Source of the DNA: Ramlibacter lithotrophicus
GTDB taxonomy: Bacteria > Pseudomonadota > Gammaproteobacteria > Burkholderiales > Burkholderiaceae_C
Length of the DNA: 64,000 bases
Assembly (NCBI RefSeq): GCF_012184415.1
Contig: NZ_VTOX01000007.1
Coordinates: 1-64,000 of the forward strand
Reading direction: 5' to 3'
In this document: positions 1 through 64,000 of the stretch, piece by piece
Layout of the letters: each line of letters starts with the position of its first letter
Position numbering within the stretch: position 1 is the stretch's first letter
Notes under the pieces: model-generated
The model's database searches: none
The model's input: only the letters and a program-made list of their open reading frames with translations
Told to the model about the DNA's origin: nothing
Position numbers and translations under genes: made by a program

Positions 1-120
1 AACATGCTCACGTTGATCACTCCTGCTTCCCCTGCTCATTTCCTGAGCAGGCCAGTGTCTACACGTGGGTCAGTTTTGGCCGATCGCGCCCCTCAAAGGT
101 GGGTCAGTTTTCAGTGATCA
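1..120. mobile_element. Terminal part of an IS21-like insertion sequence
   Basis: This stretch has no gene. It carries two copies of GTGGGTCAGTTTT (65-77 and 99-111), and the second runs into TCAGTGATCA ending at 120. Multiple internal copies of a terminal repeat and a TG...CA outer dinucleotide are typical of IS21-family ends; read outward on the minus strand the end begins TGATCACTGAAAACTGACCC. A hairpin (CCTGCTCA at 31-38, TGAGCAGG at 44-51) lies further inside and could end the transposition-gene transcript. The body of the element (istA/istB) would be left of the window. The family assignment is pattern-based. Confidence 0.6.
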
Positions 121-236
121 TCAACAGCCGCTTCTACCTGCAGGCGGCCAACCCGGACTACTCCGACATCTTTCCGGAAGGCGAGCTGGAGATTCTGGGC
201 GTCGTGGTCGGCCAGTGCCGGACGTACCGGAGATAG
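121..236 (+). pseudogene. C-terminal remnant of a LexA/S24-type phage repressor
   Basis: An open frame runs from the IS end to a TAG at 234-236 and encodes about 38 residues, including FYLQAANPDY, then EGELEILGVVVG. This resembles the last strand region of S24 peptidase-type repressors (LexA, CI-like), where an NP-[DE]-Y motif is followed by a conserved LGVVVG strand. The N-terminal DNA-binding half and the catalytic Ser/Lys are missing, so the IS appears to have inserted into the gene. The 5' part may lie beyond the IS, outside the window. The gene would have been the first of the plus-strand cluster that follows, which suggests that cluster was once under SOS-like or phage-like repression. 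Confidence 0.5.
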
Positions 237-329
237 GTGATGCAGGCCGGAAAAGCAGTTCTCCAGCCTAAAACGAGCCGCTTAAAGCGGCCGGGTTCTT
301 AGACGCGCGATAGGTCAAAGGACACGAAG

Positions 330-629
330 ATGAAGGTCAAAGTTAGAACGCTGCGCCATCAGGGACAAAGCCTCAACCAGGACGACCTGCGCAAGCTGCC
401 GCCCCGTGTGGGCGAACTGCGCGTCATTGAAGAACGCGACCCGGCTCTGCACCGGCAGGTTCTCCGGGCGCGGCTGCTGGACATCACCCGGGACGCAGAG
501 CGGGACATCCTGCCGGCGCTCTCGGACGCGCGCCTGGTGTTCGCCGCGGACGGCAAGATGACCCTCATCGGAACGGAGCGCAACGAGCGGGTCGAATACG
601 GACAGACTTGGTCCGTCGAGGTGGCCTGA
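330..629 (+). CDS. Unrecognised 99-aa protein, first intact gene of the accessory cluster
   Basis: I do not recognise this protein. It is 99 aa, charged and soluble, with no signal peptide or membrane segment. The centre (about residues 30-60) looks helical and the C-terminal third looks like short strands ending in WSVEVA. AAAGGACACGAAG before the ATG supplies a ribosome binding site. Its TGA stop overlaps the ATG of the next gene (ATGA-type), which argues for real, translationally coupled genes. Upstream, at 281-293, is a short palindrome (CCGCTTAAAGCGG) that could end the repressor transcript or act as an operator. Confidence 0.6.
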   Translation: MKVKVRTLRHQGQSLNQDDLRKLPPRVGELRVIEERDPALHRQVLRARLLDITRDAERDILPALSDARLVFAADGKMTLIGTERNERVEYGQTWSVEVA

Positions 630-1327
630 TGCTGCACGTCTTCATCCACTCCGGCGCGCTCGACGAGCGCAACCCCGGCAACCAGCTGGCCGTGCTGGAC
701 ATCGCGTACGCCAAGCGTTCGTACATGGCGGACTACGACATCGCACTCCTGGTGAAAGGCTACGGGGAGGCCCGCCGCGACGCCGTCAAGGGCTACCCGC
801 GCTGGTCCGGGAGCCTCTGGGACCTCGTGGCCAGGGCGCTGACCCGTGCGTTGTACGAGGCCGATGAAGCTCCACCCGCAGGCCCCGTGGACCGGCGCTG
901 CGCCTATGCAACCAAGCTGTGTATTGCCGTCTTTCGCTCGACCGCGGAAGAGGGGCCTGGCTTCGAGATTGCCACCGGCGAAATCGTGCAGGCTGGCAAG
1001 CGAGGTTTGTACACGGTGAACCTCGAAGAAGACATTCTTGGCCGGCGCAGCGCCACCTTCGAGTACGGCACGAAGCGACTGGTACACGCCGACTTGGTGT
1101 TGCGCGCTCTGTGCTGGGCGCTGTTCGGCAAGGACACGTTGGGGCGCCGGCCGGCGCTCATCCTGCCGCCCGCCATCAAGGTCGACGGTGTTGAGCGGTT
1201 TGACATCGAGAACCTTGAGGAGCCGGCTCGCACCGGCTTCGACCGGTACCGCGCGCCGGCGGGGACCACGTCTCCCGACCCGATGCCCAAAGCGGAGGAC
1301 TACGCCCGCTTCCTCACGAGAGGCTGA
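629..1327 (+). CDS. Unrecognised 232-aa protein of the accessory cluster
   Basis: I chose the ATG at 629 because it overlaps the stop of the preceding gene; a TTG at 608 would also be open. The 232-aa product begins MLHVFIHSGALDERNPGNQL, is soluble, and has no motif I can assign. The hydrophobic N-terminal strand followed by a glycine-containing loop could be the start of an alpha/beta fold, but this is not diagnostic. It is followed after 2 bp by the transposase-like gene. Tight packing with its neighbours suggests one transcript and a shared role. Confidence 0.6.
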   Translation: MLHVFIHSGALDERNPGNQLAVLDIAYAKRSYMADYDIALLVKGYGEARRDAVKGYPRWSGSLWDLVARALTRALYEADEAPPAGPVDRRCAYATKLCIAVFRSTAEEGPGFEIATGEIVQAGKRGLYTVNLEEDILGRRSATFEYGTKRLVHADLVLRALCWALFGKDTLGRRPALILPPAIKVDGVERFDIENLEEPARTGFDRYRAPAGTTSPDPMPKAEDYARFLTRG

Positions 1328-1329
1328 CC

Positions 1330-2550
1330 ATGAGTGCAGCGGCGACTCCTCCTGGCAACTTCCCTCTGCGTAGCCGCACGGGGACGGCATCTTGGCACCT
1401 GAGCAAGCGAGCTGTCGACCTGACGCAGGAGCACATTGCCCGCCTGACTGAACTCCAAGCCGTGATGATGATGGCGGAGGCAAACTGGGGGTCGACGACA
1501 CAGATGCCGTGTGTGCACTGCGGCACCGTGGACGTGCATTACTGGTCGAAGGAGCAGCTGCGCTGGAAGTGCAAGTGCTGCGGCAAGCGCTTCTCCGCCA
1601 CATCGGGCACGGGCCTGGCCGACCACAAGCTGCCGTTGAAGAAGATTTTCCAGATTGCGCTGTCCTGGTCGAACGGAGCATCCGGGATGCCCGCGCTGCA
1701 GCTTCGCCGGGATTGGGGTGTTGCCTACAACACGGTCTTCACGCTTCTGCACCGGTTTCGGGAGGGCCTTGTGCGCAGCTTTAACGTGGGCATGCTCGCC
1801 GGCACCCACGAGATGGACGGCATGGACGTGAACGGCCGACGCTATCGCGAGAAGCGAAACAAGCCGCTTGGCGGCAAGGCGGCGGCTGGCAGCGGCCCCA
1901 AAATCCCTGAGTTCTTGCTCAAGCCGAAGGACGGCGAAGAAGTTGTGGGGCCTCCCACCCCACCGAAGTGGGGCAAAGCTGCAAAGCAGCCCATCGACCG
2001 GCGTCTCATCATCGCCATGGTGCAGCGCGGGGAGAGCGCTGGCCTGGGCAGCGCGGCGACTCGCATCGCTATTTCCAAGACGGAGTCTCGCGTCAGTGTG
2101 ACGACCATGGCAACGCGCCATGCCTCCGCAGAGTCGGTGATGATGACCGACGAGGACCCGTCCTACGCCGCGTTCGGGGCGCTGTTCGCCCAGCACGAGA
2201 CCATCAACCACTCGGTGGGCTACAGCAAGCCGGGTGGCATTTCGAACAACCTGGCCGAAAGCCTGAACTCGCGCCTGCGTCGCGGCGCAGAAGGCATCTA
2301 CTTGAACCAGAGCGGCAAGTACACCCACGACTACTCGGTGGAGCAGGCTTGGCGCAGCGACTACCGACGAACGCCAACCGGCAAGCGCTTCCTGAGCCTT
2401 CTACGGTACGCATGCGCGGCCGGCATGTCGATGTGGTGGCGCGGATTCTTCCAGGGCAAGCACCGCGACCACGAGTTGCTGCTCGAAGGGAATCAGCCCG
2501 CCAAGGGACGCGGAAAGCGCAAGGGCTGGAAGCCCCGGCCACCACGATAG
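1330..2550 (+). CDS. IS1595/ISXO2-like transposase
   Basis: This 406-aa protein has the two-part architecture of the IS1595 (ISXO2-like) transposases. An N-terminal zinc ribbon has C61/C64 and C81/C84, followed by the conserved helical region with KIFQIALSWSNG. Then comes an RNase H-like catalytic domain. Candidate catalytic positions are the E161-M-D163 motif, D274 in TDEDPSYAAF, and N307/E310 in NNLAESLNSRLRR. The C-terminal tail is basic. Residues about 180-225 look like a linker insertion between the first two catalytic motifs, and the protein is longer than a typical IS1595 transposase (roughly 200-350 aa). No IS1595-type terminal inverted repeats are visible around the gene alone, so it may mobilise a larger unit or have been co-opted. 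Confidence 0.8.
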   Translation: MSAAATPPGNFPLRSRTGTASWHLSKRAVDLTQEHIARLTELQAVMMMAEANWGSTTQMPCVHCGTVDVHYWSKEQLRWKCKCCGKRFSATSGTGLADHKLPLKKIFQIALSWSNGASGMPALQLRRDWGVAYNTVFTLLHRFREGLVRSFNVGMLAGTHEMDGMDVNGRRYREKRNKPLGGKAAAGSGPKIPEFLLKPKDGEEVVGPPTPPKWGKAAKQPIDRRLIIAMVQRGESAGLGSAATRIAISKTESRVSVTTMATRHASAESVMMTDEDPSYAAFGALFAQHETINHSVGYSKPGGISNNLAESLNSRLRRGAEGIYLNQSGKYTHDYSVEQAWRSDYRRTPTGKRFLSLLRYACAAGMSMWWRGFFQGKHRDHELLLEGNQPAKGRGKRKGWKPRPPR

Positions 2551-2558
2551 GAGCGGAC

Positions 2559-2906
2559 ATGACCTGGCACTTGGCAGCAATCGACTCGGCGACCGAACGA
2601 ACGCTCGATGCCTGGATGGCATTTGAAGTGCCTTTCGATGGCCCGGACAGGCCGTGGACGTGGCATCTGGTTGGTTGGCGCCTGGAAGGTGGCAGGGGAC
2701 AGGTCAGCTCACCGGTGGTCCAGCTCGACCCCGTGGCGAGAAAGGCGGTGACGCGCAGCGGCCGGGTCTACGAGCTGGGCAAGCGGCCGGGGCTGAACCC
2801 CGATGCGTTCGCCACCTGGAGTGCTTGGAAGCGACGTCACGGGTTGCGCGACGAGCGCGAAGTGACGTCGGAGCTCGAAGAGGTGCTTCTCGCCGGCGTG
2901 CGCTAG
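2559..2906 (+). CDS. Unrecognised 115-aa protein, last gene of the plus-strand cluster
   Basis: The ATG at 2559 follows TAGGAGCGGAC, a good ribosome binding site that begins at the transposase stop, so only 8 bp separate the genes. The 115-aa product is rich in Trp in its first half (WHLAAI, WMAFEVP, WTWHLVGW) and ends in an acidic helix. I recognise no family. Its TAG stop at 2904-2906 overlaps the stop of the convergent minus-strand gene in a shared CTAG. Confidence 0.55.
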   Translation: MTWHLAAIDSATERTLDAWMAFEVPFDGPDRPWTWHLVGWRLEGGRGQVSSPVVQLDPVARKAVTRSGRVYELGKRPGLNPDAFATWSAWKRRHGLRDEREVTSELEEVLLAGVR

Positions 2907-3232
2907 CCTCCGCGCGCCGGCATCATGTTCGCCCGGACATACCGCCGCACTGCTCCCGTGGTCACCTTCCGGCCAAAGGGCTTGAGCCACTCGTTCAAGG
3001 CACCGATGGTTTGTGGGTCAAGGCGCGGGTCGAACACGCGGAGCGTGACGTACAGCGCGTCCCGCTGCTTCTCTAGGGCTTGCTTCTTTGCCTCCAGCAC
3101 GGGATAGGCTTGGTGCTCGCCAAGACGCATAGCCCAGTCGATGAACTCGAGCTCGCCGTGGACGTTTGCAATCAGCCTGCACAAGGTGGTGAGCGCGGTT
3201 TGAGTCCGCGTGCGGGTCATCGTCAAAGCCAT
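2903..3232 (-). CDS. Small coiled-coil protein, shortest of three paralogues
   Basis: This 109-aa protein is the last gene of a three-gene minus-strand set. Its N-terminus (TRTRTQTALTTL, later VHGELEFID) lines up with that of the next gene upstream (ARTRTPSGLKWV, later LQGELDRLD), followed by a helical stretch rich in Glu, Lys and Gln. The C-terminal part (about residues 70-105, basic, ending VRRYVRANM) may be a cut-down version of the helix-turn-helix-like region in its paralogues. An internal ATG at 3220 is an alternative start that would remove the overlap with the gene upstream. Function unknown; nucleic-acid binding is a guess from the basic C-terminus. Confidence 0.55.
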   Translation of the reverse strand: MALTMTRTRTQTALTTLCRLIANVHGELEFIDWAMRLGEHQAYPVLEAKKQALEKQRDALYVTLRVFDPRLDPQTIGALNEWLKPFGRKVTTGAVRRYVRANMMPARGG

Positions 3233-3750
3233 GCCTGGCGCTCCTGTTCGAGGCGCCGGAGGCTAGGCACATCATCGGCTGCCCATCTCCACAGGCCCGG
3301 GCCGCCGGCGCTCTGCGGGTCGTGCAGGCGCTCCACGAGGCCGAGTTCCAGCAGCTTGCGAACGGCGCGGCCAAGGGTGTTCTTCCGGTACCGGTCGCGG
3401 GCTTCGGGCGTTGGTAGCTCGAGGCCGAACTGTTCTTCCGCCATGAGCACAAGGGTGCGCATGTCGACAGCGTGGGGTGCCGCTGCTTTCAAGACGCCCC
3501 GAACCCAGTCAACCAGGAAGCCACGCCCGCCGTATGCCTTGTGGACTCGAACCGTGGGCACGAGCGCCTGCAGCTCGGATATGCCCATGACCCGGCCGAC
3601 CTGGTTCAGGGACGCGCGCTGTACCTCCAAGCGTGCGCGGCGGGCTTGAAGCTCCTGCATCTGCTGGTCCAATCGGTCGAGTTCACCCTGGAGGGCTGCC
3701 AGTTCGTTGGCAACCCACTTCAGGCCCGATGGCGTACGCGTCCTGGCCAC
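3223..3750 (-). CDS. Coiled-coil plus winged-helix-like protein (paralogue 2)
   Basis: This 175-aa protein starts with GTG. Residues about 8-50 are a strongly predicted coiled coil (LAALQGELDRLDQQMQELQA). Residues about 85-150 align with paralogue 3: KAYGGRGFLVDWV here against KYGHRGALREFLL there, and YRKNTLGRAVRKLLELGLVERL against FRKQLRIQLRKEAAVVEEL. The arrangement of helices, then a basic helix, then LGLVERL resembles a winged helix-turn-helix, with the coiled coil as a dimerisation handle. The start overlaps the end of the gene upstream by 68 bp and the stop overlaps the start of the gene downstream, so the three are probably co-translated. I know no named family. Confidence 0.6.
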   Translation of the reverse strand: MARTRTPSGLKWVANELAALQGELDRLDQQMQELQARRARLEVQRASLNQVGRVMGISELQALVPTVRVHKAYGGRGFLVDWVRGVLKAAAPHAVDMRTLVLMAEEQFGLELPTPEARDRYRKNTLGRAVRKLLELGLVERLHDPQSAGGPGLWRWAADDVPSLRRLEQERQAWL

Positions 3751-4360
3751 GATTCAGCTCGCGGGCGATGTCACCAAAGGAAGGCTGTGCGCGCCATCGC
3801 CACTGCACCGCCCCGGACTGGCCGGGGACCGGTAGCTCCTCGACGACAGCGGCCTCTTTGCGCAGCTGAATGCGCAGCTGCTTGCGAAAGTTCGTTCGCT
3901 CGCGCTCTGTCAGGGGCCGCAGGTTGAACTCCGCTAGAGCCAGACGGGCCAGCGCACCAGTGCCTACCGACTTGGGTGCCACCCGCCGCAGCTGCGACAG
4001 CAGGAATTCCCTCAAGGCGCCCCTGTGTCCGTACTTGCCGGTGGTCGCCCTGACGACTCCGCCAGCTGCAGGGTTCACTGCTGGATAGCTCGCTGCGAGA
4101 ACAACATCCAGAGCCGCCAGCTCCTCGACTGCGGCCTGCTGATTCGCTGTCAGGGCGGCGACCAGCGCTGCCAGTTCCTCCGCCCGGCGCTGCGCCCGCT
4201 CCGCGGGAGCCTGTGCCGCGGCGGCACTCTCCTGAAGCCGGGCGATTCGTCCCACAAGGGCAGCGCGCTCGTTGAGCAGCCACTTCAGAGTGGGGTCGGT
4301 GTTCTGTCGGTGCACTTCTGCGGTCCATTTCGTGACGGTACCGAGGTGAAGCGACCCCAC
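3683..4360 (-). CDS. Coiled-coil plus winged-helix-like protein (paralogue 3)
   Basis: This 225-aa protein is the first gene of the minus-strand set. It shares a TLKWLLNERAALVGRIARL opening with paralogue 2 and then has an Ala/Glu-rich coiled coil (about residues 22-85). The C-terminal region (about 110-190) matches paralogue 2 over the putative winged helix. The last 30 residues are encoded by DNA that also encodes the start of the next gene, so they may be dispensable. It lies 166 bp from the HU gene with two hairpins in between. Function unknown; the architecture fits a DNA-binding regulator or accessory factor. Confidence 0.55.
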   Translation of the reverse strand: MGSLHLGTVTKWTAEVHRQNTDPTLKWLLNERAALVGRIARLQESAAAAQAPAERAQRRAEELAALVAALTANQQAAVEELAALDVVLAASYPAVNPAAGGVVRATTGKYGHRGALREFLLSQLRRVAPKSVGTGALARLALAEFNLRPLTERERTNFRKQLRIQLRKEAAVVEELPVPGQSGAVQWRWRAQPSFGDIARELNRGQDAYAIGPEVGCQRTGSPPG

Positions 4361-4368
4361 CAGAGCAA

Positions 4369-4398
4369 AAGCCGCCCTTCAGTTACGAAGGACGGCTT
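4369..4398 (-). terminator. Terminator-like hairpin at the edge of the accessory region
   Basis: AAGCCGCCCTTC (4369-4380) and GAAGGACGGCTT (4387-4398) form a 12-bp stem with one G-T pair on the minus strand and a 6-base loop. On the minus strand it is followed by TTTT; on the plus strand TTTT follows after two bases, so it may work both ways. It would shield the accessory cluster from HU transcription. Confidence 0.55.
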
Positions 4399-4452
4399 AC
4401 TTTTGGGTGCTCAGACTCAAGGCTGGGCCATCAGCTGATTAACACCCGTGCT

Positions 4453-4488
4453 CGCGAGAAAGGCCACCCGCAGGTGGCCTTTCTCGCG
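4453..4488 (-). terminator. Terminator hairpin downstream of the HU gene
   Basis: A perfect 16-bp inverted repeat (4453-4468 and 4473-4488) with the 4-base loop CGCA lies 38 bp past the HU stop. There is no clean T-run outside the stem, but its length and position support a role in ending the HU transcript. Confidence 0.6.
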
Positions 4489-4526
4489 TTCTCGTGCAGG
4501 CGGCAGCGTCTGCGGACGCGGCCGGC

Positions 4527-4937
4527 TTACGCCGCCTTGCGCAGCGCGGGTTTCTTCGCCACCGGCGCCTTGGCGACCGGCTTCTTCACCACGGCTTTCC
4601 TGACCGCGGCCTTCTTCGCCTTCGGTGCGGCCGCGGCCTTGTCGGCCTTGCGCTTGGCGAACTTCGCGTCGACGGCCGCCTTGAAGCCGGAGCCCGGCGT
4701 GAACTTCGGCACCTTGGCCGCGGCGATCTTGATCTTGGTGCCGGCCTGCGGGTTGTAGCCGGTGCGCGCGGCGCGGGCGACCTGCTTGAAGGTGCCGAAG
4801 CCGACCAGCGACACCGTGCCGCCCTTCTTCACGGTGGCGACGATGCTGTCGATCACGGTGTCCAGTACCCGGCCGGCTTCTGCCTTGGAAAGCTGGTGCT
4901 TGTCGGCGATGGCCTGGACGAGTTCGATGCGATTCAT
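4527..4937 (-). CDS. HU-family DNA-binding protein with histone H1-like tail
   Basis: Residues 1-90 are a complete HU fold (MNRIELVQAIADKH start, the GGTVSLVGFGTF turn, the NPQAGTKIKI arm). Residues 91-136 add an Ala/Lys/Pro tail of AKKA, AVRK, PVAK-type repeats resembling histone H1-like tails. Ordinary HU is about 90 aa, so the tail is an extension; tailed HU proteins are known in Burkholderiales. It is a nucleoid protein that binds and bends DNA, and the tail should add non-specific DNA compaction. The ATG at 4937 is chosen because it gives the standard HU start and has CGGAGAA 8 bases upstream; the open frame extends further 5' without HU sequence. Confidence 0.92.
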   Translation of the reverse strand: MNRIELVQAIADKHQLSKAEAGRVLDTVIDSIVATVKKGGTVSLVGFGTFKQVARAARTGYNPQAGTKIKIAAAKVPKFTPGSGFKAAVDAKFAKRKADKAAAAPKAKKAAVRKAVVKKPVAKAPVAKKPALRKAA

Positions 4938-5100
4938 GTAGTAGTTCTCCGAAAGTGACACCCGAGTTGCGCGAGTGGCCGCTCGACGCGAGCGGCGCGC
5001 AGAGTGTACCGGCCGGCGCCCGGCGGCTTGTTGCCGGTCCACCGCAAAGCCGCCGCATCGCGCAGCAGGCGACCGGACCCGCCGGTAAACTGGTGGCAAC

Positions 5101-5976
5101 ATGACTGATTCTTCCGGCTACACGCCGCCCGCCGTCTGGTCCTGGAAACGGGACAACGGCGGCCGCTTCGCCAACATCAACCGTCCGGTCGCCGGACCGA
5201 CCCACGACCGGGAACTGCCGGTCGGTCGCCATCCGCTGCAGCTGTATTCGCTGGCGACGCCGAACGGCGTCAAGGTCACCGTGATGCTGGAGGAACTGCT
5301 GGCCCTCGGGCACGCCGGCGCGGAATACGACGCCTGGCTCATTCCGATCAACGAGGGCGCGCAGTTCGGCAGCGGCTTCGTCGCGGTCAATCCCAATTCC
5401 AAGATACCGGCGCTGTCGGACCGCAGCGGGCCGACGCCGATCCGCGTGTTCGAGTCGGGCGCGATCCTGCTGTACCTCGCCGAAAAATTCGGCGCCTTCC
5501 TGCCGGCCGACGCGGCGCTTCGGGCGGAGTGCCTCTCCTGGCTGTTCTGGCAGATGGGCAGCGCACCTTTCCTGGGCGGCGGCTTCGGCCACTTCTATGC
5601 GTATGCGCCGGTCAAGATCGAGTACGCCATCGACCGCTATGCCATGGAAACCAAGCGCCAGCTCGACGTGCTCGACCGGCGGCTCGCCGAGAGCGCCTAC
5701 CTCGCGGGCGACGAGTACACCATCGCCGACATCGCCGTCTGGCCGTGGTACGGCGCGCTCGTCAAGGGGCAGCTGTACGAGGCCGGCGAGTTCCTGCAGG
5801 TGCAGGAGTACCAGCATGTCCTGCGCTGGGCCGACGAGATCGCGCGGCGGCCCGCTGCGCAGCGCGGCCGCATGGTCAACCGCACCTGGGGCCAGCCGGC
5901 CAGCCAGCTGCACGAGCGCCACGACGCCGGCGACTTCGACACGAAGACGCAGGACAAGCTGGCGGCGCCGCGCTGA
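5101..5976 (+). CDS. yghU: YghU-like glutathione-dependent disulfide-bond oxidoreductase
   Basis: This 291-aa glutathione transferase-family protein is close to E. coli YghU in length and layout. An N-terminal extension (PPAVWSWKRDNGGRFANINR) is followed by a thioredoxin-like domain with SLATPNGVKVTVMLEEL and NPNSKIPAL, an ESGAILLYLAEKFG segment, and the helical C-terminal domain with DIAVWPWYGAL. YghU enzymes use two glutathione molecules and reduce disulfides rather than conjugate. Cytosolic. The gene diverges from HU across 163 bp and is followed after 27 bp by a second glutathione transferase, so the two are probably co-transcribed. Confidence 0.9.
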   Translation: MTDSSGYTPPAVWSWKRDNGGRFANINRPVAGPTHDRELPVGRHPLQLYSLATPNGVKVTVMLEELLALGHAGAEYDAWLIPINEGAQFGSGFVAVNPNSKIPALSDRSGPTPIRVFESGAILLYLAEKFGAFLPADAALRAECLSWLFWQMGSAPFLGGGFGHFYAYAPVKIEYAIDRYAMETKRQLDVLDRRLAESAYLAGDEYTIADIAVWPWYGALVKGQLYEAGEFLQVQEYQHVLRWADEIARRPAAQRGRMVNRTWGQPASQLHERHDAGDFDTKTQDKLAAPR

Positions 5977-6003
5977 CGCGCTTTCCCGTTGCACGGAGTT
6001 GCC

Positions 6004-6636
6004 ATGATCACCTTGTACGACTGCGCCACCGCGCCGAGCCCGCGCCGCGCCCGCATCCTGCTGGCCGAGAAAGGCGTCGCCCATGAGACGGTGCAGGTCG
6101 ACCTGCGCAACGGCGAGCAGTTCGGCGAGGCTTTCCGCAGCATCAATCCCCAGTGCACCGTTCCGGCGTTGCGCACCGAGGAGGGCCTGGTGCTGACGGA
6201 CAACGCCGGCATCACGGCCTACCTGGAAGCGCGTTACCCGCAGCCGCCGCTGCTGGGCGACACGCCGGAATCGAAGGCGCAGATCGCTTCCTGGAACTGG
6301 CGCGTCGAATTCGAGGGCCTGCTCGCAATCGCGGAGACGCTGCGCAACGGAACGCCGGCCATGGCCAACCGCGCACTGCCCGGCCCGGTGGACTACGCGC
6401 AGATTCCCGAGCTGGCGCAGCGAGGCCTGGCGCGCGTGCAGCAGTTCTTCGCGACCCTGAACGAGCGGCTGGCCGGCCGCGACTTCATTGCCGCCGGCCG
6501 GTTCAGCGTGGCCGACATCACGGCGGTGGTGGCGGTCGACTTCGCGCGGGTGGTGAAAGTCAAGCCCGGCGAGCAGCACCCCCACCTGCTGCGCTGGCGC
6601 GCCGCGATGGGGCAGCGGCCCTCGATGGCGCCGTAG
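6004..6636 (+). CDS. Glutathione S-transferase family protein
   Basis: This is a 210-aa canonical two-domain glutathione transferase: a thioredoxin-fold N-terminus with ITLYDCATAPSPRRARILLAE, the NPQCTVPAL cis-proline motif and TDNAGITAYLE for glutathione binding, then an all-helical C-terminal domain with FSVADITAVVAVDFA. The ATG at 6004 is preceded by CACGGAGTTGCC; an in-frame upstream ATG at 5989 is less likely. It probably detoxifies electrophiles together with the YghU-like protein encoded just upstream. Substrate unknown. Confidence 0.88.
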   Translation: MITLYDCATAPSPRRARILLAEKGVAHETVQVDLRNGEQFGEAFRSINPQCTVPALRTEEGLVLTDNAGITAYLEARYPQPPLLGDTPESKAQIASWNWRVEFEGLLAIAETLRNGTPAMANRALPGPVDYAQIPELAQRGLARVQQFFATLNERLAGRDFIAAGRFSVADITAVVAVDFARVVKVKPGEQHPHLLRWRAAMGQRPSMAP

Positions 6637-6746
6637 AGCCGCGGACCGCTCGCCTCGCCCGGCGCGCACGGCTCCTGCGCTGCGGCAAACCGGCGCCTGG
6701 AGCCTTGACGTAGCATTGCCGCTTTGCGAGCCAGGGTCGGCCCCCA

Positions 6747-7424
6747 ATGCGAATACTCCTCGTCGAAGACGACAGCATCCTCGCCGATGCCCTCAGTCGC
6801 GCCCTCGTCCAGTCCGCCCATGCGGTGGACGTGGTGGAGACCGGCGAGGAGGCCGACCGGGCGCTGGCCGCCGACATCTACGATCTGGCGATCCTCGACA
6901 TCGGCCTGCCGGGGCTGAGCGGACTGGACGTCCTGCGGCGCCTGCGCGCCCGGCGTTCGCGGGTGCCGGTGCTGATGCTCACCGCGATGGACACCTTGCG
7001 CGACCGGGTGCAAGGGCTCGACCTCGGCGCCGACGACTACCTGACCAAGCCGTTCGACCTGCCCGAGCTCGAGGCCCGGGTGCGGGCGCTGCTGCGGCGC
7101 GGCAGCACCAGCGCCACGCCTTACCTGCGGCACGGGCGCCTGTCTTTCGACACCGTGGGCCGCCGCGTCTTCCACGACAAGACCCCGGTGGAGCTGTCCG
7201 CGCGCGAACTCGCCGTGCTGGAACTGCTGCTGATGCGCGAAGGCCGGGTGGTGAGCAAGGAGCACATCGTCAACCACCTCTACGGCTGGGACGAGGAGGT
7301 CGGCGCGAACGCGATCGAGGTCTACGTCCACCGCATCCGCAAGAAGGTCGAGCCGCTCGGATGCGAGATCCGCACCGTGCGGGGCATGGGGTACCTGGTG
7401 GAACGCGTCGATGACGCGGAGTGA
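6747..7424 (+). CDS. OmpR-family response regulator (TctD/QseB-like)
   Basis: This 225-aa regulator has a receiver domain (residues 1-115) with acidic pocket E7-D8-D9, phosphoacceptor D51 in ILDIGLPG, the LTAMD switch Thr and the conserved Lys in DDYLTKPFDLPELEARV. The C-terminal winged helix (about 125-220) contains SARELAVLELLLM and YVHRIRKKVE. It is partnered with the histidine kinase downstream, whose start overlaps this gene by 14 bp. The TctD/TctE-type sensor suggests control of organic-acid uptake or envelope functions, but no target is visible in the window. Confidence 0.9.
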   Translation: MRILLVEDDSILADALSRALVQSAHAVDVVETGEEADRALAADIYDLAILDIGLPGLSGLDVLRRLRARRSRVPVLMLTAMDTLRDRVQGLDLGADDYLTKPFDLPELEARVRALLRRGSTSATPYLRHGRLSFDTVGRRVFHDKTPVELSARELAVLELLLMREGRVVSKEHIVNHLYGWDEEVGANAIEVYVHRIRKKVEPLGCEIRTVRGMGYLVERVDDAE

Positions 7425-8817
7425 GCCGCGGCTGCAGGCCAAGCTGCTGCGATGGCTGCTCGGCCCCCTGCTGGCGCTGCTGGTGCTCGACACGGCGGCC
7501 ACCTACTGGACCTCGTCCAATTTTTCCAACCTGGCGCACGACCGATCGCTGCAGGAGATCGCCAGGGAAGTGGTGCTGCACGTCAAGCCGAACGGCGCCG
7601 GGCCCAGGCTGGACCTGTCGCCCGCCGCCGAACGGATCCTGCTGGTGGACCAGGACGACCGCCTGTTCATCAAGATCACTTCGGCCGCGGGCACCGTCAT
7701 CGGCGGCGACCCGGACATCGCGCCGCCGCCGGCGGACCCGGCCAGGCACGGCAAGCCGGTCTCCTACGACTCGGTGCTGCACGGACTGCCGGTGCGCGTG
7801 ACGGCGGCCTGGCTGCCTTACGAAGAGGGACCGCAGTCGCCCAGCGTCCTGGTGCAGGTGGCCGAAACCTTGAACAAGCGCCAGCGGCTGGCGTGGGACA
7901 TCATGGCCACGGCGATGGTCCCCCAGCTGCTGCTGGTGCTGCTGGCGACGGCCGCCGTTTACCTGGGCGTGCGGCACGGGCTCGCGCCCCTCAGCCGCCT
8001 GGGGCGCGACGTCGCACGCCGTTCGCACGTCGACCTGAGCCCGATCGATGCCAGCCGCGTGCCGGGCGAGGTGCGCCCGCTGGTCGACGAGGTCAACGAA
8101 CTGATGCTGCGCCTGGGCAAGACGCTCGACTTCCAGAGCCGCTTCATCGCCGACGCGGCGCACCAGTTGAAGACGCCGGTCAGCGGCCTGAAGGCGCAGA
8201 TCGAACTCGCCTTGCGCGAAGCGGAACCGCAGCGCCTGCACCATTCGCTCGCGCAGCTTTACGTCGGCGTCGACCGCCTTTCGCGGCTGGTGCAGCAACT
8301 GCTGGCGCTGGCCCGCAACGAGCCGGGGGCGATCGACGCCGTGCAGATGCAGTCGCTCGACCTGGACGTGCTGGCCCTGGAAACGAGCATGGAGTGGGTG
8401 CCGCAGGCCCTCAGGCACGGGGTCGACCTCGGGTTCGAGGGCGGCGAGGGGCCGCTCATGATCACCGCCGACGCGGACCGGCTGCGCGAGTTGATCAACA
8501 ACCTCATCGACAACGCCGTGCGCTACAGCCGGCGCGGCGGGCGCGTCACGGTCGCGACGCGGCGCTCCGCCGACGGCGCCGCGGAACTGTCGATCAGCGA
8601 CGACGGCCCCAGCATCCCGGTGGCCGAACGCAAGCGCATCTTCGAGCGCTTCCACCGGCTGCTCGGGACGCACGCCGACGGCAGCGGGCTGGGGCTCGCG
8701 ATCGTCAGCGAGATCGCGACGCTGCACGGCGCCCGGATCAACCTGGAAGAGGACGTGGACGGCGTCGGCAACACGTTCAGCGTCCACTTTCCGCCGCCGC
8801 CGCGTCCCGCGCCGTAA
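7411..8817 (+). CDS. Sensor histidine kinase (TctE-like, 2CSK_N type)
   Basis: This 468-aa membrane kinase has a first membrane helix at about residues 13-32, a periplasmic sensor region to about 165 of the 2CSK_N/TctE type, and a second helix at about 168-190. A HAMP-like linker is followed by a dimerisation domain with the phosphoacceptor His at residue 251 in DAAHQLKTPVSGLKAQIE. The ATPase domain has NLIDNAVRYS (N box) and DGSGLGLAIVSEI (G box). It phosphorylates the response regulator encoded just upstream, with which it is translationally coupled. Confidence 0.9.
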   Translation: MTRSEPRLQAKLLRWLLGPLLALLVLDTAATYWTSSNFSNLAHDRSLQEIAREVVLHVKPNGAGPRLDLSPAAERILLVDQDDRLFIKITSAAGTVIGGDPDIAPPPADPARHGKPVSYDSVLHGLPVRVTAAWLPYEEGPQSPSVLVQVAETLNKRQRLAWDIMATAMVPQLLLVLLATAAVYLGVRHGLAPLSRLGRDVARRSHVDLSPIDASRVPGEVRPLVDEVNELMLRLGKTLDFQSRFIADAAHQLKTPVSGLKAQIELALREAEPQRLHHSLAQLYVGVDRLSRLVQQLLALARNEPGAIDAVQMQSLDLDVLALETSMEWVPQALRHGVDLGFEGGEGPLMITADADRLRELINNLIDNAVRYSRRGGRVTVATRRSADGAAELSISDDGPSIPVAERKRIFERFHRLLGTHADGSGLGLAIVSEIATLHGARINLEEDVDGVGNTFSVHFPPPPRPAP

Positions 8818-8861
8818 GCGCGGCGAAAGCTTGGCGACATCTTCACGACAGCAGGGCGGCA

Positions 8862-8930
8862 GGAGGGCGTAAGCGCCCCTCCCTACCCTCGAAAGTCATC
8901 GGCCGCATCCGCGTGCCGGCCACTTTCGAG
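8862..8930 (+). promoter_or_regulatory. Two-hairpin leader in front of terC
   Basis: A first stem-loop spans 8862-8882 (GGAGGGCG, loop TAAG, CGCCCCTCC with one bulged C). A second has a perfect 9-bp outer stem, CTCGAAAGT (8888-8896) with ACTTTCGAG (8922-8930), and an inner 5-bp stem (8901-8905 with 8917-8921). It ends directly at the GAGGAGAAAAG ribosome binding site of terC, so folding could mask that site. TerC-family genes are often behind the manganese-sensing yybP-ykoY riboswitch, but I cannot see its GGGGAGUAG consensus here. Confidence 0.5.
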
Positions 8931-8938
8931 GAGAAAAG

Positions 8939-9649
8939 ATGTCCTTGCTTTCCAGCCCGGAATTCTGGGTCGCGCTGTTCCAGATCATCCTGATCAACAT
9001 CGTCCTGAGCGGCGACAACGCCGTCGTCATCGCGCTCGCCTGCCGCGACCTGCCGCAGCGGCAGCAGAAGAAGGCGATCGTGTTCGGAAGCGTGGGCGCC
9101 ATCGTCCTGCGCGTCGTGCTCACCTTCTTTGCCGTCTACCTGCTCACCCTGCCTTACCTCAAGCTGGTCGGCGCCGTGCTGCTGCTGTGGATCGGCGTCG
9201 GGCTGCTCAAGGGCGAGGACGACGGCGAAGAGCTCTCGAGCAACGCCAACCTGGCCGCGGCGATCAAGACGATCATCGTGGCCGACCTCGTGATGAGCCT
9301 GGACAACGTGATCGGCGTGGCCGCCGCGGCCAAGGGCAACGTTCCGCTGCTCGTGATCGGCCTCGTGATCAGCATCCCGCTGATCATCTACGGCAGCACG
9401 CTGATCCTGAAGCTGATGGCCCGCTTCCCGGTGATCATCACGATCGGCGCCGGCCTGCTCGGCTGGGTGGCCGGCGAGATGGCCCTGTCCGATCCGGCGG
9501 TGAAGGACTGGGCCGAAGGCCAGCACACCTTGCACATGCTGGCGCCGGCGATCGGGGCCGCGCTGGTGGTTGCCACCGGCAAGTGGCTGACGATCCGCGC
9601 CGCGGCGCAGGGCGCGATCGAACCGGTCGGCGACCGTACGGCGGCCTGA
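8939..9649 (+). CDS. TerC-family integral membrane protein
   Basis: This 236-aa polytopic membrane protein has about seven hydrophobic helices. It carries the two TerC signature motifs, NIVLSGDNAVVIA in the first helix and DLVMSLDNVIGVAAAA in the fourth, with acidic residues within the membrane. TerC/Alx/YjbE-type proteins are linked to metal-ion export, manganese in particular, and to tellurite or pH stress. The start is fixed by GAGGAGAAAAG. The universal stress protein gene begins 14 bp downstream and is probably co-transcribed. Confidence 0.9.
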   Translation: MSLLSSPEFWVALFQIILINIVLSGDNAVVIALACRDLPQRQQKKAIVFGSVGAIVLRVVLTFFAVYLLTLPYLKLVGAVLLLWIGVGLLKGEDDGEELSSNANLAAAIKTIIVADLVMSLDNVIGVAAAAKGNVPLLVIGLVISIPLIIYGSTLILKLMARFPVIITIGAGLLGWVAGEMALSDPAVKDWAEGQHTLHMLAPAIGAALVVATGKWLTIRAAAQGAIEPVGDRTAA

Positions 9650-9663
9650 ACCTGGAGACCATC

Positions 9664-10089
9664 ATGACCAAGCTCCTCGTGCCGATCCACGGCAATCCCG
9701 ACCGGTGGCGCGCCGCACTGGCGCAGGCGACCGAGATCCATCGGCGGGAGAACGCGTCCGTGCATCTCCTGAGCGTGCAGCCGAAGGTGTCCGGCCACGT
9801 GGCCATGTTCTTCGGCCGCGGCGAGCTGCACCAGATCCAGCAGGCCGCGGGGCTGGAGGACCTCGAGCCCGCGCAGGCCCTCCTGCGCACCGCCGGCGTG
9901 CCGTTCACTTCGAGCGTCATGGTCGGGCGCAGCGCGGACACCATCGCTCGCGCCGCCCGCGAGTTCGGCTGCCAGCGGGTCATCATGGGCGGCGACGGCG
10001 AGGCGCGCCGCGGCGTCTTCGGCTCCGTCGCGACCCAGGTACGGCAGATCCTGGGCGGCGGCAACGACTGCCAGGTGATCGGCTCCTGA
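9664..10089 (+). CDS. Universal stress protein (UspA family)
   Basis: This 141-aa single Usp domain begins MTKLLVPIHGN and ends in VIMGGDGEARRGVFGSVATQV. That end resembles the Usp nucleotide loop (G-x2-G-x9-G-S/T), but the spacing is shortened to 7 residues, so ATP binding is uncertain. Residues 40-70 carry the usual variable helices. The ATG at 9664 follows CCTGGAGACC. It is encoded right after terC and is likely a cytosolic stress-related partner in the same transcript. Confidence 0.8.
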   Translation: MTKLLVPIHGNPDRWRAALAQATEIHRRENASVHLLSVQPKVSGHVAMFFGRGELHQIQQAAGLEDLEPAQALLRTAGVPFTSSVMVGRSADTIARAAREFGCQRVIMGGDGEARRGVFGSVATQVRQILGGGNDCQVIGS

Positions 10090-10187
10090 GCCGGCGGCGC
10101 GGCGGCTCGCGCCGGGCGGCGGGGCCTCCGCGCCCACGCGGGAAGCATCACCACGTGATAGATTGCGGCAAGTCCCCGCGACTTGCC

Positions 10188-10835
10188 ATGCCGACGAAGA
10201 ACGAAGCTCCACGTCCCGCCGGTACGAGGCGCCCCGCCGGGCCGCGCCCCGAAGGCATGACGGGCGTGCCTGCGCCGCCCGCCGCGCCGGTCCGGATCTG
10301 GACCATCGGGCACTCGAACTCCAGCGCCGGCGAATTCATCGCGGCCCTGCGCGCGCACGGCGTCGAGGCGGTCGCCGACGTGCGCCGCTTTCCGGGCTCG
10401 CGCAAGCATCCCCAGTTCGGCGGACCGGCGCTCGCCGAAAGCCTCGCTGTCAACGGCATAGCCTACGCCTGGCTGGCGAAACTCGGCGGCAGGCGGCGCG
10501 ACGACCCGGGCTCGCAGCAACTGGGCTGGCGCAACGCGTCGTTCCGCTCCTATGCCGCGTTCATGTGGAGCGAGGAATTCGCCGGGGGGCTGGTGGAGCT
10601 GGTCAACATCGCGCAGGCGATGCCGACGGCGGTGATGTGTTCCGAGCTGCTGTGGTGGCGCTGCCACCGGGCACTCATCTCCGACGCGCTGCGCTTCCTC
10701 GGATTCGAGGTCGTCCACATCATGCGCGAAGGCGCGGGAAAGCCGCATCCGTACACGGCGCCGGCGCGGATCGTGGACGGCGAGCTGGCGTATCCGGCGG
10801 AGCCGGCGCCTGCTGACTGCTGCGAAGACGGCTGA
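10188..10835 (+). CDS. DUF488-family protein
   Basis: This protein is 215 aa from the ATG at 10188; a second ATG at 10257 (192 aa) would drop a low-complexity Pro/Arg-rich N-terminus and is also reasonable. The domain is a standard DUF488: IWTIGHSN opening, VADVRRFPGSRKHPQF, and the Cys motif CSELLWWRCHRALI followed by VVHIM. DUF488 proteins have a conserved Arg/Cys/His set suggesting an enzyme or nucleotide-binding role, but no biochemical function is established. It has its own short upstream region and no operon partner. Confidence 0.8.
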   Translation: MPTKNEAPRPAGTRRPAGPRPEGMTGVPAPPAAPVRIWTIGHSNSSAGEFIAALRAHGVEAVADVRRFPGSRKHPQFGGPALAESLAVNGIAYAWLAKLGGRRRDDPGSQQLGWRNASFRSYAAFMWSEEFAGGLVELVNIAQAMPTAVMCSELLWWRCHRALISDALRFLGFEVVHIMREGAGKPHPYTAPARIVDGELAYPAEPAPADCCEDG

Positions 10836-10893
10836 AGCGGCCGGTCACCACGTAACCGGCCGGCGCCAACCGGCCGGCGCGGACCGAGTCGCC

Positions 10894-11316
10894 TCAAAGC
10901 GAGCCGAGACGCGGCACGGCCGTCTCCAGGCGGGCGCGCAACACGGCCACGAGCCGCAAGCTCGTCAAAAGGCAATGCGCGTGGAAGGGCCGGCGCGGTG
11001 CGGACGCGCTGGACGCGTCTGGCGCGGGCGCTGCATCCGCCATGAACTCCCAATCGTCCGCCGCTTCCGCCGCCACGGCGGAGCCGGCATCGGCGCGGAG
11101 GGATCGCGCCGGCGCGAGGGCGGAATCGGCGGGCACGTCGCGCAGTTGCCGCGCCAGGGTCTTGAGGCCGGCGGCGACCTGCTTCCACTCGCCCAGGATC
11201 CGGCAACGCTCCGCCTCGGTCAGGTCGGGCTCGTGCAGGCGTCCCCACGACTCGCGCTCGGCGACCAGGGCCACCGCGTAATCGGCCAGCAGTTTCTTTC
11301 GGGCTTCGCGTCGCAT
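10894..11316 (-). CDS. Hypothetical 140-aa protein
   Basis: I do not recognise this protein. The N-terminal half is charged and helical (MRREARKKLLADYAVALVAE, then a WGRLHEPDLTEAERCRILGEW stretch) and could form a helical bundle. The C-terminal half is Ala-rich and poor in predicted structure. There is no signal peptide. It lies downstream of the polyamine transport operon on the same strand, 150 bp away. A high-GC open frame of this size can arise by chance, but its regular helix pattern favours a real gene. Confidence 0.45.
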   Translation of the reverse strand: MRREARKKLLADYAVALVAERESWGRLHEPDLTEAERCRILGEWKQVAAGLKTLARQLRDVPADSALAPARSLRADAGSAVAAEAADDWEFMADAAPAPDASSASAPRRPFHAHCLLTSLRLVAVLRARLETAVPRLGSL

Positions 11317-11466
11317 AGATCAGGTCTTCTATGCGTCGATTCTTGTTCGCCGCCCGCGTAAGCGTTCGTAGCGGATATGCCGGAGCAACAGCGAGTTTGC
11401 AACCGTCTTGAAAAGTGTTGACGGCGGCGGCGCGGCGCGGTATTTGGCACGCGCCGTCCGGGCGGT

Positions 11467-12279
11467 TCAAGCCGCGCGGGTGACCCGGCGGGCGCGGCGC
11501 TGCAGCGCCTGCATCAACAGGAACAAGGTGGTGGAGAACACGATCATGATCGTGGCCACCGCTGTCAGCGCCGGCGTCATGCTGTCGCGCAACCCCGAGA
11601 ACATCTCGCGCGGCAAGGTGCGCTGGTCGGGCCCGGCGATCAGCAGGGCGATCACCACGTCGTCGAAGGACGCGGCGAAGGCGAACAGCGCGCCCGAGCC
11701 CATGGCCGGCATGATCCCGGGCAGCGTGACGCGCAGGAAGGTAACCCGCGGCGTGGCGCCGCAGGCGGCGGCCGCCCGCGCCAGGTTCGGGTCCAGCAGT
11801 TCCAGCGCCGTTAGCACCGGCACCACCACGAAGGGCACGGCGATCACGGTGTGCGCGACGATCAGGCCGGTGTAGGTGCTGGTGAGCGACAGCGGCGCCA
11901 GGAAGAAATACGACGCCACCGCGATCAGGATCACCGGCACGATCATGGGCGAGAGCACCACCATCTTCAGCGCGTCGCTCCACCAGGCCCGCTGCCGCAT
12001 CAGGCCCAGCGACGCCAGCGTGCCGAGCAGCACCGACAGCACGGTGGCCGCGGCGCCTACCAGCAGCGAGTTGCCCAGCCCGCGCAGCCACCTGCCGCCG
12101 CCCAGCACCTCCTGGTACCAGCGCAGCGACAGCCCGGGCAAGGGATAGGTCAGGAAGGAACCGCTGGAGAACGACAGCGGAATCACCGCCGCGATCGGCG
12201 CCAGCAGGAACACCAGCACGCACGCGCACAACAGCCAGTAGAGCGTTTTCCAGGGACCGGGCCAGCGCCGCACGTGCAT
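11467..12279 (-). CDS. ABC transporter permease, PotC-like
   Basis: This 270-aa inner-membrane permease has six predicted helices and the ABC-permease EAA loop (AAAACGATPRVTFLRVTLPG, about residues 180-200). The layout matches PotC/PotI of spermidine/putrescine importers. The ATG at 12279 shares its A with the TGA of the upstream permease (TGATG), giving translational coupling. It forms the channel with the PotB-like permease and is energised by the PotA-like ATPase. Last gene of a five-gene minus-strand operon. Confidence 0.88.
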   Translation of the reverse strand: MHVRRWPGPWKTLYWLLCACVLVFLLAPIAAVIPLSFSSGSFLTYPLPGLSLRWYQEVLGGGRWLRGLGNSLLVGAAATVLSVLLGTLASLGLMRQRAWWSDALKMVVLSPMIVPVILIAVASYFFLAPLSLTSTYTGLIVAHTVIAVPFVVVPVLTALELLDPNLARAAAACGATPRVTFLRVTLPGIMPAMGSGALFAFAASFDDVVIALLIAGPDQRTLPREMFSGLRDSMTPALTAVATIMIVFSTTLFLLMQALQRRARRVTRAA

Positions 12280-13457
12280 CACCCCATCGACAGCGCGCGG
12301 CCGCCCGAAAGCCGGTGCGCCACCGCGTACAGGGCCAGCGTGGTTACCAGCATCAGCAGCCCGAGCGCGGCGGCCAGGCCCCAGTTGCCGGTGTCGGTGG
12401 TGTAGGTGGCGACGAAGTACGACAGCATCTGGTCCGAGCCGCCGCCCACCAGCGCCGGCGTGATGTAGTAACCCATCGCCAGGATGAACACCATCAGCGA
12501 TCCGGCCGCGATGGCCGGCGCGGCCAGCGGCAGGTAGACGCGCAGGAACGCCGTGACCGGCGGCGCGCCCAGGCTGGCGGCAGCCCGCATGTAGTGCGGC
12601 GGAATGCCCTTGAGCACGCCGTACAGCGGCAGGATCATGAACGGCAGCAGCACGTGCGTCATGGCGATCAGCACGCCGGTGCGGTTGTAGATCAGGGTCA
12701 GCGGCTCGCTGATGACGCCCAGCCGCAGCAGCAGGCCGTTGACCATGCCTTCGCGCTGCAGCACCACCACCCACGCCGCGGTGCGCACCAGCAGCGAAGT
12801 CCAGAACGGCAGCAGCACCAGGATCATCAGCCAGTCGGCCGTCTTGTCGTTCACCTGGGTCAGCAGCATGGCCACCGGAAAACCCAGCAGCAGGCACAGC
12901 ACGGTGACGCTGGCGCTGATACCCAGCGTGCGCAGCAGCACGTCGACGTAGATCCGGTTGGCGGGCGCCACGCGCTCGACGTCGCCCTGCGCATCGCGCC
13001 CCAGGTCGAACGCCGCCAGCAGGTAGTAGGCCGAGACCGGGCCGCGCGCCCGCTGCACGGCGGCGAAGAAGTCGGGGCTGGCCAGCGCCGGGTCGACCGC
13101 GGCAAAGAACGCGGCGTCGAAAGCGGCACCGGCGCCGGCCGAGTTCACTTCGCGGGCCGCGCGCATCAGCGTGCTGCGCACGCCGTTCACCTCGTAGTTG
13201 AGGCGGCGCGCGGCATCGGCCAGGGTGCTCGCGGCGCGCGCCTCGACCAGATCCTGCGCCAGGCCGGCGAACACCGGCGGCGGCACCGGCTGGCCGGGCC
13301 GCCAGTCGTGCAGCGCCGCCACGGTCCTCGGCAGCGCGCGCGGCACCTCGGCCTCGCGCACCGCCAGCGACAGCAGCCACGCCAGCGGCGCCACGAAGAA
13401 CACCAGCAGGAACGCCGCCAGGGGCAGCAGCAGGAAGGTCCGTTGGTGCTGCGGCAT
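12279..13457 (-). CDS. ABC transporter permease, PotB-like, with large periplasmic insertion
   Basis: At 392 aa it is about 100 residues longer than E. coli PotB. The extra sequence, about residues 40-165, lies between the first helix and the permease core; it is Ala-rich, mostly helical, and should face the periplasm. The core has the usual helices and an EAA loop (RAAASLGAPPVTAFLRVYLP). The first helix near the start (FLLLPLAAFLLVFFVAPLAW) supports the ATG at 13457. It pairs with the PotC-like permease. The insertion may contact the binding protein, which is a guess. Confidence 0.87.
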   Translation of the reverse strand: MPQHQRTFLLLPLAAFLLVFFVAPLAWLLSLAVREAEVPRALPRTVAALHDWRPGQPVPPPVFAGLAQDLVEARAASTLADAARRLNYEVNGVRSTLMRAAREVNSAGAGAAFDAAFFAAVDPALASPDFFAAVQRARGPVSAYYLLAAFDLGRDAQGDVERVAPANRIYVDVLLRTLGISASVTVLCLLLGFPVAMLLTQVNDKTADWLMILVLLPFWTSLLVRTAAWVVVLQREGMVNGLLLRLGVISEPLTLIYNRTGVLIAMTHVLLPFMILPLYGVLKGIPPHYMRAAASLGAPPVTAFLRVYLPLAAPAIAAGSLMVFILAMGYYITPALVGGGSDQMLSYFVATYTTDTGNWGLAAALGLLMLVTTLALYAVAHRLSGGRALSMG

Positions 13458-13480
13458 GGCGGCTCAGCGAGCGAGGCGGC

Positions 13481-14530
13481 CTACTTCGTGCCGGACCACT
13501 TCGTCCAGCGCTCGGCCAGCTTGTCGCCGTTGTCGATCCAGAACTTCGGGTCTTCGGCGAAGGCCAGCTTCAGGATGTCCGGGTTCGTCGGCAGGTCGGA
13601 CACCAGCGACTTGTCGATCAGCGGCGCCGCGGCGGCGGCGGTGACGCCGTAGCGCACGTACTTCGGCAGCCTGGCCTGGTTCTCGGGGCGGCCCATGAAC
13701 TCGATCAGCTTCTCGGCGTTGGCCTTCTGCGGCGTGCCCTTCATGATGACCCAGCTGTCCATCGTGTACGGGGTGTCCTTCCAGACCATCCTGAAGTTCT
13801 TCTTGTCCTTCTCGTTGGCCGCGGTGATGCGGCCGTTGTAGGCCGTGGTCATCACGACGTCGCCCGCCGCCAGCATCTGCGGCGGCTGGGCCCCGCTCTT
13901 CCAGAACACCAGGTCGCCCTTGATGCTGTCGAGCTTCTTGAAGGCGCGCTCCACGCCCTCTGGCGTGCGCAGCACCTTGTAGACGTCGGCCGCTCGCACG
14001 CCGTCGGCGATCAGCGCCACCTCCAGGTTCCACTTGGCGCCGTTGCGGATGGCGCGCTTGCCCGGGAATTTGCGCGTGTCGAAGAAATCGGCCCAGCCGG
14101 CCGGCGCGGTCTTGAGCTTGTCGCCGTCGTAGGCCAGCACCAGGTTGTAGATGATGGCGCCCACGCCGCAGGGGTGCACGGTCCCCGGCAGGTAGCGCCC
14201 CGCGCCGCCGATGCGGCCGACGTCGAGCTTCTCGTACAGCCCCTCGTCGCAGCCCACTTCCAGCTCGTCGGCCTCCACCTGCACCACGTCCCAGGTGTTG
14301 TTGCCGCCCTTGATCCGGGTGCGCAGCACGCCCAGGCCGCCGTCCCAGGCCTCGTCCGTCACCTTGGTGCCGGTGGCGTTGAACGGCTTGAAGAACACCT
14401 CCTTCTGGCCGTCCTGGTACGCGCCGCCCCACGACACCACGTTGAGGTCGCGCGACTGCGCCAGCGCCTGGCTGCCCAGGCAGGCCAGCGCCAGGGCGCC
14501 GGCCACCACTGCGTACACATGCTTCGTCAT
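13481..14530 (-). CDS. Periplasmic substrate-binding protein, PotD-like
   Basis: This 349-aa family 1 solute-binding protein has a signal peptide (residues 1-24, cleaving after QALA). The mature part has VVSWGGAYQDGQ near the start, a pattern of PotD/PotF-like and related Burkholderiales binding proteins, and PCGVGAIIYNLVLAYD around the hinge. Its likely ligand is putrescine, spermidine or a similar amine, inferred from the transporter class and the linked aminotransferase; binding residues cannot be assigned by eye. The ATG at 14530 is preceded by GGAAGGAGACAGCC. Confidence 0.85.
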   Translation of the reverse strand: MTKHVYAVVAGALALACLGSQALAQSRDLNVVSWGGAYQDGQKEVFFKPFNATGTKVTDEAWDGGLGVLRTRIKGGNNTWDVVQVEADELEVGCDEGLYEKLDVGRIGGAGRYLPGTVHPCGVGAIIYNLVLAYDGDKLKTAPAGWADFFDTRKFPGKRAIRNGAKWNLEVALIADGVRAADVYKVLRTPEGVERAFKKLDSIKGDLVFWKSGAQPPQMLAAGDVVMTTAYNGRITAANEKDKKNFRMVWKDTPYTMDSWVIMKGTPQKANAEKLIEFMGRPENQARLPKYVRYGVTAAAAAPLIDKSLVSDLPTNPDILKLAFAEDPKFWIDNGDKLAERWTKWSGTK

Positions 14531-14559
14531 GGCTGTCTCCTTCCAGTAAGAGCAACGCT

Positions 14560-15684
14560 TCAGAAGATCCATGCGTCTTCGGGCCGGAAGCCCAGACACA
14601 GGTTCTGTCCCACCACCAGGCCGGCCGGCAGGGCCGCCGGGCTGATCTTCGCGAACCATGGCCGCCCCTGGCTCGCTGCGCTCTCCTGCGCGCCGCGCAG
14701 CCGGGCCACCAGCCGCCAGTGATCGCCCTGGTGGATGATGTCGGTCAGGGTGACGTCCAGCGCGTTGGGGACGGTGCGGCTGTCGCCCGGCACCGCCACC
14801 TGCAGGAATTCGGGGCGCACGCACAGCTGCACCGGCGCGTTCTCAACCGGCCTGGCCGCGCCGGAGATCCGCGCCTGCAGCGTGTGGCCGGCGCCGGTGC
14901 GCACGCTCGCCGTCGGCGCGGCCGTCTCCGGGGACGCGGCCACCGCCAGCGTGCCGCTCAGCACGTTGTTGTCGCCCAGGAAGTTGGCGACGAAGGGGTT
15001 GGCCGGTGCGTCGTACAGCACCTGCGGCGCCGCGAGTTGCTCGATCCGTCCGTGGTTGAACACGGCCACCCGGTCCGACAAGGTCATCGCCTCGGACTGG
15101 TCGTGGGTGACGAACACCATCGTGACGCCCAGCTCGCGGTGCAGCTTGCGGATCTCCAGCTGCATCTCCTCGCGCAACTTCTTGTCCAGGGCCGACAGCG
15201 GCTCGTCCATCAGCACCACGCGCGGCTCGAACACCAGCGCCCGTGCCAGCGCCACCCGCTGCTGCTGGCCGCCCGAAAGCTGGTGCGGCTTGCGTTCAGC
15301 GAAATCCTGCAGGTGCACCTTGGCCAGTGCCGCCTCGACCTTGGCGGACATGGCCTGCGCCGGCACCTTGCGCACCGACAGCGGAAAGGCCACGTTCTGC
15401 GCCACCGTCATGTGCGGAAACAGCGAGTAGCTCTGGAACACCACGCCCATGTTGCGCAGGTGCGGCGGCAGGCGCTCGATCGGCACGCCGTCCAGCCGGA
15501 TCGCGCCCGAGCTCGGCGCCTCGAAGCCGGCCAGCAGCATCAGCGTGGTGGTCTTGCCCGAGCCGGAGGGACCGAGCAGCGTCAGGAACTCGCCGGATTC
15601 GATGTGCAGGTTGAGCTCGTCGACGGCAGCGGCATGGCTGCCGGGATAGCGCTTGCAGACACCATCGAACTCGATCAGCGCCAT
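14560..15684 (-). CDS. ABC transporter ATPase, PotA-like
   Basis: This 374-aa ATPase has Walker A GPSGSGKTT (residues 38-46), signature LSGGQQQRVALARAL, Walker B VVLMDEPLSALD and the switch His in FVTHDQSEAMTLSD. The C-terminal 120 residues form the TOBE-like domain of the PotA/MalK class. The ATG at 15684 overlaps the end of the aminotransferase by 10 bp; a GTG at 15696 is an alternative start. It energises the PotBC-like permeases. Confidence 0.9.
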   Translation of the reverse strand: MALIEFDGVCKRYPGSHAAAVDELNLHIESGEFLTLLGPSGSGKTTTLMLLAGFEAPSSGAIRLDGVPIERLPPHLRNMGVVFQSYSLFPHMTVAQNVAFPLSVRKVPAQAMSAKVEAALAKVHLQDFAERKPHQLSGGQQQRVALARALVFEPRVVLMDEPLSALDKKLREEMQLEIRKLHRELGVTMVFVTHDQSEAMTLSDRVAVFNHGRIEQLAAPQVLYDAPANPFVANFLGDNNVLSGTLAVAASPETAAPTASVRTGAGHTLQARISGAARPVENAPVQLCVRPEFLQVAVPGDSRTVPNALDVTLTDIIHQGDHWRLVARLRGAQESAASQGRPWFAKISPAALPAGLVVGQNLCLGFRPEDAWIF

Positions 15685-17063
15685 GTCCTGACCCACTCCC
15701 AGGTGTCGGCCAGGGCGAGCTCGGTGCGCGCCAGCATCGCGTCGATCTCGGCCTCGGTGATGACGAGCGGCGGCGAGAACGCGATGATGTCGCCGCCCAG
15801 GACGCGGACGATGAGTCCATGGGCCTGGGCGCGCCGCACGAAGTACGCGCCGACGCCGCGTGCCGGCTCGAACGGTTTGCGCTGCGCCGGATCAGCAGCG
15901 AGTTCGAGCGCGCCGATCAGCCCCAGCCCGCGCGCCTGCCCCACCAGCGGGTGCGAGGCGAACTTGCGCAGCCCGTCCTGCAGCCGCGGCGCCACCTCGC
16001 GCACGTGGTCGACGATCCGGTCGTCCTCGTAGATGCGCAGCGTTTCCAGCGCCACGGCGCAGGCCAGCGGATGCCCGCTGTAGGTGTAGCCGTGACCGAA
16101 CACGCCGACGGCGGCGCTGGCATCGGCCACTGCCTGGTAGATCTGGTCGCTGACGTACAGCGCCGACATCGGCACGTAGGCCGAGGTCAGCATCTTGGCC
16201 ACCGTGATCATGTCGGGCTTGAGGTCGAACACCTGCGTGCCGAAGGGCTGGCCGAGCCGCCCGAAGCCGGTGATCACCTCGTCGGCGATCAGCAGAATGT
16301 CGTGCTTCTTCAGGATGGCCTGGACCTTCGCGAAGTAGCCGGCCGGCGGCACGACCACGCCGCCGGCGCCTTGCACCGGCTCCGCGATGAACGCGGCCAC
16401 CGTCTCCGGCCCTTCGCGCTGGATCGTGTCCTCGAGCTCCTGCGCCAGCCGGTCGACGAACTGCGCCTCGGTTTCCCCGGGCAGCCCGAACTGGTAGAAG
16501 TGCGGACAGCTCACCCGAACCACGTCCGGCAGCGGCAGGTCGAAGTGCTGGTGCATCATCGGCAGCCCGGACAGCGACGCGGCGGCCATGGTCACCCCGT
16601 GGTAGCCCTTGTTGCGGGCGATGATCTTCTTCTTGAGCGGCCGGCCGCGCGCGTTGTTGTAGTAGCGCACCAGCTTGAACGCGGTGTCGTTCGCCTCTGA
16701 GCCCGAGTTGGCGAACAGCACCCGGCCCATGGGCACCGGCGCCCATTCGATCAGCTTGTCGACCAACGCCGCCACCGGCCCCGGCACCTTGCCCGAGAAC
16801 GAGTGGTAGTAAGGCAGCGTCGTCATCTGCCGATAGGCGGCATCGGCCAGGCGCTTTTCCGAGAACCCGAGCGACGCGCACCACAGGCCGGCCATGCCTT
16901 CGATGTAGCCATTGCCGTGCTCGTCGAACACGTTCACGCCGTCGCCGCGCACGATGACCAGGGGCCCTTCCCGTTCGAGCTGGCGCAGCTGGGTGTAAGG
17001 GTGGAGGTGGTGCGTGAGGTCGCTGCGTCCAGCGGGCGAGATCGGGAGGGTGGGCGCGTCCAT
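15675..17063 (-). CDS. Class III aminotransferase (putrescine/omega-amino acid type)
   Basis: This 462-aa PLP enzyme of the class III family resembles putrescine-pyruvate aminotransferases (SpuC type). Visible landmarks are GMAGLWCASLGFSEKRLADA, the PLP-phosphate loop NSGSEANDTAFKLVRYYN, the PLP-ring Asp in LLIADEVITGFGRLG, and the Schiff-base Lys in TVAKMLTSAYVPMSA. It transfers the amino group of putrescine or a similar amine to pyruvate, the first step of polyamine catabolism. As the first gene of the pot-like operon it fits an uptake-and-degradation unit. Exact substrate not proven. Confidence 0.87.
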   Translation of the reverse strand: MDAPTLPISPAGRSDLTHHLHPYTQLRQLEREGPLVIVRGDGVNVFDEHGNGYIEGMAGLWCASLGFSEKRLADAAYRQMTTLPYYHSFSGKVPGPVAALVDKLIEWAPVPMGRVLFANSGSEANDTAFKLVRYYNNARGRPLKKKIIARNKGYHGVTMAAASLSGLPMMHQHFDLPLPDVVRVSCPHFYQFGLPGETEAQFVDRLAQELEDTIQREGPETVAAFIAEPVQGAGGVVVPPAGYFAKVQAILKKHDILLIADEVITGFGRLGQPFGTQVFDLKPDMITVAKMLTSAYVPMSALYVSDQIYQAVADASAAVGVFGHGYTYSGHPLACAVALETLRIYEDDRIVDHVREVAPRLQDGLRKFASHPLVGQARGLGLIGALELAADPAQRKPFEPARGVGAYFVRRAQAHGLIVRVLGGDIIAFSPPLVITEAEIDAMLARTELALADTWEWVRTWR

Positions 17064-17199
17064 GTCAGTGCTCGTCGTCGGAATGCGGGCTGATCATGGA
17101 GGAGATCGGAGAGGTCTGCAATCGCGCAAACCTGCACCGCGCTCGGGACGCTTGATACACGCATCCTCGCAGCCGGACTTCCACCCGAAGCAGGTAGTG

Positions 17200-17222
17200 G
17201 TGACGCGGATCACCGCGGTCAC
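17200..17222. promoter_or_regulatory. Inverted repeat in the divergent promoter region
   Basis: GTGACGCGG (17200-17208) and CCGCGGTCAC (17213-17222) are inverted repeats differing by one inserted base, separated by four bases. They lie in the 299-bp gap between the aminotransferase operon and the divergent rhodanese gene, a suitable place for an operator. No regulator gene is adjacent. The rest of this gap shows no gene. Confidence 0.3.
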
Positions 17223-17362
17223 GACTGACGACGGAGCCCGCTTTCATCGAGGATCGATCGTACGGGTAATCCCCAGGGTCGAACCGCAGCTATCCTGACC
17301 TGTCTCAACAATGGCGTGTGCCGACGAGCGAAGGATTGCGAATCTCGCGATGGAAGGCGCCC

Positions 17363-18313
17363 ATGCACACGAAGCTTTGTGCGACTGTTGGCTGGCTGCT
17401 GCTGGCCATCTCACAGTTGGCCATGAATACGGTATGCAGCGCGCAGCCAGCGGACAGTGCTGTCGCTCGTTTTCCGCCGGTGGCCTTGCCAGACGCAATT
17501 CCACACAACGCGGTGGCGCTCTCAGGACGGTGGACTGTGAGCGTGGACGGCGACGGCCGCCGCCGAGAACTGGTCCTGTACCCGTTCGCTCTTCGCCCGC
17601 GGCGCTGGCTCTGGGCAGCCGCGTATGGATGGACAGACGGCGCCATGGATCCGGTCCCGCTCAGGATAGAGAACATGGCCGACAAAGTGACGATGGAGCT
17701 GACAACCCCTGCAAGGGTGCTCATTCGAGCCGTTGTTCGTGCTGACGACGAGATGGCGGGCACTTTCGAGCCCCGAGCTGGGCCCTCAAGAGCTGTCTCG
17801 TTGAAAAGAACCGGCCAGATCACGTTGACTGAGGCGGACAGCTTCGCCGACGAGACCCGCGATTTCGCAGTCGCCCCAACCGCGAGTCTCTCGAAGACAT
17901 ACCACGCGAAAACACCGCTCATCGTGCCCGGCGGAACCACGATCACCACCGTTCACCTCTGGAAATGGCTGACGAGCAGCAACCCACCGGTCGTTGTTGA
18001 CCTCCTCGACGGCGAGCCCGGCAAGCGGCACTGCCTGCCAGGCGCGGTGTGGGCCGGATCCCGCTTCGGTCAGGGGCAGGTATTCGCCAACGATGAACGC
18101 GATTTCGCCGCACTGCTGAATGACGTCACGAGTGGCGACAAAGCCACTCCCATCGTGTTCTATTGCCTCAATCCGGAGTGTTGGCTTTCATACAACGGCG
18201 CGCTGCGCGCACTCGCAGAAGGCTATACGAGCGTGCATTGGTACCGCGGCGGGCTCCACGCGTGGAAAGCTGCGCGACTGCCTATGGTCATCGGCGATCT
18301 TTATCGGCCATAG
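17363..18313 (+). CDS. Secreted rhodanese-like protein with CXXCW-type motif
   Basis: This protein is 316 aa from the ATG at 17363, which has GGAAGG upstream and gives a clear signal peptide (about residues 1-26, ending NTVCSA). The frame is open to a GTG at 17318. Residues about 195-310 are a rhodanese fold: HLWKWL, VVVDLLDG, then FYCLNPECWLSYNGALRALA and VHWYRGGLHAWKAA. This resembles the 'PQQ-dependent catabolism-associated CXXCW motif' family, but with four residues between the cysteines. The N-terminal half is unassigned. It is periplasmic, and probably handles sulfur or thiols. No PQQ genes are nearby. Base composition is lower in GC than the neighbours. Confidence 0.7.
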   Translation: MHTKLCATVGWLLLAISQLAMNTVCSAQPADSAVARFPPVALPDAIPHNAVALSGRWTVSVDGDGRRRELVLYPFALRPRRWLWAAAYGWTDGAMDPVPLRIENMADKVTMELTTPARVLIRAVVRADDEMAGTFEPRAGPSRAVSLKRTGQITLTEADSFADETRDFAVAPTASLSKTYHAKTPLIVPGGTTITTVHLWKWLTSSNPPVVVDLLDGEPGKRHCLPGAVWAGSRFGQGQVFANDERDFAALLNDVTSGDKATPIVFYCLNPECWLSYNGALRALAEGYTSVHWYRGGLHAWKAARLPMVIGDLYRP

Positions 18314-18404
18314 CCACGGAAGCGGGACACCCTCTGACTGCGGTAAACAAGGCAAACCCCAGCTACGCAAGTCTACAAGTCATGCCAGATCGGCAGGAGA
18401 AACC

Positions 18405-18884
18405 ATGTCGCAGAATCGAGAGCCCATCCCCTTCCTGACTCTTTCGACCGTTGCTGCTGTCTTGATTGCGATATCTCAACCGACTCTCGGGGCCGACTTC
18501 CCCGAGCTTCAGCAGCAGGTGGACTCCACCCGCATCCCGTTTGGAAAGGGTACCTGCGCCACCTATCGCACCGGCGTCTGGCTGGCACAAGGCGGCGTGG
18601 TCATAGAAATTCAGAAGCCAAGCAACTGCCGCTTTGAGTCGCTCCAGTTAGTAGTTGACGGAAAGCGCTATCCGCTGGCTGCAGCCGACAGCTCGTTCTA
18701 CCATGGCAAACGGTCCAATGCCTACTGGGAAGTCAAGGTGTACGAGTGGTACAGAAGTGACGCTGGAAAGCTGTTTTTCAGGACGGAGCTTCCTATCGAT
18801 CCGTCGAAGATACAGGGAATCTTGGAGCCAGGGTGCCAGTCGAAAGACTGCCTGAACGAGGACGCTGCCCTCCCAGCTCGGTAG
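18405..18884 (+). CDS. Hypothetical secreted protein, 159 aa
   Basis: The ATG at 18405 follows CAGGAGAAACC and starts a signal peptide (about residues 1-30, ending TLGA). The mature part has three to four cysteines (TCATYRTG, PSNCRFESL, and CQSKDCLNED near the C-terminus) that could form disulfides, and alternating strands (LQLVVDGKRYPL, YWEVKVYEWYRS) suggesting a beta-sandwich. I recognise no family. It lies 91 bp downstream of the rhodanese-like gene on the same strand and shares its lower GC. Confidence 0.6.
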   Translation: MSQNREPIPFLTLSTVAAVLIAISQPTLGADFPELQQQVDSTRIPFGKGTCATYRTGVWLAQGGVVIEIQKPSNCRFESLQLVVDGKRYPLAAADSSFYHGKRSNAYWEVKVYEWYRSDAGKLFFRTELPIDPSKIQGILEPGCQSKDCLNEDAALPAR

Positions 18885-18979
18885 AGCTGAGGAGATCGAT
18901 CCAGCGAGGCGTTTCGCCTCCGCGCCTGCTTCTCGCCCGCGGAGGAGCGGAGACCCAACCGCTCTTCAATGCTCCGTGG

Positions 18980-19172
18980 CCTTTGTTGCGGGCTTGGGGA
19001 GAGTCAGACCTGCTGGTCCCACCAGCCGCCTACCAGCAGTTTGCGCACCGGGTCCGCGATCGCCCGGCTCCATTTTGCGATATGCAGTTAGCGGGCGCCG
19101 ACCACGGTTTGCAGCTCCGCGGTCGTGACGGTATCCAATGGTTGTGGACTCGTCTCGAAAACTGGTCGCGCT
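18980..19172 (+). pseudogene. Alpha/beta-hydrolase C-terminal fragment
   Basis: Within an otherwise unremarkable frame, the translation includes LLRAWGESDLLVPPAAYQQF, then DMQLAGADHGLQ and WLWTRLENW. This is the typical end of an alpha/beta hydrolase: the acid in GESD after a strand, and the catalytic His in ADHG, followed by the last helix. The nucleophile elbow (G-x-S-x-G) and the first two thirds are absent, so this is a remnant. Flanking sequence 18885-18979 and 19173-19480 holds no convincing gene. Confidence 0.5.
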
Positions 19173-19480
19173 CGCGAAGCATGAACATCTGCGCATCGTT
19201 ACTTTCGCCGCAGTTGCTTCAGGAAGGCTCGCTCCGTAACGTCCCGATTGGTACCGCAAGCGTTACGGGCGCGCATCTGCGACAACGGGCTAACCTCCAG
19301 TCTGTCGGCGCCGATGGATTCTGACCCACCTTCGCGGCGATCCTATGCGGGTCTATCCGATTGGATGGCCGTTCGATGACCGCATCATCACCCCGTCACC
19401 AAGTGCGCCGCATCTGCACGGAAAGAACGAAGGTCAACCTCAGCACCGTGAGCCCGGGGATAATCCCTTCGGGCCTCGAG

Positions 19481-19520
19481 TGTTAACCATGTGACCGGCA
19501 CAACCTGTTAACCGTGTCTC
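19481..19520. repeat. Paired IS-end-like repeats
   Basis: TGTTAACCATGT (19481-19492) and TGTTAACCGTGT (19506-19517) are near-identical direct repeats 25 bp apart. Tandem copies of a TTAACC-containing motif are common at the ends of IS21/IS481-like elements, so this may be what is left of one, just beyond the 3' end of the tRNA gene. No transposase remnant is visible; only the pattern supports the call. Confidence 0.35.
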
Positions 19521-19540
19521 AGGTACGTACCTTGTCTTAT

Positions 19541-19617
19541 TGGTAGGGCGTGTTGGACTTGAACCAACGACCAAAGGATTATGAGTCCTCTGCTCTGACC
19601 AACTGAGCTAACGCCCC
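19541..19617 (-). tRNA. tRNA with CAU anticodon (elongator Met; Ile2 possible)
   Basis: This is a 77-nt cloverleaf on the minus strand. The acceptor stem is GGGGCGT/ACGCCCT, the D arm is TAGCTCAGTTGGTCAGAGC, and the anticodon loop is CTCATAA (anticodon CAU). The T arm is GTTGG-TTCAAGT-CCAAC, with discriminator A and an encoded CCA (19541-19543). CAU serves initiator Met, elongator Met and lysidine-modified Ile2; the first pair (G-U) and arm sequences rule out initiator-like features, but Met and Ile2 cannot be separated by eye. Its 3' end faces the low-GC islet. Confidence 0.9.
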
Positions 19618-19629
19618 CCGCCGAGGATT

Positions 19630-20643
19630 CTAAGAGCCGCCGCGGTTGTGGCTCAGCGCGTTGCTGACCAGCTTGGAGGTGATGTCCACGATCTGGATCA
19701 TGCGGTCGTAAGGCATGCGGGTCGGGCCGATCACGCCGACGGTGCCCACCACCTGGCCGTCCACCTCGTACGGGGCGCTGACGATGGACAGTTCCTCGAA
19801 CGGCACGACCTGGCTTTCGCCGCCGATGAAGATGCGCACGCCGGCGGCCTGGCTGGAGATGTCCAGCAGGCGCATCAGCTGCGTCTTCTGCTCGAACAGG
19901 TCGAAGGCGCGCCGCAGGTGGCTCATGTCGCTGGAGAAGTCCTGCACCTGCAGCAGGTTGCGCTCGCCGGAGATCACCACCTCGTCCTGCTCGCTCATGG
20001 CCTCGGAGCTGGCGTCCACCGCGGTCTGCATCAGCGTGGCGATCTCGCTGCGCAGGCTCTCCACCTCGGCCTTCAGGCGCTCGCGCACCTGCTCGATGGC
20101 CATCCCCGCGTAATTGGCGTTGAGGAAGTTGGCGGCCTCGATCAGCTGGCCCTGGGTGTAGTCCTGCGCCGTGAACACGACCCGGTTCTGCACGTCGCCG
20201 TCGGGCGTGACGATGATGACCAGGAAGCGCTTTTCCGACAGCCGCAGGAATTCGATGTGGCGGAACACCGACGAACGCTTGGGCGCCATCACGACGCCCA
20301 CGAAGTGCGACAGGTTCGACAGCAGCTGCGCCGCGTTGGTGATCACCTTCTGCGGCTGGTCGGCGACCAGGCTGGGGGTGGCCAGGATCTGGTCGCGCTG
20401 CGCCGTCAGCATGGTGTCGACGAACAGGCGGTAGCCCCGCGCGGTAGGCACCCGGCCGGCGGAAGTGTGCGGACTGGCGATGAGGCCCAGGTCCTCCAGG
20501 TCGGCCATCACGTTGCGGATGGTCGCGGCCGACAGCTCCAGGCCCGAGGCGCGCGAGAGCGTGCGGGAGCCCACCGGCTGGCCCTCGGCGATGTAGCGCT
20601 CGACCAGCGCTTTCAGCAACAACTTGGCACGGTCATCCAGCAT
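19630..20643 (-). CDS. hrcA: Heat-shock repressor HrcA
   Basis: This is a 337-aa HrcA. The N-terminal winged helix has [35 protein letters not shown] and the following [16 protein letters not shown]. The GAF-like central and C-terminal domains have FVGVVMAPK and the [18 protein letters not shown] segment. HrcA binds CIRCE operators and, stabilised by GroEL, represses chaperone genes. The ATG at 20643 gives the usual [15 protein letters not shown] start. It diverges from nadK across 137 bp, in which I see no CIRCE. A perfect CIRCE is present at 48823 upstream of rpoH. Confidence 0.95.
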
Positions 20644-20780
20644 GGCGTTGGGTAGATGGATTCTAGTGAAATCGCCTGGTTCCGCGAGATTCGCCGTGGA
20701 TGCCACACCCGCGGCCGGCGGGCGCGGCTTCGCCGCCTCCGGATGGTCGTCCCGGCACGCCCGCCATACATAATCCGGCG

Positions 20781-21674
20781 ATGACTTCCCAGTTCCGCCA
20801 GGTGGCGCTGATCGGCAAATACCACGCGGCAGTGTCGCACGGCGCCGCGGCGCAGACGCGGGCCGCGCTGGAAGACATCGGCCAGTTCCTCGCCGGGCAG
20901 GGCTGCGAGGTGGCGATCGAGCGCGAAACGGCGACCAGCACCGGCATCCAGGGCTACCCGGCGCTGGACCTGCCGGCCATAGGCGCCGGCTGCGACCTGG
21001 TCCTGGTGGTCGGCGGCGACGGCACGATGCTGGGCGTCGGCCGGCAGCTCGCGCGCTACGGCGTGCCGCTGATCGGCGTCAACCAGGGGCGGCTGGGCTT
21101 CATCACCGACATCCCGCTGGACTACTACCGCCGCATCCTGGAGCCTATGCTGGGCGGCGCCTACGAGGAAGACCTGCGCAGCCTCATGCACGCCCAGGTG
21201 TTCCGCGACGGCCAGTGCATGTTCGACGCGCTGGCCATGAACGACGTGGTCGTCAACCGCGGCGCCACCTCCGGCATGGTGGAACTGCGGGTGGAGGTGG
21301 ACGGCCATTTCGTGGCGAACCAGCGCGCCGACGGCCTGATCGTCGCCTCGCCCACCGGGTCCACCGCGTACTCCCTGTCCGCGGGCGGCCCGCTGGTGCA
21401 CCCGTCGACCATGGGCTGGGTGCTGGTCCCGATCGCGCCGCACACGCTGTCCAACCGGCCGATCGTGCTGCCCGACGGCTGCGAAGTGACGATCGAGCTG
21501 GTATCGGGCCGCGATGCCAGCGCCAATTTCGACATGCAGTCGCTGGCCTCGCTGCTGCACGGCGACCGGGTGACCGTGCGCCGGTCGGAGCACCGCGTGC
21601 GCTTCCTGCACCCGGTGGGCTGGACCTACTTCGACACGCTGCGCGAAAAACTGCACTGGAACGAGGGCAACTGA
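20781..21674 (+). CDS. nadK: NAD kinase
   Basis: This 297-aa enzyme phosphorylates NAD to NADP using ATP. The GGDG motif ([11 protein letters not shown]) is at about residues 78-81, with the [10 protein letters not shown] segment, the substrate motif [10 protein letters not shown], and [19 protein letters not shown], all diagnostic. The length is normal. The ATG at 20781 is chosen because upstream in-frame sequence is not NadK-like. Its stop overlaps the start of recN (TGATG), so the two are coupled. Confidence 0.95.
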
Positions 21675-23335
21675 TGGGCCTCAAGCGCATCGCTCTGCGC
21701 GATTTCGTCATCGTGCGCGAGCTCGACCTGGACTTTGCCGGCGGCTTCTCCGTGCTCACGGGCGAGACCGGCGCCGGCAAGTCGATCCTGGTGGACGCGC
21801 TGCAACTGGCGCTGGGCGCCCGCGCCGAAGCCGTGGTGGTGCGCGAAGGCGCGCCGCGGGCCGAGATCAGCGCGGAGTTCGACGCGCCGGCCACCCTGGA
21901 CGCGTGGCTGCAGGAGGCCGGCTTCGACGCCGGCGACGGACTGCTGCTGCGCCGCACGATCGACGCGCAGGGCAAGAGCCGGGCCTGGATCAACGGCAGC
22001 CCGGCCACGGCCGGCCAGCTGAAGGAACTGGCCGACCAGCTGGTCGACATCCATGGACAGCACGCCTGGCAGAGCCTGACGCGGCCCGACGCCGTGCGCG
22101 CGCTGCTCGACGCGTATGCCGGCGCCGACCCTCAGCCGCTGCTGGCCGCCTGGCAGCATTGGCGCGCCGCCCAGCGCACGCTCGAAGAAGCGCGCGCCGC
22201 CCAGGACTCGCTGCAGCGCGAACGCGAGCGGCTGGCCTGGCAGATCGGCGAGATCGACAAGCTGGCGCCGGGCGCCGACGAGTGGGAGGAACTCAACGCG
22301 GGCCACACGCGGCTGGCCAACGCGCAGGCGCTGCTGGAGTCGGCGCAAGGCGCGCTGCAGGCGCTCGAAGGCGAGGACGGCGGCGCCGCCTCGCAACTGG
22401 CGCAGGCCCAGGGGCTGCTGGAAGGCCAGCAGCACGTGGAGCCGGCCTTCCGCGAACTGGCGCAGGTGCTGGCGTCCAGCCTCGCGCAGGTCGAGGACGC
22501 CGCGCATTCGCTGCACGCCTACCTGCGCAAGACCGACCTCGACCCGCAGCGACTCGCCGAGCTGGACGAGCGGATGTCGCAATGGATGTCGCTCGCGCGC
22601 CGCTACAAGCGCACGCCGGCGGAGCTGCCGGCGCTGCTGGCCGGCTGGAAGGACGAACTGGCTCGGCTCGACGCGGCGGCGGACCTCGCGGGACTGCAGG
22701 CGGCGGCCGACCAGGCGCAAGCGGGCTACATGGCGCTCGCGAAGGCGCTGTCCGGCGCGCGTGCCAAGGCGGCGCCCCAGCTTGCCAAGGCGGTGACGCA
22801 GGCGATGCAGGGCCTGGGCATGAAAGGCGGGCGCTTCGAGGTCAAGCTGGAACCCTTGCCGGAGCCCGGCTCCCAAGGGCTGGAGCAGGTGAATTTCCTG
22901 GTGGCCGGCCATGCGGGCGCCACGCCGCGCCCCGTCGGCAAGGTGGCCTCGGGCGGCGAGCTGTCGCGCATCGCGCTGGCCATCGCCGTCACCACCAGCC
23001 GGCTCGGCGAAGCCCAGACGCTGATCTTCGACGAAGTGGACGCTGGCGTCGGCGGCGCCGTCGCCGAGACGGTGGGCCGGCTGATGAAGCAGCTGGGGCG
23101 CGACCGCCAGGTGCTGGCCGTGACGCACCTGCCGCAGGTGGCCGCCTGCGCCGACCACCACCTGGTGGTCTCCAAGCAGAGCGACCGCGCCGGCACTTCG
23201 AGCACGGTGGCGCCGGTGCAAGGCGAGCAGCGGGTCGCGGAGGTCGCGCGGATGCTGGGCGGCGAGAAGCTGTCGGGCACGAGCCTGGCCCATGCCAAGG
23301 AAATGCTCTCGACCGCGGGCGAGGCCAAGCCATGA
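21674..23335 (+). CDS. recN: DNA repair protein RecN
   Basis: This 553-aa SMC-like ATPase acts in double-strand break repair. Walker A GETGAGKS is at residues 30-37 and the [14 protein letters not shown] motif is characteristic of RecN. Coiled-coil arms extend through about 150-380, and the C-terminal half has the ABC signature [15 protein letters not shown], Walker [13 protein letters not shown] and the [15 protein letters not shown] switch. It starts within the nadK stop and ends overlapping rapZ by ATGA. recN is usually SOS-induced, but it appears to share the nadK promoter here. Confidence 0.95.
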
Positions 23336-24207
23336 CGCTGGAAGTGGTCCTCATCACCGGCATGTCGGGGTCCGGCAAGTCCGTGGCCCTGCGCGCGCTG
23401 GAGGACGCCGGCTATTACTGCGTCGACAACCTGCCGCCGGAACTGCTGCTGCCCTTCGTGGCGCTGGAGCAGCAAAGCAGCGTGGAGCGCGTCGCCATCG
23501 CCGTTGACGTGCGCAGCGCGACGGCGCTGCCGCTGGTGCCGGCGCAACTGCGCGAGCTGCGACGCGGCAACGTCAACGTGCGGCCGCTGTTCCTCGACTC
23601 CACGACCGACACGCTGGTGCGGCGGTTCTCCGAGACCCGGCGCCGCCATCCGCTTTCGAGCACGCCGGCGCCGCAGGACGGCCCGGACGGGCAGCGCGCG
23701 CTGGTCGAGGCGATCGAGCTGGAACGCGAGCTGCTGGCCGAGCTGCGCGACCAGGCGCACGTGATCGACACCAGCGTGATCCGGCCCAGCCAGCTGCAGG
23801 CCTACGTCAAGTCGCTGCTGTCGGCACCGGTCAGCCAGCTGACGCTGGTGTTCGAATCCTTCGCCTTCAAGCGCGGCATCCCGGTGGATGCCGACTTCGT
23901 CTTCGACGTGCGCATGCTGCCCAACCCGCACTACGAGCCGGGGCTGCGCGACCTGACCGGCCGCGACGAGCCGGTGCGCGCTTTTCTGGAGCAGCACCCG
24001 GACGTGGAGCGCATGCGCAGCCGGATCGCCGCCTTCATCGACGAGTGGCTGGAGCCGCTGGCGCGCGATCACCGCAGTTACGTCACGGTGGCTATCGGCT
24101 GCACCGGCGGCCAGCACCGGTCGGTGTACCTGGTGGAGCAGCTGGCGGCGTGGTTCGGGCAGAAACGCACGGCGCTCAAGCGCCATCGCGAGCTCGACGC
24201 GGGCTAG
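23332..24207 (+). CDS. rapZ: RNase adapter protein RapZ
   Basis: This 291-aa P-loop protein has Walker A GMSGSGKS (10-17), the [12 protein letters not shown] segment, and the C-terminal domain with [20 protein letters not shown] and [16 protein letters not shown]. RapZ senses glucosamine-6-phosphate and guides RNase E to the GlmZ sRNA in enterobacteria; in betaproteobacteria it may have other partners. The domain layout is complete, with a 14-residue insertion rich in Pro and Asp at about residue 105-120. It is usually near hprK/ptsN; here it follows recN. Confidence 0.92.
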
Positions 24208-24245
24208 TCGCACTGGAGGCTCTGACCGCGGTGACGGGGCGGGCG

Positions 24246-24508
24246 GAGACAACCCTTCCTTCCTCCACCACCGCAGTGCCGCCGACCCGTGCCACGAGGT
24301 CGAGTCAGCGGGGTCAGATCACGATTCAGGACGAGGCTGCGGCCGGAGCGGGAGGTCTGGTTCGAAATCGTGCTCTGACCCCGCTGACGGGCGGCCCGAG
24401 ACAACCCTTCCTTCCTCCACCACCGCGATTGGGGTCGGAGCGGAATTTCGAACACCACCGAGCGCTGCGGTGGGGCCATCGTCCTGAATTCCGGTCCGAC
24501 CCCAATTG
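24246..24508. repeat. Nested direct and inverted repeats after rapZ
   Basis: The 355-bp gap between rapZ and mutY has no gene but is made of repeats. A perfect 29-bp direct repeat is at 24246-24274 and 24398-24426. One imperfect palindrome pairs 24304-24326 with 24366-24388 (22 of 23 matching). A second pairs 24425-24447 with 24487-24509 (about 21 of 23). Both palindromes share a GGGGTC[AG]GA core, so they are related to each other. The arrangement is like REP/BIME elements mobilised by REP-associated tyrosine transposases. Confidence 0.7.
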
Positions 24509-24562
24509 CTCCGGCGCAAGGCACTCACCCTGGTTCCTCCCCCCGGGGAGAGCAAGGAAAAC

Positions 24563-25606
24563 CTAGTCCTGCGCCAGCAGCCGCTGCACCGGCGCCGGCA
24601 CGCCGTAGCGGCCCAGCTCCTCGCGCACCGCCCATGTCCCTTCGCGTCCGGCCATCGCCTGCCTGGGCAGCCGCACCGCCACCGGATGCAGGTACAGGTC
24701 CTTGTGGGTCAGCACGTGCAGGAACGGCGGATCCTCGCGCCAGCCGGCACGCTCGTGGCCGCCCAGCGATTGTTCCAGGGCGCTGGCGCTGTCGAACACC
24801 GGCAGGCAATACAGCCCGGCCCAGATGCCGGTGGCCGGCCGCTTCTCGAGCCACACCGCGCCTTCTTCGCTCGCCGCCCGCAACAGCCACAGCGACTGCG
24901 AGCCGCGGGTGAGCTTGCGGGTCCTGACCGGGTAGCGCTCCGGATTGCCCGCGGCGCGCGCAACGCACAGCGAGTTCGCCGGGCACAACAGGCACGACGG
25001 ATTGCGCGGCAGGCAGATCGTGGCGCCCAGGTCCATCAGGCCCTGGGTATACGGCGGCATGGCCCGCTGCAGGTCGCGACTGGGCAGCAGGTCCTGCGCG
25101 TGTTCCCACAGCTTGCGTTCGTTCGCTGCCGCGGCCAGGTCGTCGCCGAACCCGAGCACCCGGGTGAGCACGCGCTTGACGTTGCCGTCGAGGATCGCGG
25201 CGCGCTCGCCGAAGCAGAAGGCGGCGATCGCCGCCGCCGTCGACCGGCCGATGCCGGGCAGCGTCTCCAGCACCGCCGCGCGGCTCGGGAATGCGCCGCC
25301 ATGCACGGCAACGACTTCCTGCGCGCAGCGGTGCAGGTTGCGCGCACGGCTGTAGTAGCCGAGCCCGGACCAGCAGGCATACACGTCGTCCAGGCTGGCG
25401 GCGGCCAGCGCGCGGACGTCCGGAAAGCGCGACAGGAAGCGCGGGTAGTACTCGAGCACGCGCGACACCTGCGTCTGCTGCAGCATGATTTCGGAGAGCC
25501 AGACGCGGTAGGGGTCGCGGGTGCCTTGCCACGGCAGCCCGGCGCGGCCATGCGAGCGCTGCCAGCGCACGACGCGCCCGGCAAAACCCGCCGGCAAGCC
25601 GCTCAT
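24563..25606 (-). CDS. mutY: A/G-specific adenine glycosylase MutY
   Basis: This 347-aa glycosylase removes adenine mispaired with 8-oxoguanine. It has the catalytic Glu39 in SEIMLQQTQ, the helix-hairpin-helix LPGIGRSTAAAIAAF with the catalytic Asp in ILDGNVKRVLTRV, and an iron-sulfur motif C-x6-C-x2-C-x5-C (CLPRNPSCLLCPANSLC). The C-terminal NUDIX-like 8-oxoG recognition domain has FLHVLTHKDLYLHPV. Its ATG overlaps the stop of the GTPase gene upstream by 4 bp. With mutM nearby on the same strand, the GO repair system is clustered here. Confidence 0.95.
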   Translation of the reverse strand: MSGLPAGFAGRVVRWQRSHGRAGLPWQGTRDPYRVWLSEIMLQQTQVSRVLEYYPRFLSRFPDVRALAAASLDDVYACWSGLGYYSRARNLHRCAQEVVAVHGGAFPSRAAVLETLPGIGRSTAAAIAAFCFGERAAILDGNVKRVLTRVLGFGDDLAAAANERKLWEHAQDLLPSRDLQRAMPPYTQGLMDLGATICLPRNPSCLLCPANSLCVARAAGNPERYPVRTRKLTRGSQSLWLLRAASEEGAVWLEKRPATGIWAGLYCLPVFDSASALEQSLGGHERAGWREDPPFLHVLTHKDLYLHPVAVRLPRQAMAGREGTWAVREELGRYGVPAPVQRLLAQD

Positions 25607-27564
25607 GCGGACATGCGCAGGGGCTCGGATGGCGCGGATTCCTCTTCGGGGACGGTGATCAGCTGCCCCGTGAGCTCCAGCAGCTTCGCCTCCAGGACTG
25701 ACAGCGCGGCTTCCTGGCTCTCAATCTCGGCGATGCGCTGGTCCAACCCCGACGCAGCCTGCTGGATGCGCTCGATCGCCTCGAGCCGCCGGCCGAAGTT
25801 GCGGCGGCGCTCGCGCAACTGCGCGTCGAGCTGGGCTGCGGCCGACTTGTTCCACAGTTCCAGTTCGCCGAGCGCCGATTCGTAGACCACCCGCAGCCGC
25901 GTCGCCAGGGCGCGCACCAGCCGGTCGGCGAATTCGGGCTGCGCCAGGCGGAACATGTTGCCCATCCCGAGGTACTGGATGTGGCTGCGCTCGACCAGGT
26001 CGAGGTCGCGCTGGAACCGCACCAGGTCCGGCTCGCGCGGCGCCTGCAGCGAGAACCCGTATTCGGCATTGAGCTGGCGGAAGGTGCCGGTGAGCATCGA
26101 CTGGATCTCGGCGCTGCTGTCCGCCGCCTGGCGCAGCGTGGCGCGCAGCCGGTCGAAGGTCTGCGCGTAGGCCTTGCGCGCGCCGAGCTTGATGCCGGGC
26201 TGCCGCAGCTTGGCGGTGAGCTCGGCCATCTCCTGCTTCAGCGCGGGCGTGCCGAGCAGGGCGAGCACTTCGCGCAGCAGCTTCAGGTGCACGGAGCGCA
26301 CCGCGTGCACCCGCGCCCCGCTCACGTCGAACTCGCGCTGCTCCTGCTCGATGCGGGCGCGCATCTGCCGGATCACCGACGTGTTCTTGCCGCGCAGGCC
26401 CTTGAGCTCCATCATCTGCTCGGCCAGGTCGCGCCGCCGGATCTGGATGGCGCGCGCGGCCTCGGAGCGCAGCGACACGATGTTGGCGGCGACGGAGGCG
26501 CGCAGGATGTTGCGGCGGTGCCCCATCACCCCGTGGCTGAGCGCGCGTTCGAGCACCGGCAACTGGCTGGCCTGCAGCAGAGCGGCGTCCTCGTTGATCT
26601 TCGCGAGCAGGCCCTTCTGGGCGGAAACGGGGATCACCTGCGACTCCGACAGCCCGAGCACCTGCGCCGAGGTGGCGCGCTGGCGCTCGATCTCGCCCTG
26701 CACCTCGTACGGGGTGCGCAGCGCGTCCCACATGGTGTCGATCTTGTTCAGCACCACCAGCCGCGCGTCGGCGCTGTCGCCCTCTGAGATCAGGTGCTCG
26801 CGCCAGATGGCGAGGTCCGACTTGGTGACGCCGGTGTCCGCGGCCAGGATGAACACCACCGCGTGGGCCTGCGGGATCAGGTTCACCGTCAGTTCCGGCT
26901 CGGCGCCGATGGCGTTGAGGCCTGGCGTGTCGAGGATGACGAGGCCCTGTTTCAGCAGCGGGTGGGCGATGTTGATCAGCGCGTGGCGCCAGCGCGGCAC
27001 CTCCACCTTGCCGTCCGGCCCCAGCAGCGGGTTGTTCTCGGGGAATTCGTCGTGCCAGAACCCCAGCGCGCGCGCCTCGTCGGTGGTCACGCGCCGCACT
27101 TCGGCCACTTTCTCGAAGGCCTGCGCCAGCTGCGACGCGTCGTTGACGTCGAGGTCGAAGCGGACCCACTTCTCGGGCACCGCGCGCCATTCCATCAGCG
27201 GCTGCGGCTGCAAGCGGGTCTCGATCGGCAGCAGCCGCAGGCAGGGCGGCACCTCGCCGTCGTAGCCCAGCTCCGTCGGGCACATGGTGGTGCGGCCCGC
27301 GCTGGCCGGCATGATGCGGCGCTTGTAGCCGGCGAAGAAGATCGCGTTGATCAGCTCCGACTTGCCGCGCGAGAACTCGGCGACGAAGGCGACCATGACC
27401 TTGTCCGAGCGGATCTGCGTCTCCAGCCGGCGCAGCCGCTCCTCGACGGCGGCGTCGAGGAGGTCGTGGTCACGCAGCCACTCCGACAGCAGTTTCAGGC
27501 GCAGCGCGAACTGGCGCCTCCAGGCGCCGTGCTGGTCGAACTGTTCGTTGAAGGAAGTGCCCAC
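25603..27564 (-). CDS. Dynamin-family GTPase
   Basis: This large GTPase is 653 aa from the GTG at 27564, which is preceded by CGGGGACACA; the frame is open to a TTG at 27585. It has a P-loop variant FVAEFSRGKSELINAIFF (G1), the G2-like SAGRTTMCPTEL, the G3 DTPGLNAIG and the G4 VVLNKIDTMWD. The C-terminal half is helical, with repeated Glu/Arg/Gln-rich coiled coils (about 360-440 and 590-640). Bacterial dynamin-like proteins remodel or stabilise membranes; no membrane helix is seen, so binding would be peripheral. It is coupled to mutY by a 4-bp overlap, but a role in repair is not implied. Confidence 0.85.
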   Translation of the reverse strand: MGTSFNEQFDQHGAWRRQFALRLKLLSEWLRDHDLLDAAVEERLRRLETQIRSDKVMVAFVAEFSRGKSELINAIFFAGYKRRIMPASAGRTTMCPTELGYDGEVPPCLRLLPIETRLQPQPLMEWRAVPEKWVRFDLDVNDASQLAQAFEKVAEVRRVTTDEARALGFWHDEFPENNPLLGPDGKVEVPRWRHALINIAHPLLKQGLVILDTPGLNAIGAEPELTVNLIPQAHAVVFILAADTGVTKSDLAIWREHLISEGDSADARLVVLNKIDTMWDALRTPYEVQGEIERQRATSAQVLGLSESQVIPVSAQKGLLAKINEDAALLQASQLPVLERALSHGVMGHRRNILRASVAANIVSLRSEAARAIQIRRRDLAEQMMELKGLRGKNTSVIRQMRARIEQEQREFDVSGARVHAVRSVHLKLLREVLALLGTPALKQEMAELTAKLRQPGIKLGARKAYAQTFDRLRATLRQAADSSAEIQSMLTGTFRQLNAEYGFSLQAPREPDLVRFQRDLDLVERSHIQYLGMGNMFRLAQPEFADRLVRALATRLRVVYESALGELELWNKSAAAQLDAQLRERRRNFGRRLEAIERIQQAASGLDQRIAEIESQEAALSVLEAKLLELTGQLITVPEEESAPSEPLRMSA

Positions 27565-27676
27565 TGTGTCCCCGTGGTAGAGCAATTGAATATAGCATCG
27601 GCCCCCCGGCGCGCGTCCACGCGCGCGCGCGGATGTCGTTTTTCGGCAAGCGCGCGCCGGCCGCCCGCGCCGCAGT

Positions 27677-28492
27677 TCACGGCTTCTGGCAGGTGGGGCA
27701 GAAATAGGTGGCCCGCTGGCCCTGGCGGATCGTCTTCACCGCCGTCCCGCAGACGCGGCATGGCTGTCCCGCGCGGTCGTACACCATGGCATCGAGCTGG
27801 AACAGGCCGGCCTCGCCATGAGCATTGGAGAAGTCGCGCAAGGTGCTGCCGCCCCGCTCCACGGCCCGCGCGAGCACGTCGCGCACCGCCTGCTGCAGCA
27901 GCCGGGCCCGCGGGCGGCTGATGCGCGACGCGCGCAGCGTCGGCCGGATCCGCGCCAGGAACAGCGCTTCGGAAGCGTAGATGTTGCCGACGCCCACCAC
28001 CACGTCGCCCGCCAGGAGCACCTGCTTGATCGGGGCGTTGCGCCGCCGCAGGCGCTGGTGGAAGGCATCGAGGTCGAAGGCGTCCGACAGCGGCTCGACG
28101 CCCAACCGCCCCAGCAGCTTGACCGCCTGCGCCGCATCCTCGCCGGGCGCAAAGACCACCGCCCCGAACCGGCGGGGGTCGTTGAGCCGCAGCACGCCGC
28201 GGGTGGTGACGAGGTCGAAGTGGTCGTGCGCGCCCGGCTGCGGCTGCGACGGCGCGAAACTCAGGCTGCCGGACATGCCCAGGTGCAGCAGCAGCACACC
28301 CTGGTCGAGGTCGATCAGCAGGTACTTGCCGCGGCGGCGCACGCCGGTGACTGTGCGTCCCACCAGCGCCTGCGGCGTCACGCCCAGCGGCCAGCGCAGG
28401 GGCTTGCCGACGCGCACCGCCTCGACGCGGCCGCCCGCGATGCGATCGGCGAAGCTGCGGCGGGTGACTTCGACTTCCGGCAGTTCGGGCAT
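27677..28492 (-). CDS. mutM: Formamidopyrimidine-DNA glycosylase MutM
   Basis: This 271-aa glycosylase/lyase removes 8-oxoguanine opposite C. After the initiator Met the mature protein begins [13 protein letters not shown], with catalytic Pro1 and Glu2. It also has [10 protein letters not shown], the H2TH region [13 protein letters not shown], and a C-terminal zinc finger C-x2-C...C-x2-C ([13 protein letters not shown]). The ATG at 28492 is fixed by the need for PELPE at the N-terminus. It diverges from the TPR gene with only 23 bp between starts. Confidence 0.96.
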
Positions 28493-28515
28493 GGGTCCTG
28501 GATTATCATGAATCG

Positions 28516-30228
28516 ATGAAGAGATTGACCCTCGCCGGCGCCCTGCTGCTGGCATGGATTCACATCGCACCGGCCCAGGCGGCGGAGCCCCCGGCACAGA
28601 CGGCCCTCGACGCGGAACTCTTCTACGAGTTGCTGCTGGGCGAACTCAATGCGCGCGGCGCGGAGCCGTCCACCGGCTACTCCCTGATCCTGGATGCGGC
28701 GCGCAAGACGAACGACCCGGCCCTGTACCAGCGGGCGGTGGACCTGGCGTTCCAGTCGCGGTCGGGCGATGCCGCGCTGCAGGCGGCCCGCGCCTGGAAG
28801 GACGCGCATCCCACTTCGCGCGACGCGAACCGCTACGTGCTGCAGATCCTGATCGCGCTGAACCGGGTCAGCGAGAGCGCGCCGGCGCTGCGGACCGAGA
28901 TCGAGCTGTCCGACGCCAAGGACCGCAATGCCACCTTGTCGCTGATTCCGCGCAATTATTCGCGGGTCTCCGACAAGAAGCTGGCGGCGTCGGTGGTGGA
29001 ACAGGCACTGGCCGACTACCTGCGGCAACCCGACACGGCCGGCGCCGCCTGGACGGCCGTCGGCCGGATGCGGCTGGCCGCCGGCGACCGCAAGGCCGCG
29101 ATCGACGCGGCCCAGCGCGCACAGGCCGCGAGCCCGGGCGCGGAAGGGCCGGTGCTGCTGGCACTGGAACTGATGGATCCGAAGGAGCCGCAGGCCGAGT
29201 CCCTGGTGCGGCGGTACATGGCAGGCAAGCCGCTGCCCGAGCTGCGCATGTCCTATGCCCGCGAACTGCTGGAAGCGCAGCGCTACCAGGACGCGGCGCA
29301 GCAACTGGAGTTCGTCACCAGGGAGAAGCCCGACTATCCCGAGGCCTGGCTGGTGCAGGGAACGCTGCAGCTGCAGGACAACCGCGACGATGCCGCTGAA
29401 GCGTCGATCAAGCGCTACCTGGAGCTGGCACAGGCCCAGGGCAAGCCCGAGGACCGCAGCCGCGGCATGGCGCAGGCCTTCCTGTCGCTGTCGCGGATCG
29501 CCGAGCGCCGCAAGGACCTCGCCCAGGCCGCCGCCTGGCTCGACCGCATCGAGAATCCCCAGGACCTGGTCGCGGCCCAGCAGCGTCGCGCCTCGATCAT
29601 GGCGCGGCAGGGCAAGCTCGAGGAGGCGCGCAAGCTGCTGCGAGCGCTGCCCGAGCGCAACCCGGCCGATGCCCGCACCAAATTGATGGCCGAGGTGCAG
29701 CTGCTGCGCGACACGAAGCACTGGCGCGAGGCCTACGAGCTGCTCGGCCGGGCCGCGGCCAAGCCGCCGGTCGACGTCGACCTGCTGTACGAGCAGGCCA
29801 TGGTCGCCGAGAAGATGGGCAACCTCGCCGCCATGGAACGCCTGCTGCGCCAGGTGATCGCCACCAAGCCGGACTACCACCATGCGTACAACGCGCTGGG
29901 CTATTCGCTGGCCGATCGCAACCTGCGGCTGCCCGAGGCGAAAGAGCTGATCCGCAAGGCGCTGACCTACGCGCCCGACGATCCCTTCATCAGCGACAGC
30001 CTCGGGTGGGTGGAGTTCCGACTGGGCAACCTGGGCGAGGCGCTGCGCATCCTGGAGACGGCGTACAAGACCCGGCCCGACGCCGACATCGCCGCCCATC
30101 TCGGCGAGGTGCTGTGGACCCTGGGCCAGCGCGAGCGCGCCGAGGCCGTGTGGAAGGAAGGGCTGCTGCTCAACGCCGACAACGACACCCTGCAGGAAAC
30201 GCTCAAGCGCCTGCGCGTCAAGCCATGA
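28516..30228 (+). CDS. Exported TPR-repeat protein
   Basis: This is a 570-aa protein with a signal peptide (residues 1-22, ending APAQA). The rest is a long array of tetratricopeptide-like helix pairs; the clearest are in the C-terminal third ([55 protein letters not shown]). TPR arrays form scaffolds for protein contacts. The gene overlaps lolB by ATGA, a conserved Burkholderiales arrangement, so a role in the periplasm or in outer-membrane lipoprotein handling is plausible but unproven. Confidence 0.85.
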
Positions 30229-30716
30229 ACCGGCGGCGGGTGTCGTGGCTGCTCGGTTGCGGCCTGGTGGCGTTGGCCGGATGCGCCACGCCGCCGCGGC
30301 CGGCCGACGGCGCGGGTGACAACGGCCCCTGGAGCGGGCGGCTCGCGCTGCAGGTCAAGGACCAGGCGAGCCAGTCCTTTGCCGCGATGTTCGAACTGCG
30401 CGGAACCGCCGAGTCGGGCGAATTGACGCTGACGAGTCCGCTGGGCGGCACGCTGGCCGTGCTGGCCTGGGCGCCGGGGAGCGCCACCTTGCGCAGCAAC
30501 GGCCGCACGCGCAGTTTTCCGTCGGTGGAGGCACTGGTCACCCAGGCCACCGGGGCCGCCATCCCGGTGGCGGCGCTCTTCGACTGGCTGCGCGGGCGCA
30601 ACACGCCGGTGCCCGGCTGGCGGGCGAACCTCTCGCAACTGGCGGAAGGACGCATTTCCGCCGTGCGGCACGAGCCGCAGCCGGAGGCGGACCTGCGGGT
30701 GGCGCTGGACCGATGA
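30225..30716 (+). CDS. lolB: Outer-membrane lipoprotein insertion protein LolB
   Basis: This 163-aa lipoprotein has the lipobox LAGC, with the acylated Cys at residue 20. The mature part has WSGRLALQVKDQ, FELRGTAESGELTLTSPLGG and GWLRG-like segments of the LolB half-barrel that receives lipoproteins from LolA and places them in the outer membrane. It is slightly short for the family (about 200 aa in E. coli) but complete. It overlaps both neighbours by 4 bp, so TPR gene, lolB and ispE form one coupled operon. Confidence 0.88.
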   Translation: MNRRRVSWLLGCGLVALAGCATPPRPADGAGDNGPWSGRLALQVKDQASQSFAAMFELRGTAESGELTLTSPLGGTLAVLAWAPGSATLRSNGRTRSFPSVEALVTQATGAAIPVAALFDWLRGRNTPVPGWRANLSQLAEGRISAVRHEPQPEADLRVALDR

Positions 30717-31576
30717 AGGCGCTGTACGACGTCCCGGCCCCGGCCAAGCTGAACCTGTTCCTGCACGTGGTGGGGCGCCGGGCGGACGGCATGCACCTGC
30801 TGCAGTCGGCGTTCATGCTGATCGACTGGTGCGACACGCTGCACTTCGAGCTGCGCGCCGGCGGCGCCATCAGCCGCGAGGACCTCGGGGTGCCATTGCC
30901 GCAGCAGGATCTCGTGCTGGCGGCGGCGCAAGCGCTGCAGCGCGCCGGCGGCGTCACGGCCGGCGTCCACGTCGCCATCGACAAACGGGTGCCGAGCGAA
31001 GCCGGCCTGGGCGGCGGCTCGTCCGACGCGGCCAGCTGCCTGCTGGCGCTCAACCGGCTGTGGGGCCTGAACCTGCCGCTGGCGCGGCTCGCTCAGATCG
31101 GGCTGGCGCTGGGCGCCGACGTGCCCTTTTTCCTGCACGGCCGCAACGCCTGGGTGGAGGGCATAGGGGAGCATTCGACGCCGCTGGCGCTGCCGCCGGG
31201 GCGGTTTGCCGTCGTGAAACCTTCCCAGGGCCTGGCCACCGCCCGCATATTCGCGGACCCGCTGCTCAAACGCGACACCGAGCCTGCTATAATCTCAGGC
31301 TTTGCTGCAAACCCTTCCGGGAATACGGACCCTTACCGGTTCGGCCGGAACGATCTGCAACCCGTTGCCCAGCGCCTGTGCGCCGGGGTGACCCAGGCGC
31401 TGGAATGGCTTGGATCGCAAGGCCTGCAAGGGCGGATGACGGGCTCCGGCAGCGCGGTCTTTGCGCCGCTACCGGCAGGGCAGGCACTGCAGGCGGCCCC
31501 GGCGGGCTGGCAGGCGCGGGAATGCAGCAATTTGGAGGTCCATCCCCTCTTCGGGTGGGCCCCCAGCGACGATTGA
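30713..31576 (+). CDS. ispE: 4-diphosphocytidyl-2-C-methyl-D-erythritol kinase IspE
   Basis: This 287-aa GHMP kinase phosphorylates CDP-ME in the MEP isoprenoid pathway. It has the catalytic Lys in PAPAKLNLFLHVVGRRADGMH, the ATP loop PSEAGLGGGSSDAASCLLALN, the Asp in ALGADVPFFLHG and the C-terminal GRMTGSGSAVFA glycine loop. The length is normal. It is the last protein gene of the lolB operon, followed by tRNA-Gln 35 bp later. Confidence 0.95.
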   Translation: MKALYDVPAPAKLNLFLHVVGRRADGMHLLQSAFMLIDWCDTLHFELRAGGAISREDLGVPLPQQDLVLAAAQALQRAGGVTAGVHVAIDKRVPSEAGLGGGSSDAASCLLALNRLWGLNLPLARLAQIGLALGADVPFFLHGRNAWVEGIGEHSTPLALPPGRFAVVKPSQGLATARIFADPLLKRDTEPAIISGFAANPSGNTDPYRFGRNDLQPVAQRLCAGVTQALEWLGSQGLQGRMTGSGSAVFAPLPAGQALQAAPAGWQARECSNLEVHPLFGWAPSDD

Positions 31577-31611
31577 TCGGTGGTCGGCTGGTTGCAGCCG
31601 GCAACCCGTGT

Positions 31612-31688
31612 AGGGGAGTCGCCAAGTTGGTTAAGGCACTGGATTTTGATTCCAGCATGCGAGGGTTCGAGTCCTTCCTCCCCTGCCA
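31612..31688 (+). tRNA. tRNA-Gln (UUG anticodon)
   Basis: This is a 77-nt cloverleaf: acceptor AGGGGAG/CTCCCCT, D arm CGCCAAGTTGGTTAAGGC, anticodon stem-loop CTGGATTTTGATTCCAG with anticodon TTG, T arm GAGGG-TTCGAGT-CCTTC, discriminator G and an encoded CCA (31686-31688). Its position between ispE and prs matches other Burkholderiales genomes. Confidence 0.95.
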
Positions 31689-31737
31689 AATACGCGTTGC
31701 GTACAGGCACTAAAGTTCAAATTCGCTGGGTCAGTCC

Positions 31738-32718
31738 ATGCAGGTTGCTCCCCCCTCTCCCGATTTCATGGTGTTCACGGGCAACGCCAATCCGGCGCTG
31801 GCCGCCGAGATTGCCGGCCACCTGGGCATCTCGCTCGGCGCCGCCAGCGTCGGGCGCTTCTCGGACGGCGAAGTCACCGTCGAGATCAACACCAACGTGC
31901 GGGCCAGGGACGTCTTCGTGGTGCAGTCCACCTGCGCCCCGACCAACGACAACCTGATGGAACTGCTGATCATGGTCGACGCGCTCAAGCGCGCCTCGGC
32001 CGAGCGCATCAGCGCCGTGATCCCGTATTTCGGCTACGCCCGGCAGGACCGGCGGCCGCGTTCCACGCGCGTGCCGATTTCGGCCAAGGTGGTCGCCAAC
32101 CTGCTGCAGAAAGTGGGCGTCGCCCGGGTCCTCACCATGGACCTGCACGCCGACCAGATCCAGGGCTTCTTCGACATCCCGGTGGACAACATCTACGCGT
32201 CGCCGGTGCTGCTGGGCGACCTGCGCCACAAGAGCTACGACAACCTGATCGTGGTGTCGCCCGACGTCGGCGGCGTGGTGCGCGCCCGCGCGCTGGCCAA
32301 GCAGCTGGACACCGACCTCGCGATCATCGACAAGCGCCGGCCGCGCGCCAACGTCAGCGAAGTGATGCACGTGATCGGCGAGATCGACGGCCGCAACTGC
32401 GTGATCATGGACGACATGATCGACACCGCCGGCACGCTGGTGAAGGCGGCCGAGGTGCTGAAGGCGCGCGGCGCGAAGAAGGTCTACGCCTATTGCACGC
32501 ACCCGATCTTCTCGGGTCCCGCGATCGAGCGCCTGTCCAAGGGCACGGCCCTGGACGAGGTGGTGGTGACCAACACGATCCCGCTGTCGGAAGCCGCGCG
32601 CAACTGCGGCAAGATCCGCCAGCTCTCCGTGGCCCCGCTGATCGCCGAGACGGTGCAGCGGATCGCCAAGGGCGAGTCGGTGATGAGTTTGTTCTCGGAC
32701 CAGGAAAACCTCTTCTGA
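31738..32718 (+). CDS. prs: Ribose-phosphate pyrophosphokinase
   Basis: This 326-aa enzyme makes PRPP from ribose-5-phosphate and ATP for nucleotide, His and Trp synthesis. It has [20 protein letters not shown], the ATP-binding region [20 protein letters not shown] with the catalytic [12 protein letters not shown] following, and the PRPP loop [21 protein letters not shown]. The length is slightly over the E. coli enzyme (315 aa) owing to a short N-terminal extension. It ends before a strong terminator. Confidence 0.96.
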
Positions 32719-32742
32719 GGCTTGCCTGACGGGACATCGAGC

Positions 32743-32768
32743 GGGCCTGCGCGAGCAGGCCCTTTTTT
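32743..32768 (+). terminator. Rho-independent terminator after prs
   Basis: GGGCCTGC (32743-32750) and GCAGGCCC (32755-32762) form a perfect 8-bp stem with loop GCGA, followed by six T (32763-32768). It separates prs from rplY. Confidence 0.9.
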
Positions 32769-32814
32769 GCAACGGAGCCGCACTGGTCGCGGTGGGCTTC
32801 AACTGGAGTGAATC

Positions 32815-33489
32815 ATGAAATTCGTCGCTTTCGAGCGCGCCAAGCAGGGCACGGGTGCGAGCCGCCGTCTCCGCAATACCGGCAAGACGCCGGGCATCGT
32901 GTACGGGGGCTCGGGCGAGCCGCAGCTGATCGAGCTGGATCACAACGCCCTGTGGCACGCCCTCAAGAAGGAAGCCTTCCATTCCACCATCCTGGACATG
33001 GAGCTGAACGGCAAGGAAGGCAAGGTGCTGCTGCGCGACGTGCAGGTGCACCCGTTCAAGCCGATGGTGCTGCACATCGACTTCCAGCGCGTCGACGCCA
33101 AGACCCGCCTGCACATGAAGGTGCCGCTGCACTACGTGAAGGCGGACGAGTCGCAGGCAGTCAAGTTCGAGAACTGCGTCGTGAACCAGGTCATGTCCGA
33201 ACTGGACATCTCCTGCTTCCCTGGTGACCTGCCCGAGTTCATCGAAGTCGACCTGTCCTCGCTCAAGAAGGGCATGTCGCTGCACCTGAACGACGTCACC
33301 CTGCCCAAGGGCGTGACGGCCGTTACCCGCGGCAAGCCGAACCCGGTGCTGGTCTCCGTGGTCGTGGTCGGCGGCGAGGAAGCCGCCGCCGGCGCCGAGG
33401 GCGCGGAAGCCGCGCCGGCAGCCGCCGCTCCCGCGGCCGATGCAAAGGCCGCGCCGAAGGCCGACGCCAAGCCGGCCAAGAAGAAGTAA
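32815..33489 (+). CDS. rplY: 50S ribosomal protein L25, CTC form
   Basis: This 224-aa protein has an N-terminal L25 domain (about 1-95, with [15 protein letters not shown]) that binds 5S rRNA and a C-terminal CTC/TL5 beta domain (about 96-185, with [20 protein letters not shown]). A low-complexity Ala/Lys tail (about 190-224) is rich in AAPAAD and AKPAKKK. E. coli L25 is only 95 aa; the long CTC form is usual in betaproteobacteria. The ATG at 32815 is preceded by AACTGGAGTGAATC. Confidence 0.94.
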
Positions 33490-33510
33490 GCCGCCCGCCG
33501 CGGCAACGAC

Positions 33511-33530
33511 GGCCCGCCCCCCGGCGGGCC
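33511..33530 (+). terminator. Terminator hairpin after rplY
   Basis: GGCCCGCC (33511-33518) and GGCGGGCC (33523-33530) form an 8-bp stem, followed by GTTTGCTTTT. It sits 21 bp past the rplY stop and 31 bp before pth. Confidence 0.8.
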
Positions 33531-33561
33531 GTTTGCTTTTGGAGCCGGATAATGCCGCTCC

Positions 33562-34170
33562 ATGATCAAACTGTTCGTGGGGCTGGGCAATCCGGGCCCC
33601 GAGTACGAAGCGACGCGCCACAACGCCGGGTTCTGGTGGGTGGACGCGCTTGCCGGCGAGCTCAAGCTGTCGCTCGTCCCGGAGAAGGCATATCACGGCC
33701 GCATGGCGCGCGCGACGCTGCACGGCCACACCTTCTGGCTGCTGCAGCCGCAGACCTTCATGAACGTTTCGGGCCGCTCCGTCGCCGCCCTGGCGCGCTT
33801 CTACAAGATCGCGCCGGAGGAAATCCTGGTGGCGCACGACGAACTCGACATCGTGCCGGGCCAGGCGAAGCTGAAGTTCGGTGGCAGCCACGCCGGGCAC
33901 AACGGCCTGCGCGACATTCACGCGCAGCTGGGCACCGGAGACTACTGGCGGCTGCGGCTGGGGATCGGCCATCCGGGCGTGAAGTCCGAGGTGGTCGACT
34001 GGGTGCTGCGCAAGCCCGCGCCGGAACAGCGCACGGCGATCGAGGACTGCATCGCCCGCACGCTCAAGGCGTTCCCGGCCCTGATGGCCGGCGAGATGGA
34101 GAAAGCCACCTTGCTGGTGCACACCAGCAAGCCGCCGCGCGCCAGGCCGCCGCGGCCTGAAGGGGTCTGA
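33562..34170 (+). CDS. pth: Peptidyl-tRNA hydrolase
   Basis: This 202-aa enzyme cleaves peptidyl-tRNA to recycle tRNA after abortive translation. It has [20 protein letters not shown] with the catalytic His20, [20 protein letters not shown], the [30 protein letters not shown] block with the second conserved Asp and His, and [10 protein letters not shown]. The length is typical. Its neighbours (prs, rplY) are the conserved Burkholderiales set. Confidence 0.96.
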
Positions 34171-34195
34171 TCGTCCACCACGAGGAGAGTCCGTC

Positions 34196-34618
34196 ATGTT
34201 CCATCCCTTGCGCGTGCTGTGCCTGCTGGCCTGCGTGGCCGGCTGGAGCATTCCCGCGGCCGGCCAGACGGTCTGGCGCTGCGGCGACACCTACAGCCAG
34301 AAGCCTTGCCCCGGCGGCAGGGAGGTGCCGGCCGAGGACGCGCGCGACGCCGGCCAGCGCGCGCAGACCAGCAGTGCGGCGCGGCGCGACGCGAAGCTGG
34401 CGGACGAGATGGAAAAGGCGCGGCTGAAGGACGAAGCCAAGGCCGCGCCCGCGTACATTCCGCCGCCGAAGGCCGGCGACCCGGCGGACCAGGGCGACCG
34501 CACCCGCTCGATGGCGGTGGCGAAGAAGCCGGCCCACTTCACGGCGGTGTCGCCGAAGAAGCCGGGCGAGTCGAAGCCTTCGAAGAAGGCGGCGAAGGCG
34601 AAGAAAAGCGGCGACTGA
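34196..34618 (+). CDS. Secreted DUF4124-like protein
   Basis: This 140-aa protein has a signal peptide (about 1-23, ending PAAG). Its short mature start VWRCGDTYSQKPCPGGREV resembles the DUF4124 pattern, in which a strand-turn with a Cys pair precedes a variable tail. The rest is Ala/Lys/Asp-rich and probably disordered, ending in a basic KKAAKAKKSGD. ATG after CACGAGGAGAGTCCGTC (good ribosome binding site). Function unknown; such proteins are common and poorly conserved in Burkholderiales. Confidence 0.65.
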   Translation: MFHPLRVLCLLACVAGWSIPAAGQTVWRCGDTYSQKPCPGGREVPAEDARDAGQRAQTSSAARRDAKLADEMEKARLKDEAKAAPAYIPPPKAGDPADQGDRTRSMAVAKKPAHFTAVSPKKPGESKPSKKAAKAKKSGD

Positions 34619-34627
34619 TCGCGCCGG

Positions 34628-36194
<1,567 letters not shown>

Positions 36195-36197
36195 AGC

Positions 36198-37073
36198 ATG
36201 AGCGCAGTCCCCGTCGCAGTCCCTCCCATCGTCCAGGGTCCCGGCTTCTGGCGCCGTGCGTTCTCGCACCGCAGCTTCGCCGTCGGCTCGGTGCTGAGCC
36301 TGCTGCTGGCGTTCGCGGCGCTACTGTCGTTCGTGTGGACGCCGCATTCGCCATACGAGATCGACATGGGCCTGAAGCTGCTGCCGCCCGACGCGAAGTA
36401 CTGGTTCGGCACCGACGCCTACGGCCGCGACGTTGCTTCGCTGCTGCTGGTGGGCGCCCGCTCGTCCATCGTCGTCGGGGTGATCGCCGTCGGGATCGGC
36501 CTGGTCGTGGGCACCGCGTTCGGCCTCCTCGCCTCCGCGAAGCGCGGCTGGGTCGAGGAAATCATCATGCGGCTGGCGGACTTCGGCTTCGCGTTCCCGG
36601 CCATCCTGTCCGCCATCATGCTGACGGCGGTGTTCGGCCCCGGGATGGTCAACGCGATCATCGCGATCGGCATCTACAACATCCCGACCTTCGCGCGCAT
36701 CACGCGGGCCTCGGCCAACGCCGTCTGGTCGCGCGAGTTCGTGCTGGCCGCGCGCGCCTGCGGCAAGAACGCGTTCTCGATCACGATGGAGCACGTGCTG
36801 CCGAACATCATGTCGGTACTGATCGTCCAGGCGACCATCCGCTTCGCCATCGCCATCCTGGCCGAGGCGGCCTTGTCGTACCTCGGACTCGGGACCCAGC
36901 CGCCGCAGCCCTCCTGGGGCCGCATGCTGAGCGAGGCGCAGACGCTGATGTTCCAGGCGCCGCTGCTCGCCGTCTTTCCCGGCATCGCCATCGCCCTGGC
37001 GGTGCTCGGCCTGAACCTGCTCGGCGACGGCCTGCGCGACCTGTTCGATCCGCGGCTGGCCCGCAAGCGCTGA
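36198..37073 (+). CDS. Dipeptide/oligopeptide ABC permease, DppC-like
   Basis: This 291-aa permease has an N-terminal cytoplasmic stretch and first helix (FAVGSVLSLLLAFAALLSFV). The DppC/OppC signature FGTDAYGRDVASLLLVGAR is present, as is the EAA loop ARACGKNAFSITMEHVLPN, followed by the TQPPQPSWGRMLSEAQ loop. The ATG at 36198 is just 3 bp past the inserted element, so its ribosome binding site would lie within the element's right end (GTGAACAGGCCCTAGC); no strong Shine-Dalgarno is seen. It pairs with the DppB-like permease. Confidence 0.9.
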   Translation: MSAVPVAVPPIVQGPGFWRRAFSHRSFAVGSVLSLLLAFAALLSFVWTPHSPYEIDMGLKLLPPDAKYWFGTDAYGRDVASLLLVGARSSIVVGVIAVGIGLVVGTAFGLLASAKRGWVEEIIMRLADFGFAFPAILSAIMLTAVFGPGMVNAIIAIGIYNIPTFARITRASANAVWSREFVLAARACGKNAFSITMEHVLPNIMSVLIVQATIRFAIAILAEAALSYLGLGTQPPQPSWGRMLSEAQTLMFQAPLLAVFPGIAIALAVLGLNLLGDGLRDLFDPRLARKR

Positions 37074-37084
37074 AGACGCCGCCG

Positions 37085-38080
37085 ATGCCCCTGCTCGAAG
37101 TCAACAACCTGCACGTGCGACTGCAGACCCATCGCGGACCGGCCTACGCGGTGCGCGACGTGAGTTTTTCCCTGGAACGGGGCGAGACGCTTGGGCTGGT
37201 GGGGGAGTCGGGCTGCGGCAAGTCGATCACCGTCATGGCCCTGATGGGCCTGCTGCCGGAGAACGCGCAGGTCACGGGCAGCATCCGCTTCGAGGGCCAG
37301 GAGCTGGTCGGCAAGAGCGACCGCGAGCTGTGCCGGATTCGCGGCGACCGCATCGGGATGATCTTCCAGGAGCCGATGACCGCCCTCAATCCGGTGCACA
37401 GCATAGGCCGCCAGGTGGCGGAGCCGCTGCGGCTGCACCGCGGGATGTCGGCGGGGCAGGCGCGCCAGGAGGCGATCGCCCTGCTGGACCGGGTGGGCAT
37501 TCCCGACGCGGCGCGGCGCATCGACGCGTATCCGCACCAGTTCTCCGGCGGGCAGCGCCAGCGGGTGACGATCGCGATGGCGCTGGCCTGCGGTCCGGAC
37601 CTGCTGATCGCCGACGAGCCGACCACGGCGCTGGACGTGACGATCCAGCGCCAGATCCTCGACCTGATCCGCGAGCTCGTCGCCGAGCGCGGCATGGCGC
37701 TGATGCTGATCTCGCACGACCTGGGCGTCATCGCGCAGAACGTGCGGCGGATGATGGTGATGTACGGCGGCAGCGTGGTCGAGAGCGGCCCGACGACTTC
37801 CGTATTCGCGCACCGCATCCATCCGTACTCGCTGGGCCTGTTCGCCGCCCGTCCGGCGCTGGGAACGGCCAAGGGCAAGCGCCTCGTGACCATCGCCGGC
37901 ACCGTGCCCGAGCTGGTCGACCTGCCCCCCGGCTGCCCGTTCGCCGGGCGCTGCAGCTTCACCATTCCCGAGTGCCACGTCACCGTGCCGCCGCCGCAGC
38001 TGGTGGAGCCGGACCACCAGGCCCGGTGCATCCGCCTGGATGCAGTGGCCGCCGCCCGCCGTGAGGGAGTGGCCGCATGA
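37085..38080 (+). CDS. Dipeptide ABC ATPase, DppD-like
   Basis: This 331-aa ATPase has Walker A GESGCGKS, the Q-loop IFQEPMTALNPV, signature FSGGQRQRVTIAMALA, Walker B LLIADEPTTALD and the switch LISHDLGVIAQN. The C-terminal oligopeptide/dipeptide extension contains a cysteine cluster (CPFAGRCSFTIPEC) that in relatives binds an iron-sulfur cluster. It is coupled to the next ATPase by a 4-bp overlap. Confidence 0.92.
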   Translation: MPLLEVNNLHVRLQTHRGPAYAVRDVSFSLERGETLGLVGESGCGKSITVMALMGLLPENAQVTGSIRFEGQELVGKSDRELCRIRGDRIGMIFQEPMTALNPVHSIGRQVAEPLRLHRGMSAGQARQEAIALLDRVGIPDAARRIDAYPHQFSGGQRQRVTIAMALACGPDLLIADEPTTALDVTIQRQILDLIRELVAERGMALMLISHDLGVIAQNVRRMMVMYGGSVVESGPTTSVFAHRIHPYSLGLFAARPALGTAKGKRLVTIAGTVPELVDLPPGCPFAGRCSFTIPECHVTVPPPQLVEPDHQARCIRLDAVAAARREGVAA

Positions 38081-38937
38081 CGGAACCACTGCTGCAGGTG
38101 GACAACCTGGTGCGGCACTACCTGATGCCGCGCGAGAAACTGTTCACGCCGCATCCCGTGGTGCAGGCGCTCAACGGCGTGAGCTTCACGATCGAGGCCG
38201 GCCGCAGCCTGGGCATCGTGGGCGAGTCGGGTTCCGGCAAGTCGACGCTGGCGCGGCTGGTGATGGCGCTGGACCACCCCACGTCGGGCAGCGTGAAACT
38301 GCTCGGCCGCGACCTGCAGGCGCTGCCGCGCGAGGAACTGCGCCAGGCCCGCCGCGACATCCAGATGGTGTTCCAGGACCCGTACGGATCGCTCGATCCG
38401 CGCCAGACCGTGGAACGCATCGTGACCGAGCCGCTGGCGGCCCAGGGCGACACCACGCGCGCCGAGCAGCAGCGTCGCGCCGCGCAGGCGCTCGACTCGG
38501 TGGGGCTGCGGGCCAACGACCTGGGCAAGTACCCGCACGAATTCTCGGGCGGCCAGCGCCAGCGCATCGCGATCGCCCGTGCCCTGATCACGCGCCCGCG
38601 CCTGATCGTCGCCGACGAGCCGGTGAGCGCCCTGGACGTTTCGGTGCAGGCGCAGGTGCTCAACCTGATGCAGGACCTGCAGGCGCAGTTCGGCATCACG
38701 TACATGTTGATCAGCCACGACCTGGCGGTCGTTCACCACCTGTGCGACGACGTCGCCGTGCTCTGGCAGGGCCGCATCGTGGAACAAGGTCCCCCCGACC
38801 GGCTGTTTCGGGCGGCCGAACATCCCTACACGCGCACGCTGCTCGAAGCCGTGCCGAAAGCCGAACCGCCGTCCCGTGCGGCGCCCCCGCGCGACGGGGA
38901 AATCCCGCTTGTCACTGCGAGCCGATCCCGGCCATGA
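38077..38937 (+). CDS. Dipeptide ABC ATPase, DppF-like
   Basis: This is the 286-aa partner ATPase. It has the RHYLMPREKLF opening typical of DppF, Walker A GESGSGKST, Q-loop VFQDPYGSLDPR, signature FSGGQRQRIAIARALI, Walker B LIVADEPVSALD and switch LISHDLAVVHHL. The C-terminus is about 40 residues shorter than E. coli DppF and lacks the cysteine cluster. With DppD it powers the DppBC permeases. Confidence 0.91.
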   Translation: MTEPLLQVDNLVRHYLMPREKLFTPHPVVQALNGVSFTIEAGRSLGIVGESGSGKSTLARLVMALDHPTSGSVKLLGRDLQALPREELRQARRDIQMVFQDPYGSLDPRQTVERIVTEPLAAQGDTTRAEQQRRAAQALDSVGLRANDLGKYPHEFSGGQRQRIAIARALITRPRLIVADEPVSALDVSVQAQVLNLMQDLQAQFGITYMLISHDLAVVHHLCDDVAVLWQGRIVEQGPPDRLFRAAEHPYTRTLLEAVPKAEPPSRAAPPRDGEIPLVTASRSRP

Positions 38938-38945
38938 TCCGCCAC

Positions 38946-38963
38946 GCCCCCGGAGGGGCTTTT
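38946..38963 (+). terminator. Weak terminator/attenuator before the binding-protein gene
   Basis: GCCCC (38946-38950) and GGGGC (38955-38959) form a short GC stem with loop CGGA followed by TTTT. Placed between the ATPase genes and the binding protein, it could set different transcript levels for the two parts of the operon. Confidence 0.4.
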
Positions 38964-38984
38964 CACACCCTGGAGTCAAGCACC

Positions 38985-40490
38985 ATGTTGAAGCGACGCA
39001 CCGTTCTCACCCACTCGGCCTCGCTGGCCGCGCTGGCCAGCGTGCCGCTGGCGGTTTCCACGCCGGCCCTGGCGCAGGGCCGCAAGGATGCGGTGGTGCT
39101 GGCGATGGCGCTCGAGCCGCCGGGACTGGACCCGACGGCCAACGCCGCGTCGGCGATCGCGGAAATCACGCTCTACAACATCTACGAGACGCTCACCAAG
39201 ATCAACTCGGACGGCACCGTGTCGCCGCTGCTGGCCGAAAGCTGGGAAGTCTCGCCCGACCTGCGCACCTACACGTTCCGCCTGCGCAAGGGCGTCAAGT
39301 TCCACAACGGCGAGCCGTTCAACGCGCGCACGGTGAAGTTCGCGTTCGAGCGGGCCGGCGCCGAGAAGAGCACCAACAAGGACAAGCGCACCTTCGCCAG
39401 CATGGAGACGGTGCAGGCCGTGGACGACAACACGCTGGTCATCGTCAACAAGGAGCTGGACCCCGACTTCCTGTTCCTGATGGGACAGGCGACGGCCGTC
39501 ATCGTCGAGCCCAAGAGCGTCGATGCGAACGCGACGAAGCCGGTCGGCACCGGCCCGTACAAGCTGGAGAACTGGAGCAAGGGCTCGTCGGTCACGCTGA
39601 CGAAGTGGGACGGCTATCGCGATCCGGGCAAGGCGAAGATCAAGCGGGCCACCTTCCGCTTCATCTCCGAGCCCGCGGCGCAGGTCGCCGCCCTGCTGGC
39701 CGGCGACGTCGACGCCTTCCCGCGCGTGACGCCGCGCAGCGTGCCGCAGTTCAAGGGCAACCCGAAGTTCCAGGTCGTCGTCTCGGGCTCGCGCGCGAAG
39801 ACCGTGCTCGCGATCAACAACAAGAAGAAGCCGCTGGACGACCTGCGGGTGCGGCGGGCCATCAACGCGGCGATCGACCGCAAGGCGGTGATCCAGGGTG
39901 CGGGCGACGGCTACGGCGCCCCGATCGGCAGCCATTACGTCCCGGGCGCCTTCGGCTATGTCGACACCACCGGCGTGAATCCGTACAACCCCGACAAGGC
40001 CAAGGCGCTGCTGAAGGAAGCCGGCGTCACGGCGCCGCTGGAACTCACCATGGTGCTGCCCCCGCCGCCGTATGCACGCCAGGGCGGCGAGGTGATCGCG
40101 TCGCAGCTCGCCAAGGTCGGCATCAACGTCAAGCTGCAGAACGTCGAGTGGGCGCAGTGGCTGAGCGGCGTCTACGGCAACAAGAACTACGACCTGTCCA
40201 TCGTGTCGCACGTCGAGCCGTTCGACCTCGGCAACTTCGCCAAGCCGGGCTATTACTGGAACTACGAGTCGCCGAAGTTCAACGACCTGTACACGAAATA
40301 CAAGACGTCGCCACGCGAAGCCGACCGCAAGAAGATCGTCGGCGAAATCCAGCGCCTGCTGGCCGATGAAGCCGTGCTCGGGTGGCTGTACCAGCCCCAG
40401 TGGGTGACGGTGGCCAACAAGAACATCAAGGGCCTGTGGAAGGACATGCCGGTGTTCGTGAACGACCTGTCCGCCCTGTCCTGGGCCTGA
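38985..40490 (+). CDS. Peptide-binding protein of the ABC importer (SBP family 5)
   Basis: This 501-aa periplasmic protein has a Tat-like or Sec signal (LKRRTVLTHSASLAALASV, cleaving near ALAQG). The family 5 pattern is clear: PPGLDPTANAASAIAEITLYNIYETLTK, LAESWEVSPDLRTYTFRLR, GVKFHNGEPFNARTVKFAFE, VGTGPYKLENW and the C-terminal LLADEAVLGWLYQP. It delivers peptides, or related ligands in this broad family such as amides or glutathione, to the DppBC permease. The ATG at 38985 follows CTGGAGTCAAGCACC. Confidence 0.9.
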   Translation: MLKRRTVLTHSASLAALASVPLAVSTPALAQGRKDAVVLAMALEPPGLDPTANAASAIAEITLYNIYETLTKINSDGTVSPLLAESWEVSPDLRTYTFRLRKGVKFHNGEPFNARTVKFAFERAGAEKSTNKDKRTFASMETVQAVDDNTLVIVNKELDPDFLFLMGQATAVIVEPKSVDANATKPVGTGPYKLENWSKGSSVTLTKWDGYRDPGKAKIKRATFRFISEPAAQVAALLAGDVDAFPRVTPRSVPQFKGNPKFQVVVSGSRAKTVLAINNKKKPLDDLRVRRAINAAIDRKAVIQGAGDGYGAPIGSHYVPGAFGYVDTTGVNPYNPDKAKALLKEAGVTAPLELTMVLPPPPYARQGGEVIASQLAKVGINVKLQNVEWAQWLSGVYGNKNYDLSIVSHVEPFDLGNFAKPGYYWNYESPKFNDLYTKYKTSPREADRKKIVGEIQRLLADEAVLGWLYQPQWVTVANKNIKGLWKDMPVFVNDLSALSWA

Positions 40491-40503
40491 AGACCGGGAT
40501 CGC

Positions 40504-41937
40504 ATGACGACACCTTCGCCGGCCCTGCATGAACTCTCCGCCGCCGAGCTGGTCGGCGGCTACCGCCGGCGGGACTTCTCGCCGGTGGAAGTGATCCAGG
40601 CCGTCCTCGGCCATGTCGAGTTGTGGGAGCACAAGCTGCAGGCGCTGTACCTGCTGCGCCCGGAACTCGCACTGGAACAGGCGCGCGCCAGCGAGGCACG
40701 CTGGCTGCGAGGCGCGCCGCTGGGTCCGCTCGACGGCGTGCCAGTCACGGTCAAGGACAACATCGCGACCCGGGGCGATCCGCTGCCGCTCGGCACGGCC
40801 GCGAGCGAACTCGCGCCGGCGGCGGCCGACGCGCCGCCAGCCGCGCGGGTGCGCGAGGCGGGCGGCGTCGTCATCGCCAAGACCACCATGCCGGACTACG
40901 GCATGTTGTCGTCCGGGCTTTCGAGCTTCCACCACCTCGCGCGCAATCCCTGGGACCTGGGCAAGACGCCTGGCGGTTCCAGTTCTGGCGCCGGCGCCGC
41001 GGCGGCCGCCGGGTATGGTCCCTTGCACATCGGCACCGACATCGGCGGTTCGCTGCGGCTGCCGGCCGGCTGGTGCGGCATTTTCACGCTCAAGCCGAGC
41101 CTGGGCCGCATCCCGATCGATCCACCGTACACCGGCCGCGCGGCCGGGCCGATGACACGGCGCGTTGCCGATTCGGCGTGGTTCATGCAGGTGCTGACGC
41201 TGCCGGACGCACGCGACAGCATGAGCCTGCCGTACCAGGCGATTGCCTGGGACCAGTTCGACGCCGGCGTGGAAAAGCTGCGGGGACTGCGCATCGGGCT
41301 GCTGCTGGAGGCCGGCTGCGGACTCGCCGTGGAGCCCGAAGTGCGCGCCGCGGTCGAACATGCCGCCCGGCTCTTCGAACGCGCGGGCGCCGTGGTGGCG
41401 CCGATGCGTCCCTTCATGACGCAAGCCATGCTCGACGGCATGGACCACTTCTGGCGGATGCGCTCGCTCGTCGACATGAAGGCGCTCTCGCGCGAGCGCA
41501 AGGCCAAGGTGCTGCCCTACATCCAGCAATGGGCGGACAGCGCCGCCGGCATGGACGGCGAGGCGGTCTACAAGGCCGCCAGCCAGTTCCACCAGACGCG
41601 TGTCGCGACGGTGGCGGCCTGCGCCGGCTTCGACTACGTGATCTCGCCCACCTCGCCGGTGCCGGCGTTTCCCGCCGAACTGCCCTCGCCGACCAACGAC
41701 CCGCTGCGGCCGCTGGAACACATCGGCTTCACGGTGCCGTTCAACATGTCGGAGCAGCCGGCCGCGTCGATCAACTGCGGCTACACGGCCTCGGGACTGC
41801 CGATCGGGCTGCAGATCGCGGGCAGGCGCTTCGACGACCTGGGCGTGCTGCAGGTCTCGCGCGCATTCGAACTGATCCGGGACGAGCAGCGTCCGTGGCC
41901 GCTGCCGCCGTCGGAGGCGGTCGAGCACATCGACTGA
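40504..41937 (+). CDS. Amidase (amidase signature family)
   Basis: This 477-aa hydrolase has the Ser-Ser-Lys triad: Lys84 in PVTVKDNIATRG, the cis-Ser in TPGGSSSGAGAAAAAGYG (about residue 160) and nucleophile Ser183 in GTDIGGSLRLPA. It hydrolyses carboxamides to acids and ammonia. No signal peptide, so it acts in the cytosol. It lies 13 bp behind the binding-protein gene, which suggests it processes what the importer brings in; the true ligand of the transporter may therefore be an amide. Confidence 0.9.
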   Translation: MTTPSPALHELSAAELVGGYRRRDFSPVEVIQAVLGHVELWEHKLQALYLLRPELALEQARASEARWLRGAPLGPLDGVPVTVKDNIATRGDPLPLGTAASELAPAAADAPPAARVREAGGVVIAKTTMPDYGMLSSGLSSFHHLARNPWDLGKTPGGSSSGAGAAAAAGYGPLHIGTDIGGSLRLPAGWCGIFTLKPSLGRIPIDPPYTGRAAGPMTRRVADSAWFMQVLTLPDARDSMSLPYQAIAWDQFDAGVEKLRGLRIGLLLEAGCGLAVEPEVRAAVEHAARLFERAGAVVAPMRPFMTQAMLDGMDHFWRMRSLVDMKALSRERKAKVLPYIQQWADSAAGMDGEAVYKAASQFHQTRVATVAACAGFDYVISPTSPVPAFPAELPSPTNDPLRPLEHIGFTVPFNMSEQPAASINCGYTASGLPIGLQIAGRRFDDLGVLQVSRAFELIRDEQRPWPLPPSEAVEHID

Positions 41938-41952
41938 GGGCGGCCGGCGCCT

Positions 41953-42621
41953 TCAGCGCGACGGCGGCAGCTCGGCGAGCAGCTTGCGCTGGTCGTAGAC
42001 CGGCTGCGGCGGCAGGTCGGCCAGGTGCGCCGTGTCGGCCCAGGCCAGGACCTCGATGCGGCCAGCGCTCACCCGCACGCGGCTGACGCCGGCATTGGGG
42101 ATCTCGCTCTGGCGGGGGCCGCTCAACGAGAGCGAGCGCGCCGTGCGCCAGATCATGTCCAGCACCCCGCCGTGGGTGACCACCACCAGCGTGCCACCCG
42201 GATGGTCGCCGGCGATGCGATAGACCGCGTCGACCACGCGGGCGTGGAACTCCCGGGTCGTCTCGCCGCCCGGCATGCAGAAATCCTCGTGGAACCGCAG
42301 CCATTGCTCCCAGGCCTGCGGATGCTGCGCCTTGATGTCGTCGACGCGCATGCCGTCCACGGTGCCGAAGCTCTGTTCGCGCAGCGACGGCTCGGTCACG
42401 CTCGGGACGCCGAGCTGGTCCGCGACCGGCCGAGCGGTCTGCTGCGCGCGCAGCAGGTCGCTGGCGTAAAGGTGCGCGGCGGGCTCGGCGGCGAGGCGCG
42501 AGGCCAGGCGCCTCGCCTGCTCGAGGCCGATGGCGTTGAGCCCCACGTCGACATGGCCCTGGAAGCGCAGCTCGCGATTCCAGTCGGTTTCCCCATGCCG
42601 CACGAGAATCATTTCAGTCAT
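41953..42621 (-). CDS. Histidine phosphatase family protein (GpmB-like)
   Basis: This 222-aa protein has the phosphoglycerate-mutase-like fold: LVRHGETDWNRELRFQGH with the phosphoacceptor His, GLEQARRLASRL, LYASDLLRAQQTARP, LREQSFGTVDG with the acid, and VVVTHGGVLDMIWR with the second His. It could be a cofactor-dependent mutase or, more likely, a phosphatase of small metabolites; the substrate cannot be told. It converges with the amidase (15 bp apart). The first ATG is used; a second ATG three codons in is equally possible. Confidence 0.87.
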   Translation of the reverse strand: MTEMILVRHGETDWNRELRFQGHVDVGLNAIGLEQARRLASRLAAEPAAHLYASDLLRAQQTARPVADQLGVPSVTEPSLREQSFGTVDGMRVDDIKAQHPQAWEQWLRFHEDFCMPGGETTREFHARVVDAVYRIAGDHPGGTLVVVTHGGVLDMIWRTARSLSLSGPRQSEIPNAGVSRVRVSAGRIEVLAWADTAHLADLPPQPVYDQRKLLAELPPSR

Positions 42622-42728
42622 CGCGGCGATTATCCCGCCGCGCCGCGCCGGCCACGGTCCTGCGCGCGACCGAACTGTCGAGCACGGCTTCCGGCGTGCG
42701 GTATTGCACGCCCGTGCCGTGGCGCCGG

Positions 42729-43229
42729 CTAGTCGCGGCCGAGGCTGCGCACCTTCTCCTGGAGCTTGCGCTGGACCGAAGGCGACACGAACTTGTCCAC
42801 CTCGCCGCCCAGCACCGCGATCTCGCGCACGAACGTGCTGCTGATGAACTGGTACTTGTCGCTGGGGGTGAGGAACACGGTCTCGACGTCCGGCATCAGG
42901 CTGCGGTTCATGCCGGCCAGCTGGAACTCGTAGTCGAAGTCGGTGACGGCGCGCAGCCCCCGCACCATGGCCTTGCCGCCGCGGGCGACCACGAAGTCGC
43001 GCAGCAGGCCCGAAAAGCTCTCGACCTCCACCTGCGGATAGGGCTGCGCCACCAGGCGCGCCATCTCGATGCGCTCCTGCAGCGTGAACATCGCCTTCTT
43101 GTGGTGGCCGGCGGCCACGGCGACGATCACGCGGTCGAACAGCTGCGTGGCGCGGCGCACCACGTCCTCATGGCCCAGGGTCATCGGGTCGAAAGTGCCG
43201 GGGTAGACGGCGATCACGTCGTGGGCCAT
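42729..43229 (-). CDS. coaD: Phosphopantetheine adenylyltransferase
   Basis: This 166-aa nucleotidyltransferase makes dephospho-CoA in the penultimate step of CoA synthesis. It has the [17 protein letters not shown] motif with the HxGH-like T-x-GH, the [20 protein letters not shown] signature and the late [13 protein letters not shown] (SxxSS/T-VRE) motif. The length is typical (159 aa in E. coli). rsmD lies just upstream with 46 bp between; rsmD-coaD is a conserved pair. Confidence 0.96.
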
Positions 43230-43275
43230 TGGATCTCCTGCGCCGGGCCCGCTGCCGAGCCCATGTTGCGCCGCA

Positions 43276-43881
43276 TTATGCAGTCCGCTGCAGCAGGTGC
43301 GCGTGCACCGCCCCGGCGCGCAGGTGCCGCAACAGGGCGAATCCGTGTCCGGCCAGGGCCGGCTCGCCCCAGGCGGTGGGGGACTCGAGGTACGCCAGGT
43401 CGCCTGGCGCGAGCAGCGTCGCGGCCGCGGCGAGCGCCTTGTCGAAGATGGCGGCGTCGAACGGCGGGTCGAGGAAGACCAGGTCCACGCTGCCTGGGGC
43501 GAGCCGGGTGAGGACCGACAGGCCATTGCCGCGCTCGACCTTGACGGACTGCGCGTCCAGGCGCTTCTGCACGGTCCGCAGCTGCGCGACGAGTTCGGGA
43601 TCCTGCTCGACCATCAGCACCTCGGCGGCGCCGCGGGATGCGGCCTCGAAGCCGAGCGCCCCGGTGCCGGCGAAGGCGTCGACACAGCGCCAGCCGGCCA
43701 GGTCGTGGTCCAGCCAGTTGAACAGCGTTTCGCGCACCCGGTCCGGCGTCGGCCGCAGGCCCGGCTTGTCGGCCACCGGGAGTTTGGTGCGCTTCCACTG
43801 CCCGCCGATGATGCGCACCTCGCGCGGCAGCGGTCCGCGCGGCGGGCGCGCGGGCCGGGCAGGATTCGCGCCGCGGGCCAT
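43276..43881 (-). CDS. rsmD: 16S rRNA (guanine966-N2)-methyltransferase RsmD
   Basis: This 201-aa SAM-dependent methyltransferase has [17 protein letters not shown], the [15 protein letters not shown] segment, SAM motif [17 protein letters not shown] and the catalytic FLDPPF motif. It methylates G966 of 16S rRNA during 30S assembly. The ATG overlaps the stop of the M16-family gene upstream (ATGA), so it is translated from the same message. An N-terminal Pro/Arg-rich extension of about 20 residues is not usual but is short. Confidence 0.94.
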
Positions 43882-45254
43882 CAGCGCGCCGCCGCAGCGC
43901 CGACGGTCACCATGACCATGCGCTGCGGCTGCAGCTTGCGCGCGAACGCCGCCTTGATGTCGGCGATGGTGACGCGCTCCACCCTGGAGATCCAGGTGTC
44001 CAGGTAGTCCAGCGGCAGGTCGTACCACGCGATGTTCGCCACGTTCTCCAGCAGCTTGCGGTTGCTGTCGATCAGCAGCGGGAAGCCGCCGACCAGGTTG
44101 TCCTTGGCGGCCTGCAGCTCCACGGGTGTCGGGCCGTCGGCGACGAACCTGGCAACCACGTCCCGTGCCACCTCGATCGCCTGGGCCGCCTGGTCGGGCC
44201 GGGTCTGCAGGCCCACGGTGAAGGCGCCGGCATGCAGTCCGGGCGAAAAATAGCTGTAGACGCTGTAGCTCAGGCCGCGCTTTTCCCGCACTTCGGTGGT
44301 CAGGCGCGACACGAAGCCGCCGCCGCCCAGCGAGTAGTTGCCCACCAGCAGGGGGAAGTGGTCCGGGTCCCTGCGCTGGTAGCCCGGCTGGCCGATCAGG
44401 ACATGCGCCTGCGCCGAGGCGAAGGGGACCTCGCGCAGCACGGGGGCGGCGAGCGGGGGCACTTCGGCCACGGCCGGCAAGGCCTCGCACCGTCCCGCGG
44501 CCGGCAGGCGCGACAACAGGGTGGCGACCATCGCATCGGCCTGGGCGCGCGTGACGGCGCCGACCACGCTCACCCTCGCGCGGCACGTGGCGAGCAGGCC
44601 ACGGTACATCGTCTTCATGTCCGCGACGGAGATGCGCTGCAGCGTTTCCTCGGTCATCTCGTAGCCGTACGGATGGCCGCCGTACACCGCCTTCGCATAT
44701 TCCTTGCCGACGATGGTGCCGGGGCGCGTGTTCGCCTCGCGGATCGCCGCCGAGATGCGCTGGCGTTCGCGCTGCCATACGTCGTCGGGAAACGACGGCT
44801 CGCCCAGTTGCCGCGACGCGAGCTGCACCGCCTTGGGCAGGATCTCCGGGTCGGTCAGGGAGCGCAGCGAAAAACTCATGCGGTCGGAACTGGCGCTGGC
44901 GTCGAACCCCGCGCCCAGGTCGGCCCAGGCGTCGCTCAGCTGGTTCTCGTCCATGGCCTGCGGGTACGGCGTGGCCGCGCCGTTCGCCGCCGCGGCGATG
45001 CCCTTGGACGTCATGCCCGCCGTCACGCTGGCCAGTCCGGCCTGGGGCGCCGGGTCGCGGCGGGAGCCGGCATCGAAGTCGACGCGGATGTCCACCATCG
45101 GAATGGACGGACTTTCGACGAGGTAGACCTTGGCGCCGCCCGGCTGGGTCCAGTGCTGGATCGGGATGGCGGCGAGCACCGGTCCCGATGCCAGCAGGAG
45201 TACCACGGCGCAGCGGCGCAGGGCAGCCGCGATGTTCTTGGTGTTCATGTTCAT
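43881..45254 (-). CDS. M16-family protein lacking the zinc-binding motif
   Basis: This 457-aa exported protein has a signal peptide (about 1-27, ending VLA). It has the two-domain M16 fold, but where active members have HxxEH the sequence reads GLASVTAGMTSKG, so the zinc ligands and catalytic Glu are absent. The C-terminal M16 landmark YSLGGGGFVSRLTTEVREKRGLSYSVYS is intact. Such inactive partners form heterodimers with an active M16 protein, here the gene directly upstream (17 bp away). The start uses the first of two ATGs (45254 or 45248). Confidence 0.9.
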   Translation of the reverse strand: MNMNTKNIAAALRRCAVVLLLASGPVLAAIPIQHWTQPGGAKVYLVESPSIPMVDIRVDFDAGSRRDPAPQAGLASVTAGMTSKGIAAAANGAATPYPQAMDENQLSDAWADLGAGFDASASSDRMSFSLRSLTDPEILPKAVQLASRQLGEPSFPDDVWQRERQRISAAIREANTRPGTIVGKEYAKAVYGGHPYGYEMTEETLQRISVADMKTMYRGLLATCRARVSVVGAVTRAQADAMVATLLSRLPAAGRCEALPAVAEVPPLAAPVLREVPFASAQAHVLIGQPGYQRRDPDHFPLLVGNYSLGGGGFVSRLTTEVREKRGLSYSVYSYFSPGLHAGAFTVGLQTRPDQAAQAIEVARDVVARFVADGPTPVELQAAKDNLVGGFPLLIDSNRKLLENVANIAWYDLPLDYLDTWISRVERVTIADIKAAFARKLQPQRMVMVTVGAAAAR

Positions 45255-45271
45255 GGTCGCGGGCCTGTCGG

Positions 45272-46687
45272 TCAGTGGCGGGCGCCGGCGGGGGGCTTGC
45301 GCGGTTTGCGGTTGGGGTCGACGGGCTGCGGGTGCAGCGTGGCGACGGTGAGCTGGTCGTCGCCGAAATAGCGCGCGGCGACCGACTTCACCTGTTCCGC
45401 GGTGACGCCCTTCAGCCGCTCGATCAGGCGCTCGCCGGCGTCGGGCGGAAAGCCCATGATCCAGTAGCTGCCGATCTCGCGGGCCTGGTTCATCACCGAG
45501 TCCAGCTTGTAGATCTCGGCCGCGATCCATTGCGTCTTCACGCGCTTGAGCTCCTCCTCGCTGACCCCGTCGCGCGCGACCTTGGCGACCTCGGCGCGCA
45601 GGGCCGCCTCGACCTGCGCGGCCGTCTTGCCCTTTGCCGGAACGCCGTCCAGCGTGAACATCTGCGGACCGCGGCCCCACAGGCCGTTGCCGGCGCCCAC
45701 GCTGTCGGCGACCCGGTCCGGGCCCTGCGTCAGGTTGCGGTTGAGCCGCGCGCCGCTGTGGCCGTCGAGGACGGCCGCGAGCACCGTGAGGGCCAGCGCA
45801 TCGTCGTTCTCGGGGGCCGGTTCGAACGACGTCAGCTGCGGCACCTTGAACGCCAGCGCCACGTACGCCTGTTCCGCCGGCGCCTTGAACTCCAGCCGGC
45901 GCACGCCGGCCTGCGGCGGCTCCTCCCGCGGCTTGCGTGGCGGGACCGGGCTGGCCTTGATCCCGCCGTAGTGCTTCTCGGCCAGCCGGCGCACCTGCTC
46001 CGGGTCGACGTCGCCGGCCACGACGATGACCGCGTTGGCCGGCACGTACCAGCGGCGGTAGAAGTCGCGGGCGTCCTGCGGCGTCATCGCCTCGAGGTCG
46101 CTCATCCAGCCGATGATGGGGCGGCGATAGGGCGAAGCGAGGTACGCGGTGGCGCTCAGCTGCTCCCACAGCAGCGAGCGCGGTGCATCCTCGGTGCGCA
46201 GCCGGCGCTCCTCCTTGACGACTTCGAGTTCAGGCTTGAACTCGCTGTCGGGCCACTTGTTGTTGGCGAAGCGGTCGGCCTCGAGCTTCATCACCTCTTC
46301 GAGCTTGCCGGCCGGGATCTGCTGGAAGTAGCCGGTGGCGTCCTTCATGGTGAAGGCGTTCTCGCGGCCGCCGAGCGCCGCCACGCGACGCGAGAACTCG
46401 CCCGGCTTGAGCTTCTCCGTGCCCTTGAACAACATGTGTTCCAGGACATGGGCCACGCCGCTCGCGCCGTCGACCTCGTCCATCGATCCGACGCGCACGT
46501 ACACCATGTGGACCGCCGTCGGCGCCCTCTTGTCGGGTTTGACGATCAGCGTGAAGCCGTTGGCCAGCTTGAACTGCTGGGCCTTGGCGGGTCCGGCGGC
46601 TGGGCTCTGCGCGAGGCTCGGAGGCAGGAAGGCCAGGGTCCCGCACAGGCAGAGACTCCACAGGGCTCGGCGAAGGAGGTGTTTCAT
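45272..46687 (-). CDS. M16-family zinc metallopeptidase (active subunit)
   Basis: This 471-aa exported peptidase has a signal peptide (about 1-26, ending SLAQ). The inverted zinc motif HVLEHMLFKGTEK (HxxEH) and the downstream Glu in ELEVVKEERRLRTED complete the metal site, and the C-terminal non-catalytic half follows. It should cleave small peptides in the periplasm together with the inactive M16 partner encoded downstream. It diverges from ftsY with only 28 bp between starts, so the two promoters must overlap. Confidence 0.92.
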   Translation of the reverse strand: MKHLLRRALWSLCLCGTLAFLPPSLAQSPAAGPAKAQQFKLANGFTLIVKPDKRAPTAVHMVYVRVGSMDEVDGASGVAHVLEHMLFKGTEKLKPGEFSRRVAALGGRENAFTMKDATGYFQQIPAGKLEEVMKLEADRFANNKWPDSEFKPELEVVKEERRLRTEDAPRSLLWEQLSATAYLASPYRRPIIGWMSDLEAMTPQDARDFYRRWYVPANAVIVVAGDVDPEQVRRLAEKHYGGIKASPVPPRKPREEPPQAGVRRLEFKAPAEQAYVALAFKVPQLTSFEPAPENDDALALTVLAAVLDGHSGARLNRNLTQGPDRVADSVGAGNGLWGRGPQMFTLDGVPAKGKTAAQVEAALRAEVAKVARDGVSEEELKRVKTQWIAAEIYKLDSVMNQAREIGSYWIMGFPPDAGERLIERLKGVTAEQVKSVAARYFGDDQLTVATLHPQPVDPNRKPRKPPAGARH

Positions 46688-46715
46688 AGAATCGCAGATT
46701 CTAGAGAGCCCCTCA

Positions 46716-47855
46716 ATGTTCAGTTTCTTCAGGAAAAAGCCGGCAGCCACGCCGGCGCCTGCGCCGGAACCGGCGCAGGTCCAGGCTCCCACCCCCACGC
46801 TGCCGCCCGCCACCCCGCCGGCCACGCCTGCGCCCACGGCTGCCCCCGCCGCGCCGGCGAGCACGCCGGCTCCCGCTCAGCCAGCCGCGGGCGGCCTGAT
46901 CGGCAGCGCCCTGGTGCAGGCGATGGACATCCCGGTCGCGCCGCCGGTCGCGCCGGAGCGGCAGGGCTGGATGACGCGCCTCACGGCCGGGTTGCGCAAG
47001 ACCGGCTCGAACATTTCCCAGGTGTTCACCGGCGCGCAGATCGACGATGCGCTGTACGAGGAACTCGAAACGGCCCTGCTGATGGCCGACACCGGGGTCA
47101 AGGCGACGGAACACCTGCTGGAAGAGGTGAAACGCCGCGTCAAGGCGAGCGGCGCCACGCGGCCGGTGCAGGCCAAGAACATCCTGGTGGATTCGCTGAC
47201 CCAGCTGCTCAAGCCGCTGGAGAAGCCGCTGGTCATCGGCCAGTTCCAGCCCACGGTGATCATGGTGGCGGGCGTCAACGGCGCCGGCAAGACGACCTCG
47301 ATCGGCAAGCTCACCAAGCACCTCGCCGGCGAGGGCGCCTCGGTGCTGCTGGCGGCGGCCGATACCTTCCGGGCCGCCGCGCGCGAGCAGCTCGCGATCT
47401 GGGCCGACCGCAACATGGTGGAGATCGTCAGCCAGGCAGGCGGCGACCCGGCGGCGGTGAGCTTCGACGCGGTGACTGCGGGCCGGGCGCGCGGCAAGGA
47501 CGTGGTGCTGGTGGACACCGCCGGCCGGCTGCCGACCCAGCTGCACCTGATGGAGGAGCTGCGCAAGATCAAGCGAGTGGTGCAGAAGGCCGACGCGACG
47601 GCGCCGCACGAGGTCCTGCTGGTGATCGACGGCAACACGGGCCAGAACGCGCTGGCGCAGGTGCGGGCTTTCGATGCGGCGCTGCAGCTCACCGGCCTGA
47701 TCGTCACCAAGCTGGACGGGACGGCCAAGGGGGGCGTGCTGGCCGCCATCGCGCAGGAAAAGCCGGTGCCGGTCTACTTCATCGGCGTGGGCGAGCAGCT
47801 GGAAGACCTGGAAACCTTCGACGCCCGCGAGTTTGCCCTGGCGCTGCTCTCATGA
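46716..47855 (+). CDS. ftsY: Signal recognition particle receptor FtsY
   Basis: This 379-aa SRP GTPase has a conserved NG domain (about 85-379). It has ALLMADTGV, the P-loop GVNGAGKTTSIGKLT, the DTFRAAAREQL insertion-box region, DTAGRLPTQ, the TKLDGTAKGG G4 and the closing FIGVGEQLEDLETFDAREF. The N-terminal 60 residues are a low-complexity Pro/Ala/Thr run in place of the acidic A domain of E. coli, but they keep the FSFFRKK start that could touch the membrane. It docks SRP-ribosome complexes at SecYEG. Confidence 0.95.
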   Translation: MFSFFRKKPAATPAPAPEPAQVQAPTPTLPPATPPATPAPTAAPAAPASTPAPAQPAAGGLIGSALVQAMDIPVAPPVAPERQGWMTRLTAGLRKTGSNISQVFTGAQIDDALYEELETALLMADTGVKATEHLLEEVKRRVKASGATRPVQAKNILVDSLTQLLKPLEKPLVIGQFQPTVIMVAGVNGAGKTTSIGKLTKHLAGEGASVLLAAADTFRAAAREQLAIWADRNMVEIVSQAGGDPAAVSFDAVTAGRARGKDVVLVDTAGRLPTQLHLMEELRKIKRVVQKADATAPHEVLLVIDGNTGQNALAQVRAFDAALQLTGLIVTKLDGTAKGGVLAAIAQEKPVPVYFIGVGEQLEDLETFDAREFALALLS

Positions 47856-48236
47856 GCCGGCCTGCGCAGGCGGTGGTTGCCCGGTCGCCGGGCCGGCCGC
47901 GCTGACTTCGCCGCGCACCCACTGGGCGTATTCCGCGCTCGCCGCCACGGTCATCGCAACGAATTGCGCCAGTTCGTAAGGGTGGTGCCCGGCGAGGAAA
48001 GCCCGCAGCGCCGCCTCCCGTGCCGGCATGGTCTTGATCACCAGCCGCGCTTCCCGGTCCTCGCAGAGCTCGCCCTTCCAGCGGTAGAGCGAAGTCACGT
48101 CGTGGTCGATCTGCACGCAGGCGGCCAGTCGCTGCTCGACCATTTGGCGGGCCAGCGCTGTGGCGGTCGCTCCGGAATCCACGGTCGTGGTCACGACCAG
48201 GATCTGCTGTTCCGGCTCGTCCCTCTCCCCGGTCAT
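47850..48236 (-). CDS. cutA: Divalent-cation tolerance protein CutA
   Basis: This 128-aa trimeric cytosolic protein has the family landmarks VVTTTVDSGATATALARQMVEQRLAACVQ, the SLYRWKGELCEDREARLVIKT strand set and HPYELAQFVAMTV. It is linked to copper/divalent cation tolerance, but its biochemical role is not settled. A C-terminal extension of about 15 residues (AAGPATGQPPPAQAGS) is unusual and overlaps the end of the convergent ftsY by 6 bp. Its start overlaps the stop of the upstream gene by ATGA. Confidence 0.93.
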   Translation of the reverse strand: MTGERDEPEQQILVVTTTVDSGATATALARQMVEQRLAACVQIDHDVTSLYRWKGELCEDREARLVIKTMPAREAALRAFLAGHHPYELAQFVAMTVAASAEYAQWVRGEVSAAGPATGQPPPAQAGS

Positions 48237-48685
48237 AGCGAAACGGGGCGCGACTGGTACTTGAGCTCTGCCGGCAGCCCCAGCAGGGAGGTCGGCGAAC
48301 CCTGGGTGCTGCTGGTGGCCTGTACCCACAGGCCGTCGAACTGGGTGTGCTCCAGGAGCACCGAGGCGCTCACCACCTTGCGGATGCGGGCGTCGATCAC
48401 TGGCAGGTTCTGCAGCACCACGGGCGTGACGACCGGATCCCAGCGCAGGACGCGCACGTAGCCGGCGAAGGAGCTCAGGCCCGATGGCGCGGTTCCGGTC
48501 CGCCTGACGCCGATCTGGACGTCCTCTTCCTTGATCAGCATCCGCTTGAGGCAGTTGCCTATCACACGAAGGTAGTACGTTTCGATGTCGCGGGTGGTCA
48601 GGGTCGAGGATACCGACGAGCTTGCGCCCGGGGGCCGGGCCTTGCGCCGGTTGCCGAACAGGACGCGCTCGAAGATGGGCTTCAT
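48233..48685 (-). CDS. Hypothetical 150-aa protein upstream of cutA
   Basis: I do not recognise this protein. The ATG at 48685 gives 150 aa starting MKPIFERVLFGNRRKARPPG, preceded by GGGAGGCACC as a ribosome binding site; the frame is open further upstream but the codon use there is poor. The middle (about 35-110) has a helix (TRDIETYYLRVIGNCLKRML) followed by strands (YVRVLRWDPVVTPVVLQNLP). No signal peptide or membrane helix. It is coupled to cutA by a 4-bp overlap. It diverges from rpoH with 196 bp between starts. Confidence 0.6.
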   Translation of the reverse strand: MKPIFERVLFGNRRKARPPGASSSVSSTLTTRDIETYYLRVIGNCLKRMLIKEEDVQIGVRRTGTAPSGLSSFAGYVRVLRWDPVVTPVVLQNLPVIDARIRKVVSASVLLEHTQFDGLWVQATSSTQGSPTSLLGLPAELKYQSRPVSL

Positions 48686-48822
48686 GGTGCCTCCCGGCCC
48701 ACTCACCGTGCGCTGGGCCTTGCCGCACCATGCTAGTCCACAAAGGGCCCGGGCAGAAGCGGGTACGGTTTGATACCCGGGAAAACCCCGGATTGGGTAG
48801 CCTGGACCCTGAACTTTTGCGT

Positions 48823-48849
48823 TTAGCACTCCCCTAAGCAGAGTGCTAA
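48823..48849 (+). promoter_or_regulatory. Perfect CIRCE operator (HrcA site) upstream of rpoH
   Basis: TTAGCACTC (48823-48831), a 9-base spacer, and GAGTGCTAA (48841-48849) match the CIRCE consensus TTAGCACTC-N9-GAGTGCTAA at all 18 positions. It lies 32 bases before the rpoH ATG, where a bound HrcA dimer would block transcription or, in RNA form, affect the leader. A possible weak sigma-32-like pair (CCTGAA at 48808, CCCCTA at 48831) overlaps it, but I cannot assign the promoter firmly. Confidence 0.95.
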
Positions 48850-48881
48850 CATCGCAGACGAGAACGAAAGGAGATTCCGGT

Positions 48882-49814
<933 letters not shown>

Positions 49815-49844
49815 CGCCGGCGCCGGTGCGCCGATGAGACATGA

Positions 49845-49870
49845 GGCCCGGTCCCCCCGGGCCTTTTCTT
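49845..49870 (+). terminator. Rho-independent terminator after rpoH
   Basis: GGCCCGG (49845-49851) and CCGGGCC (49857-49863) form a 7-bp stem with a 5-base loop, followed by TTTTCTT (49864-49870). It lies 30 bp past the rpoH stop and 33 bp before the next ATG. Confidence 0.85.
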
Positions 49871-49903
49871 TGGCCGGCCGCGGAATGCGATAACAATCCA
49901 CGG

Positions 49904-51622
49904 ATGAGGTTGTTCGCTGCCTGCTGGTTCGTGGTCCTGCTGTGGATGGCGGCCGCCGGCCCCATGGCGCAGCCGGCGCCGCCGGTCCTGGGCACGATCG
50001 AGCTGTCGCCGGAGCAGCCGATCGTGCCGCTGTCGGGCCGCACCCGTGCGTGGGTCGACCCCACGGGTTTCCGCACTGCGGACCAGGTCGAAGAGATGGC
50101 CGCGTCGCTGCCCTGGTCGGTGCACCAGCGCAGCAGCCGCTACGAACTCGACGACAAGGCGCTGTGGCTGCAGTTCGACGCCGCGATCCGCGGCGGGGGC
50201 CATTTCTTCCTGCAGGTCACGTCCTCGACGGTGCCGAGCGCCCAGCTGTTCTACCGCGCGAGCGACGGCCGCTGGGTGACCCAGGAAGCCGGAACGGCCA
50301 CGGCCGTCTCCGATTGGGCGGTGCCCGGCCGCTATCCGACGTTCGAACTGGCGCCGGCCAACGGCACGCCGGTGCGCTATTGGCTGCGGATCCAGCAGGA
50401 GCACGTGGCGTTCTCCGTCCCGCTGCGGCTGTACGAGGCGTCACGCCTGCTGGCGACCCGGGAGCAGGGCCAGTTCCTCCTCGGCGCGTACTTCGGGCTG
50501 GCCGCCCTGATCATCCTGGGCGCCCTCGTCAACGCGATCGCGCACCGCGACCGCAATTTCGCCACGTTCGCGTTCTACGTGACGGCCCTGGCCGCCGGAC
50601 AACTGGCCGCGCTGGGCCTGGGCGAGCAGCACCTGTGGGACGGATGGACCGGTTGGAACGAGATCGCGACGTTCCTGCTGCCGGGGATTTCTTCGGCGGC
50701 GGGCCTGTGGTTCGCGCGGAACGTCACGGAGCCGGCACGGTTCTCGCGGGCGCTCGACCTGGCGGTGTGGAGCGTCATCGCTGCACTGCTATCCACGGCG
50801 GCCCTGGATACGGTGCTGCGGCTGCCCAGTTCCCACATGCTGCTGATGGTGCTCACGCTGCTGGGCATCGCGGTGGCGGCCGGCCTGATCCTGATGGTGT
50901 GGGTCCACGGCGAGGAGCCCCAGATCGGCCTCGTCGCGGCCGGCTTCGTTCCGCTGCTGGCGACCGAGCTGCTGCGGGCCCTGGTCGGCCTGGACCTGGT
51001 GGCCGCGAGCCCGCTGACGCGCGATGGACTGCTGCTCGGCGGCGCGGCCGGACTGCCGCTGCTGTTCTACGCCCTCAGCCTGCGCAGCAGCCATCGCCGC
51101 GAGGCGCAGCTGCGGGCGGCGGCCCTCGCGCGCGACGACGTGCTCACGGGGATCGCGCACGACCGCACGCTGCTGCAGCGGCTCGAGGGCGCGATCGGTC
51201 GGGCACACGCGCTGAAGCAGCGCTGCGCGCTCGTCACGCTGAAGATCTCCAACTTCGACGCGCTCGCAGCCGAGTTCGGCCGCGAGGCGGCCGACCGGGC
51301 GCTGGTGGTGTCGGCGTCGCTGCTGCGGCGCGCCGCCACCGACATCGACCTCGAGGCGCGGGTCGGCGACCACCATTTCGCCCTGCTGCTCGAGAGCCCG
51401 ACCACGGCGGAAAACGCGATGAACCGGGCGCAGGAGCTGGTGGCGCGCGGCCTGCGGCCGACCACCGCGCTGCCCGGCAACGCCGCGGTCAGGTTCCACG
51501 TGGCCGTGGCCCTGCTGCCGCACGAACAGCTGGACGCCAGGTCGTCGCTGGACTGGCTCCTGGATGCCGTGAACGCCATGCCGCCCGAGGCACGCAAGGT
51601 CATCCGGGCGATGAACTTCTGA
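49904..51622 (+). CDS. 7TM sensor protein with degenerate GGDEF domain
   Basis: This 572-aa protein has a signal peptide (1-22) and a periplasmic beta-rich domain of the 7TMR-DISMED2 type (about 60-175, with DDKALWLQFDA and the RYWLRIQQEHVAFSVPLRLYEA end). Seven membrane helices follow (about 190-390), then a C-terminal GGDEF-like domain (about 415-570). The signature there reads RVGDHHFALLLE instead of R-x-GGDEF, so cyclase activity is very unlikely; it may bind nucleotide or act as a regulatory partner. The layout is that of diguanylate cyclase sensors. Expressed alone, downstream of rpoH. Confidence 0.8.
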   Translation: MRLFAACWFVVLLWMAAAGPMAQPAPPVLGTIELSPEQPIVPLSGRTRAWVDPTGFRTADQVEEMAASLPWSVHQRSSRYELDDKALWLQFDAAIRGGGHFFLQVTSSTVPSAQLFYRASDGRWVTQEAGTATAVSDWAVPGRYPTFELAPANGTPVRYWLRIQQEHVAFSVPLRLYEASRLLATREQGQFLLGAYFGLAALIILGALVNAIAHRDRNFATFAFYVTALAAGQLAALGLGEQHLWDGWTGWNEIATFLLPGISSAAGLWFARNVTEPARFSRALDLAVWSVIAALLSTAALDTVLRLPSSHMLLMVLTLLGIAVAAGLILMVWVHGEEPQIGLVAAGFVPLLATELLRALVGLDLVAASPLTRDGLLLGGAAGLPLLFYALSLRSSHRREAQLRAAALARDDVLTGIAHDRTLLQRLEGAIGRAHALKQRCALVTLKISNFDALAAEFGREAADRALVVSASLLRRAATDIDLEARVGDHHFALLLESPTTAENAMNRAQELVARGLRPTTALPGNAAVRFHVAVALLPHEQLDARSSLDWLLDAVNAMPPEARKVIRAMNF

Positions 51623-51632
51623 TCCGCCCGGC

Positions 51633-52241
51633 TCAGGCGTCCTTGAGCAGTATCTTCAGGTCGGACGCCAGCGCCTCGGGACCGGTGCCGTAGCGCGTGT
51701 ACAGGCGCACCCGGCCCTGCGGGTCGTACACGTAGCTGCCGGCGGAGTGATCCATCGTGTAGCTGTCCGGCATCTTGCCGTCGACCTTCTTGTAGTAGAT
51801 CTTGTATTCCTTGGCGACCGCGGCGAGCTCGTCGGGCGTGCCGCGCAGCGCCACGAAGTCGGGGCCGAAATTGGCCATGTAGGCCTTCAGCATTTCGGGC
51901 GTGTCGCGCTGCGGATCGACCGTCACGAACACGCCTTGCACCCTGGCTCCGTCCGGCCCCAGCAGCCGCTTGGCCTCGGCGATCTCCGACAGAGTCGTCG
52001 GACACACGTCGGGGCAGTGCGTGTATCCGAAGAACACCACCACGGCCTTGCCGCGGAAGTCCTTCAGCGTGCGCGGACGGCCGTCGTGGCCGGTGAGCTG
52101 GAAATCGCGCGCGTACTCGGCACCGGTGACGTCGATCGCCTTGAACTGCGGTTTGGTCTCGCCGCACGCGACGAGAAGCGGCGCCAGCGCGGTCGCCAGC
52201 AAGGGAGCGGAAGTGGCGCGCAGGAGGCTTCGGCGGTTCAT
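51633..52241 (-). CDS. Sco1/SenC-type copper chaperone for cytochrome oxidase
   Basis: This 202-aa lipoprotein-like protein has a lipobox ending LLVAC (Cys26), a thioredoxin fold, the copper motif C-x3-C (Cys76 and Cys80 in [15 protein letters not shown]) and the third ligand His in [14 protein letters not shown]. It delivers copper to the CuA site of subunit II. Last gene of the surf1-ctaA-ctaB-sco minus-strand set; it overlaps ctaB by ATGA. A second, divergent Sco-like protein is encoded 2 kb away in the same operon. Confidence 0.93.
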
Positions 52242-53152
52242 GGTCGGAACAGGTAGTGGTCGATCAGCAGGGCCGCAAAGAGCAGGCTGAGGTGGATCAG
52301 CGAGTAGCGGAAGGTCTTGCGCGCCAGCGCATCGGAGTAATCGCGCCACAGGCGCCATCCGTACCAGCAGAAGCCCAGGCTCAACGCCGTGGCGGCGGCG
52401 AGATAGAACCACGAGCTCATGCCGGAGGCAAAAGGCATCAGGCAGGCGGCGAACAGCACCAGCGTGTAGAGGAAGATCTGCAGCCGCGTGAACTCGTTCC
52501 CATGCGTGACCGGCAGCATCGGCAGCCCCGACTTGCGGTAGTCCTCCACCCGGTACAGCGCCAGCGCCCAGAAATGCGGGGGGGTCCACAGGAAGATGAT
52601 CAGGAACAGGATCAGCGCCTGCGGCCCGACGTCGCCCGTCATCGCCGTCCAGCCGAGCACCGGCGGCATGGCGCCGGACGCGCCGCCGATCACGATGTTC
52701 TGCGGCGTCAGCGGCTTGAGCACGACGGTGTAGACGATGGCGTAGCCGACGAACGTGGCGAACGTCAGCCACATCGTCAGGGGGTTCACCCAGGCGTACA
52801 GCAGCCAGGAACCAAACGCGCACAGCAGCGCCGCGAAAACCAGCGTTTCGCCGTCGCCGAGCTCGCCGCGCGCGGTCGGCCGCCAGGAGGTGCGGCGCAT
52901 CTTGGCGTCGATACCCTTCTCGACCAGGCAGTTGAAGGCCGCCGCCGCGCCGGCCACCAGCCAGATGCCGGCCGCCGCCAGCACGGCCTGCTGCAGGTCG
53001 GCCAGCGTGGGCAGGCCGGGGACGGCCAGCGCCATGCCGATGACGGCGCAAAACACGATCAGCTGCACCACGCGCGGCTTGGTGAGCGCGTAGAACTGCC
53101 GCGCCTTGGCCGCCAGCGGCGCCACCACCGCTTCCTGCTCCACCGCGCTCAT
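52238..53152 (-). CDS. ctaB: Protoheme IX farnesyltransferase (heme O synthase)
   Basis: This 304-aa UbiA-family prenyltransferase has about eight to nine membrane helices. It shows [17 protein letters not shown], the first Asp-rich loop [24 protein letters not shown] (NxxxDxxxD-like) and the second loop [23 protein letters not shown]. It attaches farnesyl to heme B to make heme O, the substrate of CtaA, for cytochrome aa3. It overlaps ctaA by ATGA. Confidence 0.95.
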
Positions 53153-54300
53153 CCGGATCGCTCCCGTGCGGCACCCGCGGCGCGGGGCTGCCGCGAAACG
53201 CTGCGCCTCGTCTCCGCCAGCGCCCAGGTCAACACCAGGACGAGGCCCGCAGCGCCGCCCGTGTGCGCCACTGCCACCAGCACGGGCCAGTCGAGGAGCA
53301 CGTTCGAGACGCCGCTTGCCAGTTGCCACACCGCCAGCCCGCCAATCAGGCGAGCCTGGCGCTGCACCGCGTCGACCCGCGCGAGCTGCCATGCGAGCAG
53401 CCCCAGCACGGCCAGCACGACATAGGCCGCCAGCCGGTGCGCATAGTGGATCGCCGTCAGCGCGGCGAAGCCGACGTGTTCGCCGCCACCGGTCATTCCC
53501 AGCTCGCGCCAGAGCTCGAAGCCCTGGCGGAAATCCATCGTCGGCCACCAGCTGCCCTGGCAGGCCGGGAAGTCGCTGCAGGCGAGCACGGCGTAGTTGG
53601 TGCTGACCCAGCCGCCCAGCGCCGCCTGCAGCCACGCGAGCGCGGTGGCCGCCACCAGCCAGGTACGCAGCCGCGGCGCGATGGCGACGCGCGAGCGCCC
53701 CTGCTGCGCGTGCTCGTAGGCCACCGCCTGCCGGCACAGCAGCGCCAGCAGCACGAGCCCGGCCAGCAGGTGCATGGTCACCACGGCTGGGAACAGCTTC
53801 ATCGTCACGGTCCAGGCGCCCAGCGCGCCCTGGAACGAGACCCACACCAGGGTGACGGTGGGCCACCACGGACTCACCGCCGCGCCGCGGCGGCGCAGCA
53901 CCCAGGTGCCGGCCGTGAGGGTCAGGATCAGCACGCCGACCGCGGTCGCCAGGTAGCGGTGGATCATCTCGATCCACGCCTTCTGGTGCGTGACCGGCCC
54001 GGTGGGCATCGCGGCCTGAGCTTCGGAGATCTGCGCGTGGGCACCGGTGGGACTGGCCTGGCCGTAGCAGCCCGGCCAGTCGGGGCACCCGAGGCCGGAA
54101 TCGGTGAGCCGGGTGAAGGCGCCGAACAGCACGAGGTCGAAGGTCAGGAACAGGACCAGCAGCGTCAGCGCCTGCAGGCGGCGCGCTGGAACCGCCTTCT
54201 TGTTGCGCAACCACATCCAGGACAGCGGGCCGAGCGCCACCACCACGCCCATCAGCATGATGTGCAGCACCGGCGAGAGGTCGTACAGCGGTTGTTCCAT
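53149..54300 (-). CDS. ctaA: Heme A synthase (COX15/CtaA)
   Basis: This 383-aa membrane protein has eight predicted helices and paired His ligands: [22 protein letters not shown] in the first half with the conserved Cys pair, [30 protein letters not shown] and [17 protein letters not shown]. It oxidises heme O to heme A. It has the length of type-1 CtaA. It starts 1 bp after the stop of the Sco-like gene upstream. Confidence 0.95.
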
Positions 54301-54301
54301 G

Positions 54302-55021
54302 TCAGGGGTTCCCTCGGCCGGGCTGGTCCCAGGACGAAGACGCCCGCAGCAGCCGCTCCAGGTCGCGCCTGGCCTTGCCGGCGCCGGCCACGTCGAGATC
54401 GGCCGGGAACCGCATCATCCAGTGGCCCATCGGATCGACCACGTACAGGTGGTCGGCCAGCCGCCGGCCGGCAGCGGGCGCGAGCCACGCCGCCAGCGGC
54501 GCCTCGCCGACGCGCAGCACCGTCGCCTGCCTGAGCGCCGGCAGCAATTCGGGGCGCAGCGGCGCGCCATCGGTGACCAGCCACACCCAGTCCATGCGCT
54601 CCTTGTCCTTGCCCAGCGCCTCCCGCAACTGGCGCTGCAGGTAGAGGTGCTTTTCGCACTGCGCATCGCAGGCGCCGCCACCGACGCTGACCAGGAGCCA
54701 CTGCCCCTTGAGCGACGGCAGTGCGACCGCCGCCCCGTCCAGGTTCGTCGCAGCCAGCGGCGGCACAGGACGCTGCTCCACCAGGTCACCGAAGTTGCGC
54801 TGCCCTTGCGGCCGGACCACGTAGTAGCTGAAGTAGGAAGCGACGATGGGCGCCACGCAGACGGCGAGCAGCGCGAGCATCTTGAAGCGCCCGGAGCGCG
54901 TGCGGCGGCTGTCGGCGGCGACGGCGTGCTGCGGCGCGGGCAGCGAGTGCACCGTGAGCGCGAGCGGCTCGTCAAGCAGGCGGTGCCTTCCGGCGGGGGG
55001 CGATGAACTGGAACCAGACAT
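54302..55021 (-). CDS. Sco-like membrane-anchored protein with CxxxC motif
   Basis: This 239-aa protein has one membrane helix (about 48-68, MLALLAVCVAPIVASYFSYY) and a periplasmic thioredoxin-like domain: LKGQWLLVSVGGGACDAQCEKHLY with Cys118-x3-Cys122, and His191 in ADHLYVVDPMGHW. The Cys pair and His occupy the same relative places as the copper ligands of the Sco protein encoded nearby ([12 protein letters not shown]), though overall identity is low. It is likely a second copper or thiol-redox factor for oxidase assembly. The ATG at 55021 overlaps the 3' end of surf1 by 50 bp; a later start is possible. Confidence 0.75.
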   Translation of the reverse strand: MSGSSSSPPAGRHRLLDEPLALTVHSLPAPQHAVAADSRRTRSGRFKMLALLAVCVAPIVASYFSYYVVRPQGQRNFGDLVEQRPVPPLAATNLDGAAVALPSLKGQWLLVSVGGGACDAQCEKHLYLQRQLREALGKDKERMDWVWLVTDGAPLRPELLPALRQATVLRVGEAPLAAWLAPAAGRRLADHLYVVDPMGHWMMRFPADLDVAGAGKARRDLERLLRASSSWDQPGRGNP

Positions 55022-55703
55022 AGAGGATGGCGGTGACCGCCGCGAGCGCCCACCACTGGAAGGCATAGCCGTAATTCTTGCCGGCACCGCTGGCGGGCTC
55101 GGGCCACTGCCGCAGGAGCCCGTCGGCAGCGCCGTCCCCCGTCTGGCGCACGGCGACGGCCAGCAGGGGCAGGCCGGTCTCGGCGGCAAAACGGCCCAGG
55201 TCGAGATTCTGCCGGATCGGGCCGGACACCGCCCCGCTGAACTCATAGAGCTTGGCCGGCAGTGGGGCAATGCGGCCGCGGATTTCCACGAGGCCGGGTG
55301 GACTGGCCACCGGTGGCAGCTGCTCGCGCCGCTCGAAATTCCGCGGTGCCCAGCCCCGCTCGACCAGCACGGCCCGGCGGCCGCCTTCCAGCAACAGCGG
55401 CGTCACGACGTAGAAGCCCTGTCGCCCGTTCATCTGCCGGTTGTCGAGGAACACGGTGTGCTGCGCGGCCCAGGTGCCGCGCACGACGACCGGCCGGTGC
55501 ATCAGGTCCGCGGCCGGGTCGCCGCCGGGCAACGCCGCGCTGCCGAGCGGCGGCAGCAAGGCTCGCTGCGCGATCGCTGCGTGCAGCGCCTCCCGCTGGC
55601 GGCCCCGGTCCAGTTGCCAGGCGCCCAGGGCGAGCGTCGCCCCCACGGTGGCCACGGCGGCAAAGGTGATGATCCAGAAGCGAAGCGTGCGCACGGTGCT
55701 CAC
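54972..55703 (-). CDS. SURF1-family cytochrome oxidase assembly protein
   Basis: This 243-aa protein has two flanking membrane helices (about 8-28 and 210-232) around a periplasmic domain: GAWQLDRGRQREAL, HRPVVVRGTWAAQHTVFLDNRQ, GFYVVTPLLLEGGRRAVLVERGW and the C-terminal NYGYAFQWWALAAVTAILYVWF. SURF1 helps insert heme A into subunit I. A GTG start at 55703 is used; no good ATG precedes the first helix. The divergent DUF2909 gene starts 15 bp away. Confidence 0.92.
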   Translation of the reverse strand: MSTVRTLRFWIITFAAVATVGATLALGAWQLDRGRQREALHAAIAQRALLPPLGSAALPGGDPAADLMHRPVVVRGTWAAQHTVFLDNRQMNGRQGFYVVTPLLLEGGRRAVLVERGWAPRNFERREQLPPVASPPGLVEIRGRIAPLPAKLYEFSGAVSGPIRQNLDLGRFAAETGLPLLAVAVRQTGDGAADGLLRQWPEPASGAGKNYGYAFQWWALAAVTAILYVWFQFIAPRRKAPPA

Positions 55704-55718
55704 CCGATAATCCCCGCG

Positions 55719-55940
55719 ATGAAATACCTGGTGATCCTGGGCTTTCTCGCCATCATCGGCAGTCTGGCGTCGGCCCTGTTCTTCATGATGCGCGACGGCC
55801 GCGACGGGCGTCCCAAGACGAGCAACATGGCCCGGGCGCTCGGCTTCCGCGTGGGCTTTTCGATCCTGTTGTTCGTGTGCATCCTGCTGGCCTGGAAACT
55901 GGGGTACATCCACCCGACCGGAATCCCGGTGGGGCAGTAG
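55719..55940 (+). CDS. Twin-transmembrane protein (DUF2909)
   Basis: This 73-aa protein has two membrane helices (about 3-22 and 46-63) joined by a charged loop (RDGRDGRPKTSNMARALG). It belongs to a small family found next to surf1 in Burkholderiales and is presumed to take part in cytochrome oxidase assembly. It is the only plus-strand gene within the oxidase locus, lying between two minus-strand operons, with a bidirectional terminator downstream. Confidence 0.82.
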   Translation: MKYLVILGFLAIIGSLASALFFMMRDGRDGRPKTSNMARALGFRVGFSILLFVCILLAWKLGYIHPTGIPVGQ

Positions 55941-55963
55941 GCGCGGACTGCGGCCGCAACAAA

Positions 55964-55983
55964 AAAGCGCCTTGCGGCGCTTT
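55964..55983. terminator. Bidirectional terminator between DUF2909 and ctaE
   Basis: AAAGCGCC (55964-55971) and GGCGCTTT (55976-55983) form an 8-bp stem with loop TTGC. It is preceded by AAAAAA and followed by CTT, so it can work for both convergent genes, more strongly on the minus strand. Confidence 0.85.
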
Positions 55984-56004
55984 CTTGTCGGGCTTGGCGG
56001 CCGG

Positions 56005-56886
56005 CTACATCCAGTACACGAGAGTGTAGAGGCCCAGCCAGACCACGTCGACGAAGTGCCAGTACCACGCGGCCCCTTCGAAGCCGAAGTGGCGCTCCGC
56101 CGTGAAGTGGCCCTTCATCAGGCGCAGCGTGATGAACAGCAGCATCAGCATGCCGACGATCACGTGGAAGCCGTGGAAGCCGGTCAGCATGTAGAACGTC
56201 GAGCCGTAGGCGCCGGAAGTCAGCTTCAGGTTCAGGTCGTTGTAGGCGTGGAAGTACTCGTAGCCCTGCACGGCGACGAAGGTGGCCCCCAGCAGCACGG
56301 TAATCCACATGAACGCGATGGTGCGGCCGCGATGGTTCTCGCGCAGCGCGTGGTGGGCGATGGTGAGCGTCACCCCCGAGGACAGCAGCAGCGCCGTGTT
56401 GATGGTCGGCAGCCAGAAGGGCGTCATCACCTGGAACGGCTCGATGATGCCGGCCGGCGACGCGGTGGTGCCGGGGGCGACCGTCGGCCAGACGGCCTTG
56501 AAGTCGGGCCACAGCAAGGCGTTGTCGACGCCGCCCAGCGCGGGAATCGAATGGGAACGCATCCACCACAACGCGGTGAAGAAGGCGCCGAAGAACATCA
56601 CCTCCGAAAAGATGAACCAGCTCATGCTCCAGCGGTAGGACAGGTCGATCTTGCGGCCGTACTGCCCGCCTTCGCTCTCGCGGATCGACTCGCCGAACCA
56701 CTGGTAGAGCACCCAGAAGAGCCAGGCCAGGCCGAAGAACAGCGCGTACTTGCCCCAATCCACGCCGTTGATCCACTGGGCGGCGCCCAGGATCACCCAG
56801 AACAGGCCGAATGCCGCGAACGCCGGATGCCGCGACGGCTCCGGGACGAAATAACGAGGCGCTGTGCCCGGTGTTGTGGTGCTCAT
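56005..56886 (-). CDS. ctaE: Cytochrome c oxidase subunit III
   Basis: This 293-aa subunit has seven membrane helices. Markers are SYRWSMSWFIFSEVMFFGAFF, the loop with PFWLPTINTALLLSSGVTLTIAHHAL, FVAVQGYEYFHAYNDL and the C-terminal GFHGFHVIVGMLMLL...AAWYWHFVDVVWLGLYTLVYW. It is part of the core of the aa3-type oxidase in the inner membrane. Last gene of the ctaC-ctaD-ctaG-ctaE operon, 45 bp downstream of the DUF2970 gene. Confidence 0.96.
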   Translation of the reverse strand: MSTTTPGTAPRYFVPEPSRHPAFAAFGLFWVILGAAQWINGVDWGKYALFFGLAWLFWVLYQWFGESIRESEGGQYGRKIDLSYRWSMSWFIFSEVMFFGAFFTALWWMRSHSIPALGGVDNALLWPDFKAVWPTVAPGTTASPAGIIEPFQVMTPFWLPTINTALLLSSGVTLTIAHHALRENHRGRTIAFMWITVLLGATFVAVQGYEYFHAYNDLNLKLTSGAYGSTFYMLTGFHGFHVIVGMLMLLFITLRLMKGHFTAERHFGFEGAAWYWHFVDVVWLGLYTLVYWM

Positions 56887-56931
56887 CTCGACTCCTGATT
56901 CCCCAAACTTGTCTCTCTTGTTTCCGAAACC

Positions 56932-57141
56932 CTAGCCGGCCACCCAGTGCACCAGCGCCACCAGCGACCCGACGAACACCACGACGGCGACCAGCGCCAC
57001 GACGACGATGTGCAGCGGGTTGAGGCTGCGCATGTCGTCACCCCATGCCCGGTTCTGCCGCACGCCCAGGAAGGCCCAGGCGACGGCCTTGGCCGTGCGC
57101 CAGAACGAGCCCTTGCGCGGCCCGGGTTCGACGCCCGCCAT
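56932..57141 (-). CDS. DUF2970 small membrane protein
   Basis: This 69-aa protein has a soluble N-terminal part (KGSFWRTAKAVAWAFLGVRQ) and a single C-terminal membrane helix (VVVALVAVVVFVGSLVALVHW). The combination FLGVR...NP is characteristic of DUF2970, found between ctaG and ctaE in betaproteobacteria. Its exact role is unknown, presumably in oxidase assembly. Its ATG overlaps the stop of ctaG (ATGA). Confidence 0.85.
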   Translation of the reverse strand: MAGVEPGPRKGSFWRTAKAVAWAFLGVRQNRAWGDDMRSLNPLHIVVVALVAVVVFVGSLVALVHWVAG

Positions 57142-57713
57142 CACGTGCTCGGCCCCTTCGGCGCCGCCGGGAACGAGCCGCCGACCTCGAAGAAGGTGTA
57201 CGACAGCGTGATCGTCGTCACGTCCCGGGACAGGCGCGGATCGATCACGAACGCGACCGGCCACTGCCGGCTTTCGCCCGGCTCCAGCGTGTGCTGCTCG
57301 AAACAGAAGCACTGGAGCTTGTTGAAGTGCGACCCCGCCTGCATCGGCGCATAGCTCGGAATGGCCTGGGCGACCATGCGCCGGCTCTGCACGTTGCGGA
57401 ACTCGTACATCACGGTGGTCAGTTCGCCCGGGTGGACCTGCACCGAGCGCTGGCCCGGCTTGAACTCCCAGGGCCCGCGCGAATTGGCGTCGAACTCCAC
57501 GGTGATGGTGCGGCTGCGGTCCACCTGGGTGTTCACCGGCGTGGCGGCCGCGTTGCCCGGCACCTGCCGCTCCGCGAGCGACAGGATGTTGATGCCGGTC
57601 GCCTCGCAGATCGCCTGGTACAGCGGAATGAGCGCGTAGCCGAACGCGAACATGCCGGCCGCCACCACGGCGAGCTTGCCCAGCATCCTGCGGTTTTCGG
57701 CGCGCAGCCCCAT
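57141..57713 (-). CDS. ctaG: Cytochrome c oxidase assembly protein CtaG/Cox11
   Basis: This 190-aa protein has one N-terminal membrane helix (about 12-30, VVAAGMFAFGYALIPLYQ) and a periplasmic immunoglobulin-like domain. The copper motif CFCFEQHTLEPGE is present, as is FVIDPRLSRDVTTITLSYTFF. It delivers copper to the CuB site of subunit I. It is co-transcribed with ctaD, with the 43-aa protein gene in between. Confidence 0.95.
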   Translation of the reverse strand: MGLRAENRRMLGKLAVVAAGMFAFGYALIPLYQAICEATGINILSLAERQVPGNAAATPVNTQVDRSRTITVEFDANSRGPWEFKPGQRSVQVHPGELTTVMYEFRNVQSRRMVAQAIPSYAPMQAGSHFNKLQCFCFEQHTLEPGESRQWPVAFVIDPRLSRDVTTITLSYTFFEVGGSFPAAPKGPST

Positions 57714-57719
57714 GTCGCC

Positions 57720-57851
57720 TCAGCCTCCGAACAGGACGAACTTGGCGATCACGCCCAGGAAGAAGGCGCCCGCGATCGTCGCCAGGACCAGCGCCATCCG
57801 CAGGTTCCTGTGCTTGCGCTCGTCACGGTCCGTCATCACGCTGGTCGCCAT
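57720..57851 (-). CDS. Small cytochrome oxidase assembly/associated protein, 43 aa
   Basis: The ATG at 57851 gives 43 residues: a charged start (TSVMTDRDERKHRNLR) and one membrane helix (MALVLATIAGAFFLGVIAKFV). Tiny single-helix proteins between ctaD and ctaG are a regular feature of Burkholderiales oxidase operons and are annotated as small assembly proteins. It starts 1 bp after the ctaD stop and ends 6 bp before ctaG. A second ATG at 57836 is possible. Confidence 0.75.
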   Translation of the reverse strand: MATSVMTDRDERKHRNLRMALVLATIAGAFFLGVIAKFVLFGG

Positions 57852-57852
57852 G

Positions 57853-59511
57853 TCAGTGCGAGCGGCCGGAGAGCTGGGGCTCCAGCAGCCGGTTGCCGCT
57901 CGCGTCGAGCCGGGGCGGCGTCTCGAAGGTGTGGAACGGCGCCGGCGACGGCACTTCCCACTCCAGGCCCTCGGCACCCTTGCCGTCCGGGTCGTTCCAC
58001 GGACGCTGGGGCGCGGGCTCGCCCTTGCCGCGCATCATCGGCACGACCACGGCCAGGAAGAAGAACACCTGCGCCAGGCCGAAGCCGAACGCGCCGATCG
58101 TGGCCACCGCGTTGAAGTCGGCGAACTGCGCCGGGTAGTCCGCGTAGCGGCGCGGCATGCCGGCCAGCCCGAGGAAGTGCATCACGAAGAAGGTGATGTT
58201 GAAGCTGATCATCGACCACCAGAAGTGGATCTGCCCCATGCGCTCGTTGTACATGACGCCGGTCCACTTTGGCGCCCAGTAGTAGAAGCCGGCGAACATC
58301 GCGAAGAGCGAACCGGCGACCAGCACGTAGTGGAAGTGCGCCACCACGTAGTAGGTGTCCTGCAGCACGAGGTCGATCGGGGCCATCGCCAGGATCAGGC
58401 CGGTGAAGCCGCCGATCGTGAACACGAAGATGAACCCGACGGCCCACAGCATCGGCGTCTCGAAGGTCATCGAGCCTTCCCACATCGTCGCGATCCAGTT
58501 GAAGATCTTCACGGCCGTGGGCACGGCGATCAGCATGGTCGCATACATGAAGAACAGCTGGCCGGTCACCGGCATGCCGGTGGTGAACATGTGGTGCGCC
58601 CAGACGATGAACGACAGGATGGCGATCGACGAGGTGGCGTACACCATCGACGCATAGCCGAACAGGCGCTTGCGCGAGAACGCCGGCACCACCTGGCTGA
58701 TGATCCCGAACGCGGGCAGGATCATGATGTAGACCTCGGGGTGGCCGAAGAACCAGAAGATGTGCTGGTACATCACCGGGTCGCCGCCGCCGGCCGGGTT
58801 GAAGAAGGTCGTGCCCAGGTGGCGGTCGGTCAGCGTCATCGTGATCGCGCCGGCGAGCACCGGCATCACGGCGATCAGCAGGTAGGCGGTGATCAGCCAG
58901 GTCCAGCAGAACATCGGCATCTTCATCAGCGTCATGCCGGGCGCGCGCATGTTCAGGATGGTGACGATGATGTTGATCGAGCCCATGATCGAGGAGGCGC
59001 CCATGATGTGCATCGCGAAGATGCCGGCGTCCATCGACGGGCCCATCTGCAGCGTCAGCGGCGCGTACAGCGTCCAGCCCGCGGCGGGGGCGCCGCCGGG
59101 CATGAAGAACGAGCCGACCAGCATCAGGCCGGCCGGGACCAGCAGCCAGAAGCTGAAGTTGTTCATGCGCGCGAACGCCATGTCGGGCGCGCCGATCTGC
59201 AGCGGGATCATCCAGTTCGCGAAGCCGACGAAGGCCGGCATGATGGCGCCGAACACCATGATCAGGCCGTGCATGGTGGTGAACTGGTTGAACAGCTCCG
59301 GATTCACCAGCTGCAGGCCGGGCTGGAACAGCTCCGCGCGGATCAGCAGGGCCAGGACGCCGCCCACCATCAGCATGGTGAACGAGAACAGCAGGTAAAG
59401 CGTCCCGATGTCCTTGTGGTTGGTGGCATACACCCAGCGCCGCCAGCCGGTGGGCGCATGGTGGTGGTCGTCGTGGGCGTGGTGGCCGGGATGGTCGAGG
59501 ACGGCGCTCAT
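57853..59511 (-). CDS. ctaD: Cytochrome c oxidase subunit I
   Basis: This 552-aa catalytic subunit has twelve membrane helices. The heme a ligand is in [16 protein letters not shown], and the heme a3/CuB site is in [15 protein letters not shown] (CuB His and the cross-linked Tyr) and [12 protein letters not shown] (the His pair). The proton-channel segments [17 protein letters not shown] and [14 protein letters not shown] are also present. A His-rich N-terminus ([17 protein letters not shown]) may bind metal. It reduces oxygen to water. Confidence 0.97.
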
Positions 59512-59547
59512 CAGGAATTCCTTGTCTGGGGACTCGTTGCGGCCGGC

Positions 59548-60708
59548 TTACTTGCCGCGCTGCGCCAGCACTTCGGCGGGCTGCACGATCTGGCCGGTCT
59601 TGTTGGACCAGTTGTTCTTGGTGTAGGTGATCACCGCCGCGAGGTCGGTGTCGGAGAGCTGCTTCCACGCCGGCATCGCGGCGCGGCCATTGAGCACCAC
59701 GTGGATTTCCTTGGCCTTGTCCGGATCCTGCACGACCGGCGAGCCGTCCAGCGCCTTGATCGGGCCGGCGCCCTTGCCCGTCGGCTGGTGGCAGGCGGCG
59801 CAATTGGCCGCGTAGACCTTCTCGCCGCGCCTGGCCAGGTCGTCGAGCACCCAGACCTTGTTGGGATCGTCGGCGCGCGCGGCCATCTTCTTCTTCTCGC
59901 CGTCCACCCAGGCGGCGTAGTCCTGCTGCGACAGCACCTTGACGTGGATCGGCATGTACGCGTGCTCCTTGCCGCACAGCTCGTAGCACTGGCCGTAGAA
60001 GTCGCCGGTCTTCTCGCTGCGGAACCAGGTGTCGCGCACGAAGCCGGGAATCGCATCCTGCTTCACGCCGAAGGCCGGCACGCCCCAGGCGTGGATCACG
60101 TCGTTGGCGGTGGTGATGATGCGAACCTTCTTGTTGACGGGCACCACCAGCGGGTTGTCCACCTGCAGCAGGTAGTTGTCGGGGACCTGGCCGGTGGCGC
60201 CGTCGTTCGACATCTGCCGGTGGCCGGCATCCAGCGTCGAGAGGAAGGAAATGCCCTCGCCCTCGCCCTTCAGGTAGTCGTAGCCCCACTTCCACTGGTA
60301 GCCGGTCGCCTTGATCGTGAGGTCGGCGTTGCTGGTGTCCTTCTGCGCGACGACCACCTTGGTGGCGGGCAGCGCCATGCCGATGACGATCAGGAACGGG
60401 ATGACGGTCCAGACCACTTCCACGGTGACGGACTCGTGGAAGTTGGCCGGCTTGTGGCCGCGCGAGCGCCGGTGCTTCCAGATCGAATAGAACATCACGG
60501 CGAACACCAGCACGAAGATCACGATGCACGTGATCAGCATGAACCAGTGCAGCCAGGCCTGCTCGACCGCGATGCGGGTGGCGGCGGCGTGCAGGTTCAG
60601 CTGGCGCACCGCCGGCCCCCCGGGCAGGTCGTTGGCCGCATGGGCGGCCGTGCCGAACGCGCCCAACGGGAGCAGCAGCGAGGCCAGCTTGTCCGAAATG
60701 CTCTTCAT
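59548..60708 (-). CDS. ctaC: Cytochrome c oxidase subunit II with fused cytochrome c domain
   Basis: This 386-aa subunit has a signal peptide, two membrane helices (about 50-72 and 92-115) and a periplasmic cupredoxin domain with the CuA motif GQCYELCGKEHAYMP. The C-terminal cytochrome c domain has heme-binding CAACH and a late axial Met (AAMPAWKQL). The fused cytochrome c makes it the caa3-like type common in betaproteobacteria. The ATG at 60708 gives the best start (KSISDKLASLLLPL signal). First gene of the operon. Confidence 0.95.
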   Translation of the reverse strand: MKSISDKLASLLLPLGAFGTAAHAANDLPGGPAVRQLNLHAAATRIAVEQAWLHWFMLITCIVIFVLVFAVMFYSIWKHRRSRGHKPANFHESVTVEVVWTVIPFLIVIGMALPATKVVVAQKDTSNADLTIKATGYQWKWGYDYLKGEGEGISFLSTLDAGHRQMSNDGATGQVPDNYLLQVDNPLVVPVNKKVRIITTANDVIHAWGVPAFGVKQDAIPGFVRDTWFRSEKTGDFYGQCYELCGKEHAYMPIHVKVLSQQDYAAWVDGEKKKMAARADDPNKVWVLDDLARRGEKVYAANCAACHQPTGKGAGPIKALDGSPVVQDPDKAKEIHVVLNGRAAMPAWKQLSDTDLAAVITYTKNNWSNKTGQIVQPAEVLAQRGK

Positions 60709-61164
60709 GGTTCTCACTCGTTCTACTTTCACTCAATCCCGGCCGCTGTCTCCGCGCGGCTGTCCGGCGCCTTCACGCACAGGCCCTTCCGATCTTCGGC
60801 GCCACCGGCCGGGCTGCCTGCCGCGCATGCACGAGCAACGCGATGCCGGTTGCCGCCGGTTCGGTCCCGGCCAACGGCAGCACGAGCACGGCCCCTTGGA
60901 ACCGGAAGATCGTGGCAAGTCCAAGCGACAAGGCACGGATCGAGGCACGAAGCCTGTCGAGCCGGGCCGGTCACCGAACGGTTTCGCCGCAGGAACCAAG
61001 AACTGCTCTGGTCCTGCACGACGGCGAAACGAGAAAGCGGGGACGGCAAGGTGTCGCTTGAAAAATGAAGCGCGGATTGTAGCGCCGGCCCGAAAACCGC
61101 CCGTACTGCAATTCCGACCGTCCCGCAAGGTGCTTTCCGGGAATTCCTTTGAGCCAGGTCAGAT
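60709..61164. other. Intergenic region upstream of the oxidase operon
   Basis: These 456 bp lie between ctaC and the BioC-like gene. I see no convincing gene: the open frames are Arg/Pro-rich shadows without a start and ribosome binding site. On the minus strand, TACAAT at about 61076-61081 is a possible -10 element for the oxidase operon, but no good -35 is 17 bp upstream of it. No terminator for the BioC-like gene is evident. Confidence 0.4.
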
Positions 61165-62058
61165 TCAGGGCGATTTTCCGGCCCCGGGGCGCAGCATGGC
61201 CCGCATGTCGTCGAGGGAAACGGCGCTTTCGCCGGCGACCTTGAACCGCGGCCGCGGCTTGACAGCATGCCCGTAGATGATTTCGAAGGTCAGCGCCAGG
61301 CGGCCGTCGGCATCGCGCAGGGCGCTCGCCAGTTCGCGCTCCAGCCGCTCGCGCCAGGCCCGGCCGCGCAGTCCCCCGAAACGCCGGGGATGGAGGTTCG
61401 CGCCAAGGCCGCGCAGCTCCTGCAGCAGCCGCTGCGGGTTTTCCCAGGTGATGGTGATCCGCTCCATGTCCATCACCGGATCGGCAAAACCCGCATGAGC
61501 CAGCATGTCCCCCCAGTCGTGCATGTCGGTGAACTCGTGCGCCGGCGGCGGCCAGCCCAGCGCCGCATAGATCCCGCGCAGTTCCTGCAGCGTGTCCGGC
61601 CCCAGGCACGAGAACATGAGGAAACCCTCGGCCGCGAGCGCGCGATGCCATGCCGCGAGGAGCGACTCGGGATCGGCCGCCATGTGCAGCGCCATGTTGG
61701 CCCACAGCATCTGCGCCGCCCCGTCCGGCACGGCGCCGTGCTGCACAGGGGCCGCGGACCAGCGGCGCCACCACGGCCTGGCGAGCTGCTGCCGGGCCAG
61801 CGCCGCACGCTGCGGGTGCGGCTCGTACACGTACGTGTGCGCCTGCGGATAGCGCCGCTCCACCAGGGCATGCGCCTCCAGGCCGCCGCGCACTGGCTCC
61901 CAGTCGGCCCAGGTTTTCGGATCGAGGCGGATCCACTGCAGCCGGTCTTCCATGCGCCGGCCAACCTCCTCGTGCAGCCACGGCGACGTCGCGGGAGCGA
62001 CGCGCTGCCAGTGGCCGGCGGCGACCGGATCGATGGTGGGTGGGCGCTGGTTGGACAT
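61165..62058 (-). CDS. BioC-like SAM-dependent methyltransferase
   Basis: This 297-aa methyltransferase has the usual class I fold but a poor glycine-rich motif I (YVYEPHPQRAALARQQL takes its place). Clear later motifs are AAQMLWANMALHMAADPESLLAAWHRAL and EGFLMFSCLGPDTLQELRGIY, and the C-terminal FEIIYGHAVKPR matches BioC-like proteins of betaproteobacteria. BioC methylates malonyl-ACP to start biotin synthesis, but with the altered motif and no bio genes nearby this could be another methyltransferase. It diverges from comF with 27 bp between starts. Confidence 0.75.
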   Translation of the reverse strand: MSNQRPPTIDPVAAGHWQRVAPATSPWLHEEVGRRMEDRLQWIRLDPKTWADWEPVRGGLEAHALVERRYPQAHTYVYEPHPQRAALARQQLARPWWRRWSAAPVQHGAVPDGAAQMLWANMALHMAADPESLLAAWHRALAAEGFLMFSCLGPDTLQELRGIYAALGWPPPAHEFTDMHDWGDMLAHAGFADPVMDMERITITWENPQRLLQELRGLGANLHPRRFGGLRGRAWRERLERELASALRDADGRLALTFEIIYGHAVKPRPRFKVAGESAVSLDDMRAMLRPGAGKSP

Positions 62059-62085
62059 CGGGAAACCGGTCAGTATATTGACCGG

Positions 62086-62790
62086 ATGCTGCGCCACCTG
62101 TTCGACGGACTTGCCGGCAAGCTGCCGGGCCAGTGCGCCGTCTGCCGGGCCTGGCCGGCGCAGCCCGTCTGCGAATCGTGCGCAGCCCGTTTCGGCCAGC
62201 CGCAGCCGCGCTGCCGCCGTTGCGCACTGCCGGTGCCCCCGGGCACGATCGACTGCGGCCGCTGCCTGCGCGAGCCGCCCCCGATCGACGCATGCCACGC
62301 CACCGTCGGCTACGGCTACCCCTGGGCGGCGCTGATCACGCAGTTCAAGTTCCATGGGCAGCCGGGCTGGGCCCGCACGTTCGCCGAGCTGATGCGCGGC
62401 GCCCCCGGCGTGCAGGCCGCGATCCGCCAGGCCGACGTCGTCGTGCCGATGCCGCTGTCGCGCGAGCGGCTGGCCGAGCGCGGCTTCAACCAGGCGTTGC
62501 TGCTCGCGCGCGGCCTCGACTCGCACAAGGCGAACCCCGGCGTGCTGCTGCGGATCCGGCATACGCCGGCGCAGACCGCGCTGGACCGCGACGGCCGCCT
62601 GGCCAACGTGAAGGGGGCGTTCGCGGTCGAGCCGTCACTGGAGGCCAGCGTGCGCGCCAGGCGCGTCGTGCTCGTCGACGACGTGATGACGAGCGGCGCG
62701 TCGGTGTTCGGCGCGGCTGCGGCCCTGCGGCAGGCCGGCGCGGCCGACGTGGCCGCCGTCGTGCTGGCGCGCACCGACGTGCCGGCGTGA
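62086..62790 (+). CDS. ComF-family phosphoribosyltransferase-like protein
   Basis: This 234-aa protein has an N-terminal zinc-ribbon-like part with four Cys pairs (CAVCRAWPAQPVCESCAARF, CRRCALPVPPGTIDCGRC). A PRTase fold follows, with VVPMPLSRERLAERGFNQALLLAR and the PRPP loop RVVLVDDVMTSGASVFGAAAALR. ComF proteins are needed for uptake of single-stranded DNA in natural transformation. TATATT at about 62073 may be part of its promoter in the 27-bp divergent gap. trmL follows 21 bp later. Confidence 0.9.
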   Translation: MLRHLFDGLAGKLPGQCAVCRAWPAQPVCESCAARFGQPQPRCRRCALPVPPGTIDCGRCLREPPPIDACHATVGYGYPWAALITQFKFHGQPGWARTFAELMRGAPGVQAAIRQADVVVPMPLSRERLAERGFNQALLLARGLDSHKANPGVLLRIRHTPAQTALDRDGRLANVKGAFAVEPSLEASVRARRVVLVDDVMTSGASVFGAAAALRQAGAADVAAVVLARTDVPA

Positions 62791-62811
62791 GCCGGCCGCG
62801 ACAATGGCGGC

Positions 62812-63297
62812 ATGTTCCACATCGTCCTGGTCGAGCCCGAAATTCCGCCGAACACCGGCAACGTGATCCGGCTGGCCGCCAACACCGGCTGCGCGCTGCA
62901 CCTCGTCGAGCCCCTCGGGTTTTCGATGGAGGACCGCCTCATGCGCCGCGCCGGCCTCGACTATCACGAGTATGCGCAGGTGCGCCGGCATGCCGACTGG
63001 GATGCCTTCCTGGCGGCCATGCGGCCCGATCCGCAGCGCATGTTCGCGCTGACCACGCGCGGCGAGCGCATCGTGCACGAGGTGCAGTTCCGGCCAGGCG
63101 ACTGGCTGGTGTTCGGCTCGGAGACCGCTGGCCTGAAGCCGGCGGTGCGGGAATGGTTCGTGCCCGGGCAGCGCCTGCGGCTGCCGATGCGGGCCGGCCA
63201 GCGCAGCCTCAACCTCTCCAACGCCGTCGCCGTGACGGTGTTCGAGGCCTGGCGGCAGAACGGGTTCGCGGCTCCGGCGGCAATGCCTCAGGGATAG
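62812..63297 (+). CDS. trmL: tRNA (cytidine34-2'-O)-methyltransferase TrmL
   Basis: This 161-aa SPOUT enzyme methylates the wobble nucleotide of tRNA-Leu. It has LVEPEIPPNTGNVIRLAANTGC, the VEPLGFSMEDRLMRRAGLDY motif, the knot segment LVFGSETAGLKP and the closing RSLNLSNAVAVTVFEAWRQ. The length is typical. It ends 10 bp inside the convergent MaoC-type gene. Confidence 0.94.
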   Translation: MFHIVLVEPEIPPNTGNVIRLAANTGCALHLVEPLGFSMEDRLMRRAGLDYHEYAQVRRHADWDAFLAAMRPDPQRMFALTTRGERIVHEVQFRPGDWLVFGSETAGLKPAVREWFVPGQRLRLPMRAGQRSLNLSNAVAVTVFEAWRQNGFAAPAAMPQG

Positions 63298-63743
63298 CGC
63301 CGGCTGAGCGACTCGGCAATGCAGACCGGCCGGTCGCTGCCTTCGCGCTCGACGGTGACTTCCCAGGTCATCTGCATGCCATTGGCCTCGATCGGCTTGC
63401 ACTCCACCAGTTTCATGCGCCCGCGCAGGCGGCTGCCGACCGGCACCGGCGCCGTGAAGCGCACCCGGTTCAGTCCGTAGTTCACGCCCATGCGCGAGTT
63501 CTCGATGCGAAACGAGGTCTCGAAGAACTTCGGGATCAGCGAAAGCGTGAGGAAGCCATGCGCGATCGGCGCGCCGAACGGACCGGCCTTGGCCTTCTCG
63601 ACGTCCACGTGGATCCACTGGTGGTCGCCCGTGGCCTGGGCGAACAGGTTGATCTGCTCCTGCGTGACGGTCAGCCAGTCGCTCACGGCGACTTCCTGGC
63701 CGACGCAGGCAGGCAGCTCGTCGAGGGTGTTGAAGGTCTTCAT
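63288..63743 (-). CDS. MaoC-family (R)-hydratase-like protein
   Basis: This 151-aa hot-dog protein has the hydratase-2 motif with catalytic Asp and His: FAQATGDHQWIHVDVEKAKAG followed by FGAPIAHGFLTLSLIP. A later segment has NYGLNRVRFTAPVPVGSRLRGRM. Members hydrate trans-2-enoyl-CoA in fatty-acid or PHA metabolism. The ATG at 63743 gives the standard FNTLDELPACVGQEV start. It lies 29 bp downstream of the ParA-like gene on the same strand. Confidence 0.9.
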   Translation of the reverse strand: MKTFNTLDELPACVGQEVAVSDWLTVTQEQINLFAQATGDHQWIHVDVEKAKAGPFGAPIAHGFLTLSLIPKFFETSFRIENSRMGVNYGLNRVRFTAPVPVGSRLRGRMKLVECKPIEANGMQMTWEVTVEREGSDRPVCIAESLSRRYP

Positions 63744-63772
63744 CGCGCGAATGTAGCAAGCGGCGGGGCCAC

Positions 63773-64000
63773 TCAATTGTCCAGCCAGCGACAGATGCTC
63801 TCCCACTGCGCCAGGTCGCGCTCGACGCGGCCGGGCGCCACGTCGAACACCGTCAGCCCGCGCGCCGCGAGATGGATGTAGTTCTGCGTATGCCGCAGGA
63901 AGCCGAGCACCGGGAGCCCGAGGCTGTCGACGAACTCGTGCAGCTTGTCGGCGGCGATCGTGCGCTCGTCGACCCGCATGCCGACGATCCCGACCTGCAG
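63773..64000 (-). CDS. ParA-family ATPase, C-terminal part (5' end beyond window)
   Basis: The last 75 codons of a minus-strand gene run off the right edge. The visible protein, LQVGIVGMRVDERTIAADKL, then VLGFLRHTQNYIHLAARGLTVFD and ERDLAQWESICRWL, matches the end of ParA/MinD-like ATPases, where the strand with a G-x-R motif precedes the nucleotide-base pocket and R-x-x-x-x-Y/V helix. The Walker A half is outside the window. It is probably an orphan ParA-like protein rather than the chromosomal parA, since parB is not adjacent on the visible side. Confidence 0.7.
   Translation of the reverse strand: MQVGIVGMRVDERTIAADKLHEFVDSLGLPVLGFLRHTQNYIHLAARGLTVFDVAPGRVERDLAQWESICRWLDN

Follow-up and report, generated by a model that had tools for sequence, protein, structure and literature searches.

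Near the start of the window, i.e., the whole analyzed stretch of 64,000 nt, four genes are located on the forward strand: g1 (330..629, 99 aa), g2 (629..1327, 232 aa), g3 (1330..2550, 406 aa) and g4 (2559..2906, 115 aa). Their tight packing, reported in the initial annotation, is confirmed by the coordinates: the sequence TGATG forms both the stop codon of g1 and the start codon of g2, and the gaps between g2 and g3 and between g3 and g4 are 2 and 8 bp, respectively. For g2 and g4, the list of open reading frames also contains longer frames with earlier start codons.

The product of g3 matches the DDE_Tnp_IS1595 domain (PF12762, E = 3.4e-22, 79.5 bits, cut-off 27) and the IS1595 transposase model NF033547 (1.7e-24, 86.9 bits, cut-off 75). 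Its zinc ribbon scores below the Pfam threshold (PF12760, 20 vs 25.4 bits), the four cysteines being retained in all 12 relatives compared, and D163, D274 and E310, which we take to be the catalytic acidic triad, are intact in all 12 proteins (out of 13 loci, L135 was omitted, as g3 runs off the contig there). Hence, the identification of the third gene as an IS1595-type transposase with a zinc ribbon holds. The other three genes had been left without a family, and this has to be corrected for g1, which matches phrog_5560 of PHROGs (1.6e-7), itself a protein family with no assigned function. For g2, no match was found in Pfam, PADLOC or NCBIfam, and the best PHROGs match is weak (E = 0.11). 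The predicted model of g2 (mean pLDDT 70.6) has no clear fold match, with no Foldseek hit at E ≤ 0.001 and the best VIA-align Z-score of 5.2, too weak to name a fold; a PUR/Whirly-like topology, considered because of the strand order, was rejected, as such chains occurred only among the weak rows. As shown below, g1 and g2 are core accessory genes of the transposition module, while g4 is accessory, with two relatives located in a different island of this genome.

Upstream of g1, the end of an insertion sequence (1..120, boundary approximate) lies at the start of contig C7 and cuts an S24/LexA-like repressor gene of the element; the GTGGGTCA-type sequence in this segment resembles the sequence found where an insertion interrupts g1 in locus L021. 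The remaining 3′ part of the repressor gene (121..236, forward strand, start approximate) matches Peptidase_S24 only at E = 0.014 when taken alone, yet over the last 35 residues it shares 88.6% identity with an intact Caenimonas gene (L019), which is found on the same side of g1 and matches this domain at E = 2.3e-25. The copy in the window may be inactive, since its S24 gene is broken by the insertion sequence.

Downstream, three genes on the reverse strand converge on the cluster and form the right-end module: d1 (2903..3232, 109 aa), d2 (3223..3750, 175 aa) and d3 (3683..4360, 225 aa), the latter two encoding proteins with a coiled coil and a winged helix; the predicted model of d3 has the mean pLDDT of 80.8, and its structural matches to winged-helix proteins are weak. 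They are followed by the right terminal inverted repeat GGGTGTTAATCAGCTGATGGCC (4426..4447, reverse strand), the 8-bp target duplication GTGCTCGC (4448..4455) and a terminator-like hairpin (4453..4488, reverse strand) with a 16-bp stem, whose axis is 23 bp from the insertion point. This hairpin, the target of the insertion, is situated behind a host gene outside the element (4527..4937, reverse strand, within the open reading frame 4527–5102), which we take to be the hupB-like gene of HU, both its name and its start being assigned by eye.

The gene cluster is thus part of a larger transposon, a unit that reaches past 330–2906 on both sides. The right end is at position 4447, and the left end has been found on a different contig from this genome (G000:C10:225543), the element being spread over two or more contigs. 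Since both ends are flanked by the identical duplication GTGCTCGC, the length of the window copy is at least 10.5 kb. Across 31 genomes from the genus sample, no match spans the junction of this insertion, and none thus shows an empty site. Among seven cargo proteins of the window copy, no known defence gene was identified with Pfam; the PADLOC scan covered one of the seven.

The module consisting of g1-g2-g3 and the convergent d genes recurs in 13 loci. In all 13, g2 is directly 5′ of g3 (truncated in L020 and L022), which is more than expected by chance, and g1 is upstream of g2 in ten, while g4 adjoins g3 in only two. Therefore, of the four-gene unit initially suggested, g1-g2-g3 is conserved and g4 is accessory; the genes flanking the transposase, g1, g2 and d, are retained along with this type of transposase, the opposite of the pattern initially named as refuting the observation. 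Moreover, g2 and g3 diverge in step (Mantel r = 0.89), and so do g1 and g3 (r = 0.87; 0 of 999 permutations in each case), as calculated for nine loci, with L020–L022 and L135, where a gene is absent or truncated, left out. The S24/LexA-like gene upstream of g1 is often part of the element (intact in seven of the 13 loci), and the cargo is variable, comprising type I restriction-modification systems in L019/L095 and L096 and QatD in L092. As a frequent component of the element, the S24 gene does not point to a former phage; the initial annotation had taken the remnant as a hint of past phage-like repression. A phage origin as such was rejected on account of the element ends, the duplications and an empty site.

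All 14 two-ended insertions have pairs of terminal inverted repeats and identical 8-bp duplications. Three of them come from a later search with g2; ten one-ended copies were excluded from this set, G1056 and G670 were counted once as the same genome (identical end coordinates), and for the insertions in G000, G673 and G1020, the two ends lie on different contigs and were paired with the help of the matching 8-mer. The inverted repeats of the group are approximately 22 bp long and have the form GGGTGTTA....GCWGATGRCC or diverged forms such as GGGTTTTA..., with one mismatch to the repeat pattern at the left end of L091. For one insertion, an empty site with a single copy of TTTGCAGT is present in the congener G887; for L085, six genomes besides G958 match the left flank, and none spans the junction. 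We also observe four small derivatives (631–1943 bp) that have no g1-g3, and hence must have been mobilized in trans; the lack of g1 and g2 in them was counted against a role of these two genes in the selection of targets.

The initial annotation had offered two readings of the cluster, an IS1595-derived transposon with accessory genes or a co-opted nuclease working with its neighbours. The former is borne out by the inverted repeats, the duplications in 14 of 14 insertions, the empty site and the non-autonomous derivatives. A domesticated nuclease that is no longer mobile would agree with the conserved operon and with the single match in the genome, but not with the ends, duplications, empty site, derivatives and differing targets across genomes, and is extremely improbable.

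A terminator-like hairpin adjoins each of the 14 two-ended insertions. The insertion point is 23–24 bp from the hairpin axis in 13 of them, irrespective of the stem length: the longest perfect stems range between 7 and 19 bp, and the stem sequences differ. The T-rich side of the hairpin faces the insertion in 11 of 11 cases in the first set and in three of three in the later, g2-found set. The exception is L020, with the imperfect stem and the distance of 28 bp from the axis, which was scored as a miss under the strict register rule. The first 11 insertions served to define the terminator rule, and only the three later ones are out of sample. In the control with random positions, 374 of 179,700 pass the strict rule (0.21%), and 514 of 161,900, the looser one (0.32%). 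The one-ended copies pass the strict rule in three cases out of ten and the looser rule in four (with L135 at 25 bp); in the other six, no hairpin is present on the visible side, the only flank seen. Selection might be thought to yield the same picture if random insertions were retained only at harmless intergenic sites, and indeed insertions at gene ends are unlikely to do harm. However, only 19 of 2,509 non-ORF positions (0.76%) pass the looser test vs 14 of 14 insertions, and a narrow register is not expected from selection for intergenic sites, so that insertion without targeting is almost certainly not the explanation.

The elements differ from their closest known counterparts both in the transposase and in gene content. 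In the tree, 12 g3 transposases are found on one side of a branch with 100/99 support, opposite to 15 other IS1595-type rows, and their clade is separated from the latter by a long branch (0.87 changes per column). Ends of the relatives were sought in 15 loci, and five elements with the 8-bp duplication and at least 18 of 22 repeat bases matching were used. Like the group studied here, these five have 8-bp duplications, which are typical of the IS1595 family, and the terminal repeats appear related by eye (CGGTCTTAGGTAGCAGATGCAC in L122 and GGGTGTTAATAAGCAGATGACC here). Terminator targeting is seen in none of these five relatives without g1 and g2, a comparison group coming from other bacteria, with L124 distant. 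A tblastn search (E 0.01) yielded no match to g1, g2 or the d genes in 25 loci of relatives of this kind; a convergent coiled-coil gene is present in four of eight plasmid relatives fetched, and among the relatives with d-like genes, three have defined ends, none of them at a terminator. As full copies contain several genes (5.1–18.5 kb), unlike a short insertion sequence with essentially one gene, we refer to the element as an IS1595-related transposon rather than an IS.

The transposase had no tblastn match in phages; in viral contigs, a single-protein search found no transposase relative, an alignment search yielded one truncated zinc-ribbon match (L026), and one contig has the terminal repeat (L084). 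In plasmids, distant IS1595 matches were obtained for 148 records, none reaching 60% identity, and g2 was not found there. When sought outside the family, the terminal repeat was found in one of 399 genomes of the order sample, which is the own genome of the window, with two chance hits in the control; repeats as diverged as those of L134–L138 escape the search pattern. In the same sample, g2 is present in two of 399 genomes, the own one and a diverged one with no g3 nearby. The element in a Methylotenera bin (L023) shows that the group is also present outside the family.

Taken together, it is very probable that the window contains the right-hand portion of a transposon no shorter than 10.5 kb, from a distinct IS1595-related group residing beside terminator hairpins, with gene roles of the following kind. 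The group is characterized by approximately 22-bp repeats, 8-bp duplications and g1-g2-g3 directed towards the d genes near the right end. The g3 protein would cut and join the element ends; the S24 protein would repress the operon and might release it under DNA damage; and the d proteins may bind DNA, either at the ends or at the promoter. The product of g1, g2 or both would serve as the target selector for the terminator hairpin, recognized either as a DNA structure or via the transcription complex, and, by placing g3 at a fixed distance, would make the element land behind genes, leaving them unbroken.

We infer that insertion is steered either by g1/g2 or by the diverged transposase itself. 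The more specific suggestion, with a probability approaching one half, is that g1 and g2 together form an element-encoded selector reading intrinsic-terminator hairpins by shape rather than by sequence and measuring off approximately 21 nt between the loop and the site of insertion. Somewhat less probably, g3 alone recognizes the terminator, with g1, g2 and the d genes involved in regulation or end binding: structure-dependent target choice by the transposase alone occurs in other transposon families, and the transposase, being itself diverged on the long branch, could carry the target specificity. Yet g1 and g2 constitute the conserved difference from the examined relatives and diverge in step with g3, whereas d-like genes are also found in relatives that have defined ends and no terminator hits. 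A further alternative, rather unlikely, is that the element recognizes paused RNA polymerase or a paused termination factor at the terminator instead of the hairpin in the DNA. The sites do look like terminators with the T-rich tract towards the insertion, and the differing stem sequences agree with this; however, the insertion stays almost equally far from the axis at varying stem lengths, while a register anchored on the polymerase would presumably depend on the base of the stem or the U-tract.

If insertion is indeed guided by a fixed hairpin register, many harmless sites would be available in any genome with no need for a conserved attachment site, which would explain the spread of large cargo such as restriction systems without gene breakage; guidance of a DDE transposase by nucleic-acid structure or by transcription would become directly testable. 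Shape reading by g1/g2, if true, would define a structure-guided transposon family using some of the commonest safe sites in bacteria. A terminator-targeting element could also inspire a tool for placing DNA behind genes.

With the IS1595 family the elements share the transposase domain, zinc-ribbon cysteines, 8-bp duplication and related repeats, but differ in the size of copies (5–18.5 kb), the presence of g1/g2, S24 and cargo, terminator targeting, and the separate transposase clade. IS1595-derived transposons with passenger genes were reportedly described by Siguier, Gagnevin and Chandler in 2009; these are similar in having an IS1595-type transposase and further genes between the ends, while the g1-g2-d module and terminator targeting were not seen in the literature found, where that work is represented by its title. 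TnGBS and Mutator-type elements insert at a fixed distance upstream of promoters; the fixed offset from a transcription signal is common to both systems, and TnGBS differs in the transposase family and in the promoter target. IS1595 elements are over-represented between genes, according to passages of PMC9208149. Terminator targeting by IS1595 elements had no account in the literature searched, a weak negative given its mainly open-access scope, and the passages available from PMC9208149, PMC7371123, PMC11092175 and PMC3942029 contain neither this feature nor the g1-g2-d module. No Pfam match to TnsA, TnsB or TnsC was found among g1-g4 and d1-d3, and thus the core genes include no TnsC-type ATPase. 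Still, Tn7, whose insertion downstream of glmS is guided by TnsD (PMC2918618), resembles the present system in an element-encoded selector (putative here), a fixed place and a harmless site behind a gene; Tn7, however, reads one conserved sequence, while the different terminators used here share only the hairpin.

The four reading frames at 330–629, 629–1327, 1330–2550 and 2559–2906 (g1–g4) have been confirmed, and domain matches bear out the initial annotation of the third one as an IS1595-type transposase. The other three genes had been described as lacking a recognizable family, which holds for g2 and g4, where no convincing family was found, and fails for g1, which matches the phage family phrog_5560. 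In Pseudomonas phage PG1, only 2 bp separate a g1 relative from a preceding gene for an SOS-response-associated peptidase, an arrangement absent in phage Medea1. The predicted g2 model is alpha/beta, of moderate confidence and without a clear fold; g3 has only one match within its own genome. Contig C7 begins where the window does, and there the S24/LexA-like gene upstream of g1 (S24) is cut by an insertion sequence. Two g4 relatives are seen in another island of this genome (G000:C11:138000–155000, positions 1148–9276), where, by eye, a HAD-like gene precedes them, a CoiA-looking gene follows, and QueC/ThiF-looking genes are close by; a close terminal repeat of the group was looked for in this island and none was found.

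A pattern-based scan of genome contigs yielded five relatives with 41–71% identity, all with g2 and g3 in the same order, followed by three convergent genes in four of the five and by one weak match in L023. The window counterparts of these genes are d1–d3 (2903–4360); the predicted model of d3 comprises a long helix and a winged helix, the winged-helix matches being weak. Searching 399 genomes of the family with g2 gave nine positive genomes, six of them new, with g1, g2 and g3 in order in all six. With L089 and L090 from the terminal-repeat search, 13 loci contain g3, and the shared gene order is upheld, g2 being directly upstream of g3 in all 13 (truncated in L020, with a changed 5′ part, and in L022, at a contig edge). 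Upstream g1 is observed in 10 of the 13 loci; for L022, it is found on a paired contig, in L096, and it is missing or cut in L021 (by an IS) and L020. Genes of the d type follow g3 in 12 loci, the contig ending first in L135, and S24 is intact in seven (L019, L089, L133, L134, L136, L137, L138), while g4 is adjacent to g3 only in the window and the Caenimonas locus L019. A small opposite-strand gene, perhaps a second regulator, lies between S24 and g1 in L137 (9106–9363; DUF6471 by Pfam) and L134 (9219–9476; judged by eye). A diverged g2 relative without g3 is present in a genome from another family of the order (L029 9439–10128, G438); its surroundings include, by eye, three large genes that look like recombinases.

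Comparison of the right flanks revealed a shared terminal sequence, with an inverted copy at the left in L020. The terminal repeat GGGTGTTANNNNGCWGATGRCC was found in 10 of 399 family genomes (reversed control, 0 matches); its looser form, in a sample of 399 genomes from the order, was found in the window genome only, the control giving two matches. Since copies found via g2 have diverged repeats (GGGTTTTA..., GGGTCTTA...), these genome counts should be read as minima. The left end of the window element maps to C10:225543, and GTGCTCGC flanks both outer sides; together with the right end at 4447, this gives an element of at least 6,107 + 4,447 bp. The element of Caenimonas sp. SL110 comprises 18,554 bp (G670:C12:159411–177964), and the end coordinates in G1056 are identical. 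The 8-bp flanks are identical in all 14 insertions with both ends known, and for L133 there is an empty site in congener G887, uninterrupted, with a single TTTGCAGT and an intact hairpin. Four small derivatives (L087, 631 bp; L088, 879 bp; L092, 1,161 bp; L091, 1,943 bp) and a decayed 11.3-kb copy (L085) yielded no g1–g3 match, hence the ends are evidently movable in trans. In L098 (1673–4085), toxin-antitoxin-looking genes (by eye) are bounded by two terminal repeats, one good and one diverged, with no matching duplication.

The cargo varies: HsdR, HsdS, HsdM and a Schlafen/AlbA protein in the Caenimonas element; HsdM, HsdS and HsdR in L096; QatD/TatD in L092; Fic in L097 and L137; CoiA-like in L020 and L137; an N6_N4_Mtase DNA methylase in L136; and T5orf172 in L135. 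In the left part of the window element, two unknown proteins accompany a GntR-aminotransferase regulator and FMN_bind_2, ABM, LysE and SMR proteins.

A terminator-like hairpin, its T-rich tract facing the insertion, is present at one side of all 14 insertions (11/11 in the first set, 3/3 in the set later found by g2), and the terminator may be at either end of the element. The longest perfect stems are 7 to 19 bp, and the distance from hairpin axis to insertion point is 23.0–24.0 bp in 13 of the 14, the exception being L020 (28 bp, imperfect stem). With 4- and 5-nt loops the insertion is 21 nt from the 3′ edge of the loop, so the anchor seems to be the hairpin apex rather than the stem base. 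Among control positions, the strict rule (axis at 23–24 bp) is satisfied by 374 of 179,700 and the looser one by 514 of 161,900 (non-ORF, 19 of 2,509). Among ten one-ended copies, three pass the strict rule and four the looser (L135 at 25 bp); for the other six the hairpin was sought on the visible side only, and none was there. L084, an IMG/VR contig classed there as viral, has one terminal repeat of the group (2177–2198) and shows no hairpin on its visible flank. L085 and L088 strike the terminator region of the same gene, which we take to be S20-like, with different duplications; by eye, neighbourhoods are also shared between different genomes by L023 and L137 (YycJ-like gene) and by L021 and L135 (LysR and phosphoesterase neighbours). 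The flanking 8-mers differ within all three pairs, suggesting that the same terminators have been targeted more than once. As judged from sequence comparison, past mobility of the group, its ends, duplication and target register are established.

Ends were also sought in 15 loci of IS1595 relatives without g1/g2 (eight plasmid copies, seven from genomes), and five, all plasmid, have an 8-bp duplication and repeats matching at 18/22 or more. None of these five has a flank hairpin, and one, L120, appears by annotation to be inserted within an Ldh gene. Tblastn with g1, g2 and d gave no match in 25 relative loci. Four of the eight plasmid relatives, all on plasmids of Alphaproteobacteria, encode a convergent coiled-coil/winged-helix-like protein annotated as hypothetical only (L117 2499–2945, L120 2473–2991, L121 2427–2852, L122 2426–2893), linked to d by profile comparison (hhalign 97.5%, E 6e-12) and lying inside the ends in L120–L122, where the ends are known. 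Thus, the group shares a d-like gene with elements showing no terminator targeting, and in those elements no g1/g2 was found.

The zinc-ribbon cysteines and D163, D274 and E310 are retained in 12 of 12 g3 proteins, and an IQ-TREE phylogeny of 27 rows places these 12 on one side of a branch with 100/99 support. Across nine loci, g1, g2 and g3 correlate in their pairwise identities (r 0.87–0.90; Mantel test, 0/999 for both g2–g3 and g1–g3), to which common host ancestry can contribute too. In the mechanism we propose, g3 would catalyze transposition, S24 would act as a repressor, d may bind the element ends or a promoter, and the target would be chosen by g1/g2. The main alternatives are that the register may instead be set by the diverged transposase itself, or by a paused transcription complex.

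We found no account of a terminator-targeting IS1595 element in the open literature searched. Passenger genes in IS1595 elements are regarded as already known, and the terminator register and the g1–g2 module as new only as far as open-literature searches reach.
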